DNA from: Chloroflexota bacterium
Lineage (GTDB): Bacteria; Chloroflexota; UBA11872
Assembly (NCBI GenBank): GCA_022825895.1
Contig: JAJDVX010000041.1
Coordinates: 1-64,000 of the forward strand
DNA: 64,000 nt
Reading direction: 5' to 3'
Made by a program: the position numbers and the translations under genes. Of the stretch, positions 1 to 64,000 are shown piece after piece. The notes under the pieces were generated by a model that worked only from the letters and a program-made list of their open reading frames with translations, was not told the origin of the DNA and did no database searches. Position 1 is the first letter of the stretch. Each line of letters begins with the position of its first letter.

Positions 1-415
1 TTGGGATTTGGTGCGCGGAAGACCCTCACCCCAACCCTCTCCCACGGGGAGAGGGAGGAAGAGTGGACGCGCCTTCGTAGACCTCTGCATATCCCGGGGC
101 TGGGTGCGCGGAAGACCCCTCACCGATTTCGGCCGAAGACGCCCGAATCCTTCGGCAAGCTCAGGACAGGTTCTGCCTCTCCCCTTGGAGAGGGTGAAGA
201 ACCGCGGCTTCCAACAGTCTTGGTCCCAGGGGAGTTTGGTGCGCGGAAGACCCTCACCCCGACCCTCTCCCACGGGGAGAAGGAGGAAGAGGGGGTGCCG
301 TGGAGATTCGGGCCGTCTGAAGAGCGGCGCTGGGGGAGGCATCACGCGCGGAAGACCCTCACCCCGACCCTCTCCCACGGGGAGAGGGAGCAAGAGTGGA
401 CGCCTTTGAGGGGGT
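1..415. repeat. Intergenic mosaic of short palindromic repeats
   Basis: This stretch downstream of aroK holds no convincing gene. It contains at least three copies of a unit starting GTGCGCGGAAGACC and carrying an inverted repeat of the form CCCTCTCCC-acgg-GGGAGAGGG (near 11-62, 239-291 and 347-395). A related unit near 105-200 contains TTCGGCAAGCTCAGGACAGG, a second palindromic family. The units are spaced irregularly. The ORF-track entries here read straight through the repeats and give low-complexity peptides such as ARKTLTPTLSHGERE. I treat them as artefacts. Confidence 0.85.
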
Positions 416-946
416 TCATGGCGGGGGGTGGAGGGCGGCGGCGATTTCGGTGGCGATGGTGTGGATGGATTTGTGGTTGGCGTTGATGTGGAGGTGGGCT
501 TGCTGGTAGGCGGCGAGGCGTTCGGCGCGGAGGGCGCGAAGGCGGCCGACGGGGTCGTCGCCGAGCATGGGGCGGGGTTCGTCGGCGAGGGCGGGACCCA
601 AGCGCTGGGCGGCTTCGTCGGGGTCGACATCCAGCCAGACGACGAGGCCGCGGCGCAGCAGGGCGGCGCGGGTGCGGGGGTTGACGAAGGCGCCGCCGCC
701 GAGGGCGACGACCTGGCGGGGACGGGCGGCGAGTTCGAGGACGGCGGATTGTTCGAAGCCGCGGAAGACGTCCTCGCCCTTGTGGGTGAAGAGCCAGGGG
801 ATGGTGCGGCCGGTGCGGCGTTCGACCTCGGTGTCGGTGTCCTGGACTTTCCAGCCGAGGCGGCGGGCCAGGACGGCGGCGACGCTGGATTTTCCGGCGC
901 CGCTGATGCCGACGAGGAAGACGCGGTCGACGTTGGGCGGGGTCAT
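416..946 (-). CDS. aroK: Shikimate kinase
   Basis: Phosphorylates shikimate to shikimate 3-phosphate with ATP in the cytoplasm, the fifth step of chorismate synthesis. The 176-aa length is normal for the family. The P-loop GISGAGKS lies at residues 13-20, the substrate-binding DTD at 36-38, a GEDVFR stretch near 57-62 and the GGGA loop at 83-86; an R-rich lid follows near residue 120. The ATG overlaps the aroC stop by 4 bp (ATGA), so the two are probably translationally coupled. It is the last recognisable gene of the aro operon and is followed by repeats. Assignment is from motifs visible in the translation. Confidence 0.93.
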   Translation of the reverse strand: MTPPNVDRVFLVGISGAGKSSVAAVLARRLGWKVQDTDTEVERRTGRTIPWLFTHKGEDVFRGFEQSAVLELAARPRQVVALGGGAFVNPRTRAALLRRGLVVWLDVDPDEAAQRLGPALADEPRPMLGDDPVGRLRALRAERLAAYQQAHLHINANHKSIHTIATEIAAALHPPP

Positions 947-2127
947 GCGGACTCGGTCTGGACGGCGTAGGTCTGGCGGAAGCGTTGGAGGTTGTCGCGG
1001 GTTTCGGGGAGGCTGTCGCCGCCGAATTTGTCGAGCACGGCGTCGGCGAGGACGAGGGCGGTCATGGCTTCGCCGATGACGCCGGCGGCGGGGACGACGC
1101 AGACGTCGGAGCGCTCGAAGTGGGCGGTGGTGGGCTGGAGGGTGGCGACGTCGACGGTGCGCAGGGGGCGGCGCATGGTGGAGATGGGCTTGAGGGCGCC
1201 CCGGACGACGATGGGCTGGCCGTTGGTCATGCCGCCCTCGAAGCCGCCGGCGCGGTTGGAGAGGCGGGCCCAGCCGCGGTCGGGGTCAATGGCGATTTCG
1301 TCGTGGACGTCATGACCGCGGGCGGCGGCGTTGGCGAAGGCGGGGCCGATCTCAGCGCCCTTGACGGCGTTGATGCTGACGATGGCCTGGGTGAGGCGGG
1401 CATCGAGCTTGCGGTCCCACTGGACGTGGCTGCCGAGGCCGACGGGAGCGCCCCAGGCGACGACTTCGAAGACGCCGCCGAGGGTGGAGCCGTCGGCGCG
1501 GGCGCTGTCGATCTCGGCCATCATGGCGTCGGCGCGTTCGGGGGTGACGGCGCGGACGGGGGAGGCTTCGACGTCGTCCCAGGGCCAGTGTTCGGGGCGG
1601 GCGTGGTCGAGGCCGGGTTCGTCGACGACGGAGCCGATGCGGGCGGTGCGGCTGCGGATGCGGATGCCGAGTTCGGCGAGGAATTTGCGGGCGATGGCGC
1701 CGACGGCGACGCGGGCGGTGGTTTCGCGGGCGCTGGAGCGTTCGAGGATGTTGCGGAGGTCGCCGGTGCCGTACTTGATCATGCCGGCGAGGTCGGCGTG
1801 GCCGGGGCGGGGCTTGGTGACGGGGGGGATGTCGAGCGGAGGGGCCTCGATGGCCATTTTTTCGACCCAGTTGGCCCAGTCGCGGTTTTCGATGAGGAGG
1901 GTGATGGGGCTGCCGAGGGTTTCACCGAGCCGGATGCCGCTGCGGATGATGGCCTGGTCGCGCTCGATTTTCATGCGGCCGCCGCGGCCGTAGCCGCCCT
2001 GGCGGCGGGAGAGGTCGGGGTTGATGTCCCGGACGCCCAGGGGCACGCCGAGGGGGAGGCCCTCGACGATGACGGTGAGGCCGGGGCCGTGGGATTCGCC
2101 GGCGGTCAGGTAGCGGAGGTTGGCCAT
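943..2127 (-). CDS. aroC: Chorismate synthase
   Basis: Converts 5-enolpyruvylshikimate 3-phosphate to chorismate using reduced FMN. I start at the ATG giving MANLRYLTAGESHGPGL (394 aa), because the family begins just before GESHGP. The ORF track extends 42 residues upstream through a repeat, yielding an artefactual LSLWERVGVRVFRA segment. Other family signatures are SARETTARVAVGA, RAGGFEGGMTNGQPI, PISTM and the C-terminal VPAAGVIGEAM. It lies 138 bp downstream of aroE, separated by a palindromic repeat, and overlaps aroK by 4 bp. Confidence 0.95.
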   Translation of the reverse strand: MANLRYLTAGESHGPGLTVIVEGLPLGVPLGVRDINPDLSRRQGGYGRGGRMKIERDQAIIRSGIRLGETLGSPITLLIENRDWANWVEKMAIEAPPLDIPPVTKPRPGHADLAGMIKYGTGDLRNILERSSARETTARVAVGAIARKFLAELGIRIRSRTARIGSVVDEPGLDHARPEHWPWDDVEASPVRAVTPERADAMMAEIDSARADGSTLGGVFEVVAWGAPVGLGSHVQWDRKLDARLTQAIVSINAVKGAEIGPAFANAAARGHDVHDEIAIDPDRGWARLSNRAGGFEGGMTNGQPIVVRGALKPISTMRRPLRTVDVATLQPTTAHFERSDVCVVPAAGVIGEAMTALVLADAVLDKFGGDSLPETRDNLQRFRQTYAVQTESA

Positions 2128-2265
2128 GGGGTGAGGGTGGTTCCTATGAGTGGTCGGCGGGCAGCGGATTGGGTGGTTTGTTGCGTTGGGTGCGCGGAAG
2201 ACCCTCACCCCAACCCTCTCCCAAAGGGAGAGGGAGAAGAGGGCGGCCTTCAACGTTGGATCTGA
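2128..2265. repeat. Palindromic repeat between aroE and aroC
   Basis: The spacer contains one copy (about 2189-2240) of the GTGCGCGGAAGACC unit with inverted arms CCCTCTCCC and GGGAGAGGG around AAA. In the operon transcript this would form a stable hairpin between aroE and aroC, without the T-run expected of an intrinsic terminator. Confidence 0.8.
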
Positions 2266-3129
2266 TCAAGGTGAGTCACTACCTTCGAGGGCGGCGCGGG
2301 CGGCTGTGAGCATGGTACGCGCCGGGGCGGGGCGGCCGGTCCACTGCTGGAGGCTGGCGGCGCCCTGCATGACGAGCATTTCGAGGCCGCCGAGGGTGGG
2401 GGCGCCGCACTGGTGGGCGGCGGCGAGGAGGGGGGTGAGGGCGGGGCGGTAGACGATGTCGTAGACGAAGAGGTTGGGGTGGAGCCGGCCGGGGGGGACG
2501 GGGCTTTCGGCGGGGGCGGGGCCGCCGGACATGCCGACGCTGGTGGTGTTGACGAGGAGTTGGGCGGCGGCGAGGCGTTGGGGGAGGCGGGTGTCGGTTA
2601 GCGCGCAGGAATCGATGGGGGTGTCGTTGGGCGGCTGGAGGTCTTGCACGAGTTGGTGGGCGCGGGCGGGGGTGCGGTTGGCGACGAGGATGCGGCGGGC
2701 GCCGGTGTCGAGGAGGGCGATGACGGCGGCGCGGGCGGCGCCGCCGGCGCCGAGGACGACGACGGATGCGCCTGTGGGATCGAAGTTGCCGAATTGGCGG
2801 AGGGCTTCGGAAAAGCCGTAGGGGTCGGTGTTGTCGCCGAGGAGGCGCGGGCCGTTGCGGATGACGGTGTTGACGGCGCCGGTGCGTTGGGCGGCGGGGG
2901 TGAGGCGGTCCACGGCGCGGAAGGCGGCGAGCTTGTGGGGGATGGTGACGTTGAGGCCGGCGAGGCGGCCGGCGCGGACGTCGTCAAAGCGGTCGTTTTC
3001 GGTGCCGGGGGGCGTGGGGAGGGCGGTGTAGGCGGCGTCGAGGCCGAGTTCAGCCAGGGCGGCCTGGTGCATGACGGGGGAGAGGGTGTGGCCGAGGGGC
3101 CAGCCGATGACGGCGTAGGCGGCGCTCAT
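2266..3129 (-). CDS. aroE: Shikimate dehydrogenase (NADP+)
   Basis: Reduces 3-dehydroshikimate to shikimate with NADPH. The 287-aa protein has the expected two-domain pattern: an N-terminal substrate domain with VIGWPLGHTLSP, NVTIPHK (catalytic Lys) and GAVNTV, followed by GDNTDPYGF and a Rossmann fold starting at LGAGGAARA. Near the C-terminus GGLEMLVMQGAASL matches the family's Q-containing motif. The ATG lies directly after the repeat-filled spacer. It is the third gene of the aro operon, downstream of aroA by 351 bp. Confidence 0.94.
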   Translation of the reverse strand: MSAAYAVIGWPLGHTLSPVMHQAALAELGLDAAYTALPTPPGTENDRFDDVRAGRLAGLNVTIPHKLAAFRAVDRLTPAAQRTGAVNTVIRNGPRLLGDNTDPYGFSEALRQFGNFDPTGASVVVLGAGGAARAAVIALLDTGARRILVANRTPARAHQLVQDLQPPNDTPIDSCALTDTRLPQRLAAAQLLVNTTSVGMSGGPAPAESPVPPGRLHPNLFVYDIVYRPALTPLLAAAHQCGAPTLGGLEMLVMQGAASLQQWTGRPAPARTMLTAARAALEGSDSP

Positions 3130-3480
3130 TGAGACCGTTGCCTAACCGCGGGAATGGGTGCCCGGAAGACCCTCACCCCGACCCGCTCCCACGGGAGACC
3201 TTTGCATAACCCAGGGTTGGTTGCGCGGAAGACCCCTCACCGATTTCGGCCGAAGACGGCCGAATCTGCCTCTCCCCTTGGAGAGGGGAAGAACGGCGGC
3301 TCCTCGAAGGGATTGACATCGCACACCCGTCAATCGGGTTACGCAAAGGTCTCCACGGGGAGAGGGAGCAAGAGGGGCCGCGCCTTTGAGGGTGCGGGGC
3401 GTTTTGCAAAGGTCTCCGGAGGGAGAGGGAGAAAGAGCGGTCCCGATTTCGAAGTCGAGGCCGGGTTTCGCGAGGGCCGC
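3130..3480. repeat. 351-bp repeat mosaic between aroA and aroE
   Basis: No gene is supported here. The spacer holds partial copies of the GTGCCCGGAAGACC and GTTGCGCGGAAGACC units (near 3155 and 3222), a CACCGATTTCGGCCGAAGAC module also seen at 120, and inverted CTCTCCCC/GGGGAG arms. A TTTGAGGGTGCGGGGCGTTT module near 3387 recurs with small changes near 8365. It splits aroA from aroE, whereas aroF/aroA and aroC/aroK overlap. Confidence 0.8.
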
Positions 3481-4785
3481 TCATTCGCAGAGGCGGGCGA
3501 GGTCGTCCCAGAAGGTGGGATAGGAGACGTCGACGGCCTGGGCGCCGCGGATCGTTACGGGGCCGGTGCCGCTGACGGCGGCGACGGCGGCGAGCATGGC
3601 GATGCGGTGATCGCCGGCGGCGTCGACGATTCCGCCGCCGGCGCGGGCGCCGCCGGCGATGGTGAATCCGTCGGATTCGGCCTCGAGCTCGCGGCCGAGG
3701 GCGGAGAGGGCGCGTTCGGTGATGTGGAGGCGGTCGGATTCCTTGACGCGGAGCTCGGCGGCGTCGGCGATGCGGGACTCGCCGTGGGCGCGGGTGGCGA
3801 GGAGGGCGAGGAGGGAGGCTTCGTCGATAAGGCGGGGGATGAGGTGCCCGCCGGCGTGGATGGCGCGGAGGTCTGAGGAGCGGGCGGTGACGGCGCCGGA
3901 GGGTTCGGGCTCGGTGGTTTCGAGGTGGGTTTCGATGTCGGCGCCCATGGTTTGGAGGGCCTCGAGGAGGCCGGTGCGGAGGGGGTTGAGGCCGACGTTG
4001 CGGATGGTGATTTCGGCGTCGGGGTGCAGGACGGCGGCGGCGATCCAGAAGGCGGCGGAGGAGATGTCGCCGGGGATGTCGAGATCAAGGGCCTGGAGGT
4101 CATTCGCGGGCTGGCAGCGAATCTCGCCGCCGGTGGTGCGGAGCACCGCGCCCTGGGCCCGGAGGATGCGTTCGGTGTGGTCGCGGGAGGGGGCGGGCTG
4201 GCGCAGGACGGTGGGGCCGTCGGCGCGCAGGGCGGCGAGCAGGATGGCGGACTTGACCTGGGCGCTGGCGACGGGGATGTCGAGTTCGGCGCCGCGAAGG
4301 TTGCCGGGGGCGATGGCCAGGGGAGCGTAGGCGCCGTGCGCCCGGCCGTCGATGCGCGCGCCGAGGGCGCGCAGGGGGCGCACGATGCGGTCCATGGGCC
4401 GGGAGCGCAGGGAGGCGTCGCCGGTGAGGACGGCGTGGAGGGGGCGGCCGGCGAGCAGGCCGCCGGCGAGGCGCATGGTGGTGCCGCTGTTGCCGCAGTC
4501 GAGGACGTCGGCGGGTTCGCGGAGGCCGTGGAGGCCCAGGCCGGTGACGCGCAGTTCATCGTCGTCCATGGAGACTTCGGCGCCGAGCGCCCGGACGAGA
4601 GCGGCGCTGGCGCGGGTGTCGGCGCCGAGGCCGGGATTGCGCAGGCGGGTCTGGCCGCCGGCTTGCGCGCCGAGCAACAGGCCCCGGTGGGTGATGGACT
4701 TGTCGCCGGGGACCGTGAGCTCGCCGCGCAGACGCCGCGCCGGCCGGACGACGCGGGCGCCGGGCGGGGCGGGAGCGTCGATCAC
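3481..4785 (-). CDS. aroA: 3-phosphoshikimate 1-carboxyvinyltransferase (EPSP synthase)
   Basis: Transfers the enolpyruvyl group of PEP to shikimate 3-phosphate. I start at the GTG at 4785, whose GTGA overlaps the aroF stop codon; this gives 434 aa, a normal length. Diagnostic stretches are [47 protein letters not shown] and ELRVKESDR. The GNSGTTMRL form, without the Pro of the E. coli-type GNAGTAMRP, resembles the Bacillus/CP4-like group. The 829-aa ORF in the track is this gene plus an out-of-frame read of aroF and should not be taken as a fusion. Confidence 0.95.
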
Positions 4786-5813
4786 GCGCCGACCGGGGCG
4801 CCGACGGGACGTCCGAGGGCGGCGGCCATGGGTTCCAGCTGGGCCATGAGGTCGCTGAAGTGGTTGAAGCTGAGGCTTTGCTGGCCGTCGATCAGGGCGG
4901 ACTCGGGCTCGGGATGGACCTCGACAATGATGCCGTCGGCGCCGGCGGCGACGGAGGCCAGGGCCATGGCATGGACCATGTACCAGTGGCCGGTGCCCTG
5001 CGAGGGGTCGACGACGATGGGCAGGTGGGTGCGGCGGCGCAGGAGGGGGATGGCGTTGAGGTCGAGGGTGAAGCGGGAGGAGGTTTCGAAGGTGCGGATG
5101 CCGCGCTCGCAGAGCATGACGTTGGGGTTGCCGGCGGCCATGATGTACTCGGCGCACATGAGCCACTCGTCGATGGTGTTGCCCATGCCGCGCTTGAGCA
5201 GGACGGGTTTCTCGCAGGCGCCGACCTCGCAGAGCAGCGGGTAGTTCTGGGCGTTGCGGGTGCCGACCTGCAGGACATCGGCGTAATCGACGACGAACTC
5301 GACCTGGCGTGGATCGAGGACCTCGGTGATGACGGGGAGGCCGGTGGCTTCGCGGGCTTCGGCCAGGAGTTGCAGGCCCGGGACGCCCATGCCCTGGAAG
5401 CTGTAGGGGGAGCTGCGCGGCTTGTAGGCGCCGCCGCGCAGCAGCTGGGCGCCGGCGGCGGCGACGTGTCGGGCGGTGGCGGCCATTTGTTCCGGGCTCT
5501 CGACGGTACAGGGGCCGGCCATGACGGTGACCGAGCCGTTGCCGATCTCGACGTCGCCGACCTGGATGACGGAGCGTTCGCGGCTGTCGGTGCGGGCGGC
5601 GAGCTTGAAGGGCTCGCTGATGGGGATGGTGGCCTCGACGTGGGGCATGCGCTCGAGCTGCTGGAGCAGCTCGGGCGGTCGGGTGCCGATGACGGCGATC
5701 ACGGTCTTGTGCTCGCCGGGCAGGACGCGGGTTTCCAGGCCCTCGGCATGGACGCGGGCTTCGACCGCGTCCAGGGCCGCCTGGCCGGCGCTGTTCTTCA
5801 TCACGATGATCAT
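4782..5813 (-). CDS. aroF: 3-deoxy-7-phosphoheptulonate synthase (DAHP synthase, AroF type)
   Basis: Condenses PEP with erythrose 4-phosphate, the committed step to aromatic compounds. The chosen ATG ([10 protein letters not shown], 343 aa) has AGGAG 8 nt upstream; the ORF-track start lies 17 codons earlier. Residues 1 to about 70 look like the small ferredoxin-like regulatory domain that mediates Tyr/Phe feedback in Thermotoga-type enzymes. The KDOP/DAHP barrel follows, with [37 protein letters not shown] and VDPSQGTGH. It is the first structural gene of the operon and lies behind a candidate attenuator leader. Confidence 0.95.
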
Positions 5814-5862
5814 CGGGCGGGCTCCTGCTGGGGACGGTGGCGGGGCGGGTGGTCGGAGAAAC

Positions 5863-5889
5863 AAAAAAGCAGAGGCGGGGGCCTCTGCT
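5863..5889 (-). terminator. Intrinsic terminator in the aroF leader (attenuator)
   Basis: On the minus strand, perfect arms GCAGAGGC and GCCTCTGC enclose CCCC and are followed by TTTTTTG. An A-T pair extends the stem to 9 bp. It lies about 50 nt upstream of aroF and downstream of a short leader ORF, so it would stop the operon's transcript unless bypassed. Confidence 0.85.
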
Positions 5890-5900
5890 GCCGGCGTCTG

Positions 5901-5932
5901 CGGGTCGTTGGTTTACATAAGCGTACGACCCG
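5901..5932 (-). promoter_or_regulatory. Leader hairpin spanning the leader-peptide stop codon
   Basis: Arms CGGGTCGT (5932-5925) and ACGACCCG (5908-5901) are perfectly complementary over 8 bp, with a 16-nt loop containing the leader ORF's TAA. The adjacent GCAGACGC (5901-5894) matches 7 of 8 pairs with the 3' arm of the terminator. AGACGCC (5899-5893) is perfectly complementary to GGCGTCT inside the leader ORF. Mutually exclusive structures of this kind are the hallmark of attenuation. The folding is inferred by eye. Confidence 0.55.
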
Positions 5933-5993
5933 GCTGCGCCGGCGCTGGAAACGCGAAATAGACGCCGCAAGCTGGGGCGTGACCGTGGGTCAT
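5913..5993 (-). CDS. Putative leader peptide of the aro operon (26 aa, Tyr/Phe cluster)
   Basis: A short ATG-to-TAA ORF of 26 codons lies just upstream of the terminator hairpin and is too short for the ORF track. Codons 12-15 encode Tyr-Phe-Ala-Phe, the end products of the pathway, which is the composition expected of an attenuator peptide. Ribosome stalling there would cover GGCGTCT and free AGACGCC for antitermination. No strong Shine-Dalgarno sequence is visible. The role is inferred from layout and codon content. Confidence 0.55.
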   Translation of the reverse strand: MTHGHAPACGVYFAFPAPAQPGRTLM

Positions 5994-6022
5994 GCGTACT
6001 CGTAGCCTAAGAGTTCGCGGAG

Positions 6023-6051
6023 AGTGTGCGTGAGGTTGGGGCGGGCGTCAA
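6023..6051 (-). promoter_or_regulatory. Candidate promoter of the aro operon
   Basis: TTGACG (6051-6046) and CACACT (6028-6023) are separated by 17 bp on the minus strand. The -35 box is good and the -10 box weak (3 of 6). The predicted start would lie about 20 nt upstream of the leader ORF. Confidence 0.4.
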
Positions 6052-6123
6052 TAGGATACGGTTAACTAAAGTCGAGAAGATAGGGCGAGCGAGGCGCGGT
6101 TCGGGTTGCGATCGTTGACGCGC

Positions 6124-7503
6124 ATGGTCAGCAGGGGCGGCGCGCCGCTGCGTCCGGATTCCGAGGCCGCGCTGGTGCAGATGTGGCTGGATGCCGCGTC
6201 GCGGGTCGGTCCCATGCGCGATTCGCTGGGGCGTTCGATCGAGGTGGTGTACCCGGGCCGCCGCACGGGGCTGGCGGGACCGGACCTGCGGGACGCGATC
6301 GTCAGTATTGACGGCGGTCCGGTACGGCGGGTCGACGTGGAAGTCCACCTGCACGAGGCGTCATGGGAGCGGCACGGGCACGACGCGGACGCGCGCTACG
6401 CCGGCGATCTGTTGCACCTGGTGTGGACGGCGGCGCGCGGCGGTTCCGGACGTCCCCCGTACATCCGGGCGCCGCGGGCGCTGGCCGGCGGGCGGGCGCG
6501 AGGAGGACGGCAATCGAATACGGATGGCTGGCCGTGTTGGAACGCAGGGGAGCGGCCGGAGGCCGGAGCCGAGGTGCGAGGGGCGATTCGAGCGGAGGGC
6601 GCGAGGCAGCACGCGGAGCGGGCGGCGGCGCTGGAGAGCGACATCGAGGCGCTGGGCGCGGACCAGTCGCTGTACCGGGCGATGATGCGGGCGCTGGGGT
6701 ACAGCGCGAACACGCGGCAGTTCGAGGCGGTGGCCGAGGCGGCGCCGATCGAGCTGCTGGGCGCGCTGGGCGGGCCGACGCTGGGTGAGCGGCGGGTGCG
6801 CGTGGAGGCGGAGTTGCTGGGGGCGGCGGGGTTGCTGCCGAGCCAGCGAGGGCAACACGCTGAACATCCGCATGAGGTGATGCTCGAGGAAGCCTGGGCG
6901 GGCACGGCGCCGCGGGCGGCGCCGGCGGTGGAGGACTGGACGCTGGCGGCGGTGCGACCGCACAACCGGCCGGCGCGGCGGCTGGCGGGGGCGGCCAGGC
7001 TGCTGAGCACGGCGCCGCTGGCGCGGCGTTCGCTTTCGGAGCGCGTGGCGGGGCAGGTGCTGGCCGCGAACGCCGCTGGGCGGGGACGAGACCTGGCGGA
7101 GTGGTTCGAGGTGCGGGTCGGGCCGGAGGACTACTGGGCGCGGCACCTGGACGTGGGGCGGCCGGCGGCGCGGCCGCTGCCGGCGCTGATCGGGCGCGGG
7201 CGCAGCCAGGAGGTGCTGGTGAACGCGGTGCTGCCGTTCACGGCGGCGCTGGGCGGCTGGTCGAAGCGGCCGGAGTTGGTGGAGGCGGCGGGCGCGGCGC
7301 TGGCCGACCTGGGAGCGGTGGGCTGGAACCGGCACACGCGCTACATGGCCGACACGCTGCGGCTGGAGCGGCGGGGGCTGGGGTCGGCTCTGGCGCAGCA
7401 GGGGCTGTTGCGGATCTACCGCCGCTGGTGCCGGGCGAAGCAGTGCGGCGAATGCCCCGCGGCGGCCGCGGCGATTCCAGCGGCTGCGGTCGTCGGCGAA
7501 TAG
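6124..7503 (+). CDS. DUF2851 family protein
   Basis: Matches the DUF2851 family, whose function is not established. The recognisable part is an N-terminal block ending VDVEVHLHEASW followed by HGHDADARYAGDLLHLVW, and a C-terminal Cys-containing stretch RRWCRAKQCGECP typical of the family. I use the ATG at 6124 (459 aa); a TTG at 6106 in the same frame is possible. The gene diverges from the aro operon across about 110 bp. The conserved E-x-H and HGH residues suggest a nuclease-like or metal site, but that is speculation. A long repeat block follows. Confidence 0.75.
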   Translation: MVSRGGAPLRPDSEAALVQMWLDAASRVGPMRDSLGRSIEVVYPGRRTGLAGPDLRDAIVSIDGGPVRRVDVEVHLHEASWERHGHDADARYAGDLLHLVWTAARGGSGRPPYIRAPRALAGGRARGGRQSNTDGWPCWNAGERPEAGAEVRGAIRAEGARQHAERAAALESDIEALGADQSLYRAMMRALGYSANTRQFEAVAEAAPIELLGALGGPTLGERRVRVEAELLGAAGLLPSQRGQHAEHPHEVMLEEAWAGTAPRAAPAVEDWTLAAVRPHNRPARRLAGAARLLSTAPLARRSLSERVAGQVLAANAAGRGRDLAEWFEVRVGPEDYWARHLDVGRPAARPLPALIGRGRSQEVLVNAVLPFTAALGGWSKRPELVEAAGAALADLGAVGWNRHTRYMADTLRLERRGLGSALAQQGLLRIYRRWCRAKQCGECPAAAAAIPAAAVVGE

Positions 7504-8460
7504 CGCGGCGCCGGGGTCGCCGGTAGCGACCTTTGCGCGACCCGGGGTTGGTTGCGCGGAAGACCCTCTCCCCAGCCCTCTCCCACGGGGAGAGGGAGTA
7601 AGAATGGACGCAGATTGCCCAGGGAAGGTCTCCGCGGAATCCGTCGTTGGGTGCCCGGAAGACCCTCAGCCCGACCCTGTGCCCCGGGAGAGACCGTTGC
7701 GTCACTCGGGCGTGGTTGCGCGGAAGACCCTCACCCCAACCCTCTCCCGCGGGGAGAGGGAGGAAGAGCGGCCGCAGCTTTGAGGACGCCGGGGGGTTAC
7801 ACGAGCCTCAGAAGAAGAAGGGCGGGCGTGGCGGCGCGGGTTGCTGGTGACGTGGCGAGGTTGCTGGGGCCGGCAGCCACCCTCACCCCGACCCTCTCCC
7901 TCAAGGGAGAGGGAGGAAGCGGCGCTCCGCCGCTGATAGACGGCCCGGGTCCTGAGGCTGGGCTGGGATTCGAGGGGCGCGTCGACAAGAAGACGGCTCA
8001 CCCCCGGATCGAGTCCGGGGCAGGTTCCGGCTTTCTCCCACGGCGAGACGGAGGAAGAGCGGCCGCAGCTTCGAGGACGTTGGGGGTTTACACGAGTCTC
8101 AGGAGAAGAAGGGCGGGCGTGGCGGCGCGGGTTGCTGGTGACGTGGCGAGGCTGCTCGGGCCGGCAGCCACCCTCACCCCGACCCTCTCCCTCAAGGGAG
8201 AGGGAGGAAGAGGCGCTCCGCCGCTGATAGACGGCCCGGGTCCTGAGGCTGGGCTGGGATTCGAGAGGCGCGTCGACAAGAAGACGGCTCACCCCCCGGA
8301 TCGAGTCCGGGGCAGGCTCCGGCTTTCTCCCACGGGAGAGGGAGCAAGAGACGCCCCATACTTGAGGGCGCGGGGCGTTTTGCACGGGTCGCCGGAAGCG
8401 AGACGGTTGCGAGGCCCGGGTATGGGTGGGCGCCGAGATGATACTGACTGGAACTAAGTA
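7504..8460. repeat. Repeat-dense spacer of about 950 bp
   Basis: This stretch holds copies of the GCGCGGAAGACCCTC unit near 7553, 7651 and 7715, two copies of CCCTCACCCCGACCCTCTCC with CTCTCCC/GGGAGAG arms (near 7881 and 8171), and two palindromes containing CCGGATCGAGTCCGG (8001-8024 and 8292-8316). The 301-aa ORF at 7552-8457 and its shadows are repeat translations and I reject them as genes. Confidence 0.85.
7762..8345. repeat. Tandem duplication, about 291-bp unit, two copies
   Basis: The sequence from GCCGCAGCTT at 7771 recurs from 8062 with the same order of modules: TTACACGAG, AGAAGAAGGGCGGGCGTGGC, the CTCTCCC palindrome, a GCTGATAGACGGCCCGGGTC stretch, and the CCGGATCGAGTCCGG palindrome. 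The offset is about 291 bp and the two copies differ at only a few positions, so the duplication looks recent. Confidence 0.85.
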
Positions 8461-8466
8461 AGATTA

Positions 8467-8487
8467 CTTGACAGCGACTCGCTCAAT
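8467..8487 (+). promoter_or_regulatory. HAIR-like operator for HspR
   Basis: CTTGACA-N7-GCTCAAT matches the HspR operator consensus CTTGAGT-N7-ACTCAAG at 10 of 14 positions with exact 21-bp geometry. It overlaps the -35 box of the lon promoter, and hspR itself is the fifth gene of this operon. In Streptomyces, HspR is known to repress lon, dnaK and clpB. Confidence 0.6.
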
Positions 8488-8496
8488 ATCTACTAT
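8468..8496 (+). promoter_or_regulatory. Sigma-70-type promoter of the lon-dnaK-hspR operon
   Basis: A perfect TTGACA -35 box is followed after 17 bp by TACTAT (4 of 6 to consensus). The expected transcription start, near 8503, lies only a few bases before the ATG at 8507, so the message would be leaderless or nearly so if that ATG is used. Confidence 0.7.
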
Positions 8497-8506
8497 CGCT
8501 CGTGAC

Positions 8507-10957
8507 ATGACTGGATCAGTGCATTCCGAAGCCGACACCGACGGCGCCGAGGGCCGCGCGAGCGGGAAGGCGGCGCCGCGGCGCACGGTGGTTTCGGTGC
8601 AACCGGAGTCGACGCGCCTGCCGCTGGTGCCGCTGCCGGACTGGGTGGCGTACCCGGAGCTGACGATGCCGCTGCATGCCAGCCGGGCCGTCTCGGTGGA
8701 CGCGCTGGCGGCGGCGGCCGAGAACGGCGACCTGGTGGTGGTGGTGACGCAGCGCCGGGCGCGCAAGACGGTGGATCCGCAGCACCTGTGCTCGGTGGGC
8801 ACGGCGGCCAGGGTGATTCGCCGGCTGCGCATGCCGGACGGCGGCGTGCAGGTGCTGCTGGAAGGCCAGTACCGGGCGTCGGTGGACGACATTGAACCGG
8901 TCGGGGAGCACTTCGAGGCCAGGGTGACGCCGTTGAGCGTGCGGTACACGCCGTCGCTGGAGCTGGAGGCGCTGCGGCGCGTGGTGGTGGCGCACGTGGA
9001 GGGAGTGGCGGAAGAGACGAACATGTTCGCCCCCGAGACGGTGGCCATGACCCGGCGCGCCGCCGACCCCGGCTGGCTGGCGGACTACGTGGCGTTTTCC
9101 TCCGACATGTCGCCGCACGAGCGGCAGACGGTGCTGGAGACGCTGGACCTGACCGAGCGGCTGCGCTTCGTGGCGCGCTACCTGGCGAAGCAGGTCGAGA
9201 TCCTGAACATCCGCAACAAGATCCAGGGTGAGATCCAGGACGGCATCGAGAAGGTGCAGCGCGACTACTACCTGCGGGAGCAGCTGCGGGCGATCCAGCG
9301 CGAGCTGGGCATTTCCACGCCGCAGACGGACGACGCGCAGGACCTGAGCGAGCGGGTGGACGCCTCGGACCTGCCGAAGGAGGTGGCGACGAAGGCCCGC
9401 CAGGAGATTTCTCGGCTTGACGCCACGCCGCCGACCTCGCCCGAGGTGGGGGTCATCCGCGGCTACCTGGACTGGCTGCTGACGCTGCCGTGGGCGCACG
9501 AGACGCGCGATCACCAGAGCCTGGCGCGGGCGCGGCGGGTGCTGGACCGCGACCACTACGGGCTGGAGAAGCCCAAGGAGCGGGTGCTGGAGTTCCTGGC
9601 GGTGCGGGCGATCTCGACGAAGTTCCGCACGCCGATCGTGTGCTTTGTCGGCCCGCCGGGCGTGGGCAAGACCAGCCTGGGCCGCTCGATCGCGCGGGCG
9701 CTGGGGCGCGAGTTCGTGCGCATTTCGCTGGGCGGGGTGCGCGACGAGGCCGAGATCCGCGGGCACCGGCGCACCTACGTGGGGGCGCTGCCGGGGCGGA
9801 TCATCCAGGCGCTGCGGCGGGCGGGCTCGCGCAACCCGGTGATGCTGCTGGACGAGATCGACAAGATCGGGCGGGACTTCCGGGGCGACCCGTCGTCGGC
9901 GCTGCTGGAGGTGCTGGACCCCGAATACAACCACAGCTTTTCGGATCACTACCTGGAGGTGCCGTTCGACCTGTCGCGGGTGCTGTTCGTGACGACCGCG
10001 AACACGGCCGAGGACATTCCGGCGGTGCTGCGGGACCGCATGGAAGTCATCGAGCTGAGCGGGTACACGGAGGACGAGAAGGTGCATATCGCGCAGGGGT
10101 TCCTGCTGCCGCGGCAGATTCGCAACCACGGGCTGCGCAAGGCCGGGGTGACGTTCACGGACCGGGCGGTGCGGGAGGTGATCCGGCACTACACGCGCGA
10201 GGCGGGGGTGCGCAACCTGGAACGCGAGCTGGCGGCGGTGTGCCGCAAATTGGCGCGGCGCATCGCGGCCAACCAGCGCGCGGCCGCGCGGGTGACGCCG
10301 CGGCGGGTGCGCAGCGCGCTGGGGCCGGCGAAGTTCCTGCCGGAGGACGAGTCGCGCACGCCGGAAGTGGGCGTGGCGACGGGCCTGGCGGTGACGCCCG
10401 TCGGGGGCGAGGTGCTGGACGTGGAAGCGGCCTGGATCGCGGGCGCCGGCAAGGTGCGCCTGACGGGACAGCTGGGCGACGTGATGAGCGAGTCGGCGCG
10501 GGCCGCGCTGTCGTACGCGCGAGCGCGCACGGGCGTGCTGGGCGTGGATCCCGGGCTGTTCACCGAGCGCGACCTGCACGTGCACGTGCCGGCCGGCGGG
10601 GTGCCGAAAGACGGGCCGTCGGCCGGGATCACGATGGGCGCGGCGATCATTTCGGCCATGACCGGCCGCCGGGTACGGCGCGAAATCGCCATGACCGGGG
10701 AAGTGACCCTGCGGGGGCGGGTGCTGCCGATCGGGGGACTGAAGGAGAAGGTGCTGGCCGCGCATCGGGCGGGCCTGCACACGGTAATCGCGCCGGAGGA
10801 GAACCGGCCGGACCTGGAGGGCATTCCCGCGCGGGTGCGCAAGCAGATGCGCTTCGTGTGGGTGAAGGACATGGACAGCGTGCTTTCGACCGTATTGATG
10901 AACGAATCCGCGGGGCCGGATCACAAGGGACCGGCGGCCGCGTCCGGATCAGCCTAG
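8507..10957 (+). CDS. lon: ATP-dependent Lon protease
   Basis: Cytoplasmic AAA+ serine protease that degrades misfolded and regulatory proteins. I take the ATG at 8507 (816 aa), because the track's TTG start at 8468 is the -35 box itself; a GTG at 8519 is also possible. About 35 poorly conserved residues precede the LON substrate domain, which begins LPLVPLPDW. The Walker A GPPGVGKT is near residues 382-389. The catalytic dyad is Ser705 in DGPSAG and Lys748 in LKEKVLAA, 43 residues apart as in E. coli. It is first gene of a stress operon, 10 bp before dnaK. Confidence 0.95.
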
Positions 10958-10967
10958 GAGGCAGCAG

Positions 10968-12872
10968 ATGGCGAGCAAGATCATCGGGATCGACCTGGGG
11001 ACGACGAACTCCGTCGTGGCCGTGATGGAGGGCGGCGACCCGACCGTGGTCACGAACTCCGAGGGCAGCCGCCTGACGCCGTCGGTGGTGGCCTACGGCA
11101 AGGGCGGCCAGCGCCTGGTGGGTCAGCTGGCGCGGCGGCAGGCGGTGATGAATCCCAAGAACACGATCAACTCCTCCAAGCGGTTCGTCGGCCGACGGCT
11201 GACGGAAGTCGGGGACGAGTCCGCCGCGGTGACGTTCGACGTGACCGAGGGCCGGGCGGGCGAGGTGCTGATCAAGATCCCGGAGAGCGGGCGCGAGGTG
11301 ACGCCGGAAGAGATTTCGGCGGTGGTGCTGCAGAAGCTGAAGGCCGACGCCGAGAAATACCTGGGCGAGGACGTCACCGACGCCGTGATCACGGTGCCGG
11401 CCTACTTCAACGACTCGCAGCGGCAGTCGACGCGCAACGCGGGCGAGATCGCCGGCCTGAACGTGCGGCGCATCATCAACGAGCCGACGGCGGCGGCGTT
11501 GGCGTACGGCCTGGACAAGCGCGGGGCCGAGACGATCCTGGTGTGGGACCTGGGCGGCGGCACGTTCGACGTGACCATCCTGGAGGTGGGCGACGGGGTA
11601 TTCGAGGTCAAGGCCACCAACGGCGACACCCACCTGGGCGGCGACGACTACGACCGGCGGGTGGTGGACCACGTGGCGGACGACTTCCTGCGGGCCGAGG
11701 GCATCGACCTGCGCAAGGACCCGCAGGCGCTGCAGCGGCTGATCGAGGCCTCGGAGAAGGCCAAGCAGGAGCTGTCGTCGGTGCCGCAGGCGCAGATCAG
11801 CCTGCCGTTCATCACGGCGGACCAGACGGGGCCCAAGCACCTGGACGTGGCGCTGACGCGGGCGGAGTTCGAGCGGCTGACGGAGGACCTGACGCAGCGC
11901 TGCGTGGAACCCTTCCGCCGGGCGCTGGGCGACGCAGGCATCCGGGCCTCCGAGATCAATGAAGTGGTGCTGGTGGGCGGTTCGACGCGCATGCCGGCGG
12001 TGCAGACGCTGGTGCGCGAGCTGACCGGCAAGGAGCCCAGCCAGGGCGTCAACCCGGACGAGGTGGTGGCCATCGGCGCCGCGATCCAGGGCGGCGTGCT
12101 GGCGGGCGAGGTGGAGGACGTGGTGTTGCTGGACGTGACGCCGCTGTCGCTGGGCGTGGAAACACTGGGCGGCGTGCTGACGGCGTTGATTCCCAGGAAC
12201 ACCACCATCCCCACCAGCAAGTCGGAGATCTTCTCGACGGCCGACGACGGGCAGACGGCGGTGGACATTCACGTGCTGCAGGGCGAGCGCCCGATGGCGC
12301 GCGACAACACGACGCTGGGCCGGTTCCGGCTGGAAGGCATCCCGTCGGCGCCGCGCGGCGTGCCGCAGATCGAAGTGACGTTCGACATCGACGCGAACGG
12401 GATCGTGAACGTCTCGGCCAAGGACCTGGCGACGGCCAAGGAGCAGCGCATCACGATCACGGCCAGCACGAACCTGTCGGACGAGCAGGTGGATGCGCTG
12501 GTGCAGGAGGCCGAGCAGCATGCCGCCGAGGACCGCCGGCAGCTGGAAGAGGCGGAACTGCGCAACAACGCGGACAGCCTGGCGTACCAGACCGAGCGCC
12601 TGATCAGCGAGAACGGCGACAAGATCGAAGCGGACGACCGGCAGGCGGCCGAGCGGGCCATCGCCGACGTGCGCACGTCGCTGGAGGGCGAGGACCTGGA
12701 GGCGATCCGCAGCGCGGTGGCCGTGCTGCAGACGGCGGCCCAGAAGCTGGGCGAGCAGATGTACCAGGCGGCGCCCGGGGCCGACGGCGCCGAAGCGCCC
12801 CCGAGCGCGGACGAGGCCGCGGCGGACGACGACGTGGTCGACGCCGAGTTCGAGGCCGCGGACGAGAAGTAG
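10968..12872 (+). CDS. dnaK: Molecular chaperone DnaK (Hsp70)
   Basis: ATP-driven chaperone that binds exposed hydrophobic segments. At 634 aa it is full length. It opens with [10 protein letters not shown], and shows [30 protein letters not shown] and [10 protein letters not shown], then the substrate domain starting [16 protein letters not shown] and an acidic C-terminus ending in EAADEK. A clear AGGAGG (10956-10961) overlaps the lon stop and precedes the ATG. It is the only dnaK in the window although two GrpE and two J-proteins are present. It probably also acts as corepressor for HspR, as in Streptomyces. Confidence 0.97.
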
Positions 12873-12878
12873 CGCCCG

Positions 12879-13382
12879 ATGCACGCCGATTCCCACGACA
12901 GCGAGGCCACGGCCGCCGCCAGCGACCGCGAAGCGGAGCTGGAGGCCGAGGTGGCCTCGCTGAACGACCAGTTGCTGCGCCTGCGCGCCGAGATGGATAA
13001 CTTCCGGAAGCGCGTGAACCGCACGACGGACGACCTGATCCAGCAGGCCAAGTCGTCGCTGCTGCGCGACATCCTGCGCGTGGCGGACGACCTGGACCGG
13101 ACGCTGGCGGCGCTGGACGCCGGCTCGGACCCGGAGAGCGCGCGGGAGGGCGTGCAGCTGACGCGCAGCCAGCTGACGTCGCTCCTGCAGGCGCGCGGGG
13201 TGCGGGCGATCGAGACGGACGGCGTCTTCGATCCCCACTGGCACGAGGCGGTGGCCACGCGGCCGAGCGCGGACGTGCCGGCGGGCACGATCACGGCGGA
13301 GTTGCAACCGGGCTACCGCTGGGGCGACGATGTGCTGCGCGCGGCTCGGGTTGAAGTGGCCGTGGCGGACGACGGGACGTAG
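12879..13382 (+). CDS. grpE: Nucleotide exchange factor GrpE (copy 1)
   Basis: Promotes ADP release from DnaK. The 167-aa protein has an acidic N-terminal coil, the dimer-helix motif [14 protein letters not shown], then [14 protein letters not shown] and the C-terminal beta domain with FDPHWHEAV and [13 protein letters not shown]. It lies 6 bp after dnaK. A second grpE is at 36324; the two differ widely in sequence and length. Confidence 0.93.
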
Positions 13383-13391
13383 GCGGCGCCC

Positions 13392-14315
13392 GTGGAATAC
13401 AAGGACTACTACCAGACCCTGGGTGTTCCACGGAATGCGTCGCCGGACGACATCAAGTCGGCGTACCGGCGGCTGGCACGGCGCTACCACCCGGATGTGA
13501 ATCCGGACGATCCGGCGGCCGAGGCGAAGTTCAAGGAGATCAACGAAGCGCACGAGGTGCTGAGCGACCCGACGAAGCGGCAGCAGTACGACCGGTTCGG
13601 CTCGAACTGGCGGCGGACGGGCTCCTTCGACGAGGCGTTTCGGCAGAGCGGCGTGCGGATGGACGGGTTCGGCGACTTTTTCGGCGGCGGGGCGTCGGGG
13701 TTCAGCGAGTTCTTCGAGACGCTCTTCGGCGGGCGCGTGGGACCGCAGCGGCCGCAGCAGGCGAACGTTGAGGAGACGCTGCAGGTGAGCCTGCCGGAGG
13801 TGCTGAACGGCGGGCGGCGGGCCCTGACGATGCGAGTGCCCTCGCCGGACGGCCGCGTGCGGCAGCGCCGGATCGACGTGACGATTCCACAGGGCGTGCG
13901 CGACGGGCAGCGGCTGCGGGTGGCCGGGGAAGGCGCGGTTCGGGCCGACGGGTCGCGCGGCGACCTGTTCCTGCGGATCCGGGTGGAGGATGGATCCGCG
14001 TTCACGCGCAATGGCGACGACCTGGCGACGGAGGTGTCGATCGGGTTGAGCGAGGCCATGCTGGGCGCGCAGGTGGAGGTGCCAACGCCGTCGGGTTCGC
14101 CGCTGACGGTGCGGGTGCCGGCGGAGACGCAGCACGGCAGCCGGCTGCGGCTGCGCGGGCAGGGTTTGCCGCGGGCCGGCGGCGACGGGCGCGGCGACAT
14201 GCTGGTGCGGATCCTGGTGCGTTTGCCGCGCAACCTGAGCTCGCGCGAGCAGGACCTGTTCAGGGAACTGGCGGCGATTCGCGGCGAGGTTCCGACGCCG
14301 ACGGCGGTGAGCTGA
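13392..14315 (+). CDS. cbpA: J-domain co-chaperone, CbpA type (no zinc finger)
   Basis: Stimulates DnaK ATPase and delivers substrates. The GTG-started 307-aa protein has a J-domain at residues 1-70 ([13 protein letters not shown], with HPD in RRYHPDVNP). A Gly/Phe-rich linker with [12 protein letters not shown] follows, and then two DnaJ C-terminal beta domains. The Cys-rich zinc finger of true DnaJ is missing, as in CbpA. It lies 9 bp after grpE and 1 bp before hspR, where actinobacterial HspR operons carry dnaJ. The full DnaJ is encoded at 37001. Confidence 0.88.
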
Positions 14316-14316
14316 C

Positions 14317-14742
14317 GTGGTGTTCGACAGCGACGACGGCGACCGGCCCGGCGACGACCTGCGCTCACGCCCGGCGTATTTCATCGGGGTGGTGGCGGAA
14401 ATCACGGAGGTGCATCCGCAGACGCTGCGCCACTACGAGCGCATCGGGCTGGTGAAGCCCAGCCGCTCGCCGGGCAACGTGCGCATGTTTTCGCAGGAGG
14501 ACATCGAGCGGGTGCGGCTGATCCAGCGGTTGACCTCCGAGTTGGGGGTGAACCTGGCGGGGGTGGAGGTGGTGCTGAACATGCGCGACCGCTACCAGCG
14601 GCAGGCGCTGGAGCACCAGCAGGACCTGCGGGAAATGCGGCAGCGCTACGAAGCGGAGATTCAACGCCTGCGCAACGCCCTGCGGCGCGCCACGCGAGAT
14701 CCGGGCGCGCCGCCATACCGGAACAGGCGGCCGCCGCCATGA
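14317..14742 (+). CDS. hspR: Heat-shock repressor HspR (MerR family)
   Basis: Represses chaperone genes by binding HAIR operators. The 141-aa protein (GTG start) has the MerR winged helix at about residues 19-90: FIGVVAEITEVHPQTLRHYE, the wing GNVRMFSQEDIERVRLIQRL, then the HspR-typical ELGVNLAGVEVVLNM and a coiled-coil tail. Its position within lon-dnaK-grpE-cbpA-hspR-clpC and the HAIR-like site upstream of lon imply autoregulation. It overlaps clpC by 4 bp (ATGA). Confidence 0.9.
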   Translation: MVFDSDDGDRPGDDLRSRPAYFIGVVAEITEVHPQTLRHYERIGLVKPSRSPGNVRMFSQEDIERVRLIQRLTSELGVNLAGVEVVLNMRDRYQRQALEHQQDLREMRQRYEAEIQRLRNALRRATRDPGAPPYRNRRPPP

Positions 14743-17255
14743 TGAATTTCGAGAAGTTCACGGAGAAGGCGCAGGAGACGATCCAGACGGCGCAGTCGAT
14801 CATGCTGGAGAGCAGCCACAATCAGCTGGACGCCGATCACGTGCTGATGGCGCTGCTGGATCAGAACGACTCGCTGGCGGTGCGAATCCTGCAGCGGTTG
14901 CGCGTGTCGCCGGACCTGGCGCGGGGCGAGGCCAAGCGCGCCCTGGGGGCCAAGCCGCGGGTGACGTCGGAGCAGTCAGACGGCCCGATCGCGCAGGGGC
15001 AGATGTTCGTTACGCCGCAGGCGGTGGCGATTATCCAGGCGGCGGGCGAGGAAGCGGACCGGCTGGACGACGAGTACGTGGGGAACGAGCACCTGCTGCT
15101 GGCGCTGACGAAGTCGCAGGACACGCAGGCCGGGCGGATCCTGCGTCAAATCGGCGTGGACGCCGAGAGCGTGTACCGGGCGCTGCGCGAGATCCGGGGC
15201 GCGCAGCGGTCGTCCACGCCGAGCGCGGAGAGCCGCTACGAAGTCCTCGAGAAATACAGCGTGAACCTGACGGACCTGGCGCGCGCAGGACGGCTGGATC
15301 CGGTGATCGGGCGAAAGGCCGAGATCCGGCGGGTGATCCAGGTGCTGGCGCGGCGGACCAAGAACAACCCGGCGTTGATCGGGGAGCCAGGGGTGGGCAA
15401 GACGGCGATCGTAGAGGGCCTGGCGCAGCGAATCTCCGGCGGCGACGTGCCGGAGCTCCTGCGGGGACGCGAGGTGCTGGCGATCGACATGGGGGCGATG
15501 CTGGCGGGGGCGAAGTTCCGCGGCGAGTTCGAGGAGCGGCTGAAGGCGGTGATCAACGAGGTTCGGGCCGGCGAGGGGCAGATCATCCTGTTCTTCGACG
15601 AGCTGCACCAGGCGGTGGGCGCGGGCGGGGCGGACGGCGCGATCGACGCCGCCACGATGCTGAAGCCGGCGCTGGCGCGCGGCGAGTTGCAGGCGATCGG
15701 GGCGACCACGTTCGACGAGTACCGGCAGCACGTGGAGAAGGACAAGGCGCTGGCGCGACGGTTCCAGCCGGTGCACATCGAGGCGCCGAGCATCGAGGAA
15801 ACGGTGCAGGTGCTGGAGGGCATTCGCAATCGCTACGAGGAGCACCACGGACTGACGATCAGCGACGCGGCGCTACAGGCCGCGGTGGAGCTGTCGGAGC
15901 GCTACCTCACGGAGCGGTTCCTGCCGGACAAGGCCATCGACCTGATCGACGAGGCGGCGGCCAAGGTGCGGGTGGACATCTTCGACGCGCCGGACGAACT
16001 GCGGCAGGCGATGAAGGTGATCGAGAACCTGAAGGCCGACGAGGAAGCGGCCTGGCGGCGGCGCGACTATGAGCTGGCGGCGAACCTGAAGTCCGAGGTG
16101 CTGCAGAACGAGGCGCAGCTGGAGTCGGCCCGCAAGAAGTGGCTGGCCGAGCAGGACCTGACCGAGACGGTGAACGCGGACGACGTGGCGGAAGTGGTTT
16201 CGAGCATTACGGGCGTGCCGGTGGCGCGGATGTTCGAGGAAGAGGCGGAGCGGCTGCTGGGGATGGAAGCGGCGCTGCACCGGCGCCTGATCAACCAGGA
16301 CGAGGCGGTGGCGGCGGTGGCGGACGCGATTCGGCGCTCGCGCAGCGGAATCGGCGACCCGGCCCGGCCGATGGGATCGTTCATCTTCCTGGGGCCGACG
16401 GGGGTGGGCAAGACCGAACTGGCGCGGGCGCTGGCCGAGTTCATGTTCGACGACGAGGCGGCGCTGCTGCGGGTGGACATGTCGGAGTACGGCGAACGGC
16501 ACACGGTGAGCCGGCTGATCGGCGCGCCGCCGGGGTACGTGGGCTATGACGACGCGGCGCAACTGACCGAGCGGGTGCGCCGACGGCCGTACCAGGTGGT
16601 GCTGTTCGACGAGATCGAGAAGGCGCACCCGGAGGTGTTCAACGTGCTGCTGCAGGTGCTGGACGACGGGCGGCTGACGGACGGGCACGGCCGGCAGGTC
16701 AATTTCTCCAACACGATCATCATCATGACGTCGAACGTGGGTGCGCAGCACATCCGGCGGGAGAACCAGCTCGGGTTCGGGGTGCCGGCCGGGGACGACG
16801 CGGCGAGCGAGGCGCGAGACCACCGCGAGATGCGGGCGCGCCTGATGACGGACCTGCGCAAGCGGTTCCGGCCGGAGTTCCTGAACCGGATCGACGAGAT
16901 CATCATCTTCCACTCGCTGACGCAGCCGCAGCTGCGGGAGATCGTGGACCTGATGGCGTCGCAACTGGCCGACCGGCTGGAGGGGCAGCGGATTGCCGTG
17001 GAACTGACGACGGCGGCCAAAGACCTGGTGCTGGCGATGGGCTGGGACCCGAACTACGGGGCGCGTCCGCTGCGCCGGACGATGCAGCGGGAGATCGAGA
17101 ACGTGATCGCGCGCATGCTGCTGCGGCACGAGTGCGGCGAGGGCAGCACGGTGCGGGTGGACGCGGCGGACGGCGAGTTCAGCTTTGCGGCGGTTGGGCC
17201 GGCCGATGCGGTGGCGCCGACGGAACCGGCGGCGGAGGTCGCGGCCGGGGGATAG
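14739..17255 (+). CDS. clpC: Hsp100 AAA+ unfoldase, ClpC-like (ClpB/ClpC family)
   Basis: Double-ring AAA+ protein that unfolds or disaggregates substrates. At 838 aa it has a Clp-N repeat domain (1-145), D1 with Walker A GEPGVGKT (215-222), and D2 with Walker A GPTGVGKT (552-559). The middle region is short and contains a UVR-like helix ([15 protein letters not shown]) instead of the long ClpB M-domain. An LGF tripeptide at 678-680 sits where ClpC carries its ClpP-docking loop, and the surrounding D2 resembles ClpC. The usual hspR-operon partner is clpB, so annotation pipelines may call it ClpB. No clpP is in the window. Confidence 0.85.
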
Positions 17256-17358
17256 CTGGGCGGCGGAGGGCGCGCAACCTCAAGCGGCAGCCGGGTTGCC
17301 TTGCCAGTGGTCCCGCGACGGGGCACGATTCGCCGAATCGACGCTTCGAGGGCTTGCG
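17256..17358 (+). other. Short spacer between clpC and the creatininase gene
   Basis: 103 bp with no recognisable gene or terminator. Its only structured element is the palindrome listed at 17326-17340. Confidence 0.5.
17326..17340. promoter_or_regulatory. 15-bp palindrome upstream of the creatininase gene
   Basis: CGATTCG-C-CGAATCG is a perfect inverted repeat ending 18 bp before the ATG at 17359. It could be an operator or chance; no matching regulator is encoded nearby. Confidence 0.3.
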
Positions 17359-18162
17359 ATGGCCTACACGGCACTGGAACGTCTGAACCGCGATGAAGTG
17401 GGCGCACGCGCGCCGGAGGCCGTGGCGATTCTGCCGACGGCCGCGATCGAACAGCACGGGCCGCATAACCCGATCGGGCTGGACACGATGTGCTGCATGG
17501 CGGTGGCGCGCGGGGCGGCCGAGGCGGCCGGCGAGCTTGACGTGATCGTGAGCCCGCCGTTGCATTTCGGGAGTTCGGATCACCACCGGCCGTTTCCCGG
17601 GGTGCTGACGCTGCGCAGCGGGACGTTCAGCCTGGTGCTGAACGAACTGCTGGAGAGCCTGACGCTTTCCGGGTTCCGGCGCATCCTGATCCTGAACGGG
17701 CACGGCGGCAACATTCTGCTGATCCAGCAGGCGGCGAGAGACTTCGTGCTGGAGCACCCGGACGTGCGGGTGGCGGCGGGGGCGTACTGGGATATCGCGC
17801 GGCCGAGGCTGGAGGCGGTTGCCGCCAGCCGCCAGGTGCACGTGCCGGGGCACGGGGGCGACTTCGAGACGTCGTTGATGCTGCACCTGGACCCGGAGCT
17901 GGTGCGGGACGACCTGCTGCCGATCAAACACGCGGACCGGGACGATCCGCGGAGTTCGGGCTGGCCGAAGCTGGGGATGTCCACGATGGGCGGGTCGGTG
18001 AACGTGGCGGACGTGGTGTACATGTCGTTCCCCGGCGCGCGGATCACGGGGCTGAGCGACGACGCGCGGGCCGCGACGGCGGAGCTGGGGCGGCAGTACT
18101 ACGAGATCGCGGTGGAGGAAGTGGCCAGGCTGATCGGGATTATCTCGGCAGGGCCCAGCTGA
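17359..18162 (+). CDS. Creatininase-family amidohydrolase
   Basis: Belongs to the creatininase/creatinine amidohydrolase superfamily, metal-dependent enzymes acting on cyclic amides or formamides. The true substrate cannot be read from sequence. I start at ATG 17359 (MAYTALERLN, 267 aa); the ORF track begins 58 codons earlier in non-homologous sequence. Metal-binding signatures are LPTAAIEQHGPHNPIGLDT near residues 22-40 and the LNGHGGN turn, followed by HGGDFETSLML. It lies 103 bp after clpC and 41 bp before a Nudix gene, with no pathway context. Confidence 0.88.
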   Translation: MAYTALERLNRDEVGARAPEAVAILPTAAIEQHGPHNPIGLDTMCCMAVARGAAEAAGELDVIVSPPLHFGSSDHHRPFPGVLTLRSGTFSLVLNELLESLTLSGFRRILILNGHGGNILLIQQAARDFVLEHPDVRVAAGAYWDIARPRLEAVAASRQVHVPGHGGDFETSLMLHLDPELVRDDLLPIKHADRDDPRSSGWPKLGMSTMGGSVNVADVVYMSFPGARITGLSDDARAATAELGRQYYEIAVEEVARLIGIISAGPS

Positions 18163-18203
18163 TCACGCGGATTCGCATCCAGCGCAGCTGAGCGCCAGGC
18201 GCG

Positions 18204-18713
18204 ATGGCACGGGCCGAGCACCGGAACATCATTGGCGTCGGGGGCGTGGTGCGGATGGGCGGGGGCGTGCTGCTGGTGCGGCTGACCTACAGCGACATCA
18301 AGGGCCGCTTCATGTTTCCGGGCGGGAAGGTGGATCCGGGCGAGTCGTTGGAACGGGCGCTGGTTCGGGAGGTCGAGGAGGAAGCCGGGGTTGTTGCCGA
18401 ACCGGAGGATCTGGTGGCGGTGCGGCATCGCATCGATCCCGGCGAACTGAACACCTACGTGATTTTCAGCATGCGGTACGTGAGGGGCGAACCGCGTCCG
18501 AACGGTCGGGAGACGGACGCGGTGGCGGTGGTCGACGCCGAGCAGTTGCGGATGCAGCCGGAGCGGTTCGCGTCGCTGGTGCCGGAAGTGGCGCTGCCGG
18601 TGCTGACGGGGACGGGGTCGGGGCTGTCCCGGCAGGGCTACCTGCCGGCGCACGGCCGGTACTCGACGGAGACGTTTCAGCTGTACGCGGCGCCGCGGCC
18701 GGAGGATGCCTAG
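18204..18713 (+). CDS. Nudix hydrolase
   Basis: Hydrolyses a nucleoside diphosphate linked to another group; the substrate is unknown. The Nudix box is intact (GX5EX7REUXEEXGU): GKVDPGESLERALVREVEEEAGV spans residues 40-62. The fold is the usual beta-alpha-beta sandwich of 169 aa. The stop TAG interlocks with that of the opposing acetyltransferase gene at a shared CTAG. Confidence 0.88.
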   Translation: MARAEHRNIIGVGGVVRMGGGVLLVRLTYSDIKGRFMFPGGKVDPGESLERALVREVEEEAGVVAEPEDLVAVRHRIDPGELNTYVIFSMRYVRGEPRPNGRETDAVAVVDAEQLRMQPERFASLVPEVALPVLTGTGSGLSRQGYLPAHGRYSTETFQLYAAPRPEDA

Positions 18714-19912
18714 AAGCGGTCGGCGTTCCAGTACATGAAGGGCGAGTTGGGGAACAGGCGGCGCAGGTAGACGTCGACGTGAGGCGGAATGTCGAGGGCA
18801 TCCAGGGCCTCGTAGCCGCCGGGCGCGCCGAGGTAGAGGTCAAGGAACTGCCCGCCGGTGAGCTGGACGACAGGCTCGTTGCCGACCGGTTCGCCGATGA
18901 CCACGTTGGCCATGGGCGTCTCGACCCTTGCGGCTTCGCCATCGACGTTCAGAGCGAAGGGGGGGCCGGGCAAGGGGGCCATGCGTCGGCGGCGGCGGAT
19001 GAGCTCGGGAATCACGCTCTCGAGGGCGCCGCGCAGCGAATTCAGCCTGACCATGTAGTGCCGGGTGGGCTTGAGGGTGGCGTCGGCGCGCTTGCGGAGC
19101 AGGTCGAAGAGCTCGGATGCGGGGTGCAACTCGCCGGTCAGGCGGCTGACGCCGCGGTCGGCCGCGCGGGCCCGCCACACGTTCAGCAGGGGAATTGCCA
19201 GGTTCTCGTATTGCACGCCGCCGTCCAGAATCGTCATTTGGTCGTCGGACAGCTCGGTGATGGCGTAGGCCACGACGGTGCGGACCTGGACGAGCACGTC
19301 GAAGCACACGTTGGATTCCGGCGCGACGCGCGGCAGCCACTCCATCAGCGCCCGCCAGTACGCCTCGCTACGGTCGAGCGGGCCGACGCGGTCGGCGGCG
19401 ATGTCCGAGTAGATGCCCATGACCGCGGGCAGGTCGGTGGATTGGAAGGGACGGACCACATAGCCGCCGGCCCACTCGATGTCGCCGCCGGGAAACCCGG
19501 CTTCGAGCTGCGCGGTTGCCAGGGCGTGCCAGCCGCGGCCGGCGTAGACCTCGGGGGTCCCGGTCGAGAGCAGGGACAGCGGCTGACCGTCGGCCTGCAT
19601 CCGCTCCACGGCCGCGTCCAGCAGCCGGCCGGCATGGCCCCGGCCGCGGTGCGCGGGGTCAACGCCAACGTCGGCGATGCCGCCGAAGCGTACGCGCGCC
19701 TCGCCGTAGCGCATGGTGCGGTCGGCGATCCAGAGGTGCCCGACGATGGCGCCGCCGTCCTCGACGACCAGGCTCTGGGATACGTCCCAGGCGGGGTCGG
19801 CGCTCTGGTGGCGCTCGAAGTAGTCGCGGGGCGTGTCGTCGAATGCGCGGTCGGTCAGGTCCAACGCTTCGTCGCGTCGGTTCGGGGTCAGGGGGGCGAC
19901 TGTAGGGTTCAT
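18710..19912 (-). CDS. Eis-like GNAT N-acetyltransferase
   Basis: Acetyl-CoA-dependent acetyltransferase of the multidomain type seen in Eis: an N-terminal GNAT domain, a second degenerate GNAT domain, and a C-terminal sterol-carrier-like domain. The acetyl-CoA loop is VDPAHRGRGHAGRLLDAAVERM (near residues 80-100). The ATG at 19912 (MNPTVAPL, 400 aa) is chosen because the 48 extra upstream residues cross a hairpin and are not family-like. Eis proteins acetylate amines including aminoglycosides and histone-like proteins, but the substrate here is unknown. Confidence 0.75.
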   Translation of the reverse strand: MNPTVAPLTPNRRDEALDLTDRAFDDTPRDYFERHQSADPAWDVSQSLVVEDGGAIVGHLWIADRTMRYGEARVRFGGIADVGVDPAHRGRGHAGRLLDAAVERMQADGQPLSLLSTGTPEVYAGRGWHALATAQLEAGFPGGDIEWAGGYVVRPFQSTDLPAVMGIYSDIAADRVGPLDRSEAYWRALMEWLPRVAPESNVCFDVLVQVRTVVAYAITELSDDQMTILDGGVQYENLAIPLLNVWRARAADRGVSRLTGELHPASELFDLLRKRADATLKPTRHYMVRLNSLRGALESVIPELIRRRRRMAPLPGPPFALNVDGEAARVETPMANVVIGEPVGNEPVVQLTGGQFLDLYLGAPGGYEALDALDIPPHVDVYLRRLFPNSPFMYWNADRF

Positions 19913-19941
19913 AGGCAAGGGGTTGGTGGGCTGCGGGTACG

Positions 19942-19973
19942 AAAAAGCGGCCCGACGCGCTGGCGTCCGGGCC
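19942..19973 (-). terminator. Terminator-like hairpin upstream of the acetyltransferase gene
   Basis: Minus-strand arms GGCCCGGACGC and GCGTCGGGCC (one bulged G) enclose CA and are followed by GCTTTTTC. It lies about 30 bp upstream of the acetyltransferase ATG. An extended -10-like TGCTATATT (19989-19981) would start transcription almost at the hairpin. It may be a short attenuating leader or the end of an upstream transcript. Confidence 0.5.
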
Positions 19974-20119
19974 GGCACGGAATATAGCAAATGGGGTGGG
20001 TCAGCCGAGGCTAGACTCGGAACACGAGCCGAAGGAACGATCGCGACGACCGCCATGCCAGCAGCGACGCACGCTCACCCGGGCGCAGGCCCCGGCCAAA
20101 CCGTGGGCCGCCGGACGTG

Positions 20120-20857
20120 ATGCCGCAGCGCCTTCGGCGGGAACTCTTCACGCTGCGCGGCTTGCTGTTCGTGTTGCTGGGCGTGCTGGCGCTGGCGGTG
20201 GGGGCGCTTCTGCTGGCGATGTTGGCCACGCAACCGGGAGCTGCCGGGCCGGTGGCGAGCGGCGGGCCGGCGCCGGCCGCGCCAGCAGGGTCGCGCTCGG
20301 GCCCGCTGAGCGACGACGCGGCGGCGGCCGAGGCGGCGCCGACGCGGCGTCCGCTGATTCGGCTGCCGACGCGACCGCCACCGGCCGAGATCGCGGCGGT
20401 CGCGATGCTCCCGAGCAACCTGGTCGACGATGCGGACTTGCGCACGTTTCTGCGCGAGGCGGACCAGATGATTGCGGTACTCGATCCAGCCACGGGCTAC
20501 CTGGGGATGCTGGCGACGCAGGCGCTGCGGGACGAGACCTCGAGGTTGCGGGTGATTGCGGAGAGCGGCGGCGCGGCCGCGGCGCTTGCCGAGATTCGCC
20601 CGGTTCGCTCGACGTCCGAGCTGCCGGCTGACGCCCAGACGCTGGCGCTGTTGCTGCGGTCAATCCTGGTGTCGAGCGCGGCCGGGCAGCAAAGCCTGCT
20701 GGACAGCGTTTCCGGACAGCCGGCGATCACCGAGCGGATTCAAGCGGCCCGGGAAGCGCGGGCCCTGGGCCGTTTCCTTGAGATTCACGACGCGCTGGCG
20801 TTTGGGGCGGAGTTGCGCAATCACCTGGTGCTGTCGACGTCGATCGATCGTCCCTAG
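20120..20857 (+). CDS. Hypothetical membrane-anchored protein
   Basis: Not recognised. The 245-aa protein has a short basic N-terminus and one membrane segment at about residues 13-36 (LLFVLLGVLALAVGALLLAML). An Ala/Pro/Gly-rich linker leads to an alpha-helical domain from about residue 95. GTG at 20117 is an equally possible start. This layout suggests an extracytoplasmic helical domain on a tether. It converges on the lipoprotein gene, whose stop overlaps its own by 4 bp. Confidence 0.55.
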   Translation: MPQRLRRELFTLRGLLFVLLGVLALAVGALLLAMLATQPGAAGPVASGGPAPAAPAGSRSGPLSDDAAAAEAAPTRRPLIRLPTRPPPAEIAAVAMLPSNLVDDADLRTFLREADQMIAVLDPATGYLGMLATQALRDETSRLRVIAESGGAAAALAEIRPVRSTSELPADAQTLALLLRSILVSSAAGQQSLLDSVSGQPAITERIQAAREARALGRFLEIHDALAFGAELRNHLVLSTSIDRP

Positions 20858-22650
20858 CCAGCGGCCGGCTCGATCTCGGGTAGCTGCCAGGACTCAATAG
20901 CGCGTTCGGCGTTGGCCGTCAGGAGAAGGTTGGCGGCAGGCGCGGCGGCGACGGCGCGAATTTCAGACGAGGTGACGAGCTGTCCGAGTTGCGCGCCGTC
21001 GGCACGGATGACGACGAGCGTGCGTTCGGACGTCTGCGCGATCACGTAGTCATTGGTGACGAGCAGCCGTTCGACCGCAAGACCGGGAATCTGCCAGAGT
21101 TGGGTGCCGGTGAGGCTGAAGGCGCCGAGCCCGTTGGGGCCGGCCAGCACGATGGTGTCGTTCCCGGGCATGCGCATCGCGGCGGTGGAGGGGTAGCCGA
21201 TCTGCCAGACGAGATCGCCGCGGGCACTATCGAAGATCAGCGAGCTCTGATTCGTCACGGCGACCGTGTGTTCGCCGGACCGGGTGAACAGCACGTTGTG
21301 CAGCTCGCCGTCGACGCCGAACCGCTGGTCCAGGTTTCCGGCCGGTGTTATGAGAACGATCTGGTTCTCGCCCTGCTTTGAGGAGGCGACGGCCACGGTG
21401 CCCGTCCGCGGATTGAGCGCCACGCCGGCGGCGCTGATGTAGGACTGCGTGGGACCCCAGCGCTGCCCATTTCGATCGAAGGCGAACACGTGCCCCAGCC
21501 CGCTGGCATTGGTCGAGCGGGCCACCAGCCAACTACCGTCCGGCGCAAAGACGACGTCCTCGAGCAGCTGATTGTCGGGACGTGCCGGCGACCTCCAGAT
21601 CGGCGCACCTGCCGAGTCAAGCAGCATGAGGTCGAAGCCATGCGCGGCCATGAGTGCCCCGTCCGCCGACACGGCGGCGCGCGACAGCGGAACCCGCAGG
21701 TTGTTGGACCAGCGCGATTCGCCGGCAGGCCCGAAGACCTGGACCGCGCCGTTGCGGGCTATGGCGACGACAGGATCTCCCCGGGCCGACGTGGCGAGGC
21801 CGGTGATGTCAAAGTCGGTTCTGGCCAGCCAGGCCCGCTCGGTCCAGCGGCCGGCCGCGGGAGCGCGAAGTTCGCTTACGGAAAACGCGAGGTCGACGAC
21901 GTCCTCAATGCGAGTCGCGAAATTCTCAAGTTGCCAGGCGCGAGCCGCGGCGTCGGCTTCGTTGGGCGTGGGAAAACGCCCGGCCTCCACCCAGCGCGGA
22001 TAGACGCGGGACATCCGGATGACGGGGAGGCGCTGCCCGATGCGCGCCCGGGCCTCGGCTTCATCCGTAAAGGGGCCGACCAACACGGCGAGCATGGGGA
22101 CGCGGAGGGCCTGGATGCGGAATGCGCCGAGCTCGTCGACGGTCTTGAGCAGCCAGTCCTTGGTTCGGCCCTGATCAAGGGCTTCGGCGAAGGCCTCAAT
22201 CGCGGCGCGGGCGCGTTGCTGCAGGGTAAGGACGTGCACGAGGCGCTCGGGCTGCTCGGAGTCGCGGTAGGCGCGAACCGTTGGGATGATTTCGACGAGC
22301 GCGTCGACGGCGATCGTAAGGTGCTGGTGGGCGACGGCGGCCGACGCCGGGGGGCTGAGCGGCACCAGGCCTTGCCCCAACGTCCCGATCGAGTCGAATC
22401 GAGCCTCGGCGGCAGCGGCAAACTGGTCGGCCGTCTGTGATCCGGCGCCCAGTTCGCGGATGTTGAGTTCGAACGTGCGCACGACCTCGAGCGCCCCGGT
22501 CGCGACCTTGAGGGCCGGCTCCCAGTAGGGGCGTGCGGTGAGCCGCGCCGAGCGGGAGGCGGCCTCGCCGCAGGCGGTGAGCACGGCGGCCAGGCCGGTC
22601 GCGACAACGAAGGCCCGCCGGGACACCGCGGTGCGCCGCCCCTCCGACAT
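20854..22650 (-). CDS. Tat-type lipoprotein with SPOR-like and beta-propeller regions
   Basis: Function unknown; predicted to be exported and lipid-anchored. The ATG at 22650 gives 598 aa opening with a twin-arginine signal (SRRAF at 10-14) and a lipobox ending LTAC with Cys27. Residues 30 to about 180 are helical. A segment starting LVGPFTDEAEARARIGQ looks like a SPOR-type peptidoglycan-binding repeat. From about residue 300 a run of WD40/PQQ-like blades follows (for example FGPAGESRWSNNL and FDRNGQRWGPTQ). It lies 7 bp after miaB and may be cotranscribed with it. Confidence 0.65.
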   Translation of the reverse strand: MSEGRRTAVSRRAFVVATGLAAVLTACGEAASRSARLTARPYWEPALKVATGALEVVRTFELNIRELGAGSQTADQFAAAAEARFDSIGTLGQGLVPLSPPASAAVAHQHLTIAVDALVEIIPTVRAYRDSEQPERLVHVLTLQQRARAAIEAFAEALDQGRTKDWLLKTVDELGAFRIQALRVPMLAVLVGPFTDEAEARARIGQRLPVIRMSRVYPRWVEAGRFPTPNEADAAARAWQLENFATRIEDVVDLAFSVSELRAPAAGRWTERAWLARTDFDITGLATSARGDPVVAIARNGAVQVFGPAGESRWSNNLRVPLSRAAVSADGALMAAHGFDLMLLDSAGAPIWRSPARPDNQLLEDVVFAPDGSWLVARSTNASGLGHVFAFDRNGQRWGPTQSYISAAGVALNPRTGTVAVASSKQGENQIVLITPAGNLDQRFGVDGELHNVLFTRSGEHTVAVTNQSSLIFDSARGDLVWQIGYPSTAAMRMPGNDTIVLAGPNGLGAFSLTGTQLWQIPGLAVERLLVTNDYVIAQTSERTLVVIRADGAQLGQLVTSSEIRAVAAAPAANLLLTANAERAIESWQLPEIEPAAG

Positions 22651-22657
22651 GCGAGTG

Positions 22658-23995
22658 TCAGCCCGGTGCGTTGGCGACCGCCGTGCCTCGCAGCGACCAG
22701 GGAGTCGCCGCGGTGATTCTGACGGCGCGCAGATCACCGGCATCGAGTCCGACCCGATGGGGGATGAACACCAGCTTGTTGGTGCGGGTGCGGCCCCGCC
22801 AGCGTGGACCTTCGCCGTCGCCCTTGCCCGGCGTCAGTTCTTCCAACAGAACCTCAGTCGTCTTGCCCAGGTATCCGCGGTTGATGTCCTCGGCGACGAC
22901 GGTCTGCTCGCGTTCGATGCGATGGAGCCGCCGCAGTTTTTCCTCCCGCGGGACGTCGTCGGCCCATTCGGCGGCAACGGTTCCCTTTCTGGGCGAAAAG
23001 GCCGCGACATGCACCTGATCGAAGCGCAAGTCTCGGACCATTTGCCAGGAGTTCCGGAAGTGCGCCTCCCGCTCCCCGCAGAAACCGACAATGATGTCGG
23101 TGGTGAGCGCCACGCCGGGGACGGTGGCGCGCAGCATCGCGACGGTGTCGCGGTAGAAGCCCGCGGAGTAGCCGCGGGCCATGCGCTTGAGCACCCAGTC
23201 GTCACCGGACTGGACCGGAAGATTGATTTCCTCGCAGACGCCCGGAATGTCACGCATGGCCTCGGCCAGCGCCCGAGTCATAAAGCGCGGGTGGGCGGTG
23301 GTGAAGCGAATCCGCTCGATGCCTTCCACGGCGTCCACGGCTTCGAGGATGTCGGGCAGGGCCGTGCCGTCAAGGTCGAAGCCGTAGGCGTTGACGATCT
23401 GGCCGAGCAGAACGATCTCGCGTGCGCCTTCGTCGCGGAAACGGCGGACCTCATCGAGGATCTCGGCGAGCGGCCGGCTGCGCTGGGCGCCGCGCCGAAA
23501 CGGCACGATGCAGTAGGTGCAGCGCTTGTCGCAGCCGTAGATCACGTTGACGAAGCGGGAGACGGCGCCGGCGCCGGGGGCGGGCTGCGCTTCGACGTCC
23601 TCGTAGGCGGGCGCGTCGGCGGGGGCGGCGCGGGCCAGCCGGGCGAGCAGGGGCTCGGCATTGAGCGTGTCGAACAGCACGTCCACGGGATCGAGATGGG
23701 GCGCCAGTTCGTCTTCGTCGGCGTGGACGGTGCAGCCGGTAAGGCCGACGACGAGGTGGGGTTTGGCTTTCTTGAGCCCCTTGAGCATGCCGAGCATGCC
23801 CCAGACCTTGCGGTCGGCGTTGTCGCGAACGGCGCAGCCGTTCACCACCACGGCCGTCGCATCAGCCAGCGTGCCGGCGGGCGTGTGGCCGGCGCGGCGC
23901 AGTTCGCGCTGAATCCGTTCGCCATCGGCGCGATTCATCTGGCAGCCGATGGTCCAGATGAACACGCGGTGGGCGGGAAGCAGTGTCGGCGGCAT
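22658..23995 (-). CDS. miaB: tRNA-2-methylthio-N6-dimethylallyladenosine synthase (MiaB)
   Basis: Radical-SAM methylthiotransferase that modifies A37 of tRNAs reading UNN codons. I use the ATG at 23995 (445 aa). The N-terminal UPF0004 domain supplies three cluster cysteines (TIGCQMN, NGCAVRD, LTGCTVH). The radical-SAM CxxxCxxC is CDKRCTYC. A TRAM domain closes the protein (GRTRTNKLVF). GCQMN is the MiaB hallmark, as opposed to MtaB or RimO. A candidate -10 TATCAT lies about 48 bp upstream. Confidence 0.92.
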   Translation of the reverse strand: MPPTLLPAHRVFIWTIGCQMNRADGERIQRELRRAGHTPAGTLADATAVVVNGCAVRDNADRKVWGMLGMLKGLKKAKPHLVVGLTGCTVHADEDELAPHLDPVDVLFDTLNAEPLLARLARAAPADAPAYEDVEAQPAPGAGAVSRFVNVIYGCDKRCTYCIVPFRRGAQRSRPLAEILDEVRRFRDEGAREIVLLGQIVNAYGFDLDGTALPDILEAVDAVEGIERIRFTTAHPRFMTRALAEAMRDIPGVCEEINLPVQSGDDWVLKRMARGYSAGFYRDTVAMLRATVPGVALTTDIIVGFCGEREAHFRNSWQMVRDLRFDQVHVAAFSPRKGTVAAEWADDVPREEKLRRLHRIEREQTVVAEDINRGYLGKTTEVLLEELTPGKGDGEGPRWRGRTRTNKLVFIPHRVGLDAGDLRAVRITAATPWSLRGTAVANAPG

Positions 23996-24042
23996 CGAAC
24001 GATTGGAACCTTGCGCAGCGGCCGAGGGCCGAAGTGCCACGC

Positions 24043-24048
24043 TGGTAT
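24043..24048. promoter_or_regulatory. Candidate divergent -10 element between miaB and a small membrane gene
   Basis: TATGAT on the plus strand, with an upstream TGG giving an extended -10, reads as ATCATA on the other strand, where the overlapping TATCAT also resembles a -10. No convincing -35 accompanies either direction. Confidence 0.3.
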
Positions 24049-24138
24049 GATAGCGGTCCGGGGTATGCGCACCGGATACGCAGTCTGGACGGTGATTTTC
24101 TGCGCTCCCGATTGACGCTTCTCCGCCGCCCGGCCGTT

Positions 24139-24312
24139 ATGGCGTTTCTTGTTCTGGCGACGGTTCTGACGGCCCTGGTTTTCATGGTCTCGGTCGGACG
24201 GTCGCTGGGCGCGGCGCAGTATGCCGGGCTGGTGGCGGTGGCCGTGGTGACGGCGGCGTTTGCCGTGGGACTGATGTACGCCGACGCGGATTCGGACGAT
24301 TCGGCGTCGTAG
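24139..24312 (+). CDS. Small hypothetical membrane protein
   Basis: Not recognised. From the ATG at 24139 it is 57 aa with two membrane segments (FLVLATVLTALVFMVSV and YAGLVAVAVVTAAFAVGLMY) and an acidic tail. The open frame extends back to a GTG at 23983 inside the start of miaB on the other strand, but a candidate -10 at 24043 favours a later start. It ends 10 bp before rfbD. Confidence 0.45.
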   Translation: MAFLVLATVLTALVFMVSVGRSLGAAQYAGLVAVAVVTAAFAVGLMYADADSDDSAS

Positions 24313-24322
24313 CGTGGCGGGC

Positions 24323-25159
24323 ATGACCGTGGTGACGGGCGCCGGCGGTCAGCTGGGCATCGAACTCGCGCGGCGGCTGGACGCGCAGACCGCGGTGACG
24401 CTGAACCGCCCGCAACTTGACATAACCGACGCTCGACTTGTCGAGCGAACGCTGGGCGAGATTGCGCCACGCCTGATCATCCACGCGGCGGCGGCGACGA
24501 ACGTCGACGGCTGCGAGCGCGACCGGGCCGAGGCGTACCGGATAAACGCGGTCGGGACGTGGAATGTGGCGCGGGCGGCCGCGCGGGCCGGCGCGGCGAT
24601 GGTGTACGTGAGTACGAACTACGTCTTTGACGGCAAGAAACTGGGTCCCTACCTGGAATACGACGACGCCTCGCCGCTGAGCGCCTACGGCTGGACCAAG
24701 CTCCACGGCGAACGGGCGGCGCGCCAGGTGGTCGACCGGCTCTACGTCGTACGAACAAGCTGGCTCTACAGCCGGTGGGGCCACAATTTCCTCAGCCGCC
24801 TGACGAACCTGGACGCTTCCGACGGACCCCTGCGGTACGTGGGCGACCAGGTTGCCAATCCGACAAATGCCGGCGACCTGGCCGCCGCGATCCTGGAGCT
24901 GTCAACGACGGAGGCGTTCGGCGTGCACCACCTGGTGAACGAGGGGGCTACCAGCTGGTACGGCTGGGCAGCGGCCGTGTTGGCGGGGCTGGGACGCGCC
25001 GACATCGCGTTGGAAGAGATCAGCGCGGACGAGTTTCCGCGGGCGGCGGCGGTGCCAACGAATGCCGAACTGGCCAATGAGACGGCGCGCGCCGTTGGCG
25101 TGACGCTGCGTCCGTGGAGCGATGCCCTGACGGCGCATCTTCGCGAGGTCGCCGCCTAG
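24323..25159 (+). CDS. rfbD: dTDP-4-dehydrorhamnose reductase
   Basis: Reduces dTDP-4-keto-L-rhamnose to dTDP-L-rhamnose with NAD(P)H, the last step of activated rhamnose synthesis. The 278-aa short-chain dehydrogenase-like protein has the Rossmann GAGGQLG, HAAAATNVDGCE, STNYVFDG and the catalytic YGWTKLHGE. ATG 24323 is used; GTG 24314 would add three residues. The other rhamnose genes (rfbA, rfbB, rfbC) are not in the window. It opens the polysaccharide cluster and ends just before a GT2 gene. Confidence 0.9.
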   Translation: MTVVTGAGGQLGIELARRLDAQTAVTLNRPQLDITDARLVERTLGEIAPRLIIHAAAATNVDGCERDRAEAYRINAVGTWNVARAAARAGAAMVYVSTNYVFDGKKLGPYLEYDDASPLSAYGWTKLHGERAARQVVDRLYVVRTSWLYSRWGHNFLSRLTNLDASDGPLRYVGDQVANPTNAGDLAAAILELSTTEAFGVHHLVNEGATSWYGWAAAVLAGLGRADIALEEISADEFPRAAAVPTNAELANETARAVGVTLRPWSDALTAHLREVAA

Positions 25160-26125
25160 GTGACGGCCAGTGGCGGCGCGGACTCGCCGCGCTGGACGGT
25201 CTTGATTCCGACCTGGAACGGGCGGCATCTGCTGGAGGAAGCGCTGGGCGGCCTGGATGCGCAGGTGCTGCGGGACTTCGAGGTGATCGTGGTGGACGAC
25301 GGTTCCGATGACGACACGGTGGCCTGGATGCGCTCGCAGCGTCCGGCCGACCGGGTCGTGGAGCTGCCGAGTCAGCGAGGTCTGGCGGCGGCGCTCAACC
25401 GAGGGATTGCGGTCGCGCGCGGGCGGTTTATCGCGCTGCTCAATAATGACGCGGTGCCGGACCCCGGGTGGCTGGCCGCCCTGGACCGTGCGTTCGCGAC
25501 GTCGCCCACGGCCAGTTTCCTGGCGTCGCGGATTCTGCTCTACGACGATCCATCGCGCCTGCACGCCGCCGGCGACACGTACGGCCGCGATGGGCTGCCG
25601 GGCAATCGCGGGGTCTGGCAGCCGGACGGACCGATGTACCGCGAGCCGCGCGAGGTTTTTGGCGCGTGCGCGGCGGCGGCGGCCTATCGGCGCGAACTGT
25701 TCGACGACATCGGCGTGTTCGACGAGGACCTGGTGATGTACTGCGAAGACGTTGATCTGGACTGGCGCGCGCAGATGGCGGGGCATCGATGCCGGTACGT
25801 GCCGGACGCCGTGGTGTGCCATCGCCTGAGCGCCACGGCGGGCGGACCGATTGCCAGCTACCTGGTCGCGCGCAATCGACCGCTGGTGGCCGTGATGAAC
25901 ATGCCCGGGTTTCTCTGGCGACGCGGGTGGTGGCGGATTGCGTGGGCTCAGCTTAAACTGGCGGTTGCGGCGTTTCGGGCGATTCAGGGGCGGGCGGCGC
26001 GCGCCACACTGGCGGGCCAGGTGGCATCGTTTGCGCACCTTCCCCGGGCCTGGAGCAAGCGGTCGCGCCGCCAGCGTTCACGCCGTGTAGCCGACGACTA
26101 TATCGACGCCTTGCTTGAGCGTTGA
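25160..26125 (+). CDS. Family 2 glycosyltransferase
   Basis: Inverting GT-A glycosyltransferase, probably adding a sugar to a lipid-linked or growing polysaccharide. The GTG-started 321-aa protein has the N-terminal VLIPTWNGRHLLEEAL, nucleotide-binding VVDDGSDDDT, the NRGIAVARG segment, LNNDAVP (DxD-like), and the catalytic-side FDEDLVMYCEDVDL. This resembles rhamnosyltransferases. It follows rfbD without a gap. Donor and acceptor are unknown. Confidence 0.85.
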   Translation: MTASGGADSPRWTVLIPTWNGRHLLEEALGGLDAQVLRDFEVIVVDDGSDDDTVAWMRSQRPADRVVELPSQRGLAAALNRGIAVARGRFIALLNNDAVPDPGWLAALDRAFATSPTASFLASRILLYDDPSRLHAAGDTYGRDGLPGNRGVWQPDGPMYREPREVFGACAAAAAYRRELFDDIGVFDEDLVMYCEDVDLDWRAQMAGHRCRYVPDAVVCHRLSATAGGPIASYLVARNRPLVAVMNMPGFLWRRGWWRIAWAQLKLAVAAFRAIQGRAARATLAGQVASFAHLPRAWSKRSRRQRSRRVADDYIDALLER

Positions 26126-26143
26126 CGCAGGTGGAGGACAGCG

Positions 26144-26518
26144 ATGGGGATTTTCCGGCGACTCTTCGGCGGCGGCAGCGGGGAACCGAAGGAACCCGTC
26201 GACAGCGCGTGGCACTTCTACGTGAAGAGCAAGTACGCGGACGAGATCATCGACATCCGGGTGGACCCGAATGCCGACCTGTCGCCGGAGTTCGACGGAC
26301 CGGGTGACAGCGCCTCCCATTACACGACGAACAAGGACATCATTGGGGCCAAGAGTTTCCGAACCATCAACCTTTACCTCGTCTTCGACTCCAGCCGGGC
26401 GTTTACCGGCGACTACACGATCGAGGGCGGTGAACTGGTCGATCAGGCGGCCTACGATGCCTGGAAGGCACGAGAGACAGCCGGAAGCAGCGGCGACGGC
26501 GGCACGGACGAGGGATAG
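26144..26518 (+). CDS. Small conserved-looking hypothetical protein
   Basis: Not firmly recognised. The 124-aa protein starts MGIFRRLFGGGSG, a basic, Gly-rich head, followed by a compact alpha/beta region (WHFYVKSKYADEIIDIRVDPNADL, FRTINLYLVFDSSR) and an acidic tail. I have an impression of similar small Chloroflexota proteins that carry a Cys pair where this one has none; this is from memory and untested. It sits between a glycosyltransferase and a Wzy-like gene, so a polysaccharide link is possible but not shown. Confidence 0.6.
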   Translation: MGIFRRLFGGGSGEPKEPVDSAWHFYVKSKYADEIIDIRVDPNADLSPEFDGPGDSASHYTTNKDIIGAKSFRTINLYLVFDSSRAFTGDYTIEGGELVDQAAYDAWKARETAGSSGDGGTDEG

Positions 26519-26548
26519 CTCGCCAAGATTCTTTCGGGCGCCGGCGCG

Positions 26549-27934
26549 GTGACCGTTGCCCGGGCGCCCAACGGGCGGGCATGGCTGACGGCGCTCGCGG
26601 CGCTGGCCGCTGCCGCCTTCCTGGCGGGCCTGCTGAGCGGCGCACGGCCGCCGCCGGCCGCGATGGCGGGAGGCATTGCCGTCCTGGGCGCGCTCGTCGG
26701 ATTCGCGCGTCCGGCGGGTGGACTCGCCGCGGCGCTGCTGCTGGCGTTGCTGGCGCCGTTTCTGGTCGTGCCGCAACGAATCGGTGTGCAACCACCGGTG
26801 CTGGACGTGGTGGTTGCGGCGACCTCCCTGGGCATTGCGGTGCAGGCGATTCGGCGTGGACGCGGCGTTGTGCGCGCGTGGCCGCGGATTCCGCGCTGGC
26901 TTGTGCTCGTCGTGGCGCTGGGGGCGGTGCTGCCGTTGGCGTCGGGCGCGGCAGCTTATGCCGCGTCGAGCGACAGGGACGCGACGCAGGTTGCGGTCAA
27001 GATGTCCCTGTACGGGCTGACGCCGCTGATGGTGGCGCTTACCTGCCGTTCGGCCAACGTCTACCGGCGCGCCACAACGCTGGTGGTTGCGGCGACCGGG
27101 TTGCAGGCGCTGACCGCCATTGGCCTTCACCTCGCGGGGCCCGGCGGCATTGAGGCGCTGCGGTCGTTGGCCGCGGCGGGATACCCGTCCACGAATGTCG
27201 CGCGGTTTCTCCCGGATGAAACCACGCGTCGCGCCACGGGCCTTCTGGTCGACCCCAACGTCCTGGGCGTCACCCTGGCGGCCGCGCTGCCGTTTGGCTT
27301 GACGTGGTTTGGGCGCGGCGGTCGCCGCGCGGCTTTCGGAGCGGCGGCCGTGATGGTGATTGGCCTGGCATTGGCGCTGACGATTTCGCGAGCGAGTTGG
27401 ATTGCCGCCACCGTGGGGCTTCTGATCTGGCTGGCGCTGGTCCGACCGCGGGCGGCCGCTCTGGCGGCGGCGCTGCTGGGCGGCGCCGTGTTGGTTGCGC
27501 CGGTGGATCCCTTCGAGCGAATTCGCCAGGGGCTCCTTGGCGCCGACCGCTCCGGGGCGCTGCGAATCGGCGAGATTCGCGAGGCCACGCGGGTTATCAG
27601 CCGGTTCCCGCTGCTGGGCGTGGGCTACGGCGACGCCCCGCATCCGGACATTTTTGCGGGCGTATCGAATGCGTGGTTGTGGCTGGCCGAGCGCGCGGGC
27701 ATCGCGGCGGCGCTGGCGCATCTGGCCCTGGTGGGCGGCGCGGCCCTGACGGCTGTGCGGACCAATGCCGCCGATCCGGCCTTGCGGCCGCCGCTGGCTT
27801 CACTGGCGGCGTTTGCCGCGGCCGGCGTGTTTGATCACCACATCGTGAGCTTTCCGCACCTGGTGTTTCTGTTGGGCGGGCTCGCGGGACTGATCGCGGC
27901 CCGTGCGTCCGACTCCGAGGCGCGCGCGGCTTGA
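26549..27934 (+). CDS. O-antigen ligase/polymerase-like membrane protein (Wzy/WaaL type)
   Basis: Polytopic membrane protein likely to polymerise or ligate lipid-linked glycan on the outer face of the membrane. The 461-aa protein (GTG start) has about ten hydrophobic segments. A large loop after mid-protein (DETTRRATGLLVDPNVLGV ... ISRASW ... REATRVISRFPLLGVGYG) carries the Arg-rich, GxG-containing pattern of the Wzy_C family. Its TGA overlaps the next gene's TTG start. Polymerase and ligase cannot be told apart from sequence alone. Confidence 0.8.
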   Translation: MTVARAPNGRAWLTALAALAAAAFLAGLLSGARPPPAAMAGGIAVLGALVGFARPAGGLAAALLLALLAPFLVVPQRIGVQPPVLDVVVAATSLGIAVQAIRRGRGVVRAWPRIPRWLVLVVALGAVLPLASGAAAYAASSDRDATQVAVKMSLYGLTPLMVALTCRSANVYRRATTLVVAATGLQALTAIGLHLAGPGGIEALRSLAAAGYPSTNVARFLPDETTRRATGLLVDPNVLGVTLAAALPFGLTWFGRGGRRAAFGAAAVMVIGLALALTISRASWIAATVGLLIWLALVRPRAAALAAALLGGAVLVAPVDPFERIRQGLLGADRSGALRIGEIREATRVISRFPLLGVGYGDAPHPDIFAGVSNAWLWLAERAGIAAALAHLALVGGAALTAVRTNAADPALRPPLASLAAFAAAGVFDHHIVSFPHLVFLLGGLAGLIAARASDSEARAA

Positions 27935-28998
27935 GAACCGTTGCGCTGGACGGGCGAATGCTCCGCCACGATCGGGCGGGCATCGGTCGCTACATCTGGC
28001 GGTTGCAGGAGGCGCTGGCCGCGCTTCCGCGGCAGGCCATGGATCTTGCGTTGCTGGTGGACCGGCGCGGCGGGCTGCCGGGCAAACCCGCGCTGCGGGC
28101 GCGGCCGGTTTTTGCCCCAGTGCGGGGCCGGCCGGAACGGATCCTGCTGCCGCACGCACTGCGCGGGGCCGACCTGGCGCACTTTCCAGATCATGGAATC
28201 CCCGACGGATGCACGTGTCCGGCGGTGGTGACGGTTCACGACATTTCGTTCCTGACGCACCCCGAGACTCATTCCGCTACCAGCCGACGCTATTACGAAC
28301 GCGCGATTCAGACTCTTCGGCGCGCGCGAGCAGTGATCGTTCTCTCGAAGCACGCGCGAGCGGCGCTGGTGGGTCGGGGTCTTGCGGACGCCGCGCAGGT
28401 GACAGTTATTCCGAATGCGCCGGGTCTGCCGGCACCAGGGCCAGGGTTGAGATCCCGGGCCTGGCCCGCGCCGTATGCGCTGATGGTTGGAACGATTCAA
28501 CCGCGCAAGAACATTGCCCTGGCGGCGCGCGCCTATGCCGCAGCGGCGTTTGCCCGGCGCGCAACGCTGCTGATTGCCGGGTCCATTGGCTACCGTGGGC
28601 CGGAGATCGTCCGCGCCGTGCAGGACGAGCACGGCGCCGGATCCGTGCGGTTTCTGGGCCGGGTGAGCGACGACATGCTGGTTCGCCTGCTGGCCCAGGC
28701 GGAGTTTCTGCTGATGCCGTCGCTCGACGAAGGGTTCGGTCTGCCGGCAGTGGAGGCCATGTCGTGCGGGACGCCTGTCATCGCGGCGCGGGCGGGCCCC
28801 GTGCCGGACGTCGTGGGCGACGCTGCGGTGCTCATCGAGCCCGATGACCGCGAGGCGCTGACCGCGGCCATCGATCGACTGGGCGACGACGCGGAACTGC
28901 GCGCCGCGCTTGGCGCGCGCGGCCGAGCCCGGTCCGCTGCGTTCAGCTGGGAGCGAACGGCGCGCGCGACGCTGGCGGTGTACGAGGCCCACGCATGA
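27931..28998 (+). CDS. Family 4 glycosyltransferase
   Basis: Retaining GT-B glycosyltransferase, 355 aa from a TTG start that overlaps the preceding stop (TTGA). The N-terminal domain opens ALDGRMLRHDRAGIGRYIW; the C-terminal nucleotide-sugar domain has VGTIQPRKNI, FLGRVSDDML, and the donor-binding PSLDEGFGLPAVEAMSCGTPV. The GFGLPAVEA form is typical of GT4 mannosyl/rhamnosyl-type transferases. It is coupled to the next gene by an ATGA overlap. Confidence 0.88.
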   Translation: MRTVALDGRMLRHDRAGIGRYIWRLQEALAALPRQAMDLALLVDRRGGLPGKPALRARPVFAPVRGRPERILLPHALRGADLAHFPDHGIPDGCTCPAVVTVHDISFLTHPETHSATSRRYYERAIQTLRRARAVIVLSKHARAALVGRGLADAAQVTVIPNAPGLPAPGPGLRSRAWPAPYALMVGTIQPRKNIALAARAYAAAAFARRATLLIAGSIGYRGPEIVRAVQDEHGAGSVRFLGRVSDDMLVRLLAQAEFLLMPSLDEGFGLPAVEAMSCGTPVIAARAGPVPDVVGDAAVLIEPDDREALTAAIDRLGDDAELRAALGARGRARSAAFSWERTARATLAVYEAHA

Positions 28999-30209
28999 GG
29001 ATCCTGGCCGTCACCTCCACGCCGCCGTGGCCGGCGACGCACGGCGCGGCGATTCGCAACGGCCTGCTGCTGGAGGCGCTGGCACGCGAGCACCGCGTTG
29101 ACCTAGTGACGCTGGACCGTCCGGGCGCGCCGGCGGTTCCCGCGCCACCCGGCATCGGTAGGGTCGTCCAGGTTCGGGCGGCGCCACCGAGCAATTGGCG
29201 GCGGCTGCGAGGCGGGTGGCGGGGCGGTGTTCCCGACCTGCTGATTCGCCACGGATCTCGAGTCCTGCGGGGCCGTGTCCAGTTGCTCCTCAGCAGCGGC
29301 GCCTATGACGCCGTCCACGTGGCGCAGGTACAGCTGGCACCGCTGATACGCGACGCGCGGACCGCGTCGCCGGGGACGTCCAGGCGACCGCGCGCGGTCT
29401 ACGACGCGCATAACATCGAGTGGAAGCTACAGGCGGCGCTGGCGGACGCCAGCGCCTGGCCGCGGGCGCTCTGGGCTCGGCGGCAGGCCGGGCTGTTGCG
29501 TCGGGTGGAAGCCTGGATTGCGCGGACGGCCGACCTGGTCGTCGCGTCGTCGACCGCCGACCGGGTCGATCTGGTGGCCCTGGGCGCCGCCTCGCCGATG
29601 TATATCCCTCACCCGGTACCGATCGGGGCGGTGAGACCGGGCAGCGGCGATCGGGCCGTGAATCCGCGCGTTCTGTTTGCGGCGAATTTCGCCTACCGTC
29701 CTAACATACTGGCGGCGGAATGGCTGTTTGGCCGGGTGTGGCCAGCCATTGCGCGCGAGTTGCCGGAGGCCGAGTTACGAGTGGTTGGTCCGCAATCGGA
29801 GCGCCTGCGACCGATCGTTCCCGTGCGTACAACCCTGGGCGGAACCGTGGACGACATCGAACGCGAGTACCAGTTGGCGTGGATGGCCGTTTCCCCCACC
29901 TCGGTCGCGGGGGGCGCGCCGTACAAGGTTCTCTCGGCCCTGGCCGCGGGCCGGCCGGTGGTGGCGCGCAAGCAAGGCTATGTTGGCCTGCCCGCCGGCG
30001 ACGGGACAGGCGTGATGCTTCCCGAACGGCCCGACGAGTTTGCGGCCGCCGTGACTGGTCTGGCACAGGATCCCGAGTTTTATCAGCGCACGGCGAGTGC
30101 CGGCTTCGCGTTCGTGAAGACCGAGCACGACGCCGCGATGGTGGGTGGGCAGCTTCTGGATGCGTACGCGCGCCTTGAGGCACCGGCGATTGTGGACGGG
30201 GCAGCGTGA
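28995..30209 (+). CDS. Family 4-like glycosyltransferase
   Basis: GT-B glycosyltransferase of 404 aa. It begins MRILAVTSTPPWPATHGAAI, has DAHNIEWKLQ in the N-domain and VLFAANFAYRPN followed by WLFGRVWPAI in the C-domain. The later GGAPYKVLSALAAGRPVVA is the sugar-nucleotide region, here with KVLSALAAG where GT4 enzymes have E-x7-E. It overlaps both neighbours by 4 bp. Confidence 0.82.
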   Translation: MRILAVTSTPPWPATHGAAIRNGLLLEALAREHRVDLVTLDRPGAPAVPAPPGIGRVVQVRAAPPSNWRRLRGGWRGGVPDLLIRHGSRVLRGRVQLLLSSGAYDAVHVAQVQLAPLIRDARTASPGTSRRPRAVYDAHNIEWKLQAALADASAWPRALWARRQAGLLRRVEAWIARTADLVVASSTADRVDLVALGAASPMYIPHPVPIGAVRPGSGDRAVNPRVLFAANFAYRPNILAAEWLFGRVWPAIARELPEAELRVVGPQSERLRPIVPVRTTLGGTVDDIEREYQLAWMAVSPTSVAGGAPYKVLSALAAGRPVVARKQGYVGLPAGDGTGVMLPERPDEFAAAVTGLAQDPEFYQRTASAGFAFVKTEHDAAMVGGQLLDAYARLEAPAIVDGAA

Positions 30210-31147
30210 CGGTCGCGGTCTGCGCGACGGTCAGGAATGAAGCGGCGGACGCGGCGACGCTGGTTGCGAGCCTGCGGGAACAATCGTTGGCAGCCGACGA
30301 GATCGTGATCACGGACGGCGGGTCCACCGACGGGACGTTTGAGGCCTTGCGCGCGGCCGCGGCGGGTGATGCACGGATCACGCTGCTGCGCGCGCCCGGG
30401 ACAAATATCGCCGCTGGACGGAACCGCGCCATCGCGGCGACCGAGGCGCCGCTGGTGGCGGTGACCGATGCGGGGCTGCAGCGATCGCCGCACTGGCTGG
30501 AATCGCTGGTCGCGACGGTGGAGCGGGAGCCGCTGGCGGCCGGGTCGTACGGTTACATCCTGGCGGCGCCGGCCACGACGTTCGAGGCTGCGCTGGGCGC
30601 GGTGGCGCTCCCGCTGGCATCGCAGATCGACCCAGGGGGATATCCGCCGAGCAGCGGGTCGGCGTTGTTTCGACGCGCGTGGTTGCAGCGGGTTGGCGGA
30701 TATCCCGAGTGGCTGGCGCACGGCGAGGATCTCTGGCTGGATCGCGAGATCTGGCGCGCCGGTGGGTGGTTTCGCCATGCTCCGGGCGCCGATGTCGGGA
30801 TTCGCCCGCGTTCCACGGTGTCGGCCTTTTTCCGGCAGTATTTCCTGTACGCGGCCGGTGACGGACACGCCGGAATGCTCCAGCCGCGCCACGCGCTGCG
30901 CTACGGGGCCTATGCCCTTGGGCTTGCGCTGCTCCTGGCGCCCGCGCCGGCGTCGCGGATCGTCCTGGCGCTGTTGGCCGGCGTCTACCTGGGCCGCTGC
31001 ATGCGCCGCGTGCCGGCGATGGCCCGAGATAGCGACGCCGCCGATCCGTCAATTGCCGCTGCCTTCGCACCGTTCCTGCGAATCGTGGGCGATGTGGCCA
31101 AGATGACGGGGTTCGCGGCAGGCCTGTCGCGCCGGTTGCGTCGATGA
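30206..31147 (+). CDS. Family 2 glycosyltransferase with C-terminal membrane segments
   Basis: GT-A enzyme of 313 aa from a GTG start overlapping the preceding stop (GTGA). Visible motifs are VAVCATVRNEAADAATLV, ITDGGSTDGT, AAGRNRAIAAT and VTDAG, with the later GSALFRRAWLQRVGGYPEW and HGEDLWLDREIW. Hydrophobic stretches near residues 235-265 may anchor it. Donor unknown. Confidence 0.83.
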   Translation: MTVAVCATVRNEAADAATLVASLREQSLAADEIVITDGGSTDGTFEALRAAAAGDARITLLRAPGTNIAAGRNRAIAATEAPLVAVTDAGLQRSPHWLESLVATVEREPLAAGSYGYILAAPATTFEAALGAVALPLASQIDPGGYPPSSGSALFRRAWLQRVGGYPEWLAHGEDLWLDREIWRAGGWFRHAPGADVGIRPRSTVSAFFRQYFLYAAGDGHAGMLQPRHALRYGAYALGLALLLAPAPASRIVLALLAGVYLGRCMRRVPAMARDSDAADPSIAAAFAPFLRIVGDVAKMTGFAAGLSRRLRR

Positions 31148-32040
31148 CGACGGCCAGCCCGGACGTGGCCGTGGTGATAACCACCTACAACGTCCGTCCT
31201 CTGCTGGAGCGATGCCTGGATAGCCTGGACGCCGCCCGCGGATCGCTGGTTACTGACGTCGTGGTGGTGGACAACGGTCGTGGCGACGACACGTGGCCGA
31301 TGCTGCTGGCTCGCGATGACGTGCGCGCCATTCGCGGCTCGCCGGATCTGGGATTCGGGGGCGCCAATAACATCGGGGCGGCGGCGACGGACGCGCCGCT
31401 GGTGCTTTTCCTGAACCCGGACACGGAGCCGGAGCCGGGTTCGATCCAGACCCTGGCCGAGGAGCTCAACCGGCGACCCGCAGCCGCGGCAGCCGGCCCC
31501 CGGCTGTCACTTCCCGACGGCGGGCTGGATCCCGCCGCCCGGCGGCACTTTCCGCGTCCGGGAAACGCGTTGCATCGTCTGCTGGGGTCGCCGCGCCTGC
31601 TGGGACCGCGGCCGGCCCGGCCGTATAACGCCGGCGACCCGGCGGAGGCCTCCGTGAGCGAGATCGATGCGGTGTCCGGGGCATGTCTCCTGGTTCGTCG
31701 CGAGGCCTTCCAGGCCGTTCGAGGCTTTGACCCCAGTTTTTTCATGTACGGCGACGATCTGGACCTGCAGCGGCGAATTGCCAACAACGGCTGGACGTCG
31801 CTCTACGTGCCCGCGGCCCGCGTCTGGCATCACAAGCGGCAGTCGTCGCGGCAGCGCCCGTTGCGCACACGGTTTGAGTTTTACCGGTCGATGTGGCGCT
31901 ATTACGCGAAACACCACGATGAGGATCCCTGGCCGCTGCGGCTCCTGGTCCTGGGGGCGATAGCCGTTGTGGGGTGTGGCGGCGTGTTGCGCGCGCTCGC
32001 AGCCGCGCGACCCGCGCGAACGGAGCGGCCGGCGTGCTGA
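31144..32040 (+). CDS. Family 2 glycosyltransferase (rhamnosyltransferase-like)
   Basis: GT-A enzyme of 298 aa. It has VAVVITTYNVRPLLERCL, VVDNGRGDDT, GFGGANNIGAAAT, FLNPDTEPEPGSI, SGACLLVRREAFQAVRGFD and FMYGDDLDLQRRI, a pattern common in rhamnosyltransferases. That would fit the rfbD gene that heads the cluster. One C-terminal hydrophobic segment is present. It overlaps the next gene by 7 bp. Confidence 0.85.
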   Translation: MTTASPDVAVVITTYNVRPLLERCLDSLDAARGSLVTDVVVVDNGRGDDTWPMLLARDDVRAIRGSPDLGFGGANNIGAAATDAPLVLFLNPDTEPEPGSIQTLAEELNRRPAAAAAGPRLSLPDGGLDPAARRHFPRPGNALHRLLGSPRLLGPRPARPYNAGDPAEASVSEIDAVSGACLLVRREAFQAVRGFDPSFFMYGDDLDLQRRIANNGWTSLYVPAARVWHHKRQSSRQRPLRTRFEFYRSMWRYYAKHHDEDPWPLRLLVLGAIAVVGCGGVLRALAAARPARTERPAC

Positions 32041-33446
32041 TCTGGGCTCGGCGCAATTGGGGCGCGATCGTGTCCACGCTGTCGCTCGGGGCCGATGTGG
32101 TGACGGTGGTGCTGGCTCTGGTCGCCGCCTACTACATGCGGTATCGCTTTGGATGGTTTGAGGGGACGCCGCCGAACCGATTTCTTTTCCTTGCGCCCGT
32201 GACCATTTCATTTGCCGTGGCCACCGTGATCGGCGGACTGACGGTGGGCATGTATTCGAGATTCCGGACGGCGGGGCCATTTGACCGGGTGGCGCGCAGC
32301 GCCGGCATGGTGACCATCGGCGCGTTGCTGGCGGTTGCCGCGACGTTTTTTGTGTTTACCGACCGGCTGGAACCCGTGCGAAACGTGATGCCCATCGCCT
32401 GGCTGCTTGGCATCGTGTTCGTTGCGATCGGCCGGTCTTTGCTGGCCGGGCTGCTGAGGATTCTGGCCGTGCTTGGACACGGGGTGCAGCGGGTGCTCGT
32501 GATCGGTGCGGGGGGCGAAGGCCGTGAGGTCGGCGGGCGACTGCTGGGGGATCCGAGTCGGCGCTATCAGTTGGTGGGATTCGTGGACGACTTCGAATCG
32601 CAGGTGACCATTGGCGAACGGGACATCCCGGTGTTGGGTACGTCCGCGGTGCTGGCGGACATTATTGCGGAGCACGAAATCGACAAGGTGGTTGTGGCTA
32701 TTCCTTCGCTTTCCCACGATGATCTGCTGTCGATTCTTGCCGAAGTCGAGGCGTCGTACGCCGACGTCTGGCTCCTACCCGATCTCTTTCAGCTCATGGT
32801 GTCGCCGGTGACCGAAGGCGGCGTGCGAGGGCTTCCGCTGATTGCCGTGAACGAGGTTCGGCTGCGGGGTCTGAGTCGATTCAGCAAGCGAATGCTCGAC
32901 CTGGTGGTGGCTTCGATCGTGCTGGTGGTGGCATCGGCGCCTCTGCTGCTCATCGCTCTCATCATCAAGCTAGACTCCAAGGGACCAGCGTTTTACGTGC
33001 AGACCCGGGTGGGCCGCGACGGGCGGCCGTTTCCGATCGTGAAGTTCCGAACGATGGTCAGCGGCGCCGATGCGTATGGACAGACCTGGACGGTTGCCAA
33101 CGATCCGCGGCAGACGCGCGTCGGTCGAATCCTCCGGCGCTACTGGATTGACGAATTGCCACAGCTCTTGAACGTGATACGCGGCGACATGAGCCTGGTT
33201 GGACCGCGTCCGGAGCAGCCCGACTACGTGGCCAGGTTCCGTGGCGAGTTCTCCCGCTACATGGTCCGCCACCGGGAACGCGCCGGCGTCACGGGTTGGG
33301 CCCAGGTGAATGGCATGCGCGGCGATTCGTCGATCGCCGACCGCACGCGCTATGACTTGTACTACGTTGAGAACTGGTCGGTGCTCTTTGATCTGAGGAT
33401 TCTGTTGCGCACACTGCTGATTGTGATCCGCGGCGATGCGAACTAG
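32034..33446 (+). CDS. Exopolysaccharide polyprenyl-phosphate glycosyl-1-phosphate transferase
   Basis: Initiates glycan assembly by moving a sugar-1-phosphate onto undecaprenyl phosphate. The 470-aa protein (GTG at 32034; the track start is 20 codons earlier) has several N-terminal membrane helices and a CoA-binding-like Rossmann region (VLVIGAGGEGREVGGRL). A re-entrant helix starts KRMLDLVVASIVLV, followed by the catalytic domain with KFRTM, DELPQLLNVIRGDMSLVGPRP and GVTGWAQVNG. It is the polyisoprenyl-phosphate hexose-1-phosphate transferase (WbaP/WcaJ-like) of the cluster. It overlaps the NHL gene by 11 bp. Confidence 0.92.
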   Translation: MLIWARRNWGAIVSTLSLGADVVTVVLALVAAYYMRYRFGWFEGTPPNRFLFLAPVTISFAVATVIGGLTVGMYSRFRTAGPFDRVARSAGMVTIGALLAVAATFFVFTDRLEPVRNVMPIAWLLGIVFVAIGRSLLAGLLRILAVLGHGVQRVLVIGAGGEGREVGGRLLGDPSRRYQLVGFVDDFESQVTIGERDIPVLGTSAVLADIIAEHEIDKVVVAIPSLSHDDLLSILAEVEASYADVWLLPDLFQLMVSPVTEGGVRGLPLIAVNEVRLRGLSRFSKRMLDLVVASIVLVVASAPLLLIALIIKLDSKGPAFYVQTRVGRDGRPFPIVKFRTMVSGADAYGQTWTVANDPRQTRVGRILRRYWIDELPQLLNVIRGDMSLVGPRPEQPDYVARFRGEFSRYMVRHRERAGVTGWAQVNGMRGDSSIADRTRYDLYYVENWSVLFDLRILLRTLLIVIRGDAN

Positions 33447-36228
33447 CCGGAGGTTCGGTTCGATTTCACGCCGGCAGGTGGTGGGCCTGCTTGCCGCGGG
33501 ATCGGTCGCATCGGCCTGCGAGATCGCGGGTTTTGGCGGGGACGCGGCACCGACGACCGATCCAAGTGCGACGCGGACGCCACCGCCCTACCTGGCGCCG
33601 ATCGCGCAGCCGCTGCCGCCGCCGGTGAGACTGCCGGCGCTGATTGTGGACTACGCGGGGACCGGGGCGATTGGCAACGCCGGCGACGGCGGCCCGGCCC
33701 GAGACGCCCAGTTCCGCAGCATTGGGGGCGTAGCGGTTGGCTCGGACGGGCTGATCTTTGTGTCGGATCCGAGCGCAAGTCGAATCCGACGCATCCGCAC
33801 GGACGGGATTATTGAAGCGTTGGCGGGAACGGGCACCCGCGGTTACGGCGGCGACGGGGGGCACGCGCTGGCGGCGGACTTCACCGATCCGACTCGCCTG
33901 CTGGTCGATCAAGCGGGGACGCTTTTCGTGGCGGAACTCGATCGCGTGCGGCGGATTGACCCGGGGGGCCTGGTGTCGACGATCCTCGGCGACGGTCACG
34001 CCGGACTGGACGGCGACGGCGGCCCGTCCGCGTTTGCGCGGACCGCCGGCAACGAGGGCATGGCCATCGACGGCGACGGCAATCTGTTCATTGCCGAACG
34101 GGCGGCACATCGCGTTCGCCGCATCGACACGCGCGGCAACGTAACCACCGTGGCCGGTACCGGCGTCCCCGGTAGCGATGGGGACGGCGGCCCGGCCCTG
34201 GCCGCCACGCTCAACCAGCCAGTCGATGTTGACGTGGACGGCTTCGGCAACCTGCTGATTGCCGAACTGGCCGGCAACCGGATTCGCCGGGTCAGCACCA
34301 CCGGGGTTATCGACACGGTTGCGGGCACCGGGGCGCCCGGCGGCGGCGGCGATGGCGGCCTGGCCGCGCAAGCCGAACTCCACGGGCCGCAGAGCGTGGT
34401 GGTGGACGCCAGCGGCGCCATCTACGTCGCCGACTGGAACAATCGGCGCATTCGCCGCATTCATCCGGACGGGACCATTCAGACGGTCGCCGGGCTGGTG
34501 GGCGGCCGCGTGGAGTCCGGCGGCGCGGCGCTGGAATCGCGATTGACGTTGCCGCTGGACGTTGTGCCGACGCTGGACGGCAGCCTGTTGATCGTGGAGC
34601 AGAGCGCGCGGCGGGTTCGCGCGCTCGTTCCAGTGTCGGGCGCTGACGCGTCGCCGCCGGCCCCGGAGCGGCAGGCGCCCGGGACGGGGGACGGCCAGCC
34701 GGCCGAGGCTCAAGTCGCCGCCGCCTTCGTCGCGCCCGCGCCCGCCCTGCCGCGTGGCGCACCGCTGGCCAGCGACCCGGTCGCCGAGGTCTTTGCCGGC
34801 ACCGGGGAGTCCGGGAGCGCCGCCGATGCGGAGTTTCGTCTGAGCGCGGCCCTGGCCTCGCCGCGGGGGATCGCCATTGACGGCGTCGGCCGCCTTCTGA
34901 TCGCCGATACCGGCAATCATCGGATTCGGCGGATTGAGCCAGACGGCGCCGTGCGCATCGTGGCCGGCACCGGCGAGCCGGGGAGCGCGGGCGACGGCCG
35001 GGCGGCGGCCGCGGCCCAACTCAACCGACCATCCGCATTGGTTGTCGATTCGAGCGGATCGATTTACGTGGCCGACTCGGGCAATTTCCGCATTCGCAAG
35101 ATCGATCCCGACGGCGTGATCACGACATTTGCCGGCGGTTCGCAGCCCGGCATTGCCGGCGATGGCGGTCTCGCGCGGGACGCGCAGTTTACGGAGCCTG
35201 TCGGGCTGGCCCTGGGGCCTGACGGATCGCTCTATGTGGTCGACGGTCCCGTTCACCGGGTGCGCGTGATTCGACCCGACGGTCGCATTCACTCGTACGC
35301 GGGGAGTGGTGTGGACGGCAGCGGCGGCGACGGCGGACCGGCGACCGAGGCGGCGCTGGGGTTTCCACAGCGCGTGGCCCTTGCGGCCGACGGTTCGGCG
35401 CTCGTCACCCAACTTCACGCGGGCGTTGTTCGCCGAATCGGCGCTGACGGCGTGATTGACACCCTGGCAGGATCCGGCCGGTCGGATGCGCCAGTCGAGG
35501 GACCGGCCCGTGAAATCGCCCTGGACGCGCCGATTGGGGTTGCCACGGACGCGGTGGGCGCGGTGTATGTGGTGGCCAGCGGCAACGGCCAGATTGCGCG
35601 AATCGATCCCGGCGGGCAGGCGCAGATTCTTGCCGGGAATCCGCTGGGCCAGGGGCAGTCCGGCGACCTGGCGCGGGAGATTCCGCTTTTCACCGCGCTT
35701 GACCTTGCTCTGGGACGGGACGGCTTTGGCTACCTGCTTGAGGCGCGTGGCCTGATTTGGCGAATCAGCGCGGAAACTCCGGGCGCCACGCCGACGTCGG
35801 CGCAAACGCAGGCCGACCAGACGCCGACGCCCACGGGGACGCCGACGCCAGAGGTTGGCGCCGTCGAATCGGCCGAAGCCACCAGCGTGGTGCTGGCCCT
35901 GCAGCTTGGGCCCGGGCAGGAGCCGGTTCAGCCGTCGCTCACGTTTCACCCGGGCGAGCGGGTGAATGTCTCGATCGAGTTCGCAAACGTCGCGCCGGGA
36001 TCTCGCCTGGGAATCCGCTGGTTTGCGGGCGACGCCCAGCAGGGAACGTTCCTGACGGATCCACAGCCAGCCTATCGCCAGGCGCGATTTGGCTTCTGGT
36101 TCGGACTTCCACCAACCGCCGCGGCTGGCCCGTGGCGCGTTGAAATCCTGGTGGGCGCGAGGCCCATCGCCGCGGCGGATTTCGTAGTGACGCCGGGTGA
36201 GGTGCGGATCGCGGCGCCTGGCGCGTAG
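33436..36228 (+). CDS. NHL-repeat lipoprotein with two beta-propellers
   Basis: Large exported protein (930 aa) of unknown function. It has a Tat-like signal (SISRRQVVG) and a lipobox ending SAC (Cys28). From about residue 65 to 370 and again from about 425 to 780 it carries NHL repeats of the form AGTG-GDGGPA-A-VDGSG-ADNRIRRIDPDG, enough for two propellers. The halves are joined by a Pro/Ala-rich linker. A TPTPTGTPTP linker leads to a C-terminal domain of about 115 aa that looks Ig-like. It is the last gene of the polysaccharide cluster and overlaps the transferase gene, suggesting a surface role. Confidence 0.75.
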   Translation: MRTSRRFGSISRRQVVGLLAAGSVASACEIAGFGGDAAPTTDPSATRTPPPYLAPIAQPLPPPVRLPALIVDYAGTGAIGNAGDGGPARDAQFRSIGGVAVGSDGLIFVSDPSASRIRRIRTDGIIEALAGTGTRGYGGDGGHALAADFTDPTRLLVDQAGTLFVAELDRVRRIDPGGLVSTILGDGHAGLDGDGGPSAFARTAGNEGMAIDGDGNLFIAERAAHRVRRIDTRGNVTTVAGTGVPGSDGDGGPALAATLNQPVDVDVDGFGNLLIAELAGNRIRRVSTTGVIDTVAGTGAPGGGGDGGLAAQAELHGPQSVVVDASGAIYVADWNNRRIRRIHPDGTIQTVAGLVGGRVESGGAALESRLTLPLDVVPTLDGSLLIVEQSARRVRALVPVSGADASPPAPERQAPGTGDGQPAEAQVAAAFVAPAPALPRGAPLASDPVAEVFAGTGESGSAADAEFRLSAALASPRGIAIDGVGRLLIADTGNHRIRRIEPDGAVRIVAGTGEPGSAGDGRAAAAAQLNRPSALVVDSSGSIYVADSGNFRIRKIDPDGVITTFAGGSQPGIAGDGGLARDAQFTEPVGLALGPDGSLYVVDGPVHRVRVIRPDGRIHSYAGSGVDGSGGDGGPATEAALGFPQRVALAADGSALVTQLHAGVVRRIGADGVIDTLAGSGRSDAPVEGPAREIALDAPIGVATDAVGAVYVVASGNGQIARIDPGGQAQILAGNPLGQGQSGDLAREIPLFTALDLALGRDGFGYLLEARGLIWRISAETPGATPTSAQTQADQTPTPTGTPTPEVGAVESAEATSVVLALQLGPGQEPVQPSLTFHPGERVNVSIEFANVAPGSRLGIRWFAGDAQQGTFLTDPQPAYRQARFGFWFGLPPTAAAGPWRVEILVGARPIAAADFVVTPGEVRIAAPGA

Positions 36229-36276
36229 CCGACGGCCGGGCCGACGGAGCGCTGGCCGGAGAACCGGCGAGGGCGA

Positions 36277-36301
36277 GTTCACCCGTAGAATGTCCGTGAA
36301 C
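36277..36301. promoter_or_regulatory. Inverted repeat flanking a -10 element before grpE2
   Basis: GTTCAC and GTGAAC form a perfect 6-bp inverted repeat with a 13-bp spacer. TAGAAT (36286-36291), a good -10 box, lies inside the spacer; no clear -35 is seen. The geometry suits an operator for the grpE2-dnaJ-prmA-HIT operon. It does not match CIRCE or HAIR. Confidence 0.45.
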
Positions 36302-36323
36302 GCCCCCGGGGTCGCACGACTGC

Positions 36324-37004
36324 ATGGCAACTGCACGAACTGATGCCGACGACGTCGAAAAGGAACCGCAGATCGAGGTGAAGGTCACCGACCATCGGTC
36401 CGCCTCGACTCTCGACGACTCGAACGAAGCGGCGGAGACCGACGGCGCGCCGGAGGCAGCGGCGGATGACGTCGAGGCGTTGAAGGCGGAGGTCGCCAAA
36501 CTTGACGCGCGCCGTCAGGACGTATTGAACCGCCTGACGCGCGCGCAGGCCGATTTTGCGAATTACCGTCGGCGGACGGCTGACGAGGCTCAGGAAATAG
36601 CGAGATTCGCGAACCAGGCCCTTGCGTTCGAGTTGCTGAGTGTCATGGACGCGCTGGAACGGGCGTTCGGATCGATTCCTCGGGAGCTGCGGCTGCTGAC
36701 CTGGATAGATGGAATCGCGCTGATCCAGGCCCAGTTGCGCCGGGTGCTGGAGACCGCGGGCGTTACCGCGATTGAATGTCGTCCCGGCGATCCGATCGAC
36801 GTGGAAGTCCACGAAGTCGTGATGACCGAGGGTGACGACGCCACGGCCGTTGTTGCCGAAATGCAGCGCGGCTACCGCATGCACGATCGCGTGATTCGGC
36901 CTGCCCTGGTAACGGCCGGGCCGAAGCCGCCGGCGGACGAATCCGCGGATGCTGACGCCGAGCCGGACGACCAGCCGCCGCTAGATTCCAACGAGACCGT
37001 GTGA
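36324..37004 (+). CDS. grpE: Nucleotide exchange factor GrpE (copy 2)
   Basis: Second GrpE paralogue, 226 aa, with a long acidic N-terminus, the coil RLTRAQADFANYRRRTADEAQE, FELLSVMDALERAF and a C-terminal beta domain (VEVHEVVMTEGDDATAV, MQRGYRMHDRVIRPALV) plus an acidic tail. It differs strongly from copy 1 and partners a full-length DnaJ here, but no dnaK is adjacent. It overlaps dnaJ by 4 bp (GTGA). Confidence 0.9.
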   Translation: MATARTDADDVEKEPQIEVKVTDHRSASTLDDSNEAAETDGAPEAAADDVEALKAEVAKLDARRQDVLNRLTRAQADFANYRRRTADEAQEIARFANQALAFELLSVMDALERAFGSIPRELRLLTWIDGIALIQAQLRRVLETAGVTAIECRPGDPIDVEVHEVVMTEGDDATAVVAEMQRGYRMHDRVIRPALVTAGPKPPADESADADAEPDDQPPLDSNETV

Positions 37005-38107
37005 GCGCCAAGCCCGATTTCTACGACGTCCTTGGCGTTGAACGGACGGCTGGACCCGACGAGATTCGGAAGGCGTATCGCGATCTCGCGCGACGCCACC
37101 ACCCGGATGTCAGTCGCGAGCCTGACGCCACCGAGCGGTTTCAACAGATCAACGAGGCCTACGAGGTATTGCGCGACGATGAGAAGCGGGCGACGTACGA
37201 CCGTTTCGGTCATGACGGTCCGGGGTCTCCCTTTGGCGCGGGGTTTGACGATTTTGGCGGGATAGGCGACGTGTTCGATGCCTTTTTCGGCGGCGGGCGC
37301 CGGTCGAGGCCGGGAGCGGCGCAGCCGGGGACGGACGCGCGAATCCAAGTGGAACTGGAATTCCTGGAGGGTGTCTTCGGCGTTGAGACCGACGTGGACT
37401 ACCAGCGCCTGGAGCCGTGCGGCACCTGTGCCGGGAACGGCGCGGCACCCGGCACCCGGCCCAGTACGTGCGGGCCCTGCCGAGGCACCGGGCAGGTGCA
37501 ACGAGCTCAGCGGTCCATCTTTGGTCAGTTTGTCAACGTCACGACCTGCGACACCTGCGGCGGGGCGGGGCAGGTTGTCGAAAGCAAGTGTCCGACGTGT
37601 ACGGGTGTCGGCCTGGAGCGCGCATCGGTGAAACGAACGGTCAGGGTTCCCGCCGGACTTCAGGCGGGCACCGAGTTGCGACTCACCGGCGAAGGCAACC
37701 ACGGGCCGCGCGGTGGTTCGCCGGGGGATTTGTATATCGGTATCGACGTCAAACCGCACCCGGTCCTGGAACGCGACGGCGACAACATTCTGAGCAACGT
37801 GGTGATCAACGTGGCCGAGGCGGCGCTTGGCGCCAGCCTGGAGGTGGAGACCGCCGACGGGCTCACATCCGTCAAGATACCGCCAGGCATCCAGGCCGGA
37901 ACACCGATTCGGCTGCGCGGCAAAGGCGCGCCGCGCCTGCGCGGATCGGGGCGCGGCGATCATTTTCTCTTCGTACACGTTGCCACGCCCACAAAACTGA
38001 ATAGGAAGCAACGCGATCTGCTGGATCAGTTGCGCGAGACGCTGCCCGGCGGCAGCGATTCGGGCGGACGCAGCTTTGTCGAGAAGATCCGAGCCGCCTT
38101 TCGGTGA
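37001..38107 (+). CDS. dnaJ: Chaperone DnaJ
   Basis: Full-length 368-aa DnaJ from a GTG start. It has a J-domain (DFYDVLGVERTAGPDEIRKAY, HPD in ARRHHPDVS), a Gly/Phe linker, and a zinc-binding region with four CxxCxGxG-type repeats (CGTCAGNG, CGPCRGTG, CDTCGGAG, CPTCTGVG). The C-terminal substrate domain carries GEGNHGPRGGSPGDLYI. It overlaps both grpE2 and prmA by 4 bp. Unlike the J-protein at 13392 it keeps the zinc finger. Confidence 0.95.
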   Translation: MSAKPDFYDVLGVERTAGPDEIRKAYRDLARRHHPDVSREPDATERFQQINEAYEVLRDDEKRATYDRFGHDGPGSPFGAGFDDFGGIGDVFDAFFGGGRRSRPGAAQPGTDARIQVELEFLEGVFGVETDVDYQRLEPCGTCAGNGAAPGTRPSTCGPCRGTGQVQRAQRSIFGQFVNVTTCDTCGGAGQVVESKCPTCTGVGLERASVKRTVRVPAGLQAGTELRLTGEGNHGPRGGSPGDLYIGIDVKPHPVLERDGDNILSNVVINVAEAALGASLEVETADGLTSVKIPPGIQAGTPIRLRGKGAPRLRGSGRGDHFLFVHVATPTKLNRKQRDLLDQLRETLPGGSDSGGRSFVEKIRAAFR

Positions 38108-39048
38108 GTAACCGGTGGGCGGCGATCAGCGTGCCCATGCAACCGGAAGCCCTGGACGACGTGTCCGTCGCTCTGCAGCGGCTGGTCCGTCGAGCGTTTG
38201 CCGTGGAGACCCGACCCCGATCCGCGGACGGCGACTGGCCCGTTACGGCCCACGCGTACGTGGCGCCGGGCGAGCGCCAGGAGGCGGCGCGGCACGAGGT
38301 GCTGCGGGCGCTCGCCATGCTGCGAGTCGCCGGGGACGGCCTGGTTGGCGCGCCAACGGAGACGTTTGTCGACGCGGAGGCCTTGCGTACGAGCTGGCGG
38401 GAGTACTACGGGCCGCTGGCGGTTGGCCGCCGCCTGTTGATCGTACCGGCGTGGCTGGACCGGCCGCGGCAGCAGCACGATCGGATCCCGATTATTCTCG
38501 ACTCGGCCATGGCGTTTGGAACCGGACATCATCCGACAACCCAGCTTGCGCTGGCGGCGCTAGAGAATGCGCTGCAGCCAGGCGACGTAGTCGCGGACGT
38601 TGGCACCGGGTCGGGCGTGCTGGCCATTGCGGCGGCAAAGCTTGGCGCGTCACGGGTCTATGCCTTCGACCGAGATCCGGAGGCGGGCCCCACGGCTGCC
38701 GCCAATCTCCGGCGAAACGATGTCGCCGACCGGATCGAGCTATCCATTCCAAGCTCGACCCTGGCAGCGCCCGAGCCAGCGGCACTGGTCGTCGCCAACA
38801 TCGTGGCATCCGTGCACGTGACGTTGATGCCGGCCTACGCCGGGCTGCTGAGGCCCGCCGGCCGCTTGCTGCTCGGCGGCGTGATTGACGCGCGGGTTGA
38901 TGAGGTCGTTGCCGCGGCGCAGCCATTCGGATTCCGTCCGCAGGCCATTGCGGCGGACGAGGAGTGGCGGCTGCTCGACTTCACCGACGCGTCAGTGCCA
39001 AATTCCATAGGGTCAGCGGAGGCCGCCACGGGAGATCGAGGCCAATGA
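38104..39048 (+). CDS. prmA: Ribosomal protein L11 methyltransferase
   Basis: SAM-dependent methyltransferase that trimethylates ribosomal protein L11. The GTG-started 314-aa protein carries the substrate-recognition half (up to about residue 130), then PIILDSAMAFGTGHHPTTQL and the SAM loop VVADVGTGSGVLAIAAAKLGA. VVANIVASVH matches the catalytic region, followed by RLLLGGVI. dnaJ-prmA linkage is common in bacteria. It overlaps the HIT gene by 4 bp. Confidence 0.93.
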   Translation: MSNRWAAISVPMQPEALDDVSVALQRLVRRAFAVETRPRSADGDWPVTAHAYVAPGERQEAARHEVLRALAMLRVAGDGLVGAPTETFVDAEALRTSWREYYGPLAVGRRLLIVPAWLDRPRQQHDRIPIILDSAMAFGTGHHPTTQLALAALENALQPGDVVADVGTGSGVLAIAAAKLGASRVYAFDRDPEAGPTAAANLRRNDVADRIELSIPSSTLAAPEPAALVVANIVASVHVTLMPAYAGLLRPAGRLLLGGVIDARVDEVVAAAQPFGFRPQAIAADEEWRLLDFTDASVPNSIGSAEAATGDRGQ

Positions 39049-39404
39049 GTTCCGATGCCAGCGATACGGATTGCATCTTTTGCGCCATTGCCCGCGGGGA
39101 CATTCCCAGCGACGGGGTGTATGCGGACGACCATGTGATCGCGTTTCGAGACATCAGTCCGCAGGCACCGTCGCACGTGCTCGTCGCACCGCGTCGGCAC
39201 GTGGCGAGCATTGACGAAGTTCGGGACGACCGGGAATTGCTGGGTCGGGTGCTGGCGGCGGCCGTCGCCGTCGCCCAATCCGAGAACCTGGCCGCGTCAG
39301 GCTATCGTCTGGCGACCAACCATGGGCGCGACGGCGCGCAGTCGGTTGCGCATTGGCACGTTCACGTCTTGGGCGGGCGCGCCTTGAGCGGGCGACTGGG
39401 ATAG
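39045..39404 (+). CDS. HIT family protein (histidine triad)
   Basis: Small nucleotide-binding hydrolase of the HINT/Hint-1 group. I start at ATG 39045 (119 aa), overlapping the prmA stop, instead of the track's start 27 codons earlier. It begins DCIFCAIARGDIPSDGVYAD and ends with the catalytic triad HWHVHVLGGR. The Cys pair near the N-terminus (CIFC) is common in the family. Substrate probably purine nucleoside phosphoramidates; untested. Confidence 0.88.
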   Translation: MSSDASDTDCIFCAIARGDIPSDGVYADDHVIAFRDISPQAPSHVLVAPRRHVASIDEVRDDRELLGRVLAAAVAVAQSENLAASGYRLATNHGRDGAQSVAHWHVHVLGGRALSGRLG

Positions 39405-39466
39405 GCCGACGGTCCAGTTGCCGTCCGTCCGGCGATTCCGGACGAGCCGGGACGCCGACTTGCGGC

Positions 39467-39495
39467 TTGGAGGGTCGGCGGCGACATGGTATTGT
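39467..39495 (+). promoter_or_regulatory. Candidate promoter upstream of rpoB
   Basis: TTGGAG (39467-39472) and TATTGT (39490-39495) are separated by 17 bp, with TGG just before the -10 giving an extended form. The start would be near 39502, about 60 nt upstream of a terminator-like hairpin. Confidence 0.5.
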
Positions 39496-39555
39496 GGGTG
39501 CAACGTGGGGGTGCCCGAATAGCCGCGCGGCTGCGAGTCAACTGAATAGCAACTA

Positions 39556-39584
39556 CCCGACCGGTGTGCGCCGGTTGGGTTTTT
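39556..39584 (+). terminator. Intrinsic terminator in the rpoB leader
   Basis: CCCGACCGG and CCGGTTGGG (one G-U pair) enclose TGTGCG, and the stem is followed directly by TTTTT. Its position between a candidate promoter and rpoB fits an attenuator, or the end of a roughly 80-nt small RNA. It could also end the prmA-HIT transcript. Confidence 0.75.
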
Positions 39585-39809
39585 GCGCCTTGCGAACAAC
39601 GGGCTCCAAATCAAAAACGGATGTGACGCGCTGACGCAGTTTTTCCGGCAGGGTTCCCGGTTGACCGCCGCTCGAGCGCGTGGGCGCCCTGTGCCCGGCT
39701 ACCGGTCCCACGATTGGTTGTACACCGGACTTCGTCCCGTGCGCCGCGGCAGCGGCCTCAGCGGGCGAAATCGTTTCCGCACGTGGTCGAATGAAGGAGC
39801 AGGCCATTC

Positions 39810-42800
39810 ATGAGTTCTAACGGCACGACTTCGGGCATTGACGAGCGGCATTACGGGCGGGTCCCGAGCATCCTGGATATGCCGCACCTGGTCTCAACGC
39901 AGCTCGAATCGTTCGAACGGTTCAAGAACGAATACCTGCAAGAACTGTTCGCCGAGATCTCGCCCATCCAGGACTTTACGGGGAAGAACCTGGAGCTTCA
40001 CTTTGAGGTGCCCGACGACGCGTTTGACGTGCCGAAGTACACCGAAGAAGCGTGCCGCGAACAGGATCGCACGTACCAGGCGCCACTGCGGGTGAAGGCC
40101 CGGCTGCACAACAAGCAGACCGGCGAAATCAAGGAAATGGTCGTCTACATGGGCGACTTTCCGCTGATGACGCGCCAGGGCACGTTCATTTATAACGGGG
40201 CCGAGCGGGTGGTCGTGAGCCAGTTGGTGCGGTCGCCCGGGGTCTATTTCTCTGCGGAGATTGATCCCGCCACCGGCCGCCGACGCTTCGGCGCCAAGCT
40301 CATTCCCAAGCGCGGCGCCTGGCTGGAGTTCGAGACCAGCAATCAGTCGATGGTCAACGTAAAGATTGACCGCAAGCGGAAGTTGCCCGTTACGACTTTT
40401 CTTCGCGCGATCGAGCCGGCGTTGGGGGACGACGCGGCCTTGCTGGACGCATTTGCCGACGTGGATACGGATCCGGAGCATCGGTTCATTGAATCGACGA
40501 TCGGGCGTGCGGAGACTCGGCGCGACCTGGCCTTCAGCACCGAGGACGGCCTCATCGAGCTGTATCACCGGCTGCGTCCGGGCGACCCGGCCACCGTGGA
40601 CAACGCGCGTTCCCTGATTGAGCAGACGTTCTTCAACATTCGCCGCTACGACCTGGGGCCAGTCGGGCGCTACAAGCTGAACAAGCGCCTCGGGCTCGAG
40701 ACCGACGAAACCACGCGGACGCTCGAGCCGAACGATCTCGTTGCCATCGTGCGCGAGATCGTGCGACTGAACGTGACGCAAGGGGTTCCGGACCACATCG
40801 ACCACCTGGGCAACCGACGTGTCCGCGCCGTTGGCGAACTGTTGGCCGATCAGTTTCGCGTCGGCTTGCTGCGCATGGAGCGAGTGATCAAGGAGCGGAT
40901 GAGCATTCAGAACGCGGCGGAGGCCACGCCGTCGGGGCTGATCAACACGAGGCCCGTGACCGCCGCCGTCAAGGAGTTCTTCGGCGGCAGCCAGCTGTCC
41001 CAATTCATGGACCAGGCCAACCCAATGGCGGAACTTGCCCACAAGCGGCGGCTGAGCGCCATGGGGCCTGGCGGGCTGTCACGGGAGCGCGCCGGATTTG
41101 ATGTGCGCGACGTGCACTACAGTCATTATGGGCGCGTGTGTCCCATCGAGACGCCCGAAGGGCCGAACATCGGGCTGATCAACACGCTGGCAACGCTTGC
41201 CCGCGTCAACTCGTACGGATTCATCGAGACGCCGTATCGGCGTGTGATCACGCGCGTGCCGGCTACCGACGCCGAGGGGCTGCTGGGCCGGACGGTTGCC
41301 AGACCATTTGGTGCGAGCGACGGCGGCCAGCCGGTGGCGCAGGTTGGCGATGTGATTGATGAACCCCTGGCGGCGGCCATTGGCCAGGTGGATGGCGCCG
41401 AGGCACTGGACGTGCGCATTCGGCCGGTGGTGACGGATGAGGTTGAGTACCTGGCGGCCGACGAAGAAGAGCGTCACACGATCGCGCAGGCCAAGACCGT
41501 GCTCAACTCGAAAAACGAAATCGAGTTGGAGCGCGTGTCCGTTCGCCGGGGACCGAATTTCCACGAGGCAGACGCGAGTGAGGTCGAGTACCTGGACTCG
41601 TCGCCGCAGCAGATCGTGAGCCTTGCGACGGCCATGATTCCGTTTCTCGAGCACGACGACGCCAACCGAGCGCTCATGGGCGCCAACATGCAGCGGCAGG
41701 CCGTGCCGTTGATCAAGCCAGAGGCCCCGCTGGTGGCCACCGGCATGGAGGAGGTCAGCGCGCGCGACTCGGGGCACATGCAGTTGGCGGCCGCCGACGG
41801 CGCGGTGACGCACGTGACGTCCCGAGAGATCACGATCGACCATGGAGACGACGGCGGCGAACGCGTTTACCGCCTCCGGAAGTTCGATCGCTCCAATACC
41901 GCGACTTGCATCAGCCAGCGACCGGTGGTGGCCGCCGGCGACTCGGTGACGGCCGGTCAGCCGATCGCCGAGAGCATGGCCACGGCCGACGGCATGATTG
42001 CCCTGGGCCAGAACATCGTGGTGGCCTTCATGTTCTGGGAAGGCGGAAACTACGAGGACGCCATCGTCGTGAGCGAGCGTCTGCTGAAGGATGACGTCTT
42101 TACCTCGATCCACATCGAGAAGTACGAGGTGGAGGCGCGCGACACGAAACTCGGGGCCGAAGAGATCACCCGCGACATTCCGAATCAGAACGAGGAAGCC
42201 CTTCGCAATCTGGACGACACGGGCGTGGTGTATGTGGGGGCCGAGGTTGGGCCGGACGACGTTCTGGTCGGGAAGATCACGCCCAAGGGCGAAACCGAAC
42301 TCTCGGGAGAAGATCGCCTGCTGCGTGCGATCTTCGGTCGCGACGCACGGGAAGTGAAGGACACATCCAAGCACGTGCCGGCTGGCGAGTACGGCCGCGT
42401 TATCGACGTTCGCCGGTTTTCAGCCGACGAGGGCGACGACCTTCAGGCGGGCGTGACCGAGATGATCCGCGTAAGCGTTGCCTCGAAGCGCAAGCTAATG
42501 GTTGGCGACAAGATGGCGGGCCGCCACGGCAACAAGGGCGTGATTTCCATGATCCTGCCGCAAGAGGACATGCCCTATCTGGCGGACGGGACTCCCGTTG
42601 ACATCATTCTGAATCCGCTTGGGGTCGCCTCTCGAATGAACGTGGGGCAGACGCTGGAGACGCACCTTGGATGGGCCGCCGACAAGCTGGCCTTCCGCGC
42701 GATTAGCCCGGTGTTCGACAGCGCCGATGAAGACACGATCGCCGAGGCCCTGACCGAAGCCGATTTGCCGGCGGACGGCAAGGCCGTGCTGTATGACGGC

Positions 42801-43277
42801 CGCACCGGGGAGCGGTTTGACCAGGAAGTCACGGTGGGCGTGATCTACATGATGAAGCTCGGGCACATGGTGGACGACAAGATCCACGCCCGATCCACCG
42901 GGCCCTACTCGCTGATCACTCAGCAGCCGCTTGGCGGCAAGGCGCAAATGGGCGGTCAGCGATTTGGCGAAATGGAAGTCTGGGCGCTGGAGGCCTACGG
43001 GGCCGCGCACACGCTGCAGGAAATGTTGACGGTCAAGTCCGACGACATTCTCGGCCGTGTCAAGACGTACGAAGCCATTGTCAAAGGCGAGTCCATCCTC
43101 GAACCCGGCATTCCCGAGTCTTTCCGGGTGCTGGTGAAGGAGCTGCAGAGTCTTGGCGTTTCCGTGGACATTCTGGACGACGCCGAGGAAGAAATCGCGC
43201 TGGCCGGCGAACACATGCACGACCAGCTGCCCGACCTGGATGGCATCAACATCCAGGGTCGTGAATACCGACTCTAG
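39810..43277 (+). CDS. rpoB: DNA-directed RNA polymerase subunit beta
   Basis: Core RNA polymerase subunit, 1155 aa, preceded by AAGGAG (39794-39799). The rifampicin-binding region reads [25 protein letters not shown], keeping the key Gln, Asp, His, Arg and Ser. Other landmarks are [41 protein letters not shown], and the C-terminal [18 protein letters not shown]. rplJ and rplL do not precede it here, unlike the common rplKAJL-rpoBC arrangement; an HIT gene does. It is 14 bp from rpoC and clearly in the same operon. Confidence 0.98.
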
Positions 43278-43291
43278 GAGGACCCGAACGA

Positions 43292-46200
43292 ATGCTTGAG
43301 GTCAACAAGTTCAGCGCGATTCGGATCCACCTGGCGTCCCCCGACCAGGTTCGGTCCTGGTCCTACGGCGAGGTGGCCAAGCCGGAGACCATCAATTACC
43401 GCACGCTGAAGCCGGAGCGGGACGGCCTGTTCTGCGAACGCATCTTCGGTCCGACGAAGGACTGGGAGTGCGCCTGCGGCAAGTACAAGCGCGTGCGCTT
43501 TCGAGGGATCATCTGCGACAAGTGCGGCGTTGAAGTCACACGCTCACGCGTTCGTCGTGAGCGGATGGGGCACATTGAGCTGGCGGCGCCAATTACCCAC
43601 ATCTGGTTTTTGAAGGGGACGCCCAGCCGAATCGGACAAGTTCTGGACATTACGCCGCGCGACCTGGAGAAGATCGTCTACTTCGCCTCGTTCATCATTA
43701 CCGACCTGAATGAGGCTGAGCGCGACGAGGCGCTTGGCCGAGTTGATGAGGACCTGGCCGGCCGAATCGAGGACGTCGAGGATTCGGCGGCCATGCGTCT
43801 TGCGGATGAGAGTCGACGGCTGGACGATCAGACCGCGCAGCTGGACGCGCAGCTGGCCGATGAACTGAAGCGCCTGGACAGCGAGGCGCAGGCGAGTGTG
43901 GACTCCATTAACCAGGAGACTGCGGGCGTCCGCAACCTATTGGCCGCCGTGGGCCAGCGGAAGCTGGAAGACGCTGCCGAGCTGAGCTGGTTGCCCGAAG
44001 CCTTTGTGGCCGCTGGCGAGGTACCCCCCGCGGACGCTCTATCCAAGCTGGACGCGGCGACCGAGGCGGCTATTGCCGAAGTCACGTCCCGATTCGACGC
44101 CGAGAAGTCCGGCGCGCGAGATCGATTCAATGCGACCAAGGCCGTCGAGCGACGCGAGAGCGAGCAGGCGGTGACGGGCATTGAGGAGGATCGGCGCCGG
44201 GAAGTCGACGATGCCCGGGAATACTACGAGCAGCGCCGGAAGGACCTGGCCACGCTGGAGCTTCACCAACTGCTCTCGGAGCCACGCTATCAGCAGTTGT
44301 CGCACACGTGCGGCGACATCTTCGAGGCCGGAATCGGCGCGGAGGCCGTTCGTGACCTGATCACTAACGTCGACCTGGATGATCTGGCGGATTTCCTGCG
44401 CGAAGAGTTGGAGGCCAACTCCATTCAGCGACGCAAGAAGGCCGCCAAGCGGCTGAAGGTGGTGGAGGCGTTTCGACGCTCGGGCAACCGCCCGGAGTGG
44501 ATGATTCTGAACGTGCTGCCAGTGCTGCCGCCGGAACTCCGACCGATGGTTCAACTGGACGGCGGACGGTTTGCGACGAGCGATCTGAACGATCTCTATC
44601 GACGGGTCATTAACCGCAATAACCGCCTCAAGCGCCTGGTAGAGCTTGGCGCGCCGGAGATCATCGTGCGCAACGAGAAGCGCATGCTCCAGGAAGCCGT
44701 GGACGCGCTGATCGACAATGGCCGACGCGGGCGGGCCGTGACCGGCTCATCCAACCATCCCTACAAGTCGCTGAGCGACCTCCTGCGCGGAAAGCAGGGT
44801 CGGTTCCGCCAAAACCTGCTGGGCAAGCGCGTGGACTACTCCGGTCGATCCGTGATCGTGGTTGGGCCGCACCTGAACCTGAACCAGTGTGGTCTACCGA
44901 CCAAGATGGCCCTTGAGCTTTTCAAGCCCTTCGTGATGCGAAAACTCGTGGACGACGGGCACGCCAGCAATATCAAGAGTGCCAAGCGGATGGTCGAGCA
45001 TCCCGAACCGCTGGTCTGGGACGCGCTTGAAGAGGTAACTCGCGACCATCCCGTGTTGCTCAACCGCGCCCCGACGCTGCACCGCCTGGGGATCCAGGCG
45101 TTCGACATCGTGCTGGTGAGCGGCAGCGCCATCCAGATTCATCCGCTGGTTTGCACGGCGTTCAACGCGGACTTCGATGGCGACCAAATGGCCGTGCATG
45201 TGCCGCTCAGCCGGGCGGCGCAAGACGAAGCCCGCCACATCATGAAGAGCACCCACAACATCTTGTCGCCCGCGGACGGTACGCCGATCGTGAGTCCAAC
45301 GAAGGACATGGTGCTGGGGGCGTACTACCTCACGGAGGTCAGGGACGGCGCGACGGGCGAGGGCAAGCTCTTCGCCAATTTCGCTGACGCCGTGCTTGCT
45401 TTCGAACACGGGGTCGCGGACTTGCAAGCGCTGGTCCGCCTGCGGGTAACGCCGGAGGACTTCCCCGACGCGGCCATGGGGCAGGACGGTCCGGTCATCA
45501 TTGAGACGACGGTCGGGCGGATCATGCTGAATCAAGCGATTCCGCGGGACCTTCGCTTCGTCAATGAACGCCTGGACAAGGGTGGCTTGCGGCGAGTGAT
45601 CGAAATGGTCTTCTTCAACACCAACATGGACGTGACAGGTGAGGTAGCCAACCAGCTCAAGAACCTGGGCATGTACTGGGCTACCCGGTCCGGCGTCACG
45701 ATGGGGATCAAAGATCTTGAGATTCCCGACGTGAAGCGCAAGGTCGAGCAGGAGACCGACGACCGCGTCAGCGGCATTCGCGCGAGCTACGAGGACGGGC
45801 TCATCACGGACGACGAGCGGTATCGCCTGACGGTTAAGGCGTGGACCGACGCGATGGCGACGGTTTCCAGTTCCGTTGAAGAGAGCATGGACGAGATGAG
45901 CCCAGTGTTCATGATGGGCAATTCAGGCGCCGCCAAGGGGAATTTCGACCAGATTCGGCAGATTTCGGGTATGCGAGGTCTCATGTCGAACCCTTCCGGC
46001 CGGATCATTGAGATGCCGGTGCGGGCGAACTTCCGCGAGGGCATGTCAACGCACGAGTACTTCATTTCCACGCATGGCGGGCGCAAGGGCCTGGCCGACA
46101 CGGCCCTGCGTACGGCGGACAGTGGCTATCTGACCCGCCGCCTGGTTGACGTGGCCCAAGATGTGATTGTGATGGGTGACGACTGCGGCACCCTGGACGG

Positions 46201-47881
46201 GATTCCGGTTGAAACCGGCGACCTGGACGAAGTGCTGGACTCGGTGGGCGTTCGATGCTTCGGACGGTTTCCCGCCCGCCCGATCGTTCATCCGGAGACC
46301 GGGGAGATCATCGTGCCCCTGGGCACCCTGATTGATCATGAACTCGTAAAGGTGATCGACAGCGCCGGGGTGGAGGCGGCCGTGGTTCGGTCGCCGATGA
46401 CCTGCGCCAATGCTCGGGGTCTTTGCCAGATGTGCTACGGCATGGATCTGGCTCGCCATGACCTGGTGGCCGAGGGGACCGCCGTTGGGATTATCGCCGC
46501 GCAGTCGATGGGCGAACCCGCGACTCAGCTGACGATGCGTACGTTCCACCTTGGCGGCATTGCGACGGGTGCCGACATTGTGGACAAGGAACAAGGGCTT
46601 CCGCGGGTGCAGGAGCTGTTTGAGGCTCGCATTCCCAAGGGCGTCGCCGTGATGAGTGACATCGACGGTACGGTTGAGGTCATTGACGACGACGAGCAGC
46701 GCCGAGTTCGGGTTGTTTCAGCCCACGTGCACGAGTACGACTACGTGCTTGAACCCGGGATGGTCCCGATCGTGGACGACGGGGCCGACGTGGCGAGAAA
46801 CGCCGTGCTTGCCGTGCCACAAGTCCAGGCTGATGATCTCCTGGCTCGCAAGGCCAAGAGCAAGTCGAACACGATCAGTAAACGGGCGCTGGCCAAGGTC
46901 GCCAGTATCGGCGTGACAGCCGAGGCGGAGGGCGTGGTCGAGCTTCATGATGGCCGGATCGTCGTTCGCGCCGAGGATGAGGATGTCAGCGAGTACCCGG
47001 TATCGCCGGCCTCCGAACTGCGCGTGCACAGCGGTGACTTTGTGCGGGTGGGCGATCAACTCACGGAGGGTCCGCTCAACCCCCACGACATTCTGCGCCT
47101 TCGAGGCCGCGCCGAGTTGCAGCAGTACATCGTCAGCGAAGTTCAGCGGGTGTACCGAATGGTCGGCGTGGCGGTGAATGACAAGCACATCGAGATCATC
47201 ATCCGGCAGATGCTGCGTCACGACGCGGTGGATACTCCGGGCGAAACGACGCTCTTGCCGGGCACGCTGGTCGATCGGTCCACGCTGGCGGAGACCAACG
47301 TGCAGGTGGCGGAGACGGGCGGTCGGATTGCGGATTCTCACGAAGTCCTGCTGGGTGTGACCAAGGCATCTCTGAATAACGAGAGCTTCCTGGCCGCCGC
47401 GTCGTTCCAGGACACGACGCGCGTCCTGACCGAAGCCGTGGTGGAAGGCAAGACGGATCACCTGCACGGGCTGAAAGAAAACGTGATCATCGGAAAGCTC
47501 ATCCCGGCCGGAACCGGCTGGGATCGGTATCACGGTCCGGAGCTCGAAGCTCCGAGCCAGTCCGATGTCCTGATCGACACGGAGGCCATGCACATGGCCG
47601 AAGGTGTGTCGCTGGAAGACTTGCGCGAGGATAACGGCGCGGGTGACGTCACCGACGCTGATGACAGCCCGCAGGCAGGCGTTGTGACGGCCGGTGCGCC
47701 GCCAATGGACGCTGCCGAGAGCGATTTGCTGGCGGGCATCGATACGAATCGACCCGGCGCGAGTGACGATTTCGCGGACTTCCTGCGGCCCGTGGACGAG
47801 GCCGGCATCGACGAGTCTTCGGCGGTGCGCCTGGACCCGACGACGGACGGCGACAGCGTTGACGACGGGGATGGCCGGTGA
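43292..47881 (+). CDS. rpoC: DNA-directed RNA polymerase subunit beta-prime
   Basis: Catalytic RNA polymerase subunit, 1529 aa, with AGGAGG 10 nt before the ATG. It has an N-terminal zinc site ([20 protein letters not shown]), the Mg-binding loop [14 protein letters not shown], the trigger/bridge region [10 protein letters not shown], and a second zinc site ([11 protein letters not shown]). Between residues about 140 and 330 there is an unusually long charged coiled-coil insertion; actinobacterial proteins have a shorter one here. The last 60 or so residues are an acidic extension. It ends 72 bp before rpsL. Confidence 0.98.
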
Positions 47882-47953
47882 TAGGCTCGTCGCTGCCGTG
47901 GCTGGCCCTGTGCCGCCGGGCATTTTCTACGTAAGGGCTCTGAAGGTCACCTC

Positions 47954-48367
47954 GTGCCTACAATTAATCAACTCGTCCGTAAGGGGCGCAAGCAACGCCG
48001 AAGCAAACTCAAGGCGCCAGCGTTGCATTACTCGTACAACGGACTGCGACGTCGTATGCAGCGGGGCGATGGCTCGCCCCAAAAGCGTGGCGTATGCACC
48101 TTAGTGCGAACCGTTACCCCGAAGAAGCCGAATTCGGCGCTACGGAAAGTTGCGCGCGTTCGGCTTTCAAACGGGATTGAAGTCACGGCGTACATTCCGG
48201 GTGAGGGGCATCGGCTGCAGGAGCACTCGGTGGTGTTGATTCGCGGTGGTCGCGTGCGCGATCTCCCAGGCGTCCGGTACCACATTGTGCGTGGAACCCT
48301 TGACGCTGACGGTGTCGAGGGTCGTCGACGCAGCCGGTCCAAGTACGGCGCAAAGCGCGACGCCTAG
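47954..48367 (+). CDS. rpsL: Small ribosomal subunit protein S12
   Basis: Decoding-centre protein, 137 aa from a GTG start. It starts [14 protein letters not shown] and carries the conserved [20 protein letters not shown] and [24 protein letters not shown]. The lysines whose mutation gives streptomycin resistance are both present (PQKRG and the TPKKPN region). First gene of the str group, with rpsG 72 bp downstream. Confidence 0.96.
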
Positions 48368-48439
48368 CTCGCTGAATCGGAAGTCCCTGCCCATGACGTT
48401 GCCCACAGCAGCCGCTCCGCCGCGTGCGAGTCGCGCCTG

Positions 48440-48910
48440 ATGCCGCGTCGCAAGCGACCGGAACGTCGCGTGATTCCGCCAGACCCTCGATTCAACAACC
48501 GCACCGTGCAGCGGTTTATCAACAAGGTGATGCGAAGCGGCAAGAAGTCGCTGTCGCAGCGGATCGTATATAACGCCTTCGACATTATTGAAGGTCGGAC
48601 CGGCGCACCGGCGATTGACGTGTTCGAGGCCGCCGTACGTAATGCGATGCCCCAAGTCGAAGTCAAGCCGCGTCGTGTCGGCGGCGCCAATTACCAGGTC
48701 CCCGTGGAAATCCGCGGGGACCGGCGCTATTCGCTGGCCGTGCGCTGGCTGATTGATGCATCCCGCAATCGGGGTGGCCGGTCTATGCCCGAACGCCTGG
48801 CCGCCGAGTTGATGGAAGCGGCTGACGGGCAGGGTGGCGCCGTGCGACGGCGGGATGAAATGCATCGAATGGCGGAAGCGAACCGAGCGTTCGCGATTTA
48901 CGCGTATTAG
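48440..48910 (+). CDS. rpsG: Small ribosomal subunit protein S7
   Basis: Primary 16S rRNA-binding protein that nucleates the 30S head. The 156-aa protein opens [19 protein letters not shown] and has [34 protein letters not shown] and the C-terminal [20 protein letters not shown]. It lies 32 bp before fusA, the usual str-operon order. Confidence 0.96.
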
Positions 48911-48942
48911 CCCGTCTGCCTGAACCCCGGAACACGAGGCCC

Positions 48943-51015
48943 ATGAACACCCTGGATATTTCGCGTACGCGCAACATTGGAATCATTGCCCACATTGACG
49001 CGGGCAAGACGACCACTACGGAACGCATTCTGTTCTTTTGTGGCCGGATTCACCGCGTGGGCGAGGTGCACGACGGCAACGCCCAGATGGACTGGATGGC
49101 GCAGGAGCGTGAGCGCGGCATCACGATTGTGGCCGCCGCGACCACGGCGTCCTGGAACGATCACCGGATCAACATTATCGATACGCCAGGTCACGTTGAT
49201 TTCACCGCCGAGGTGGAACGTTCGTTGCGCGTCCTCGATGGTGGAGTTGTCGTGTTTGATGCGGTCAATGGCGTGGAGCCACAGTCGGAAACCGTCTGGC
49301 GGCAGGCCGACCGATACAGCGTTCCGCGGGTGGCCTTTATCAACAAGATGGACCGGCGCGGGGCGGACTTTGACGCAACGATCGATTCGATTCGCGACCG
49401 ACTTGGCGCCAATCCGGTGCCCATTCAGATCCCCATTGGCTTTGAAGCGGAGTTCGACGGTGTGGTCGATCTGGTGACGATGGAGGCAATTCGCTGGTCG
49501 CCGGACCGTCTGGCGGCTCCCGTGCGAGGGCCAGTTCCGGACGAGCTTGAAGCAGCCGCCCTGGACGCTCGTGAGCGAATGGTGGAGGCGCTGGCCGAAC
49601 TTGATGACGACGTGGCCGTCAAGTATCTGGACGGCGAGGAACTGAGCACGAATGAGCTCATGGCGGCCGTGCGTCAAATGACGGTTCGGGCGCAGGGTGT
49701 TCCGGTGCTGATGGGCTCCGCGTTGCGCAACAAGGGCATCGAGCCATTGCTCGACGCGATCACGGCCTATTTGCCCTCGCCTCTCGACGTGCCGCCGGTG
49801 ACCGGAATCAATCCGAAGACCGGCGCGGAGGAACAACGCCGACCAGCGGAGGACGATCCGTTTACGGCGATTGCGTTCAAGATCGTGGCTGACCCGCATG
49901 CCGGCAAGCTGGCGTATTTCCGGGTGTATTCGGGATCGATCGAGCCTGGCGGTACCGTGCTGAATACGGCCGCCGGCAAGCGGGAGCGCCTATCGCGGGT
50001 GCTTCGCATGCACGCCGATAAGCGCGAGGAAGTTTCGGAGACGATCCGGTACGGCGACATCCTGGCCGCCGTGGGCGTCCGCTCCACAAACACCGGCGAT
50101 ACCCTGACGGATCCCAAGTACCCGCTGCAGTTGGAGTCCATTACCTTTCCCGAGCCGGTGGTCACAATTGCGATCGAGCCGAGGAGCCGGGGCGATCAGG
50201 ACAAGATCATCGATGCGCTGCGACGGCTTGGTGAGGAAGACCCGACGTTTCGCATCAGCGCCAACGAGGAGACGGGGCAGACGCTGATTGCCGGCATGGG
50301 TGAGTTGCATCTTGAAGTCATCGTGGACCGGCTGCTGCGTGAGTACCGCGTGGGCGCCAATGTCGGACGGCCGCAAGTGTCGTATCGGGAGCGGCCGCGG
50401 CGCGAAAGCACCGGGCGGGGGCGCTTTGTCCGACAGACTGGCGGCCGCGGGCAGTACGGTGATGTGACGGTTGAGCTTGAGCCGCTGCCGCTGGGTACGG
50501 GCGTTCAGATTGAGCGTCGCATTGTCGGTGGCGCGATTCCCGTGCAGTTCATTCCGGCGGCCGAGCGAGGAGCGGCGCGTCGGTTGACAAGCGGCCCACA
50601 AGGCATGGAGGTCACTGACGTACGCATCACGCTTGTGGACGGCTCGTACCACGAGGTCGATTCGTCGGAGCTTGCCTTTGAAATCGCCGGCGCCATGGCC
50701 GTGGAAGACGCGCTGAACAGGGCGAAAACGGATGTCATGGAGCCGTTGATGAGCGTCCAGGTCGTCGTTCCCGAGGACTACGTGGGCGACACGCTGGCCG
50801 GACTGGCCGCGAAGCGCGGCACCATTCACGGCGCCGACATGCGTGGCGGGTCGCACATTCTCGTGGCGGAGGTACCGCTGGCGACGATGTTCGGGTACGC
50901 TAACGAGTTGCGTTCGGCGACTCAGGGTCGCGGGACGTTTTCCATGGAGTTTTCCCACTACGCGGTGACTCAACGAGCGGGTGCCGCGGATGGACTTCTG
51001 ACGCCGGTTTCTTAA
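48943..51015 (+). CDS. fusA: Elongation factor G
   Basis: Translocation GTPase, 690 aa. G1 is [17 protein letters not shown], the switch region [16 protein letters not shown]3 DTPGHVDF and G4 NKMD. Domain II begins around [26 protein letters not shown], and domains III-V follow with [17 protein letters not shown]. It sits between rpsG and tuf with 30-bp spacers. Confidence 0.97.
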
Positions 51016-51044
51016 CCGCGCACTGCGCAGGAGCACAGGAGCGA

Positions 51045-52247
51045 ATGGCACGCCAACACTTCGAACGAACGAAGCCGCACGTCAACGTGGGCACGATTGG
51101 CCACGTTGACCACGGCAAGACGACGCTGACCGCCGCAATCACGAAGGTGCTGTCGTACAAGCAATTGGCCGACTTCATGGCCTTCGACGAAATCGACCGC
51201 GCGCCCGAGGAGAAGGAACGCGGAATCACGATTTCAATTACGCATGCGGAATACGAGACCGAGAGCCGGCACTACGCGCACATTGACGCCCCCGGCCACC
51301 GGGACTACATCAAGAACATGATCACGGGCGCCGCTCAGATGGACGGCGCGATCCTCGTGGTCGGCGCGGACGACGGTCCGATGCCGCAAACGTATGAGCA
51401 CGTATTGCTGGCGCGCCAAGTGGACGTCCCGGCGATCGTGGTATTCCTCAACAAGGCGGACATCGTTGAAGACGAGGAGTTGCTTGAGCTCGTTGATCTT
51501 GAACTTCGCGACCTCTTGAACAAGTACGACTTCGACGGTGACAACGCTCCGATCATTCCGGGCAGCGCCCTGCTGGCGTTGGAGTCGGAGAGCACGGACC
51601 TGGATGCGCCGGAGTATCAGCCGATCCTGGAGTTGATGGAAGCCGTGGACACGTTTATTCCACAGCCGGAGCGTCCGGTCGACCAGCCGTTCCTGATGCC
51701 GGTTGAGGATGTGTTCGGCATCAAGGGTCGCGGCACCGTGGTCACGGGCCGCGTCGAGCGCGGCAAGGTTGAGGTCGGGGAGCAGGTTGACATCGTCGGC
51801 ATGCGTTCCGAGATCGATCAGCGAGTCGTGACCGGCGTGGAGATGTTCCGCAAGACGCTGGACGAAGGCGTGGCCGGCGACAATGTCGGTTGCCTGCTTC
51901 GTGGCATTGAACGCGACGAGGTGGAGCGCGGAATGGTGCTGGCGAAGACCGGTTCCATCACCCCCCACACCGAATTCATGGCCCAGGTCTACGTGCTGAC
52001 GCGTGACGAAGGCGGCCGGCACACGCCGTTTTTCAGTGGCTATCGTCCACAGTTCTACATTCGAACCACGGACGTGACCGGCGAGATTGAGTTGCCGGAA
52101 GGGACTGAAATGGTTGTGCCCGGCGACAACGTGGAAATGACGGTGCGCCTGCACCAGCCGATTGCCCTGGAGGATGGCGTGAATTTCGCGATCCGCGAAG
52201 GTGGCGTGACGGTCGGCGCGGGCGTCGTGACGAGCATCATCAAGTAA
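51045..52247 (+). CDS. tuf: Elongation factor Tu
   Basis: Delivers aminoacyl-tRNA to the ribosome. The 400-aa protein has G1 [14 protein letters not shown], the switch stretch [17 protein letters not shown]4 NKADIV and G5 GSALLALE. G3 reads [12 protein letters not shown], an EF-1A-like form that I recall from Chloroflexus EF-Tu, instead of [22 protein letters not shown] has Tyr where most EF-Tu carry Arg. The C-terminus [12 protein letters not shown] is normal. rpsJ follows after 3 bp, joining the str and S10 groups. Confidence 0.97.
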
Positions 52248-52250
52248 CCG

Positions 52251-52643
52251 ATGGCCCACGCGCGCGCCCGCCCCCCTCGCCCGGCTTCGATGGAAGCCTC
52301 GGGCCGTCGTGCGCCGGCACGCCCACGACGACAGTCGCCCACGCAGCGAATCCGGATTCGCCTCAAGGCTTATGACCACCGCGTGCTGGATGACGCGGCT
52401 CGACGCATCATCGATACGGCGGGCCGGACCGGCGCTGACGTGCGTGGGCCGATCCCGCTTCCCACGGAGCGCAAGACGTGGACGGTGATTCGATCCCCAT
52501 TCATTGACAAGGACTCGCGCGAGCAGTTCGAGATGCGGACGCACAAGCGGCTGATTGACGTCATTGATCCGACGCCTCAGACCATGGACGAACTCCTGCG
52601 GTTGCAACTGGCCGCGGGCGTCGACATTGAGTTGAAGTCGTAG
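52251..52643 (+). CDS. rpsJ: Small ribosomal subunit protein S10
   Basis: 30S head protein. The S10 core [32 protein letters not shown] and [21 protein letters not shown] is clear. At 130 aa it carries a 28-residue basic, Pro/Arg/Ala-rich N-terminal extension; an internal Met at residue 14 would shorten it. First gene of the S10 set. Confidence 0.93.
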
Positions 52644-52645
52644 CG

Positions 52646-53287
52646 ATGTCCGTGGGGCTTATCGGTCGTAAGCTCGGCATGACGCAAGTCTTTGACGACC
52701 ACGGTCGGGCGTTGGGCGTCTCGGTCCTCCAGGCCGGGCCGTGCCATGTCACGCAGGTACGAACCGACGCCACCGACGGCTATTCCGCCGTGCAGCTCGG
52801 TTTCGATCCCGGGCCCGAACGTCGGCTTACGCGCGCGGAGCGCGGGCACCTTGGGCGCTTGCCGTCCTACCGCGTGTTACGCGAGTTTCGAACGCCGGAC
52901 GCGACCGACTTTTCGGTCGGGGACGAGCTCAGCGTGGCCAATGTGGACCTCGGACCGCGTGTGGACGTTGTGAGCGTGTCCAAGGGCAAAGGTTTCGCCG
53001 GCGTGATGAAGCGTCATGGATTCAGGGGCGGCAAGCGGACCCACGGCCAGTCTGATCGCGAGCGGGCACCAGGATCGATTGGCGCCGGGACGTCGCCCAG
53101 CCGAGTCTTTAAGGGCACCCGCATGGCTGGACGCATGGGTGGGAGCCGCACGACGTCCCGCAATCTCACGGTGGCAGGCGTTGACGTTGATCGAGGCTTG
53201 GTCCTCGTGGTTGGCGCAGTGCCCGGACCGCGCGACACCGTCGTGACCATTCGGCCCGTTCGCCGAACCGGCCGGGGGGCTGCCTGA
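52646..53287 (+). CDS. rplC: Large ribosomal subunit protein L3
   Basis: Binds 23S rRNA near the peptidyl-transferase centre. The 213-aa protein opens GLIGRKLGMTQVFDDHGRA and has the conserved KGKGFAGVMKRHGF, THGQSDRERAPGSIG and the tail VVGAVPGPRDTVVTIRP. It overlaps the first base of rplD. Confidence 0.96.
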   Translation: MSVGLIGRKLGMTQVFDDHGRALGVSVLQAGPCHVTQVRTDATDGYSAVQLGFDPGPERRLTRAERGHLGRLPSYRVLREFRTPDATDFSVGDELSVANVDLGPRVDVVSVSKGKGFAGVMKRHGFRGGKRTHGQSDRERAPGSIGAGTSPSRVFKGTRMAGRMGGSRTTSRNLTVAGVDVDRGLVLVVGAVPGPRDTVVTIRPVRRTGRGAA

Positions 53288-53898
53288 TGGCCGCACAGAA
53301 CGAAGGTCCGAATGAGCTCGCAGCGGTGGCGAGCGACTGTTTCGGCAGCGCGGACGCGCCGGCCGAAATGCTGAAGCGCATGCTGATCGTTCACGCGGCC
53401 AACCAGCGCCAGGCCACGGCCAACACGAAGAGTCGTGGCCAGGTGGCGGCCAGCACGGCCAAACTCTTCCGCCAGAAGGGTTCCGGTCGCGCACGCGCGG
53501 GCAGCGCAGGTTCGCCCGTGCGGCGGGGCGGCGGTGTGGCCTTTGGGCCCAAGCCCGGGCGCGCGCGTGCTCGCATGAACAAGCGTGAGCGAAAAGAGGC
53601 GATACGTGCGCTGTTGGCGGGCAAGGCCGCCGGGGCGTGCATTCGCGTGGCGCCCTCGTGGGGCGACTCGCCGAGGACACGCGACCGAGCGGCGTGGCTG
53701 ACTGCCAGCGGTTTGTCCGGACGCGTGCTCCTGGTTGACGTGGATCCTTCGGAGGCGTTGCGGCGCTCGGCACGGAACATCCCCAACGTGGATGTCGAAC
53801 GGGCCGATACGTTGAGCTTCTATGGAATCGCCGTGGCCGACCACATTGTGGCCAGCCCGGCGGCGCTGGATGCGCTGCAGGCGCGAGTTGGCCGATGA
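53287..53898 (+). CDS. rplD: Large ribosomal subunit protein L4
   Basis: 50S assembly protein with a loop into the exit tunnel. The 203-aa protein has RQATANTKSRGQVAASTAKLFRQKGSGRARAG followed by VRRGGGVAFGPKPG, the usual tunnel-loop region. A short acidic N-terminal stretch precedes the typical start. It overlaps rplW by 4 bp. Confidence 0.93.
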   Translation: MAAQNEGPNELAAVASDCFGSADAPAEMLKRMLIVHAANQRQATANTKSRGQVAASTAKLFRQKGSGRARAGSAGSPVRRGGGVAFGPKPGRARARMNKRERKEAIRALLAGKAAGACIRVAPSWGDSPRTRDRAAWLTASGLSGRVLLVDVDPSEALRRSARNIPNVDVERADTLSFYGIAVADHIVASPAALDALQARVGR

Positions 53899-54179
53899 AC
53901 CCCGCCGACGTCATTACGCGCCCAATCGTGACGGAGAAGTCCACGGCGCTGGGCGAACTCGGCAAGTACGTGTTCCAGGTCCGGAGCGGGGCGTCCAAGC
54001 ACTCGGTCCGGCAAGCCGTGGAGGCCATGTTTCACGTGGAGGTCGCGTCGGTCAACGTAATGAACGTGCGCGGAAAGCCGCGGAGGATGGGACGATTCGA
54101 AGGTCACCAGCCAAGCTGGCGCAAGGCCGTGGTCACTCTGCGCGAAGGCCACACTATCGAAGTGGTCCCGGGGGTCTAG
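53895..54179 (+). CDS. rplW: Large ribosomal subunit protein L23
   Basis: Exit-site protein that docks trigger factor and SRP. The 94-aa protein has VITRPIVTEKSTAL near the start, KYVFQVRSGASKHSVRQAVEAMF and VNVMNVRGKPRRMGR. It overlaps rplD by 4 bp and precedes rplB by 3 bp. Confidence 0.94.
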   Translation: MNPADVITRPIVTEKSTALGELGKYVFQVRSGASKHSVRQAVEAMFHVEVASVNVMNVRGKPRRMGRFEGHQPSWRKAVVTLREGHTIEVVPGV

Positions 54180-54182
54180 GCG

Positions 54183-55013
54183 ATGGGACTGCGTAACTTC
54201 AACCCAACCTCGCCGGGCCGGCGTGGCTACGTTGCGGTTGACAACATTGAGCTGTCAGGCGACCGGCCGCTGAAGACGCTGCTGCGTCCGCTCAAGAAGC
54301 GGGCGGGTCGCAATAACACCGGCAGGATTACCGTTCGGCATCGCGGCGGCGGCGCCAAGCGACGCTACCGTGTTATCGATTGGCGTCGCGACAAAGCTGG
54401 TGTGCCGGCCGTGGTCGCCAGTGTTGAATACGATCCCAACCGATCGGCGCATATTGCTCTGCTGCACTATCGGGACGGTGAGAAGCGATACATCCTGGCG
54501 CCGGTTGGGATTGACGTGGGCAGCGAGCTCCTTTCCGGCCCTGGCGCCGAACCGCGACCTGGGAACGCCATGCAGCTCGCTCGCATCCCGGCGGGAACCG
54601 AGATCCATGCCGTGGAGTTGACTCCCGGACGCGGCGCCCAGCTGGTGCGGTCCGCCGGCATGGTGTGTCAGCTCATGGCCAAGGACCGCGGACTTGCGAC
54701 GCTTCGATTACCGTCAGGCGAGATGCGTCAAGTCTCCGAGGCCTGTGTGGCGACGGTGGGCCGCGTAGGGAATGTGGACCACAGTAACCAGTCGGCGGGG
54801 AAGGCTGGTCGGATACGATGGCGCCGCCGCCGCCCACAGGTGCGTGGTGCGGCCATGAACCCTCACGATCATCCACATGGCGGCGGCGAAGGCAAGGCGC
54901 CAGTGGGCATGCCGGGACCGAAAACGCCGTGGGGCAAACCCACCCAAGGTCGCCGAACTCGGGTCGGGCGACGTCCCAGCGACAAGTTCATCGTGCGCCG
55001 GCGGAACAGGTAG
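54183..55013 (+). CDS. rplB: Large ribosomal subunit protein L2
   Basis: Core 23S rRNA-binding protein, 276 aa. It has [60 protein letters not shown], and the C-terminal [21 protein letters not shown] with the conserved His important for peptidyl transfer. Confidence 0.97.
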
Positions 55014-55019
55014 GACGGA

Positions 55020-55304
55020 ATGTCGCGCAGCACAAAAAAGGGTTGGTACATCCATCCGAAACTCGAGAAGCGCGTGGCCGACGCCTCGCGCAGCCGCCGC
55101 AAGCAGGTCATACGAACCTGGAGTCGGGCCAGCGTGGTTCACCCCGAAATGGTGGGACTCACAATCGCCGTGCACGATGGTCGACGGCACGTGCCGGTGT
55201 ACATCTCCGAGAACATGGTGGGGCATCGGCTTGGTGAATTCGCACCGACGCGTACGTTTCGCAGCCATGCGCGCGGACGCTCCACGACGCCGATGGGACG
55301 CTAA
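55020..55304 (+). CDS. rpsS: Small ribosomal subunit protein S19
   Basis: 30S head protein, 94 aa. It starts [19 protein letters not shown] and has [53 protein letters not shown]. It lies 6 bp after rplB and 3 bp before rplV. Confidence 0.96.
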
Positions 55305-55307
55305 GGC

Positions 55308-55646
55308 ATGGAAGTCTCCGCAACGGCCAAGTACGTGCGCATGTCGCCGCAGCGCGGACGAGTGATCGCGCGCGAGTTGGCGGGACTCGAGATTGACCAG
55401 GCAATGTCCATGCTGGCGTTCATGCCCAATCGAGCGGCGTCTGAGATTGCCAAGGTCGTCAAGTCAGCGACGGCCAACGCCGAGCACAACTATGCGCTGG
55501 ACCGCGACGCGTTGCGCATCCAGTCGGTCGTGGTCAACGACGGGCCGGCACTGCGACGCTTCCGGCCGAGATCACGTGGGCGGGTTGGCCCGTACCTGAA
55601 GCGATCCGGTCACATTACCGTGACGGTTGAAGACGGGATGGCGTAG
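55308..55646 (+). CDS. rplV: Large ribosomal subunit protein L22
   Basis: Exit-tunnel protein, 112 aa. It opens MEVSATAKYVRMSPQRGRVIARELAG and continues VVKSATANAEHNYALD. The tunnel hairpin lies in RRFRPRSRGRVGPYLKRSGHITVTVE. It lies between rpsS and rpsC with 3- and 2-bp gaps. Confidence 0.96.
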   Translation: MEVSATAKYVRMSPQRGRVIARELAGLEIDQAMSMLAFMPNRAASEIAKVVKSATANAEHNYALDRDALRIQSVVVNDGPALRRFRPRSRGRVGPYLKRSGHITVTVEDGMA

Positions 55647-55648
55647 AC

Positions 55649-56398
55649 ATGGGTCGCAAGGTTCATCCCATCGGGTATCGCCTGGGTTACACCACCCGCT
55701 GGGAGAGCACGTGGTACGCCGATCGAGATTACACCGAACTGTTGCTGGAAGACCTGGCCATTCGGAATCTCGTGCGTCAATACCTTGAAGCGCCCAATGG
55801 ACGTGACGGCGCTCGACGCGGCGGCCGCCGGCGCGGCAGTTACGGGGCCGGGGTTTCGAAGATTGAGATCGAGCGCCAAGTCAGCCAGGTTCGCGTGGTT
55901 ATCCATACGGCGCGGCCCGGCATTGTGATCGGGCGTGGTGGAAGTAACCGGGAGGAAATCCAGAACCGCATTGAACGGCACACCGGCAAGCGCGTGGTCG
56001 TGGATGTTGAAGAGATTGGTCAGCCTGAGCTTGACGCGTTTCTTGTGGTTCGAAACGTGGCCGACCAACTGGAGCGCCGCGTTTCCTTCCGTCGCGCGAT
56101 CAAGATGACGGCGGAACGGACCATGCGCGCCGGCGCACAAGGCGTGAAGATCATGGTGAGCGGCCGCCTGGGCGGGCGTGAAATGTCGCGAAGCGAGTTC
56201 GAATTGCTTGGCACCGTTCCGCTTCAGACGCTCGACGCCGACATCGATTACGGCTTCACGGAAGCGCGCACAGCCGCCGGCCGCATCGGTGTGAAGGGAT
56301 GGGTTCACCGCGGCGCCGCTCGTGACGCGGCCGAGCTGCTCTCGGAGTCGGTATCGCGACCGTCCGCGGGCCGTCGTCGCCGGCCACCGCGAGGCTGA
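55649..56398 (+). CDS. rpsC: Small ribosomal subunit protein S3
   Basis: mRNA-entry protein with a KH domain. The 249-aa protein starts [21 protein letters not shown] and has [23 protein letters not shown] (KH loop) and [16 protein letters not shown]. An Arg/Gly-rich insertion ([17 protein letters not shown]) near residue 55 and a basic C-terminus are notable. Confidence 0.96.
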
Positions 56399-56400
56399 CC

Positions 56401-56826
56401 ATGTTGATGCCAAAGCGCACAAAGTTCCGCAAGATGCACCGGGGGCGTCGACGTGGCCGCGCCAGTCGTGGCAGCTCGCTCGTCTCGGGTGACTTTGGCC
56501 TGCAGGCCACGACCGTGGGATGGGTGGACAGCCGCGAAATCGAGGCGGCCCGACGCGCGATTACGCATTCGGTTCGGCGAACCGGCCAGCTTTGGATTCG
56601 AATATTTCCGGACAAGCCCATCACGCAGAAGCCGGCCGAGGTTCGAATGGGCAGTGGGAAGGGCAATGTGGAGAGTTGGGTAGCCGTGGTCAAGCCGGGT
56701 CGAATCCTCTTTGAGCTTGCCGGTGTTGAAGAAAGCATGGCGCGTGAGGCTATGCGCCTGGCATCACACAAGCTTTCGGTGCAGACGCGCGTGGTTTCGC
56801 GTTCCGCGGAGGTCGCCGTTGGCTAA
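56401..56826 (+). CDS. rplP: Large ribosomal subunit protein L16
   Basis: 50S protein near the A-site tRNA elbow, 141 aa. It has [66 protein letters not shown] and the later [26 protein letters not shown]. The start follows rpsC by 2 bp. It overlaps rpmC. Confidence 0.97.
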
Positions 56827-57034
56827 GGCTGATCAGTTCCGGGATCTGAGCGATGACGAGTTGGCCACGCGGATTACCGAGACGAAAGAGGAACTCTTCA
56901 GGCTGCGCGTTCAGCATGCAACGCTGCAATTGGCTGATACGTCGCAGTTGCGCCAGGTGCGGCGTGACATCGCGCGCATGCTGACCGTGCAGCGCGAGCG
57001 TGCGCTGGCGTCCTTCGAGATGGGGGAGGCGTAA
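56819..57034 (+). CDS. rpmC: Large ribosomal subunit protein L29
   Basis: Small helical-hairpin 50S protein at the exit site, 71 aa. I start at TTG 56819, which overlaps the rplP end by 8 bp and gives [19 protein letters not shown], instead of the track's start 36 codons upstream. The body [35 protein letters not shown] is typical. Confidence 0.92.
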
Positions 57035-57037
57035 CCC

Positions 57038-57385
57038 GTGCCCGGAGCTCGTGCTCGCCGGGTCGGTCGCGTGGCTAGCGACCGGGCCGACAAGACAATC
57101 ATCGTTGAGGTGGAATCGGTCCGCCGCCATCGACTCTATCGGAAGCCGGTACGTATTCGTCGCAAGTTCATGGCGCACGATCCCGGCAACATCTGCCGCA
57201 TTGGCGATGTGGTGCAGATCGAGGAATCGCGTCCGATCAGCCGGCGGAAGCGCTGGCGTCTCGTCGAAGTCCTCGAGCGCACGCAGCTAACCGCCGAGGA
57301 ACGCCAAGCGGCCTTTAGCGCCGGAGATACGGAAGCGGCGACGGTGGCGTCGTCCGGTGGGGCGGAGCGCGCGGAGCAGCAATGA
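57038..57385 (+). CDS. rpsQ: Small ribosomal subunit protein S17
   Basis: 16S rRNA-binding OB-fold protein, 115 aa from a GTG start. It has [61 protein letters not shown]-terminal extension of about 30 residues rich in Ala, Glu and Gly goes beyond the usual length. It overlaps rplN by 4 bp. Confidence 0.95.
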
Positions 57386-57747
57386 TTCAGCAGCAGAGCC
57401 GACTCAGGGTCGCCGACAACAGCGGCGCGCGCGAGATCATGTGCATTCGCGTGTTGGGTGGCTCGTCTCGCAAGTACGCGCGCGTTGGGGACATCATTGT
57501 GGGCAGCGTGAAGCAAGCGGCGCCCAACAGCGCGGTTCCACGTGGATCTGTGGTGCACGCGGTGGTGGTGCGCGTGAACAAGGAGTATCGACGGCCGGAC
57601 GGCTCGAGGATTCGCTTTGACGATAACGCTGCGGTTCTGCTTGAGGGCGACGTGCCGCGGGGCACACGAATCTTCGGTCCTGTCGGCCGTGAGCTGCGTG
57701 ACCGCCGCTTCATGCGCATCGTTTCCCTGGCGCCGGAGGTGCTGTAG
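57382..57747 (+). CDS. rplN: Large ribosomal subunit protein L14
   Basis: 50S subunit-interface protein, 121 aa. It has [46 protein letters not shown] and [28 protein letters not shown]. It overlaps rpsQ by 4 bp. Confidence 0.97.
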
Positions 57748-57749
57748 CG

Positions 57750-58079
57750 ATGTCTGAACGGCGCTTTCGCATTCGAAAAGGCGACACCATCCAGGTGCTG
57801 CAGGGCCGTGATGTCGGCCGACGCGGAGTGGTTGAGCGGGTGGTTCCAGCGACCGGTCGCGTTGTTGTTGAAGGTGTGAACATTCGCAAGCGACACGCCA
57901 GACCACGGGCGATCGGACAGCCGGCGGGTATCATTGACTTTAACGCCCCGCTTGACGTCTCGAACGTCATGTTGGTGTGCCCCGTCTGTGACCAGCCGGC
58001 CCGGGTCGGATACAGGCTTGGCGATGATGGTGTGAAGCGGCGTCGCTGCCGCAAATGCAATGAACAGATTGACGAGTAA
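57750..58079 (+). CDS. rplX: Large ribosomal subunit protein L24
   Basis: 50S assembly initiator, 109 aa. The KOW region [25 protein letters not shown] is clear, followed by [11 protein letters not shown] and [18 protein letters not shown]. The C-terminal [27 protein letters not shown] is a complete zinc-binding four-Cys set, a form found in some bacterial groups. It overlaps rplE by one base. Confidence 0.95.
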
Positions 58080-58633
58080 TGTCCCGCCTGCTGACGCGCT
58101 ATCGGGAGGAGATCCGGCCGCAGATGATGCGGGAGTTCGGCTATTCCAACGCGCTGGCCGTTCCGCGCCTGGACCGAATCGTCGTGAACATCGGGCTGGG
58201 CGAGGCCCTGGAAAACGATGCCGCCGTGGATCACGCCGTCCGCGACATCGCCACGATTACGGGGCAACGTCCCGTGGTGACGCGAGCTCGCAAGAGTGTG
58301 GCGGCGTTCAAGCTGCGCGCCGGGCAGCGCGTGGGCGTGAAGGGGACCTTGCGGGGCACCCGCATGTATGAGTTCCTGGATCGCCTGGTCACCGTTGCTC
58401 TACCGCGAATGCGTGACTTTCGCGGGGTTCGACGTACGTCGTTTGACGGCCGTGGCAACTACTCGCTTGGCCTCTCCGAGCAGCTTATTTTTCCGGAGAT
58501 CGACTACGACCAGATTGATCGAATTCGCGGATTGCAGGTCGTCATCGTGACGACCGCCCCGCGTGACAGCGAGTCCCTGCGGCTGCTCGAACTTCTCGGC
58601 ATGCCGTTCCAACGCCTCGACGAGGCAGCCTGA
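58079..58633 (+). CDS. rplE: Large ribosomal subunit protein L5
   Basis: Binds 5S rRNA and contacts the P-site tRNA. The 184-aa protein has [81 protein letters not shown] and [15 protein letters not shown]. The start shares one base with the rplX stop. Confidence 0.97.
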
Positions 58634-58642
58634 GGTTCGGTA

Positions 58643-58882
58643 ATGGCGCGAAAGGCAAAGATCGAGAAGTGGAGGCGCGAGCGCGAGGCCTGGCTCGACC
58701 CCGAGTTCGAGACCAAGTCTATTCGCGGGCGCAAGCTGCGCTTCAAAGTGCGGTATCGCAACCGTTGCCGACTTTGTGGCCGGCCGCGTGCGCACATCCG
58801 ACGATTTGGCATATGCCGAATCTGCTTCCGCGAACTGGCCGTGAAGGGCCATATTCCGGGAGTGACGAAGGCGAGTTGGTGA
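58643..58882 (+). CDS. rpsN: Small ribosomal subunit protein S14, zinc-binding
   Basis: 30S head protein of the zinc type. Two Cys pairs in [27 protein letters not shown] hold the zinc. At 79 aa it is longer than the usual 61-aa type Z protein, with an extra N-terminal stretch ([18 protein letters not shown]). It lies between rplE and rpsH. Confidence 0.94.
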
Positions 58883-58889
58883 GGCGAAG

Positions 58890-59279
58890 ATGACCGACCC
58901 CATTGCGGACATGCTTACTCGGCTGCGAAATGCCGTGGCGGCGCGTCACACCAAAGTCCGTATTCCTCACTCAAAGACCAAAGCCCGCATTGCCGCGCTC
59001 CTGGCGGACGAGGGATTTATCGGATCCATTGAAACGGTGCAGGATGGCCATCGGGCATGGTTGGACGTGACCTTGCGCTACCTCAACGGCGAACCAGCCT
59101 TCGGGGGCGCCAAACGCGTCAGCCGCCCGGGACTGCGCATCCATACGCGGTCGCGCGAGATTCCGCGAGTTATGGGCGGTATTGGAACCGCCGTTATCTC
59201 CACGTCGCAAGGCATCATGTCGGGCCGTGAGGCTGCCAAACGTCGCCTCGGCGGCGAAGTCATCTGTTTCGTCTGGTAA
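58890..59279 (+). CDS. rpsH: Small ribosomal subunit protein S8
   Basis: Central-domain 16S binding protein, 129 aa. It starts [23 protein letters not shown], has [17 protein letters not shown], and ends with the conserved [25 protein letters not shown]. It lies 7 bp after rpsN and 4 bp before rplF. Confidence 0.97.
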
Positions 59280-59283
59280 TTCC

Positions 59284-59835
59284 ATGTCGCGGATTGGCTT
59301 AACTCCCATCAACGTGCCTGAAGGCGTGAGCGTCAGTTTCGACGCGGACAACGTCGCGTCGGTGCGGGGTCCCAAGGGTGAGTTGACCCAAACCCTTCCC
59401 CGCCTGATCACCTTCGCTCGAGACAACGGGCGATTGCTGGCCAGCCGTCCGAACGACGACCACCGGACGCGAGCCTTGCACGGTCTGGCTCGCCAGTTGG
59501 TGGCCAACATGATCGTCGGCGTGACGCAGGGCTATGAGAAGCGTCTGGAGATCCAGGGGACCGGCTATCGAGCGCAGCTTCAGGGCAATACGCTTGACTT
59601 GCAGCTGGGATTCACGCACCCGCAGCGGCGCGTGGCTCCTGAGGGAATCGAGTTTGAAGTTCCCGACCCGACGCATATCGTTATTCGCGGGATCGACAAG
59701 CAGGCCGTTGGCCAGGCAGCGGCGGATCTTCGAGCCATTCGGCCGGCCGATCCCTACAAGGGGCATGGCCTGCGCTATCAGGGCGAAGTCGTTCGGCGAA
59801 AGCCCGGCAAGACTGCCGCGACCACCGTTGCATAG
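59284..59835 (+). CDS. rplF: Large ribosomal subunit protein L6
   Basis: 50S protein near the factor-binding site. I use ATG 59284 (MSRIGLTPINVPEGV, 183 aa), as the track's earlier start lies inside rpsH in another frame. It has VRGPKGELTQTL, GVTQGYEKRLEIQGTGYRAQL, HPQRRVAPEGIEFEVPDPT and DPYKGHGLRYQGEVVRRKPGK. Confidence 0.97.
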   Translation: MSRIGLTPINVPEGVSVSFDADNVASVRGPKGELTQTLPRLITFARDNGRLLASRPNDDHRTRALHGLARQLVANMIVGVTQGYEKRLEIQGTGYRAQLQGNTLDLQLGFTHPQRRVAPEGIEFEVPDPTHIVIRGIDKQAVGQAAADLRAIRPADPYKGHGLRYQGEVVRRKPGKTAATTVA

Positions 59836-59847
59836 GTGACCTGACTC

Positions 59848-60201
59848 ATGGCCCAGGGGACTCGACAATCAGCTCGCAAGCGGCGGCATCGCCGCATTCG
59901 GCAACGCGTGGTGGGGCGCGCGAAGCGTCCGCGACTCGCCGTGTTCCGCAGTCTCAAGCACACCTATGCGCAGGTGATTGACGACGCGGCCGGGCATACG
60001 CTGGTTGCCGCGTCGTCGCGTGAACGCGCCACGCAGGGATCCACCAAGGTTCAGCGCGCGGCGGATGTCGGGGCGCGCCTGGCCGAGCGTGCGAAGGAGC
60101 TCCAAATCACGGCCGTCGTTTTTGACCGAGGCGGCCACCACTACCACGGGCGTGTCAAGGCGTTGGCCGACGCCGTTCGCGCCGGGGGCATCGCAGTATG
60201 A
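59848..60201 (+). CDS. rplR: Large ribosomal subunit protein L18
   Basis: 5S rRNA-binding protein, 117 aa. It has [81 protein letters not shown]. It overlaps rpsE by 4 bp. Confidence 0.97.
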
Positions 60202-60743
60202 CGATTGACACGCGGCACGTTTCAGGCGGTCACGACGCGTCCGGCGAGGGAGGCGATTTGCATCGCCTGGACGATCGCGTTGTACGCATCAAGCGCGTGG
60301 CCAAGGTCGTGAAGGGTGGCCGCCGCTTTGGCTTCAATGCAATCGTTGTTGTCGGCGACCGTCGCGGACACGTGGGCGTGGGCATCGGTCGGGCCAATGA
60401 GGTTGTCGCGGCAATTCGTAAAGGCCAGGAACGCGCGCGCCGGTCGCTCATCGCCGTCCCGCTGACCGACGACGGCTCGATTCCCCACTACGTGGAAGAG
60501 AGCTATCAAGCATCCAAGGTGGTGCTTCGTCCCGCCGGTCCTGGGACCGGAGTCATTGCCGGCGGCGCCGTTCGAGCCGTGCTTGAACTTGCCGGCGTTC
60601 GCAATCTGCTCACCAAGATCATCGGTTCAACAAACGCGGTCAACGTGGTTCGAGCCACGGTGAACGGCCTGGCAAGTTTGCAGATACCCGAAGAATCGGT
60701 CGCACGTCGCAAGCAGGCGCTGGGGGCATCCACCGATGAGTGA
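60198..60743 (+). CDS. rpsE: Small ribosomal subunit protein S5
   Basis: 30S accuracy protein, 181 aa. The dsRBD-like core has [58 protein letters not shown] and later [31 protein letters not shown]. About 20 extra N-terminal residues precede the usual start. It overlaps rpmD by 8 bp. Confidence 0.97.
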
Positions 60744-60936
60744 ACTGCGTCTGCGCCAGGTGCGCAGCGCCATCGGCTCGCGGAACTCGCAGCGGCACAC
60801 CCTGAGGGCCCTTGGCCTTGGTGCGATTGGGCGCCGGTCGTCGCGTCCGGATACGGCGGACGTCCGGGCCATGGTGAAGGTCGTTGGGCATCTCGTTGAG
60901 GTTGAATCGGTCCCGTCGCAAAGTGACGCCGTATGA
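60736..60936 (+). CDS. rpmD: Large ribosomal subunit protein L30
   Basis: Small 50S protein, 66 aa. [54 protein letters not shown] fits the family. It starts within the end of rpsE and overlaps rplO by 4 bp. Confidence 0.95.
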
Positions 60937-61379
60937 AGCCGCATCAGATCACGGCGGACGCGCCGCGTCGTAAGCGCCGTCGTCGCGTCGGTCGCGGCGA
61001 AGGCTCGGGCAGCGGAAAGACCGCGGGCCGCGGGACGTTGGGACAGGGCGCCCGCAGCGGCAGCAACGCCTATCCCGGCTTTGAGGGCGGGCAGACGCGC
61101 CTGCTCATGCGCTTCCCAAGCCGCCGTGGCTTTACCAACCATCGGTTCAGGCGCGACTTCCAGCCAGTCAACGTGGGTGCGCTGAGCGTATTTCCCGAGG
61201 GGGCGGTGGTTGGTCCTGAGGAACTCAAGGCCCAGGGGCTGATTGAGCCGGGCCTTTACAAGATTCTTGCCGGGGGAGACCTGGATCACGCATTGACGGT
61301 GCGGGCGCCAAAGTTCTCGGCGGCGGCCAAGGCGAAGATCGAAAGCGCCGGTGGCTCCGTCGAGGAGTTGAGCGAGTGA
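60933..61379 (+). CDS. rplO: Large ribosomal subunit protein L15
   Basis: 50S assembly protein, 148 aa. It has [48 protein letters not shown] and the C-terminal [30 protein letters not shown]. It overlaps secY by 4 bp (GTGA). Confidence 0.97.
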
Positions 61380-62656
61380 TCGAGACGGCCGTCGCGGCCT
61401 TCCAGCTTCCCGACGTTCGTCGCAAGATTCTTTTCACCATCGGCCTCCTGGTCGTGTTTCGGGCAGTCGCGCATATTCCCCTGCCCGGAGTCAACACGGA
61501 GTTGCTGGCCGATTTCTTTGCCGGCAACCAGTTGCTGGGCTTTATGAACCTGCTCTCCGGTGGGGCGCTGGAAAATTTCTCGGTCGTCGCGTTGGGCGTC
61601 TATCCGTACGTGACGGCCAACATCGCTTCGACCGTCCTGGTTCCGCTGATTCCTCCGCTACAGGAACTCTCGCGGGAGGGCGAAGCCGGCCGCCGCAAGA
61701 TCGCCCAGTGGACGCGCCTGGCCACCATCCCGTTCGCCATGTTGCAAGGATTTGGCCAGATCCAGATTCTGCGCTCCGCGCAGCAGGGACTCTTATCGCC
61801 GACGCTCGGCGCGTTTGACATTGTGGTCATGCTGATTGTGATGACTGCGGGCACGATGTTTCTGCTCTGGATCGGCGAGCTGATCACGGAGAACGGCATC
61901 GGCAATGGCGTATCCATCATCATTTTCGCCGGCATCGTGGCCGGAGCTCCCGCCGCGCTCGGTCAGTCACTCTTCGCCGGCGAGAATATTGGCGGATTCG
62001 TTGCCGTCGTCATCATTGGTCTCATCATGATCGCGGCCATCGTATTTGTGCAGGAAGCGCAGCGCCGAATCCCGGTTCATTACGCCAAGCGAATCCGGGG
62101 AACCCGCATGTATGGCGGGCAGAGCACGCACATCCCGCTCAAGGTCAATTCAGCGGGCATGATTCCACTGATCTTCGCGTTCTCGCTGATGCTGCTTCCG
62201 GCGACGGTGGCCAGCTATTTCGAAACGTCGCAGGTCTCGTGGCTGGCTAATGCCGCCGGAGCCATTGCAATTACCCTGAGCCCCAGCAACGCTATCTATT
62301 GGGTGTTTACCTTTCTGCTCGTCATCGTTTTCACCTACGTCTATACCCTGGTCGTCTTTCAACAGCAAAACCTGGCCGAGAATCTGCAGAAAAATGGGGG
62401 GTTTATCCCAGGAATCCGTCCGGGCCGCCCGACACACCAGTACCTGACCGGGGTGGTGAATCGGATCACCCTGGCGGGCGCTGTGTTCCTGGGCATCATC
62501 GCGGTCGTGCCATTCGTCGCGCAGTCGGTGACGGGCGCGGACGCGGTAGCCATCAGTAGCACGGGAATGCTGATCGTCGTGGGCGTGGTTCTGGACACCA
62601 TGCGCCAGCTTGAGTCCCAGTTGATGATGCGCAACTACGAAGGGTTCATTCGGTAG
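61376..62656 (+). CDS. secY: Protein translocase subunit SecY
   Basis: Channel subunit of the Sec translocon, a polytopic membrane protein with about ten segments. The 426-aa protein starts from GTG. It has FRAVAHIPLPGVN, GVYPYVTANIASTVLVPL, GIGNGVSIIIFAGIV, the cytoplasmic RRIPVHYAKRIRGTRMYGG, INSAGMIP-like VNSAGMIPLIFA, and PGIRPGRPTHQYL. The order rplO-secY-adk-map is standard. Confidence 0.97.
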   Translation: MIETAVAAFQLPDVRRKILFTIGLLVVFRAVAHIPLPGVNTELLADFFAGNQLLGFMNLLSGGALENFSVVALGVYPYVTANIASTVLVPLIPPLQELSREGEAGRRKIAQWTRLATIPFAMLQGFGQIQILRSAQQGLLSPTLGAFDIVVMLIVMTAGTMFLLWIGELITENGIGNGVSIIIFAGIVAGAPAALGQSLFAGENIGGFVAVVIIGLIMIAAIVFVQEAQRRIPVHYAKRIRGTRMYGGQSTHIPLKVNSAGMIPLIFAFSLMLLPATVASYFETSQVSWLANAAGAIAITLSPSNAIYWVFTFLLVIVFTYVYTLVVFQQQNLAENLQKNGGFIPGIRPGRPTHQYLTGVVNRITLAGAVFLGIIAVVPFVAQSVTGADAVAISSTGMLIVVGVVLDTMRQLESQLMMRNYEGFIR

Positions 62657-62660
62657 GCGA

Positions 62661-63233
62661 ATGGGTGAGCGTCCCGTGATTGTGGTACTTCTTGGCCCGC
62701 CGGGTGCGGGCAAGGGCACGCAGGGTGAGCGGCTGGTCCGCCGCATTGCGGTGGATCACGTATCCACCGGTGATCTCTTTCGCGATGCGGTCACGACCGG
62801 ATCGCCCGCCGGCCTGCGTGCCGAGTCGTACCTGCACAGCGGCCAACTCGTTCCGGACCAGGTCGTCCTGCAGGTCATCGAGGAGTATCTGGGCGTCGCT
62901 CGCGGACGAGACACTTGCTTTGACGGTTTTCCGCGTACGCGCAACCAGGCGGAAAAGCTGGACGATCTCCTCAAGCAATTCAATCTCGCGGTCACGGCTG
63001 TCATCTATATCAACGTGCCCGACGATGTGGCCCTCACGCGTCTGCTGTCCCGCGGCCGGGAGGATGACACCGAAGAAACGGCACGCTATCGACTCCAGGT
63101 GTATCACGAGGACACCGCGCCGCTCATTGACTATTACCGTGACGCGGGCGTTCTCATTGAGGTGGACGGGTCCGGCGGCGTGGAGCCCGTCGCACAGCGC
63201 GTGTGGACGGCGCTGAAGAACGCTATTCGATGA
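62661..63233 (+). CDS. adk: Adenylate kinase
   Basis: Interconverts ATP plus AMP and two ADP. The 190-aa protein has the P-loop GPPGAGKGTQG, the AMP-binding DHVSTGDLFRDAV, DGFPRTRNQAEKL, and a short LID (no zinc Cys). It begins 4 bp after secY and overlaps map. Confidence 0.95.
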   Translation: MGERPVIVVLLGPPGAGKGTQGERLVRRIAVDHVSTGDLFRDAVTTGSPAGLRAESYLHSGQLVPDQVVLQVIEEYLGVARGRDTCFDGFPRTRNQAEKLDDLLKQFNLAVTAVIYINVPDDVALTRLLSRGREDDTEETARYRLQVYHEDTAPLIDYYRDAGVLIEVDGSGGVEPVAQRVWTALKNAIR

Positions 63234-64000
63234 TGTCCGGTTCAATCAGACCGAAGACGGCTGAAGAAATCGAGGCCATGGGGGCCTCGGGTCGCGTGTT
63301 GGCGGGTGCACTCAACGCGATTGAGGCGGCCGTGGAGCCGGGCGTGACGACGGGAGCGCTCAACGAGATCGCCGAGACGTACATCCGCGATCACGGCGGC
63401 ATTCCCTCGTTCCTTGGCGTGCCCGCGGCCGACCCGGGCATCGAGCCGTTTCCCGGGGCGATCTGCGCGTCGGTCAACGACGCCATTGTGCACGGGATTC
63501 CGGGTAGCGCCGTCTTGCGGGAAGGCGATATCATAGGGCTGGACTGTGGAGTGATTCTTGACGGCTGGCACTCCGATTCAGCGCGTACGCTCGCGGTAGG
63601 CGAGATTAGCCCTGACGCGAGCCGCCTGCTTGATGTAACTCGCGCCGCCCTGGCTGAAGCTATTGGCGCATCCGTCGCGGGCGGTCACATTGGCGATATT
63701 GGGGCAGCTGTGCAAAAGCTGGTGGAGGAGGCCGGGCTCACGATCGTGAGGCGTTTCGTAGGACACGGGATCGGAAGGACCATGCATGAGTCGCCACAAG
63801 TGCCGAACTTCGGTCGGCCCGGCGGCGGTCCCGCGCTGCTTCCGGGGACGACACTGGCTATTGAGCCAATGGTAAATATCGGTTCCGCTGGCGTGGTGTT
63901 TGACGACGATGGCTGGACGGCGCGAACCGATGATGGCGCCCTTTCAGCTCACTTCGAGCATACGGTGGCCATTACGGATGCCGGCCCGCGGATTCTGACG
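63230..64000 (+). CDS. map: Type I methionine aminopeptidase (3' end outside the window)
   Basis: Removes N-terminal methionine from new proteins. It is absent from the ORF track because it runs off the window edge; 257 codons are visible without a stop, so nearly the whole gene is present. ATG 63230 overlaps the adk stop and is followed by another ATG. The metal-binding set is in place: Asp residues in GLDCGV and WHSDSART, His in VGHGIGRTMHE, Glu in LAIEPMV and SAHFEHTVAI. Substrate-pocket CASVNDAIVHGIP is also present. Confidence 0.95.
   Translation, partial: MMSGSIRPKTAEEIEAMGASGRVLAGALNAIEAAVEPGVTTGALNEIAETYIRDHGGIPSFLGVPAADPGIEPFPGAICASVNDAIVHGIPGSAVLREGDIIGLDCGVILDGWHSDSARTLAVGEISPDASRLLDVTRAALAEAIGASVAGGHIGDIGAAVQKLVEEAGLTIVRRFVGHGIGRTMHESPQVPNFGRPGGGPALLPGTTLAIEPMVNIGSAGVVFDDDGWTARTDDGALSAHFEHTVAITDAGPRILT

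Follow-up and report, generated by a model that had tools for sequence, protein, structure and literature searches.

Whether the aro operon of a Chloroflexota bacterium is controlled by a leader RNA, and which amino acids such an RNA would sense, is the question raised by the region upstream of aroF in the 64,000-nucleotide stretch of DNA analysed here (the window). The initial annotation proposed a Tyr/Phe-responsive transcription attenuator ahead of the operon. Conservation, covariation and codon retargeting give strong support to its identity as an attenuator, to the sensing of Tyr and Phe and to a role in controlling the aro operon.

The aro operon and its leader

Thermotoga-type DAHP synthases with a ferredoxin-like domain are feedback-inhibited by Tyr and Phe. 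The window aroF codes for an enzyme of this type (Table 1), whose closest PDB structures include the DAHP synthases 4GRS and 1RZM/3PG9. A dispersed repeat, GGAAGACCCTCACCCCAACCCTCTCCCACGGGGAGAGGGAG, is found in the gaps of the operon and nearby (3-82, 231-310, 336-415, 2182-2261, 3150-3229, 7544-7623 and 7708-7787), alongside a 263-nt duplication at 7743/8034.

Table 1. Coordinates of the leader element and of the downstream aro genes in the window
Feature	Position	Strand	Remarks
Whole element	5811-6051	minus	upstream of aroF
-35-like box TTGACG	6046-6051	minus	read by eye; position kept in relatives
-10-like box CACACT	6023-6028	minus	17 nt from the -35 box; read by eye
Leader ORF, 26 codons + TAA, MTHGHAPACGVYFAFPAPAQPGRTLM	5913-5993	minus	ATG at 5993, TAA to 5913; sequence; frame and C-terminal Tyr/Phe motif conserved
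Control codons TAT TTC GCG TTT (Tyr12-Phe13-Ala14-Phe15)	5949-5960	minus	sequence
P1 5' arm GCCGGCGCAGCCGGGTCGT	5925-5943	minus	within leader ORF; sequence and covariation
P1 3' arm ACGACCCGCAGACGCCGGC	5890-5908	minus	3' of leader stop; sequence and covariation
Intrinsic terminator stem-loop AGCAGAGGC-CCCC-GCCTCTGCT	5868-5889	minus	9 bp; adjoins P1 with zero gap; sequence conserved
Terminator T6 run	5863-5868	minus	sequence
Shine-Dalgarno AGGAG of aroF	5822-5826	minus	upstream of aroF ATG at 5813
aroF, DAHP synthase, Thermotoga type	4782-5813	minus	ferredoxin-like and DAHP synthase domains
aroA, EPSP synthase	3481-4785	minus	operon gene 2; start approximate
aroE, shikimate dehydrogenase	2266-3129	minus	
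aroC, chorismate synthase	943-2097	minus	
Shikimate kinase, aroK-like	416-946	minus	best family match below its curated cut-off

The leader ORF with its Tyr-Phe-Ala-Phe motif, the terminator with its T6 run and the Shine-Dalgarno sequence of aroF are all present as first described. The 8-bp hairpin reported over the leader stop codon (CGGGTCGT/ACGACCCG) also exists, but it forms just the top of a more extended hairpin, P1, closed by GCCGGCG/CGCCGGC. The last control codon, TTT (5951-5949), is separated from P1 by a gap of 5 nt, and the stop codon sits in the P1 loop. A scan of positions 5000-7000 retrieved the terminator, on the minus strand, as the sole terminator-like site; it is an intrinsic terminator placed between the leader ORF and the first gene.

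The -10-like box is conserved within the window's own family and TATA-like in other families (e.g. TATAGT in L097); a consensus scan with a threshold of 4 of 6 per box did not call this putative promoter. The leader ATG has no strong Shine-Dalgarno sequence. The frame is secure but the exact start is less so, since in a congener (L005) ATA replaces the ATG and an ATG farther upstream opens that same frame. In L097, L098 and L101, upstream of aroF, the leader ATG lies only ~7-12 nt past the -10-like box, so some of these leaders may be translated from a nearly leaderless mRNA.

Conservation within the order

Leader, P1 and terminator were found in every member of the order with a complete aroF upstream region. 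The aroF leader peptides vary but keep their end (VYFAFPAPAQPGR, RYTFAFTRPARLG, AAYYTFTVPARPAG, CSYFAFIRPVYPVG, DRYFMFTEPACPAS, CVYFAFTGPALPAG). The 3.5-Mb source genome contains a single match to the terminator pattern (reversed control, 0), and genomes of the order have at most one, before aroF, with the exception of genome G020, which has a second copy before tyrS; these counts are limited by assembly gaps, since in three genomes of the genus aroF had no match whatsoever. The G020 tyrS leader (from L118) reads MNRNQIIAKSKIAGHGCAYIGPARVALPLS up to its stop codon and has a Tyr codon where the last Phe codon usually is. It is the only such case in the order, and in the window's own family none of the scanned loci had the element before tyrS or trpS. 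In one congener (L006/L015), the terminator stem upstream of aroF carries two mismatches (GCAGAGG..CCACCGC), which may weaken attenuation.

Distribution in the class and the phylum

The element was traced beyond the order with a first covariance model and then a second one. In another family of the class it was found in 9/9 genomes, followed by aroF, by the gene for an AroG-type DAHP synthase or by tyrS, while the search of two further families of the class returned no element. With the second model, an element was found in 130 of 400 Chloroflexota genomes, belonging to many families, at E<=0.01, the E-values deriving from a short calibration. About 75 of these loci were read individually. Each copy comprises a leader ORF with Tyr/Phe(/Trp) codons at its end, P1, a stop codon within P1 and a terminator of the form GCAGAGG/CCTCTGC. 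A pattern search (GCAGAGGN2-9CCTCTGCN0-2TTT) in 37 genomes gave matches that all coincide with model-placed elements, those on the opposite strand being the same palindromic stems and the one at L352 being of doubtful status, and the reversed control gave 0.

Weak model matches at L189, L191-L193, L229, L267, L269-L273, L276, L353, L356 and L357 were judged false or unclear by sequence. At L352 (G364 contig 53), a related terminator and a possible Thr-rich leader precede a glutamate-synthase-like ORF. When a further model, R3, built from an alignment that includes some terminator-only rows, was run on 74 aroF loci, only Chloroflexota loci scored at E<=1e-6. Thirty genomes, mostly of other phyla, gave by model score only weak and mostly short matches.

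Control codons follow the downstream gene

The leader frame and its Tyr/Phe/Trp codons are conserved before aroF. In the other family of the class, aroF leaders end in ..WYYYFSRPV-stop and ..FSFYFFSTPV-stop and the AroG-type leader in ..WYRYAYFRRPV-stop; elsewhere in the phylum, aroF leaders include WFAYYFTPPALLVG.., SFYYWFSPPA-stop, FFFYRYPA-stop, WYYYWYSPPA-stop and AWWWRCPPA-stop. Leaders of tyrS carry Tyr codons, both in that family (..SYSYRIPV-stop, ..DYPYLIPV-stop) and across the phylum (YCYYYRSAL.., ..CAYIGPA), the pheS leader carries Phe (SHHVHFSPPAL..) and the asd leaders carry Thr (TTTGTTATRCAG.., MTTTPAG..). In one pheS leader (L350), the Phe codon lies farther upstream than the usual position. 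The control codons thus fit the gene that follows (Tyr for tyrS, Phe for pheS, Thr for asd, Tyr/Phe/Trp for aroF). Since copies have been retargeted in this gene-wise manner, there is strong evidence, drawn from sequence comparison, that these codons would be what the leaders sense.

The position of the codons is constrained as well: in 87 of 101 leaders a gap of 3-6 nt separates the last aromatic codon from P1. Among the last eight codons of these 101 leaders, the mean number of aromatic codons is 4.0 in the best frame and 1.0 in the second-best, a contrast that is partly built in because the frame was picked by aromatic content. In 100 of the 101 leaders the stop codon falls within P1 (44 in the 5' arm, 56 in the loop), and the lone exception, L209, is a frame-picking error. 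The last Phe control codon (5951-5949 in the window, and its counterparts in relatives) is nearly always the rare TTT in these GC-rich genomes: TTT is used 68 times and TTC once as last control codon, to be compared with 91 TTC and 8 TTT in ten genes of the window.

A sequence-specific arrest peptide of the TnaC kind, sensing the free amino acid through the nascent chain, would be compatible with the frequent Pro residues found just past the last aromatic codon and close to the stop. However, the aromatic residues differ greatly in how many there are and in what order they come (WYYYF, FSFYFF, YTFAF, AWWW), a different gene brings a different residue type (Tyr, Phe, Thr) and the Pro codons coincide with the P1 stem, which makes this explanation highly improbable.

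Covariation and predicted folding of P1 and the terminator

All seven modelled P1 pairs show changes on both sides in alignment A3. This alignment has 96 distinct rows, ~20 of them minus-strand matches to the terminator only. For the whole structure, 148 both-side cells were counted against 32.3 in shuffles, and 0/500 shuffles reached 148. Pairing drops to 38-62% in slid controls. A3 was fitted to the model and hence leans towards the structure. In 30 aligned copies 99.8% of cells are paired. Divergent P1 5' arms (GCCGGCG, CCCGGTGTG, TCCAGCATG, CGGCACGACGG, GTCTCTGGTG) each pair with their own 3' arm. The terminator stem GCAGAGG/CCTCTGC is near-invariant throughout the phylum, even though nothing in a stem as such prevents covariation; changed stems occur in L022, L029 and L030 (AGCAGAAAG.., AGCAATCCG..). 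The comparison of aroF leaders among related Chloroflexota therefore bears out the annotation in the leader frame, the Tyr/Phe codons, P1 with its covariation and the terminator, all of which are kept. Short ORFs and terminators are common enough for an ordinary terminator to lie beside a chance small ORF, but such a coincidence is contradicted by the phylum-wide conservation, the covariation, the matching of codons to genes and the genome-unique terminator sequence, and its probability is negligible.

Ribosome states were simulated by masking RNA during folding. The mean probability of P1 is 0.94 with a stalled ribosome and 0.0 with a ribosome at the stop codon, so that in the simulation a ribosome at the stop alters the structure that a stalled one leaves. 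In the window, P1 and the terminator abut and share no bases, the change between states is ~0.01 bp, and the terminator has an equilibrium probability near 1 whichever ribosome state is simulated.

These results bear on the competing structures proposed initially, in which GGCGTCT pairs with AGACGCC and GCAGACGC with the terminator 3' arm, as in a classical four-segment attenuator of the trp type. The window sequence allows both pairings, but they are not conserved: L002/L003 have GGCACCT in place of GGCGTCT and an unaltered AGACGCC, L010 and L017 contain neither segment, and the pairings are lost in the other families read. Folding in stalled and unstalled states revealed no competing structure in the window, where the terminator remained near 1 throughout, and a search of the window and its near relatives for a pairing partner of the terminator arms in the stalled state found none. 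A trp-type switch through these segments is consequently very unlikely. The strand shared by antiterminator and terminator that defines that type is absent from the window and present to a varying degree in 26 of 100 copies.

In those 26 of 100 elements, terminator pairs are regained in the simulation on completion of the leader (they are lost in 2), which is the direction expected if P1 is an antiterminator. The largest regains were 10 bp for tyrS L225, 6 bp for aroF L214, 4 bp for tyrS L223 and 3 bp for asd L216. In pyrBI-type control, tight coupling of ribosome and polymerase occludes the terminator. By analogy, P1 could be a pause hairpin keeping ribosome and polymerase in step, with the stalled ribosome itself occluding the terminator and P1 playing no antiterminator role. 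The abutment of P1 and terminator in the window and the tightly kept distances between control codon and P1 and between P1 and terminator agree with such an arrangement, which suits copies lacking base overlap. P1 nevertheless takes terminator bases in 26 of 100 copies, strongly in tyrS L223 and L225 and in asd L216, and a pure pause hairpin is a possible but rather unlikely explanation.

Proposed mechanism

The favoured reading, to which a probability of roughly 0.8 may be given, is that the element is a ribosome-mediated transcription attenuator of aroF-aroA-aroE-aroC-aroK in which P1 acts as the antitermination hairpin. The computation supports its anatomy, its conservation, its covariation, the matching of codons to genes and the location of the stop inside P1. 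From these features we infer stalling and antitermination, which would proceed as follows. Transcription would start near 6016 and a ribosome would translate the leader. Upon shortage of Phe- or Tyr-tRNA, the ribosome would stall at TAT TTC GCG TTT and P1 would remain folded at its front edge, since only 5 nt lie between the last control codon and P1. P1 and the parked ribosome would together prevent formation of the terminator directly after P1, and the polymerase would read into aroF. When amino acids are plentiful, the ribosome would reach the stop inside P1 and melt the hairpin; the terminator would then form freely and transcription would end near 5863.

Since the window terminator is near 1 in all simulated states, antitermination by P1 and the stalled ribosome must there differ from a choice between competing pairings. 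Because the two hairpins only abut, we infer the blocking step in the window copy: a P1 pinned to a ribosome stalled 5 nt away and a terminator pinned to the polymerase probably could not coexist, through edge competition or steric clash. More tentatively, the copies may form an undescribed, Chloroflexota-wide family of minimal attenuator RNAs. In many of its members, devoid of exclusive pairing, a ribosome at the foot of P1 and a polymerase at the foot of the terminator could not both fit, and a change of control codons alone would retarget the element among Tyr/Phe/Trp, Tyr, Phe and Thr genes; this generalisation is doubtful.

Comparison with known leaders and significance

The pheA, pheST and trp leaders of Escherichia coli operate by alternative pairing of four segments. 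The window element shares with them the control codons, the terminator and a leader stop that decides the structure, but not the four-segment pairing, and it has no Rfam match. It is treated as a form of ribosome-mediated attenuation and not as a trp-type four-segment attenuator, since exclusive pairing was tested and is absent in the window copy. Searches of Rfam at gathering and relaxed thresholds returned nothing relevant, the amino-acid leader families being unmatched. No description in Chloroflexota was found in the open-access literature, and an earlier mention elsewhere is possible; both results are consistent with the annotators' remark that no example was described in this lineage.

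Several known systems resemble the element in part. In Corynebacterium glutamicum, the aroR attenuator precedes aroF (Neshat et al. 2014, as described in PMC11802643); Phe limitation is reported to cause stalling and more transcription, and Tyr availability to be without effect. Both aroR and the present element place a leader peptide (Phe-Tyr-Phe in aroR) before a DAHP synthase operon. aroR belongs to another phylum, and the likeness is one of function and gene. Since Tyr had no effect on aroR, the question of Phe versus Tyr is a testable one in the Chloroflexota element. The uORFC-13-1 motif, found before aroF in Acholeplasma and environmental sequences only, with no Chloroflexota members mentioned (PMC8632094), likewise has a Phe uORF directly upstream of a terminator and an extra paired element, a likeness at the level of gene, Phe uORF and adjacent terminator. 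The closest measured precedent for side-by-side antiterminator and terminator hairpins is the ilvBNC attenuator of C. glutamicum, in which the two adjacent hairpins overlap by three bases and a stalled ribosome favours the antiterminator (PMC11857589). It differs in responding to branched-chain amino acids and in having an additional anti-antiterminator hairpin (PMC11857589).

The T-box leader (RF00230) also senses amino-acid supply in the same order, before trpS in G020, but unlike the present element it binds uncharged tRNA directly. RF00230 had no match in the window or its aro leader, while the positive example L147 did match. G020 has this T-box before trpS (L147:2402-2672, minus) and a leader-peptide element for tyrS, two control systems side by side.

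In the literature found, the RNA-based amino-acid control reported for Chloroflexota consists of T-boxes, to which the element adds a second, translation-dependent system. The covariance model can be used to annotate leaders of aroF, tyrS, pheS and asd. The element offers dozens of natural variants of one design, and their natural retargeting lends itself directly to testing the way in which control codons are read. The abutting hairpins of the window copy pose the question of whether a stalled ribosome blocks a terminator by its position alone.
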